DNA from: Candidatus Altimarinota bacterium
GTDB taxonomy: Bacteria; Patescibacteriota; Gracilibacteria; GCA-2401425; JAJOLG01
Length of the DNA: 12,202 bases
NCBI GenBank assembly: GCA_021129445.1
Contig: JAJOLG010000005.1
Span: 3,934-16,135 of the forward strand
Direction of reading: 5' to 3'
The notes beneath the pieces are model-generated. The model saw only the letters and a program-made list of their open reading frames with translations. It was not told where the DNA came from and ran no database searches. Of the stretch, positions 1-12,202 are shown one piece after another. The stretch's first letter is position 1, and every line of letters starts with the position of its first letter. The translations under genes were made by a program, and so were the position numbers.

Positions 1-11
1 AATTTTTAATA

Positions 12-39
12 TTGACATAAAAAATATTTTTATTATTTT
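12..39 (+). promoter_or_regulatory. Candidate promoter of the rplJ-rplL unit
   Basis: A perfect -35 box TTGACA lies at 12-17. A -10-like TATTTT lies at 34-39, with a 16-base spacer. It sits just upstream of the folded L10 leader, where a promoter for rplJ-rplL would be expected. The infC promoter candidate in this window has nearly the same form (TTGACT, 16 bases, TATTTT), which supports both. The -10 match is weak and the region is AT-rich, so the call is tentative. Confidence 0.5.
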
Positions 40-47
40 AAAATTAC

Positions 48-157
48 TGTAGACAGAAAGCAAAAGTTTTTAACTTTAATAAGACTTTCCGAAGTAATCA
101 CCAAAATTTCAAAAATATTTATTTTTGGTAGGTCGAGATTATTAAAATTTGTCTGCA
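48..157 (+). promoter_or_regulatory. Ribosomal protein L10 mRNA leader (autoregulatory structure)
   Basis: The untranslated leader of rplJ folds into a three-way arrangement typical of L10 leaders. A closing stem pairs TGTAGAC (48-54) with GTCTGCA (151-157), including one G-U pair. A first internal hairpin pairs GAAAG (56-60) with CTTTC (85-89), with an inner AAAGTT/AACTTT helix at 63-68 and 72-77. A second hairpin pairs ACCAAAA (100-106) with TTTTGGT (123-129). The junction between the hairpins reads CCGAAGTAAT, close to the conserved CCGAGGTAA kink-turn segment where L10-(L12)n binds in other bacteria. From the family, excess L10-L12 binds here and represses its own mRNA. The fold was drawn by eye. 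Confidence 0.72.
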
Positions 158-188
158 TACTTATTAGCAAACAAATATTTTTTATAAT

Positions 189-719
189 ATGGCTATCACT
201 AAACAACAAAAAATTGATCAATTATCTGAATTATCTAATCAAATCAGAGAAGCAAAATCTGTTGTTTTTGCACAATTTAGCTGAGTTTCAGTTGAAAAAG
301 CAAAAAAAATCAGAAGATCTTTGGCTGAACAATGAGCAAAAATGAAAGTTATTAAAAAAACTTTGATTAAAATTGCAGCAAAAGAAGTTTATTGACTTGA
401 ACTTTCTGATGAATCACTTCAATGACAAATTGCTGTTATTTGTTCAAATGATGAAATTGTTTGATGACCAAAAGTTATCAAATCGTTTTCTAAAGATTTA
501 GATATTAAATTAACTTGATGAATTTTTGAAGAAAAAGAACTTTCTAAAGCGCAAGCGCAAGAGCTTGCAAATATGTTATCGAAAGATCAACTTATCGCTA
601 AAATGCTATGAAGTATGATGGCACCAATTCAATGATTTTACTCTGCAAATAAAGCAGTTCTTTCAGGATTCGCAAGAGTTCTTGATGGACACAGAGAAAA
701 TCTTGAAAAACAATCTTAA
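189..719 (+). CDS. rplJ: 50S ribosomal protein L10
   Basis: A 176-residue protein, the normal size for L10, read with UGA as Gly. L10 (uL10) anchors the L7/L12 dimers to 23S rRNA at the base of the ribosomal stalk. The N-terminal RNA-binding part is recognisable: SVVFAQFSGVSVEKAKKIRR near residues 24-43, KVIKKTLIKIA near 53-63, and the VGGPKVIKSF stretch at 91-100. The C-terminal helix that carries L7/L12 follows. Ten of its twelve glycines are TGA and two are GGA, with TGA-TGA pairs at residues 92-93 and 110-111. The ATG follows the L10 leader with no Shine-Dalgarno motif. rplL follows after 48 bases, and the two are almost surely co-transcribed. Confidence 0.96.
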
Positions 720-767
720 TTTTAAATTAAGAAAAACAATTTTTATTAAAAATATAATTTTATTATT

Positions 768-1169
768 ATGTCTGAAACTACAAACTTACCAGAATTATCT
801 AAAGAAGCACAATGAATTCTTGATGCTGTTAAAACTTTATCAGTAATGGATTTAGCTAACTTGGTTAAACATTTAGAAGAAGAATTTTGAGTATCTGCTG
901 CTGCACCAGTAGCTGTTGCTGCTTGATGAGCTGCTTGATGAGAAGAAGCTGCTGAACAAACTGAATTTACAGTTGAATTAACTGCTGTTTGAGCATCAAA
1001 AATCTGAGTAATTAAAATCGTAAGAGAAATTACTTGATTATGATTAAAAGAAGCAAAAGAAGTTGTTGATTGAGCTCCAAAAACTGTTAAAGAAAAAGTT
1101 TCTAAGGAAGAAGCTGAAGAAATCAAAGCTAAACTTACTGAGGCTTGAGCTACTGCTGAAATTAAGTAA
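768..1169 (+). CDS. rplL: 50S ribosomal protein L7/L12
   Basis: A 133-residue protein with the standard L7/L12 layout. Residues 1-45 are the dimerisation domain. Residues 46-62 form a flexible Ala/Gly hinge. The globular C-terminal domain recruits elongation factors and shows TEFTVELTAVGASKIGVIKI (65-84), REITGLGLKEAKEVVDGAPK (86-105) and KEEAEEIKAKLTEAGA (113-128). It is a multi-copy stalk protein bound to L10. All 12 glycines are TGA, which makes this gene the clearest proof of the recoding. The hinge holds two TGA-TGA pairs (Gly53-54 and Gly57-58). The stop is TAA. There is no visible Shine-Dalgarno sequence; the start context is TATTATTATG. A strong terminator follows 80 bases later. Confidence 0.98.
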
Positions 1170-1250
1170 TGACGCAATTGTTTTTCGAAGAAAAAGAATT
1201 GATGACATTACTTATTATATAAGATGAAGTAATTTTGCTTGAAAAATATT

Positions 1251-1280
1251 AAAAACCCGATTTTAAAATCGGGTTTTTTT
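1251..1280 (+). terminator. Rho-independent terminator of rplJ-rplL
   Basis: CCCGATTTT (1256-1264) pairs perfectly with AAAATCGGG (1265-1273), with flanking A and T runs extending the palindrome. A T-rich tail runs past 1280. It is one of the few GC-containing stretches in the gap and sits 80 bases after the rplL stop, so rpoBC is not part of this unit. Confidence 0.93.
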
Positions 1281-1406
1281 GTTTTTTTATTAGTTTTTTT
1301 ACTGATTTAATCTTTTAGATTAAACTTGTATTTTTTTCTAAATAAAAAAATCAGAAGTATTTTATAAGAATGCTTCAACAAAAATATTTTTTTTATTTTA
1401 AAATAA

Positions 1407-1435
1407 AAAAAGACTTCAAAGCTTGAAGTCTTTTT
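1407..1435 (-). terminator. Bidirectional terminator, stronger on the minus strand
   Basis: AAAAAGACTTCAA (1407-1419) pairs with TTGAAGTCTTTTT (1423-1435) around a 3-base loop. Read on the minus strand the stem is followed by a long run of T. On the plus strand the T run is interrupted after five bases. It would end minus-strand transcripts coming from 1687-2544, and it also backs up the rplL terminator. Confidence 0.85.
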
Positions 1436-1532
1436 ACCTTTTGTTTCTTGAAAAGCTATTAAATAAAAGCTGTTCAAAAACATCATTTTGATACGATCAT
1501 AATTTTTGTTTTTATTTTTATAAAATTTTTTT

Positions 1533-1554
1533 GATTATCTAAAATTAGATAATC
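1533..1554. repeat. Perfect 10-bp inverted repeat
   Basis: GATTATCTAA (1533-1542) pairs with TTAGATAATC (1545-1554), with a 2-base centre. No clean T run follows on either strand, so it is a poor terminator. It lies in the 3' region of the minus-strand gene. It could be an RNA stability hairpin or a dyad binding site; the role is unknown. Confidence 0.6.
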
Positions 1555-1686
1555 TTACTTTAAAAAAATATTTTTTCACTTTAAAAAATTTTACAAATGA
1601 TAAAAATATTTTTTTATAGTAATTTAATTATAGAAAAAATTTTTATAAAAACAACACAATTTTATAAAATAAATGTTACAATTAAA

Positions 1687-2544
1687 TTATTTATATTTTC
1701 AATAATAAAATACTTCTTCTCATATTTTTGTTTTTCAATAATTAGGCAACAAAATTATAAAATCCTCTTCTGCAATTATTTCAGTATCTCAATCAAATCA
1801 AATTAATTCTCATTTTTTAATTTCTTTAAAATTATCTATTCAATCTTTAAACAAAAAATTTCATGTTTTTGTAGTTTTAATTTTATACATTACAATCAAT
1901 TGATTGTTATAATTATTTACATTTCAATCTATTAAATTAAAATATTTTAATAAATTTAAAGATGTTTTTAATCAAATATCAAATGCATCTGGGGATTTAT
2001 GTTGTCAGCATTCTAATGTAAAAGCAATTTTTCCTATTGAATGCATATAAAGATTGGTATCTCATGAAAGCATATCTCATCAATTCTTTTCCCATCAGAT
2101 AATAATTTTATCTGTTCATATAATTTTTCAAATTTTCAATTCATCTTGAAAATCCTCAGCAAACATAAAAGGTTCTGATTTAGAACTTGTTGAATGTATA
2201 TCTAACAACACATCAGAATTATCCAATAAATATTTTAATTCTTTTACTCTATTTACCTCGTAATCATCAGATTTTTTATCAAAAAATTTTTTTTTAAAAA
2301 TTCTATTTAAATTATAATTAATTTGTCTAGTGCCTTTTTTTATAGCCTCCTCATTTCAATAAGCTAAAATAACTTTTCATTTTAATAATTTAATTTTTCA
2401 ATTATTAAAATTATCTTTTAAATAATCTACAACCTTAACTCATGAAATTTCATCTCAATGAATTCATCAAAATATTGTAATTACTGGTCATTTTATTTTT
2501 GAATCAAAAATAAATACTCCGGATATATTTTTAAATTCTTTCAT
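1687..2544 (-). CDS. Succinylglutamate desuccinylase/aspartoacylase-family zinc hydrolase (M14-type)
   Basis: A 285-residue protein read with UGA as Gly. Its motifs match the AstE/AspA branch of the M14 metallocarboxypeptidase fold, which removes acyl groups from amino acids such as N-acetylaspartate or N-succinylglutamate. GGIHGDEISG (residues 26-35) supplies zinc ligands His29 and Glu32. GNEEAIKKGTRQINYNLNR (63-81) matches the family NP-A-GxR-x-DLNR substrate-binding motif. LLDIHSTS (113-120) supplies the third zinc ligand, His117. FTLECGQ (175-181) holds the catalytic glutamate Glu178. No signal peptide is seen, so it is likely cytoplasmic. The C-terminal part (about 205-285) resembles the extra beta domain of the family. 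The start ATG follows a TTGCAC/TACATT promoter candidate. It appears to be a single-gene unit with no pathway partners nearby, so the substrate is unknown. Confidence 0.88.
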
Positions 2545-2564
2545 TTTGTTATTTTTATAATTTA

Positions 2565-2593
2565 AATGTACAAAATATTCACTTTATGTGCAA
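2565..2593 (-). promoter_or_regulatory. Candidate promoter of the M14-type hydrolase gene
   Basis: Read on the minus strand, TTGCAC (2588-2593) is followed after 17 bases by TACATT (2565-2570). Spacing is ideal and each box is partly matched. The -10 box ends 20 bases upstream of the start codon, leaving a leader of about 13-15 bases. The match is modest in an AT-rich background. Confidence 0.35.
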
Positions 2594-2639
2594 AAAATAA
2601 TTAAACTGGTAAAATATTTTTTGAGATTATTTTTTTAAA

Positions 2640-2879
2640 TTAAAATTTTCCACCCCCTGATATAAATGCCTCTTCTTTTGTTATATTTATTTTTTGGTAC
2701 CTACTTTAAGTTAATATTTTACAATTGTAAAATATTTATTATTGATTATTTTTCTCAAGAAAGATATTTTGATATTTAATATCATCATTAGCCCCATTGT
2801 TTACAACAGTTTGAAGCAATTTTGGTATTTCATTAAATCTAAATTTTTCATAAACTGGTTTTGATATTAAATCACTCTT
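2640..2879 (-). pseudogene. Remnants of a decayed minus-strand gene
   Basis: Two protein-like stretches lie in the same minus-strand frame. The first, 2739-2879, gives 46 codons, with segments such as KPVYEKFRFNEIPKLLQ, and ends in TAA-TAA. The second, 2640-2699, ends KEEAFISGGGKF and then TAA. No start codon precedes the first stretch, because TAA lies in frame just upstream. Base and codon composition look coding rather than like the flanking A/T runs. All four glycines are GGN and none is TGA, unlike most genes here. I do not recognise the family. It could be a decayed gene, two short peptides, or chance. Confidence 0.35.
2713..2736. repeat. 24-bp perfect palindrome
   Basis: AATATTTTACAA (2713-2724) is followed directly by its exact reverse complement (2725-2736). 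No T run follows on either strand. With no loop it is better suited to a dimeric DNA-binding protein than to a terminator. It lies between the divergent M14 hydrolase and dnaE genes, and it separates the two remnants of the decayed frame. Confidence 0.65.
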
Positions 2880-2953
2880 TTATTCTCATATAAAATTTTT
2901 TTGATATATGAAAAATTTTTTTTAAGTTTAAAAAAAATTTAAAAAAATTTTAC

Positions 2954-5900
2954 ATGAATTTTATTTATTTACAAAATCATAGTTATTATTCACTTTTACA
3001 AGGCCTCCCATCCCCAAAAAAACTCGCATCCTTCGCAAAAGAAAAGTGAATGAAAGCAATTGCAATGACAGATTCTTGAAATCTGTATTGAGCTTTGGAA
3101 TTTTATCAAGCTTGTGAAAAGGAGTGAGTAAAAGCGATTTTGTGATGTGAAATGTTTATTGCGCCGAGGTCTTTGCACAAAAAAGAAAATAGGGCAGATT
3201 GAAGACCTTTTAATATGCTTTTTTTGGCTGAAAATAATGAATGATACAAAAATTTAACAAGGCTTTCAACAACTTCATTTTTGGAATGAATGTACTATAA
3301 ACCTCGTATTGATTATGAAGTAATTGAGAAAAATAAAAAATGATTGATTGCGATTGATTCTTGAAGATGGACGAAATTGGCTAGTTTGATTATTGAAAAT
3401 TGATCAGAGGAAGAAATTGAGAGTTTAATTAAAAAACATTTAGAAATTTTTTGACCAGAAAATTATTTTTTTGGGATTTTGGACCATAAAAATACACCGG
3501 TTCAATTGGATTTAAATGAAAAATTAAAAGAATATTGAAAAAAATTTTGAGTAAAATGTGTGGCTTTACAAAATTCTTTTTACCTAAATCCAGAAGATGC
3601 AGAGGTTCAAGATATTGTGACTTGTATTGCAACTTGAAGGGATTTGGATGATTGAAGAAGAGATTCGATGATTGATGAGGATTACTCTTTGAAGGATCCA
3701 GAAGATATGATAAAATCTTTTGAAGATTTTCCAGAAGCAATTGAAAATACTGAAAAAATTGCGGATAGATGTAATGTTTCGTTTGAACTTTATGTTTATC
3801 GTATTCCGGATTTTTATCCGCCAAAGGATGTTCAAGAAAAAATTTGAGTAAAAACACCGATTGAATATTTTAGGCATATTTGTATTGAGTGATTAAAAGA
3901 AAGGTATTCTGAATTTGTAGAGCATTTGCAAAAAATTTCTTGGAAAAATTTGGATGAGTCAACAATTGATAATCAAAAAATTGATTTAACTCCAAAATCA
4001 AAAAGAGAGGATGATATTGATAATTCAAAAGAAAAAAAACTTGCAGAAGATTCAGAAAAAGCAGGTTTAAGGATAGCTGTTCGTTTTGAGCACGAGTTTA
4101 AAATTATTCAAAAAATGTGATTTGAATCGTATTTTTTGATGGTGTCGGATTATTGTAAATGGGCTCGGGATAATGATATTATGGTTGGGCCTTGAAGGTG
4201 ATCGTGAGCGGGGTCGATTATTGCATATGCGATGAAAATTACAAATATTGATCCTTTGCGTTATTGATTGCTTTTTGAGAGGTTTTTAAATCCAGATAGG
4301 GTATCGATGCCCGATTTTGATATTGATTTTGAAGATAATAAAAGGGATCAGGTAATTGCATATGTGACAAAAAAATATTGAGCTGATCATGTTGCACAGA
4401 TTTCAACATTTTGAACAATGGCAGCAAGAGCAGCAATTAAAGATGTTTGAAGGATTTATTGAATATGATTTTGAGAAATGAATGAATTTGCGAAGCTTAT
4501 TCCAGAAAAACCTTGAACAAAACTTGCAGAAGCATGGGAAGAAGAGGCTCTTTTGAGAGAAAAAGTTGAATCAGAGGAAAAGTTTAAGAAAGTTTGGGAC
4601 GCAGCAAGGATTTTAGAGTGAAATGTAAGGCATATTTCTGTGCATGCTTGTGCGGTTGTAATTGCTGATAAGCCTCTTGAAAATTACACGGCACTTCAAC
4701 ATCCGCCAAAAAATGATAAAATTATTATTTCACAATTTTCCGCAAAACCGCTTGAAACTTTATGACTTTTGAAGATGGATTTTCTTTGATTGAAAAATTT
4801 ATCAATTTTAAAAAATGCAATTCATGTGATAAAACAGGTTAGAAATGTTGAAATTGATATAAATAATATTCCAATTGCGGATAAAAAAACTTTGGAATTG
4901 TTTAAAAAATGAGAAACAACTTGAATTTTTCAGTTTGAATCTTGATGAATGAAAAAATATTTGAAAGAATTGGAGCCAACAAGATTTGAGGATTTGATTG
5001 CAATGAACTCGCTTTATCGTCCTTGACCAATGGAATATATTCCAACTTTTATCAAGTGAAAACATTTTCCATCAACGGTAAAATATCCACACGAAAGTTT
5101 GGAGGAAATTTTGAAAGAAACTTATTGAATTGCGGTGTATCAAGAGCAAATTTTACAAATTGCACAAATTTTTGCTTGATATTCGCTTGGACAAGCGGAT
5201 TTGCTTCGTAGAGCGATTTGAAAAAAAATTGCCGAGGAAATGGTGAAACAAAGGTGAATTTTTATTCAGAAAGCAGTTGAAATTTGAAGAGATGAAAAGT
5301 TGGCAGAGCATATTTTTGATGATATTATTGTACCTTTTGCGGGGTACGGGTTCAACAAATCTCATGCAGCCGCATATTCAATGGTGGCCTACCAAACAGC
5401 ATATTTAAAAGCCCATTATCCAACCGAATTTATGGCTGCACTTTTAATGTCAGATAGGTCAAATGCAGACAGAGTTGCAGTTGAAATTCAAGAGTGTAAT
5501 CAAATGTGAATAGATGTTTTGCCACCAGATGTGAATGAATCTTTTGAAAATTTTACGGTAGTTTGAGAGTGAAAAATTCGTTTTGGGCTTTCTGCGATTA
5601 AAAATTTGTGAGATAATTGAATTGAAGCGATTATCTCTGAAAGAAAGGCGAATTGAAAATTTAAAAATATTACAGATTTTATTTCTAGACTTGATTATAC
5701 TCATTTAAATAAAAAAAATTTTGAGGCTTTGATTTTTTCGTGAGCAACGGATTGTTTATGAGAAAGAAATGCTCTTGCTGACTCTTTACTTGAAATGATT
5801 GAGTTTTCAAAAGCAAAATGACATGAAAAAGACAGTGGTCAGATGGATTTATTCTGAATGATGAGTGTCTGATGAGAAAATGTGTCAGAATTTAAATTAA

Positions 5901-6637
5901 AAGATGTAAAACCTGCTGATATTGAGACAAGACTTGATTGGGAAAGGGAGTTTTTGGGTCTTTTTGTATCTCAGCATCCACTTGCAGGGCTTGAAAATTA
6001 TATTTTAGCAAGAACTTTTGATTTGGAAAAATTGGATGAAAAATCTTTAAAATCCGATAAATTAAAAACTTTTGCAGGTTTGATTACTTGATTAAGAATT
6101 ATTAGAACTAAAAAATGAGAAGACTTTTCAGTGTTTAATTTTGAAACTCCTCAGTGAAATTTTGAAGCAGTATTTTTTCCAAAATCTCATGCAAAAATAA
6201 AAAATAGAATTGCAGAATGAAAATCATTTTTAATAAAATGAAAAATAAAAATTAGAAATTGATGAATTCAAATTGTGTGAGAGGAGTTGATAAAATTGAA
6301 GATTGAAGAATTAAGATGACATGCAAAGGAGCAAAATGTTTTATGAGAAAATAAACATTTTCATCAAAAAGAGGTAAAAATTCCAGTTTTGCATGATGAA
6401 TTTAAAAAAGAATGGGTGATAAAAGTTCCGTATTCTACAACAGAAAAGCATATGGCAAAATTAAAGGAAATGCTTTTGAAGAATACAAAAGAGGAATGAT
6501 GACATTCTGTAAGGGTGATTTTACCTTGATGAAAAGAAGTTGATTGGCCGAAAATGGTTGATGCAAATTGAAAATTAAGAAGTGATGTTTTGGAGATGTT
6601 TAAGACTTGAAGTGGAGATTTGGAGAAATTTGAGTAG
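2954..6637 (+). CDS. dnaE: DNA polymerase III subunit alpha (DnaE type)
   Basis: A 1227-residue replicative polymerase, read through with UGA as Gly and with no frameshift. The N-terminal PHP domain (about 1-270) is recognisable but has lost ligands: HxH is Q7-N-H9, TDH is T39-D-S41, and NDVHY is Q206-N-S-F-Y210. The polymerase core is intact. It has GPGRGSGAGS (412-421), PDFDIDF (453-459) with catalytic Asp456 and Asp458, and the third Asp at LLKMDFLG (Asp609). It also has the YRPGPME motif and [15 protein letters not shown] (about 795-809). QMDLF (963-967) fits the beta-clamp-binding motif. An OB fold begins near 1040. Residues about 325-372 are a charged insertion. No DnaQ-like exonuclease is fused, so this is not PolC. 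The stop is TAG, the only one in the window. It appears to be transcribed alone. Confidence 0.97.
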
Positions 6638-6643
6638 AAAAAT

Positions 6644-6683
6644 AAAAAAGAAGGCTAATCGCAATGAAAACTCCTTCTTTTTT
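6644..6683 (+). terminator. Bidirectional terminator between dnaE and the DUF4846-like gene
   Basis: AAAAAAGAAGG (6644-6654) pairs with CCTTCTTTTTT (6673-6683) across an 18-base loop. A T run follows on the plus strand (through 6685), and on the minus strand TTTTTTATTTTT follows the stem. It starts 7 bases after the dnaE TAG and lies 37 bases beyond the stop of the converging minus-strand gene, so it can serve both. Confidence 0.88.
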
Positions 6684-6719
6684 TTATTAAATTTAAAAAA
6701 AATGGGATTGCAAGTTATT

Positions 6720-8219
6720 TTATTCAAATCTTTTTATTACAGGTTTTCAGTTTGGATCATATTTTTCTGCATATTCTAAAAATTTATCCAATTCAAACCA
6801 TGAATTATATTTACTGAAATCATCTTTTTTAACTATTTTTTTAACATTATTTTTATCTATTCAAGTTAAATTTGCCATAAAATTATTTCATTTATTAAAT
6901 ATTCAAAATAAACTTGCTTTTAGGTTGCTTAAAATTTTAACAAAAAATTTTTTTTCTGTAAATTTATCATTATAATAAGCATATCAGTTATTATATGGTT
7001 TGTTTTTCAAAATTGTAAAATCTTGAGTTGGTATGTCTCATTGTCATAAAACAACATTTTTTTTTCAATTTAAATCTTCAGCTACATCCATAATCATATA
7101 AGCATGACCTGTTTTCGATCATCATTTTCTTAAAACTATTAAATCTCAAGGTAAAACATTGTTTTTATTAATTGTTTTTAAGTCTCTTTTTAATACATAT
7201 GTACTTGAATATGCAAATTGATATAACATATATTTTTTAAAACTTTTACGATCTAAATTTTTAATTAAATATGGGTTTTGTAGGTTATTTTCCAATTTGA
7301 AATCAATTTTATTAATAGAATTTTTTGCAAAATTGTATTCTCACCGTAACCTCATAACAGAATCTGCACATTGTTGATTTTTCCAAATATCCCAATTTAA
7401 AATTCATGAAACTCTGTGTTTATCCCATAATTTTTTTCAATTTCTAGAATAAACTCATGTAAATTCCTTTTTTAATGGAAGATTTCTAATCCATTCCGAA
7501 AAACTTCATTTTTTTACATTAACTCGTTTAATTGATTGTGGTTTTTTGATAAAATCAATTAATTTAACAGAATTATTTCTATCATAATTAAATAAATAAG
7601 AAAAATTATTTTTATAAAAATTGTTATCAATTTTTTGCTTTCAAATAATTTTTTTCTCAATTTTAGAAATTTTTTTAATTGTATTATATTCATTTATATC
7701 AACTTTTAATGCAATTGATTCTTTTTGTCATTTTTCAATTTTCTGATTTTTTATTATCTTATCGTTTTTTATTTCAATTTTTTTCTCAAAAACTTTAAAA
7801 GTTTTTTTTAATTCTAAAAAATTTTTTAGAATTTCATCTTTATCTCAATTATTTTTTTGATTATTGTAAATTGAGATAATTTTTTTCTCTGATTTTAAAA
7901 TATTTTCTTTAATTCTGCCTCAAAGTTTTTCATTTTTTTCAATTTTTTCTTCCAATTCAGAAATTTTTTTATTAATTGTATTAAATTTATCTGAAATATT
8001 CAAATGTTTAAAAACAAATATATCATCATTTAGTGATGATAAATCTCATTCTAAGATTTGTATATCATTTTTTAGATTATTAATTTGTACTTGTTGAGAT
8101 TTAATATCTGCTATTAAAATATTATTTTTTTGTAAAATAAAAATAGAAAAAGTTGTAAATATACAAAATAACAACATTGATATAAAATTCTTTTTAAGAA
8201 GATCTGTAATTTTTTTCAT
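6720..8219 (-). CDS. Membrane-anchored coiled-coil protein with a DUF4846-like domain
   Basis: A 499-residue protein. It has a basic N-terminus, one membrane segment (about 11-29), then a long Lys/Glu/Ile-rich coiled-coil stalk (about 35-200). From about 238 the sequence matches the pattern I know from DUF4846: GSFSEWIRNLPLK (238-250), QQCADSVMRLRGEYNFA (282-298), PGDLIVLRKG (357-366), GHAYMIMDVAEDLNGKK (371-387), and then GQGDIPTQDFTILKN (392-406). Cys284 and His372 sit in contexts reminiscent of papain-like Cys-His hydrolases; this is my inference, since DUF4846 has no assigned activity. Topology would put the stalk and domain outside the membrane. The layout recalls coiled-coil cell-wall hydrolases or their activators. 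Most glycines are TGA. Own promoter and terminator candidates flank it. Confidence 0.8.
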
Positions 8220-8247
8220 TTAATTCATTTTTTTTATAAATCAGAAT

Positions 8248-8256
8248 ATTATACCA
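8248..8256 (-). promoter_or_regulatory. Extended -10 promoter of the DUF4846-like gene
   Basis: On the minus strand TGGTATAAT gives a perfect TATAAT with the upstream TGn of an extended -10 element. It lies 28 bases before the ATG, predicting a leader of roughly 20 bases. The -35 position falls inside the terminator hairpin of trpS and does not match consensus. The only perfect TATAAT I noticed in an intergenic space of this window is this one. Confidence 0.5.
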
Positions 8257-8257
8257 A

Positions 8258-8286
8258 TAAAAAAACACTTTTTATAAAAAAGTGTT
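8258..8286 (-). terminator. Terminator of trpS
   Basis: AACACTTTTT (8264-8273) pairs with AAAAAGTGTT (8277-8286) around a 3-base loop. Read on the minus strand, a run of T follows the stem down to 8258. It lies about 20 bases after the trpS stop and directly abuts the promoter of the next gene, separating the two transcripts. Confidence 0.87.
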
Positions 8287-8306
8287 GTTATTTTATATAA
8301 AATATT

Positions 8307-9314
8307 TTATTTTATTCAAATTCTCCTTCTAGCTTTTTCCAAAACCTTCATCGCGTTCCATTTCATCTTTTTCGCTCAAATTTCTCTAATTTCAGCCAAA
8401 AAATTTTTATCTTTTTTATATTTTTCTTCCAATTCCTCTCTTTTTTTCCACATTGGTCAAAAATATTTTTTCATATTTTCAAAAAGTGCTTTTTTTGCAT
8501 CTCAATATCAATAATTTCATTTTAAGTAATTTTGTCTCATTTTTTCAATTTCTTCTTCATTTGAAACCAATTTATAAAGTGCAAAAATATTACATTTATC
8601 AGGATTTTTTGGTTCTTCAACGGTTTTTGAATCGGTAGAAATTGACATAATTTTTTTCTTAATTTCATTTTCTGTTCAAAAAAGCGGAATTGTATTTCAA
8701 TAAGATTTTGACATTTTTTGTCAATCTAATCACGGAATTGTTTTTAATTCTTCTTGAATTTTTGCTTCTGGAATTGTAAAAACTTCATTTCACTCTTCGC
8801 AAAATGTATAATTAAATTTTTTTGCAATATCTCTTGTAATCTCTAAATGTTGAATTTGATCCTTTCAAACTGGCACTTTATCGGCTTTTACGATTAAAAT
8901 ATCAGCTGCCATTAAAACTGGATATGAAAAAAGTGCATGGTTTGGTGACACTCAATTTGCAATTTTATCTTTATAAGAATGTGCTTGTCAAAGCATTCAT
9001 ATTCATGTAATTGATGATAAATACCAATAAAGTTCGGTTACTTCTGGAATATCAGACTGGACATATAAAATCACTTTTTCAGGATCTAATCAAACTGCCA
9101 AATAATCCAAGATTGTATTTTTCACATTTTCACGCAAAATTTTTGCATCTCATGGTTTATTTAAAGAAGTTAAAGAATGCAAATCTGCAATCATCATAAA
9201 AATTTCATCTCAATCTTTTTTAGAATTTTGAGCATCGACCATTTGTTTCATTGCTCAGAAATAATTTCAAATATGCAATTTTCATGATGCTTGAATTCAA
9301 GTTAAAGTTCTCAT
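8307..9314 (-). CDS. trpS: Tryptophanyl-tRNA synthetase
   Basis: A 335-residue class I aminoacyl-tRNA synthetase that charges tRNA-Trp with tryptophan using ATP. It has the usual length for bacterial TrpS. The sequence opens MRTLTGIQASGKLHIGNYFG, containing the HIGH-type motif (HIGN at 14-17). DQIQHLEITRDIA (152-164) is typical of TrpS. LDGQKMSKSYGN (196-207) holds the KMSKS loop at 200-204. It is a compact enzyme without extra domains. Its genuine tryptophans are TGG and its motif glycines are TGA, as expected where UGA means Gly and only UGG is charged with Trp. The ATG at 9314 gives the family N-terminus. A terminator follows. No Shine-Dalgarno site is visible. Confidence 0.97.
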
Positions 9315-9382
9315 TTTTTAAAAATTATTTTATTTTTTTTATGATAAAAAATTTTTTTTAATAATAAAAATTTTTTTTAATT

Positions 9383-9414
9383 AAAAAAATCTCAGAAATT
9401 TTTTTCTGAGATTT
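9383..9414 (-). terminator. Terminator of the gene at 9433-10350
   Basis: AAATCTCAGAAA (9387-9398) pairs with TTTCTGAGATTT (9403-9414) around a 4-base loop. On the minus strand a run of T follows (9383-9389). It lies 19 bases after the stop of the upstream minus-strand gene and about 70 bases before the trpS start. Confidence 0.9.
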
Positions 9415-9432
9415 GTGATTGTTTTTAATTTT

Positions 9433-10350
9433 TTATCTTATTCTTATATAAGATTGTTTTCATGATTTTGATGTATTTCTGATCCAAGAACAAATTTTTT
9501 GTCAGAAATCATTATAAACTGCGAATAATTCTTGACTTACATTTGATGGATTTTCTTCATCGTATTTTGTAATTACCCTTATAACTTGTGATCATAAAAT
9601 ATTTTTTTCTTCTTTTAAGGAGTCAATTTTTTTCTTGATTTCTGCTGGACAATTTTCATATTTTTCATCTTCACAATATGCTCTTTGATAAGATGTAATT
9701 ATTGCTTTTTCTCTTTTTCATAAAAAACCTTTTTTAATATAGTCATCAGGGCAATAATGTATAACTTTTGCTTTTAATGTTTCATTATCTCAATTATACA
9801 TTTCTAAAAGTGATTTTGATTGTCAAATTAAATACGGCAATCAATGTTTTCATAATCGTTTATTATATGCTAAATCCATTGCAGATAAAATTATCATTTC
9901 ATTGAATTTTTTTCATCATCATTGTTGAGAAACATTTTTATTTTCACATTTTTCACAAACTGGGCATTCTTTTTGTACTAATTCTTCACCAGTTCAAGTT
10001 CAAACTTTACTAGATTTTTTTACTACTTTTACTCATTCTGTTGAAATTGCATCTTCAGAAATTCACGAGTAGGCTGCTTCTAAATCAGCTTTTAAGGATA
10101 TTATTTCTTCATCTTTTTTTACTAAATTTTCATTACAAGTTTGAATTGCACCAGATTGAGATTTAATTGTCTCATCTTTTTTTTCGATACTTGCCTTTGC
10201 TTTTTTCAGAGTTTTTAAAGCTTTGTCAATTTTTTGATCTTTTTCTTGTATTAATGTTGTTAAATCTTGGGTTATGTAAAAATAACCAGCTGGTCATCAA
10301 ATTAACAAGATTACTGTTAAAAAAATTGCATAAATTTTTGTTTGGTTCAT
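9433..10350 (-). CDS. Membrane-anchored coiled-coil protein with a Cys cluster, unknown function
   Basis: A 305-residue protein I do not recognise. It has a short N-terminus and one hydrophobic segment (about 6-26) containing a Gly-Gly-Pro, then a coiled-coil stretch (about 28-95). A Gly/Ser/Thr linker leads to a Cys-x2-Cys-x2-Cys cluster (residues 129, 132 and 135). A tandem-UGA triple glycine follows (144-146), then a more globular part (about 148-305). The protein has eight cysteines (72, 129, 132, 135, 200, 226, 234, 287), many for this genome's proteins. They could bind a metal or form disulfides outside the membrane. The single N-terminal segment without a lipobox suggests an anchored protein facing outward. 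It shares the TM-plus-coiled-coil plan with the gene at 6720-8219 but not its C-terminal domain. It is transcribed alone, with its own terminator. Confidence 0.8.
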
Positions 10351-10491
10351 ATTTTTATTAAATTATTTTTTATTTTTATATTATTTTTTCTTTTTTTTTC
10401 ATTAAAAATGAATTGTAAAAAAAATTTTTTATTTTATTATAAATTTTTTTTCCAAAAAATAAATTTATTTTCAAGATAAATTGAAAAAAAT

Positions 10492-10519
10492 TTGACTAAA
10501 ATTTTTTTTTTTCTATTTT
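10492..10519 (+). promoter_or_regulatory. Candidate promoter of infC-rpmI-rplT
   Basis: TTGACT (10492-10497), a 16-base spacer and TATTTT (10514-10519) form the same arrangement as the rplJ promoter candidate. It predicts a leader of about 30 bases before the infC start. The rest of the divergent gap 10351-10491 is A/T runs with no clear signal for the minus-strand gene. Confidence 0.45.
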
Positions 10520-10556
10520 TTTCTGGCAATTATTAATTTTTTTAATTTAATTTTTT

Positions 10557-11105
10557 TTGGCAAAGTTTAGAAAAAGAGCAAAAGGTAGGTATTTACAAAA
10601 AAATGCCTGTAATGAGGAAATAAAATTTCCAAAAATCAAAATCATTTTACCAGAAGAATGATGAGTTAAAGAGGTGTCTAGCAAAGAATGATTGCAAATT
10701 GCAGAAGAACATTGATTAGATTTAGTTTTAATTTCAGAAAATTCAAATCCGCCACTTTGTAAAATTGTGGATTACTGAAAATTTCTTTATGATTTGAAGA
10801 AAAAAGAAAATAAGAAAAATAAAACTCAAAATAAAACTGAAATTAAATGAATTAGACTTTCTTTGAATATCTGAGAACATGATTTTAATCTAAAAGTTAA
10901 GCAGGCAATTTGATTTTTAGAAGATAAAAATAAACTAAAAGTTGAAATTAGATTTAGATGAAGGGAGATGGCTTATCAAGATATGTGAGTTGAGAGAATG
11001 AAGGAATTTGCGGAAGCATTAAAAGATTTTTGAAAAATTGACCAAGAGCCAAAATTAAATTGAAGAAAAATTTTTATGTCGATTACGCCGATAAAAAAGA
11101 AATAA
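10557..11105 (+). CDS. infC: Translation initiation factor IF-3
   Basis: A 182-residue IF-3, which binds the 30S subunit, keeps 50S away and checks start-codon pairing. The N-domain shows NEEIKFPKIKII (19-30), LQIAEEHGLDLVLISENSNP (46-65), then CKIVDYGKFLYDLKKK (68-83), followed by a charged linker. The C-domain shows IGEHDFNLKVKQA (105-117) and VEIRFRGREMAYQDMG (129-144). The start is TTG at 10557: an in-frame TAA lies at 10548-10550, only TTT TTT lies between, and no in-frame ATG occurs before the conserved part. IF-3 genes of other bacteria often use rare starts (AUU in E. coli) so that IF-3 represses its own mRNA. No Shine-Dalgarno site is seen in the T-run leader. It is first in an operon with rpmI and rplT. 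Confidence 0.95.
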
Positions 11106-11131
11106 ATAAAAATTCAAAATAATTAAATATT

Positions 11132-11326
11132 ATGAAACAAAGAGTTAGATCAGCTGTAAAAAAAAGATTTTACAAAACAAAATGAGGAAAATGAAAAGTT
11201 ATGAGAGCAAAAGCAAATCATAGACATAGATTAATTCCAAAATCAAAAAGAATTAAGCAAATGTCTTGAAAAACACATTGTTTGGCTTCAATCACTCAAA
11301 ATAATACTTATTCAAAAGCACTTTAA
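11132..11326 (+). CDS. rpmI: 50S ribosomal protein L35
   Basis: A 64-residue, strongly basic protein in the standard infC-rpmI-rplT position, 26 bases after infC. L35 (bL35) is a small 50S subunit protein. The sequence is divergent but the pattern fits: AVKKRFYKTKGGKGKVMRAK (8-27) corresponds to the conserved AAKRFKVTGSGKIKR region, and ANHRHRLIPKSKRIKQMS (28-45) to the SHLLTKKSSKRKRRL region. The TGA-coded glycines at 22, 23 and 25 fall where the family has glycine. It was identified by both sequence and gene order. The start follows AAATATT with no Shine-Dalgarno site. Confidence 0.93.
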
Positions 11327-11361
11327 TTGTGTGTAAATTTCAAAAAAATAATTAATTTAAA

Positions 11362-11706
11362 ATGACTAGAGTAAAAACAGGTTTTGTCACTAGAAGAAGA
11401 CATAAAAAAGTAATCAAACAAGCAAAATGATTTAGATGGGGTAGATCTAAACTTTTTAAACTTGCAAAAAATGCAATTGCTAAATCTTGAATGAACGCAT
11501 ACAGAGATAGAAGAGTTAAAAAAAGAACTTTCAGAAGACTTTGGATTTCAAGAGTTTCTGCGTTTTTAAGAACAAGATGAGAAAAATATTCTACTTTTAT
11601 AAATAAAATGCAATTAAAAAATATTGTTGTAAATAGAAAAATGATGGCTGATTTAGCTGCGCAACATCCACATGCAATGGAAGAAATTGTAAAAAAAGTT
11701 GCATAA
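11362..11706 (+). CDS. rplT: 50S ribosomal protein L20
   Basis: A 114-residue basic protein of normal L20 length. L20 (bL20) is essential for early 50S assembly and in several bacteria represses its own operon. The hallmark segments are present: MTRVKTGFVTRRRHKKVIKQ (1-20), AKGFRWGRSKLFKLA (21-35), AYRDRRVKKRTFRRLWISRV (46-65) and NRKMMADLA (91-99). Both TGA (residues 23, 43, 73) and GGT (7, 27) are used for Gly. The last gene of the operon, it lies 35 bases after rpmI and is followed by a strong terminator. I saw no clear L20-binding pseudoknot in the spacers. Confidence 0.97.
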
Positions 11707-11721
11707 TTTTTTTACGAAGTT

Positions 11722-11748
11722 AAAAAAATCCCTTTCGGGGATTTTTTT
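11722..11748 (+). terminator. Terminator of infC-rpmI-rplT
   Basis: AAAAAAATCCC (11722-11732) pairs with GGGATTTTTTT (11738-11748) around the 5-base loop TTTCG. A T run closes it. It starts 16 bases after the rplT stop. Confidence 0.94.
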
Positions 11749-11810
11749 TATTGTGAATTGTGTTTTTATAAAAATTTTTTAGATAAAAAATTTTGTTTTT
11801 TAAAAAATAA

Positions 11811-11830
11811 TTTTTTAGATGTCTAAAAAA
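11811..11830. repeat. Inverted repeat upstream of the lipoprotein gene
   Basis: TTTTTTAGA (11811-11819) and TCTAAAAAA (11822-11830) form a 9-bp dyad with a 2-base centre, 50 bases before the lipoprotein ATG. A second copy of TTTTTTAGAT occurs at 11775-11784. It could be an operator, or simple A/T symmetry in the 174-base gap. Confidence 0.45.
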
Positions 11831-11880
11831 TATTTTATTTACTAAAAAAATATTTAAAAATAAAAAAATAATTTATAAAA

Positions 11881-12202
11881 ATGAAACAAATTTTCTTACT
11901 AATTTTAATTTTATCATCATTTTTTTTATCATCCTGTGTTGAAATACCAGAAAAAACATGAATTGAACCAATTTTTATTGAAGATAATTTAAAAAATATT
12001 TGAGATGTAGAAAAAATTTTAGATACTTGAATTTCTGAAAATGATGATTGAATTCAAAAAAATGAAGATGAAAATACAGAAACTAATACTTGAACTGCTA
12101 TTTTAAATTCACAATCTTGATCAGATTTGTGAACTTGAAAAATTTTAGATAATGAATCAAATCTTGATTTGTGAGAAAATTTAGATGATGAAGTAAAAAC
12201 TT
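11881..12202 (+). CDS. Acidic predicted lipoprotein, truncated by the window end
   Basis: The first 107 residues are visible. The N-terminus is a short lipoprotein signal: MKQ, a hydrophobic stretch (4-16), then Leu-Ser-Ser-Cys with the lipidated Cys at residue 19. The mature part is very rich in Asp, Glu, Asn, Thr and Gly and has few basic residues. It has short loosely repeated units such as ILDTGISEND and SGSDLGTGK and no fold I recognise. Such low-complexity acidic stretches usually act as flexible spacers on the cell surface, and a folded domain may follow beyond the window. Glycines in this part are TGA. It lies alone after the rplT terminator, so it has its own promoter. Confidence 0.82.

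Follow-up and report, generated by a model that had tools for sequence, protein, structure and literature searches.

The stretch of DNA analysed here (the window; 12,202 nt, positions 3,934 to 16,135 of the forward strand of contig JAJOLG010000005.1, assembly GCA_021129445.1) carries ten genes when retranslated with translation table 25, in which UGA encodes glycine. Nine of the ten ORFs then match a named family, most of them far above the cut-offs. The forward strand carries rplJ (uL10; 189-719; NF000955, 128.5 bits for a cut-off of 85), rplL (bL12; 768-1169; TIGR00855, 157.6 bits), dnaE, encoding the alpha subunit of DNA polymerase III (2954-6637; NF004226, 1245 bits), infC (IF-3; 10557-11105; TIGR00168, 171.6 bits), rpmI (bL35; 11132-11326; PF01632, 33.9 bits for a cut-off of 28.9) and rplT (bL20; 11362-11706; TIGR01032, 126.5 bits). 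On the reverse strand lie the genes for an AstE/AspA-like zinc carboxypeptidase (1687-2544; PF24827, 82.9 bits) and a DUF4846 protein (6720-8219; PF16138, 137.4 bits), trpS (8307-9314; TIGR00233, 289.6 bits) and, at 9433-10350, the gene for a 305-residue protein without known family, which has a hydrophobic N-terminus and a cysteine cluster, CPVCEKCENK. A lipoprotein-like ORF, of which only the start is present (11881-12202, forward strand, nine TGA), continues past the contig end. Neither tRNA genes nor Rfam elements were found inside the window. Contig C8 of the same assembly, on which the unusual CCA tRNA described below lies, may directly follow, since it begins with the gene that adjoins rplT in the sister genome (G000:C8:29-1132) and the window contig ends after rplT and the lipoprotein-like ORF.

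Over the ten genes, TGA accounts for 198 of the 227 glycine codons and GGN for the other 29, and every gene ends with TAA or TAG. All glycines are TGA in rplL (12 of 12) and in trpS (23 of 23, with no GGN), as are 10 of 12 in rplJ, while dnaE contains 72 TGA codons and its motif GPGRGSGAGS is written with three TGA and two GGG. The counts that a preliminary description had given for rplL, rplJ and this motif are thus exact, and its statement that conserved glycines are TGA in every gene extends to the AstE-like (25 TGA), DUF4846 (21), infC (12), rpmI (3) and rplT (3) genes; the gene of the 305-residue protein has 17. It had also warned that calling with the standard code would break these genes, and indeed table 11 yields only five ORFs of at least 80 residues in the window, all antisense, and recovers none of the ten. 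The check that it had proposed, retranslation with table 25 and comparison with uL10, bL12, DnaE and TrpS, gave matches to all four families.

The meaning of the codons was then read directly from alignments beyond the window. The genome (G000) is a draft of 673 kb in 77 contigs with 25% G+C. About 302 kb of it and its rpoB locus were set against proteins from the standard-code relatives G001, G045 and G018 and against a few additional loci, with all TGA, CGG and CGA codons masked in order to keep the alignments unbiased. TGA aligned with glycine at 1,685 of 2,782 positions, with glycine leading the next residue by 3,420 lnL, and it makes up about 85% of the glycine codons in the survey. In DnaE columns with a conservation of 90% or more among standard-code relatives, all 24 TGA codons fall on glycine. 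TGG was aligned with tryptophan at 158.6 of 262 positions. Although it is the commonest UGA reassignment in bacteria, the reading of UGA as tryptophan (code 4) is already refuted and virtually impossible, since TGG aligns with tryptophan, TGA sits in conserved glycine columns and glycine stands 6,643 lnL above tryptophan at TGA. These alignments fully support a predicted reading of UGA as glycine and of UGG as tryptophan in this genome, in agreement with the preliminary description, which had UGA as glycine throughout and TGG as tryptophan: window codon counts, conserved DnaE columns and genome-wide likelihoods all point the same way. We also considered a chimeric bin, which was rejected, as TGA is glycine on each of the 21 contigs sampled and dnaE, itself rich in TGA, clusters with that of the standard-code sister.

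Table 25 does not describe the whole code, however. At the 15 CGG positions of the survey, tryptophan was the best residue, 36.3 lnL over arginine; this call was robust to the removal of any single position, and 15 randomly drawn arginine positions were called tryptophan in 0 of 2,000 draws. CGG occupies tryptophan positions in LigA (PRWAVAYKFPA), in a class I synthetase (QRYWGEP) and in AlaRS. At the 13 CGA positions, arginine was best, with tryptophan 27.7 lnL lower. By sequence comparison, CGG is thus shown to be a predicted tryptophan codon and CGA an arginine codon in this lineage, so that of the earlier assignment to code 25 the glycine part stands and the use of table 25 as the complete code does not. 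One of the 15 positions, CGG codon 405 of the window's own dnaE (4166-4168, forward strand), falls in a column occupied by lysine or arginine in relatives and favours these residues, which speaks against a clean tryptophan reading at that site. The DUF4846 gene also contains one CGG, at 7344, and its product has no solved relative against which to judge it. A tRNA with anticodon CCG (G000:C5:3026-3102) has an A1-U72 pair, a tryptophan-like G73 and an arginine-like A20. A20 is an arginine identity element of tRNA; G73 is also found in the tryptophan tRNAs of this genome and its sister, and A73 in all their other arginine tRNAs. Charging of this predicted CGG-reading tRNA would fall to the TrpRS encoded by the window's trpS. 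An apparent assignment of CTC to arginine in the initial codon tally was an artefact of antisense ORFs and disappeared once overlapping ORFs were removed.

UGA as glycine has been described as restricted to JAEDAM01 and of single origin (PMC13293708, citing Ivanova 2014), and another study found UGA to be a stop in all of its MAGs of the class Gracilibacteria (PMC11393006). In our sample, in-frame TGA in glyS is confined, among 60 genomes of the class, to G000 and the families f12 and f15. We equate f12 and f15 with JAEDAM01 from their code and from the split dnaE of f12, whose PHP and polymerase parts lie at separate loci in its genomes (G011, G022, G031, G041, G049 and G057). G000 is the sole sampled member of its family, and G001 the sole other sampled genome of its order. 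G001 uses the standard code: it has both RF1 and RF2, the latter with the SPF motif; its dnaE stops at a TGA within an ATGA overlap with the start of the next gene; TGA terminates 14 of its 116 matched ORFs; and no tRNA with a UCA anticodon is among its listed tRNAs.

Trees were built from DnaE, from RpoB and from four genes (DnaE, RpoB, IF3 and L20). In the RpoB tree, G000 lies beside G001 and a standard-code genome; its rpoB is cut by a contig end and lacks its start. The DnaE tree joins G000 to G001 at 100, with all f12 and f15 genomes apart at 100, and the four-gene tree does the same at 100/99, with a separate code-25 clade at 100/99. The minimum number of changes of code is two on both trees. 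The preliminary description had named Absconditabacteria or Gracilibacteria as the lineage, understood here as the known code-25 clade. This call was not supported, as the gene trees place the genome by a standard-code genome and away from f12 and f15. It is distant even from this nearest relative, with a DnaE identity of about 52%.

It might be argued that UGA became glycine only once and that G000 belongs to the code-25 clade as a deep or fast-evolving branch, misplaced by the trees: the same codon has moved to the same amino acid, CGG as tryptophan occurs in the code-25 clade too (PMC8629427), and f12 and f15 are assigned to the same class by the database. A single code-25 clade was rejected by the AU test with p values of 3.9e-6 for DnaE, of just 0.033 for RpoB, which leaves this reading some room, and of 0.026 for the four genes, a moderate support from alignments in which several rows are compositionally skewed. 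Against it stand the union with standard-code G001 at 100 in the DnaE and four-gene trees, the strength of the DnaE rejection, and the fact that an AT-rich composition should draw G000 towards the code-25 clade, not away from it. In addition, dnaE is split in the Absconditabacteria-type family f12 and whole in G000. We consider a single origin improbable. Because its nearest relative in the sample still uses the standard code, the reassignment in G000 appears independent; given the placement in the trees and the single JAEDAM01 origin in the literature, the best reading is a second origin, in which UGA would have become glycine once more, independently of JAEDAM01.

How UGA would be decoded in G000 was approached through its release factors and tRNAs, along the lines of two further checks that the preliminary description had proposed. 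No match to the release-factor family, RF1 or RF2, was found anywhere in the draft assembly. In other code-25 genomes the same search did detect release-factor genes containing in-frame TGA, indicating that the sequence is missing from the assembly, and since RF1 must exist, we interpret this as an assembly gap; the synteny of the release-factor loci with the sister revealed no clean gap. A loss of RF2 would accompany the change of code. G016 (family f17), given as 100% complete, has a single match to release factors, and its DnaE, RpoB and GlyRS genes are free of in-frame TGA, possibly a case of RF2 loss without reassignment. Neither a covariance model nor a simple anticodon and T-loop pattern revealed a tRNA-Gly(UCA) among the 26 tRNAs of G000. 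This absence proves little, as about a dozen expected tRNAs are missing from the draft too, with Met, Glu, Leu(UAA), Thr(UGU), Ser(GCU) and Arg(UCU) not found in G000 and all present in the sister.

On contig C1 of G000, the canonical glycyl-tRNA synthetase gene (5989-7395) has a strongly diverged second copy (GlyRS2; 4556-5947, reverse strand) as its direct neighbour. No second glycyl-tRNA synthetase is among the matches listed for the other 59 genomes, f12 and f15 included. GlyRS2 scores under the curated cut-offs, and in the glycyl-tRNA synthetase tree it could not be placed, on a branch of length 8.9. The canonical copy groups with families f7 and f16 and not with G001, a position that suggests transfer of synthetase genes among lineages. 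An additional tRNA has the anticodon CCA (G000:C8:1944-2019, forward strand). It lies beside tRNA-Lys(UUU) and has a C1-G72 acceptor pair and A73; it is not the orthologue of tRNA-Trp(CCA), which lies at C4:12833, and it has no full-length match in the 59 relatives. Its anticodon arm has nine exact matches in viral contigs, but most of these are tRNA-Pro(UGG) read on the opposite strand, which makes them uninformative.

These two genes, found only in G000 among the 60 genomes searched, offer a candidate route: the CCA tRNA, distinct as it is from the tRNA-Trp(CCA) orthologue, would be charged with glycine by GlyRS2, and a change of its C34 would let it read UGA but not UGG. The counterparts in GlyRS2 of Thermus E188, R220, E239 and R311, residues with a role in binding glycine and ATP, are conserved, but its anticodon-binding part retains only 8 of 19 invariant residues. 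That no tRNA with a UCA anticodon turned up also speaks for this route, though little, given the many other tRNAs missing. C34 is known to be changed in other tRNAs, to lysidine in tRNA-Ile2 and by C-to-U editing in trypanosomatid mitochondria. However, an unmodified CCA anticodon would read UGG, which is clearly tryptophan, no modification enzyme was identified, and the acceptor stem is without the usual bacterial glycine elements. We therefore regard this route as a tentative, minority possibility, and the fuller scenario of a second UGA-to-glycine origin with its own machinery (GlyRS2 and a C34-changed CCA tRNA with A73), together with a convergent change of CGG to tryptophan, as rather unlikely in its entirety. 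A tRNA-Gly(UCA) that escaped detection is the simpler and most likely answer: a glycine-charged, UGA-reading tRNA of this ordinary kind would lie in the unassembled part of the genome, and the second glycyl-tRNA synthetase may be the enzyme that charges it.

Taken together, our data are very probably best explained by a code in which UGA is glycine and only UAA and UAG are stops, arisen in the lineage of G000 itself, with CGG as tryptophan and CGA as arginine alongside. Glycine has moved almost wholly to TGA in a genome of 25% G+C, and in the same lineage CGG has turned into a predicted tryptophan codon while CGA was kept for arginine. New here, in a single fragmented MAG with a distant sister, are the independent position, the combination of CGG as tryptophan with CGA as arginine, and the second glycyl-tRNA synthetase. 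If the second origin is true, the question of why UGA becomes glycine can be tested by comparison with a standard-code sister. The shared use of CGG for tryptophan hints that both changes travel together in small AT-rich genomes, and the duplicated glycyl-tRNA synthetase provides a concrete handle on the capture of a stop codon. In practice, a gene caller whose choice of code follows taxonomy would pick the wrong one here and break nearly every gene.

Among known systems, table 25 has been described in JAEDAM01, in the Absconditabacteria (SR1) and the Gracilibacteria BD1-5 (PMC4032931, PMC8629427, PMC13293708). G000 resembles them in that UGA is the main glycine codon or one of the major ones, that UGG is tryptophan and that UAA and UAG are the stops, and in its low G+C content and reduced genome. 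By contrast, it lies on a separate branch by standard-code genomes, has a second glycyl-tRNA synthetase, in contrast to the matches listed for f12 and f15, and, unlike f12, keeps dnaE whole. Both CGA and CGG have changed to tryptophan in Absconditabacteria, and CGG in some Gracilibacteria, Anaerococcus and RFN20 Bacilli (PMC8629427). Like the lineages with CGG as tryptophan, G000 has CGG on tryptophan positions, a tRNA(CCG) with G73, rare CGG codons and AGA as the main arginine codon; it differs in that CGA is still arginine, that its tRNA(CCG) keeps A20 and that it belongs to a different lineage. Finally, the gene trees place G000 among standard-code families of its class, a position that fits the Gracilibacteria in the older GTDB sense (Peregrinibacteria and Abawacabacteria), presumably its group; it differs from these in that UGA, reported as a stop in that group (PMC11393006), is predicted to encode glycine.
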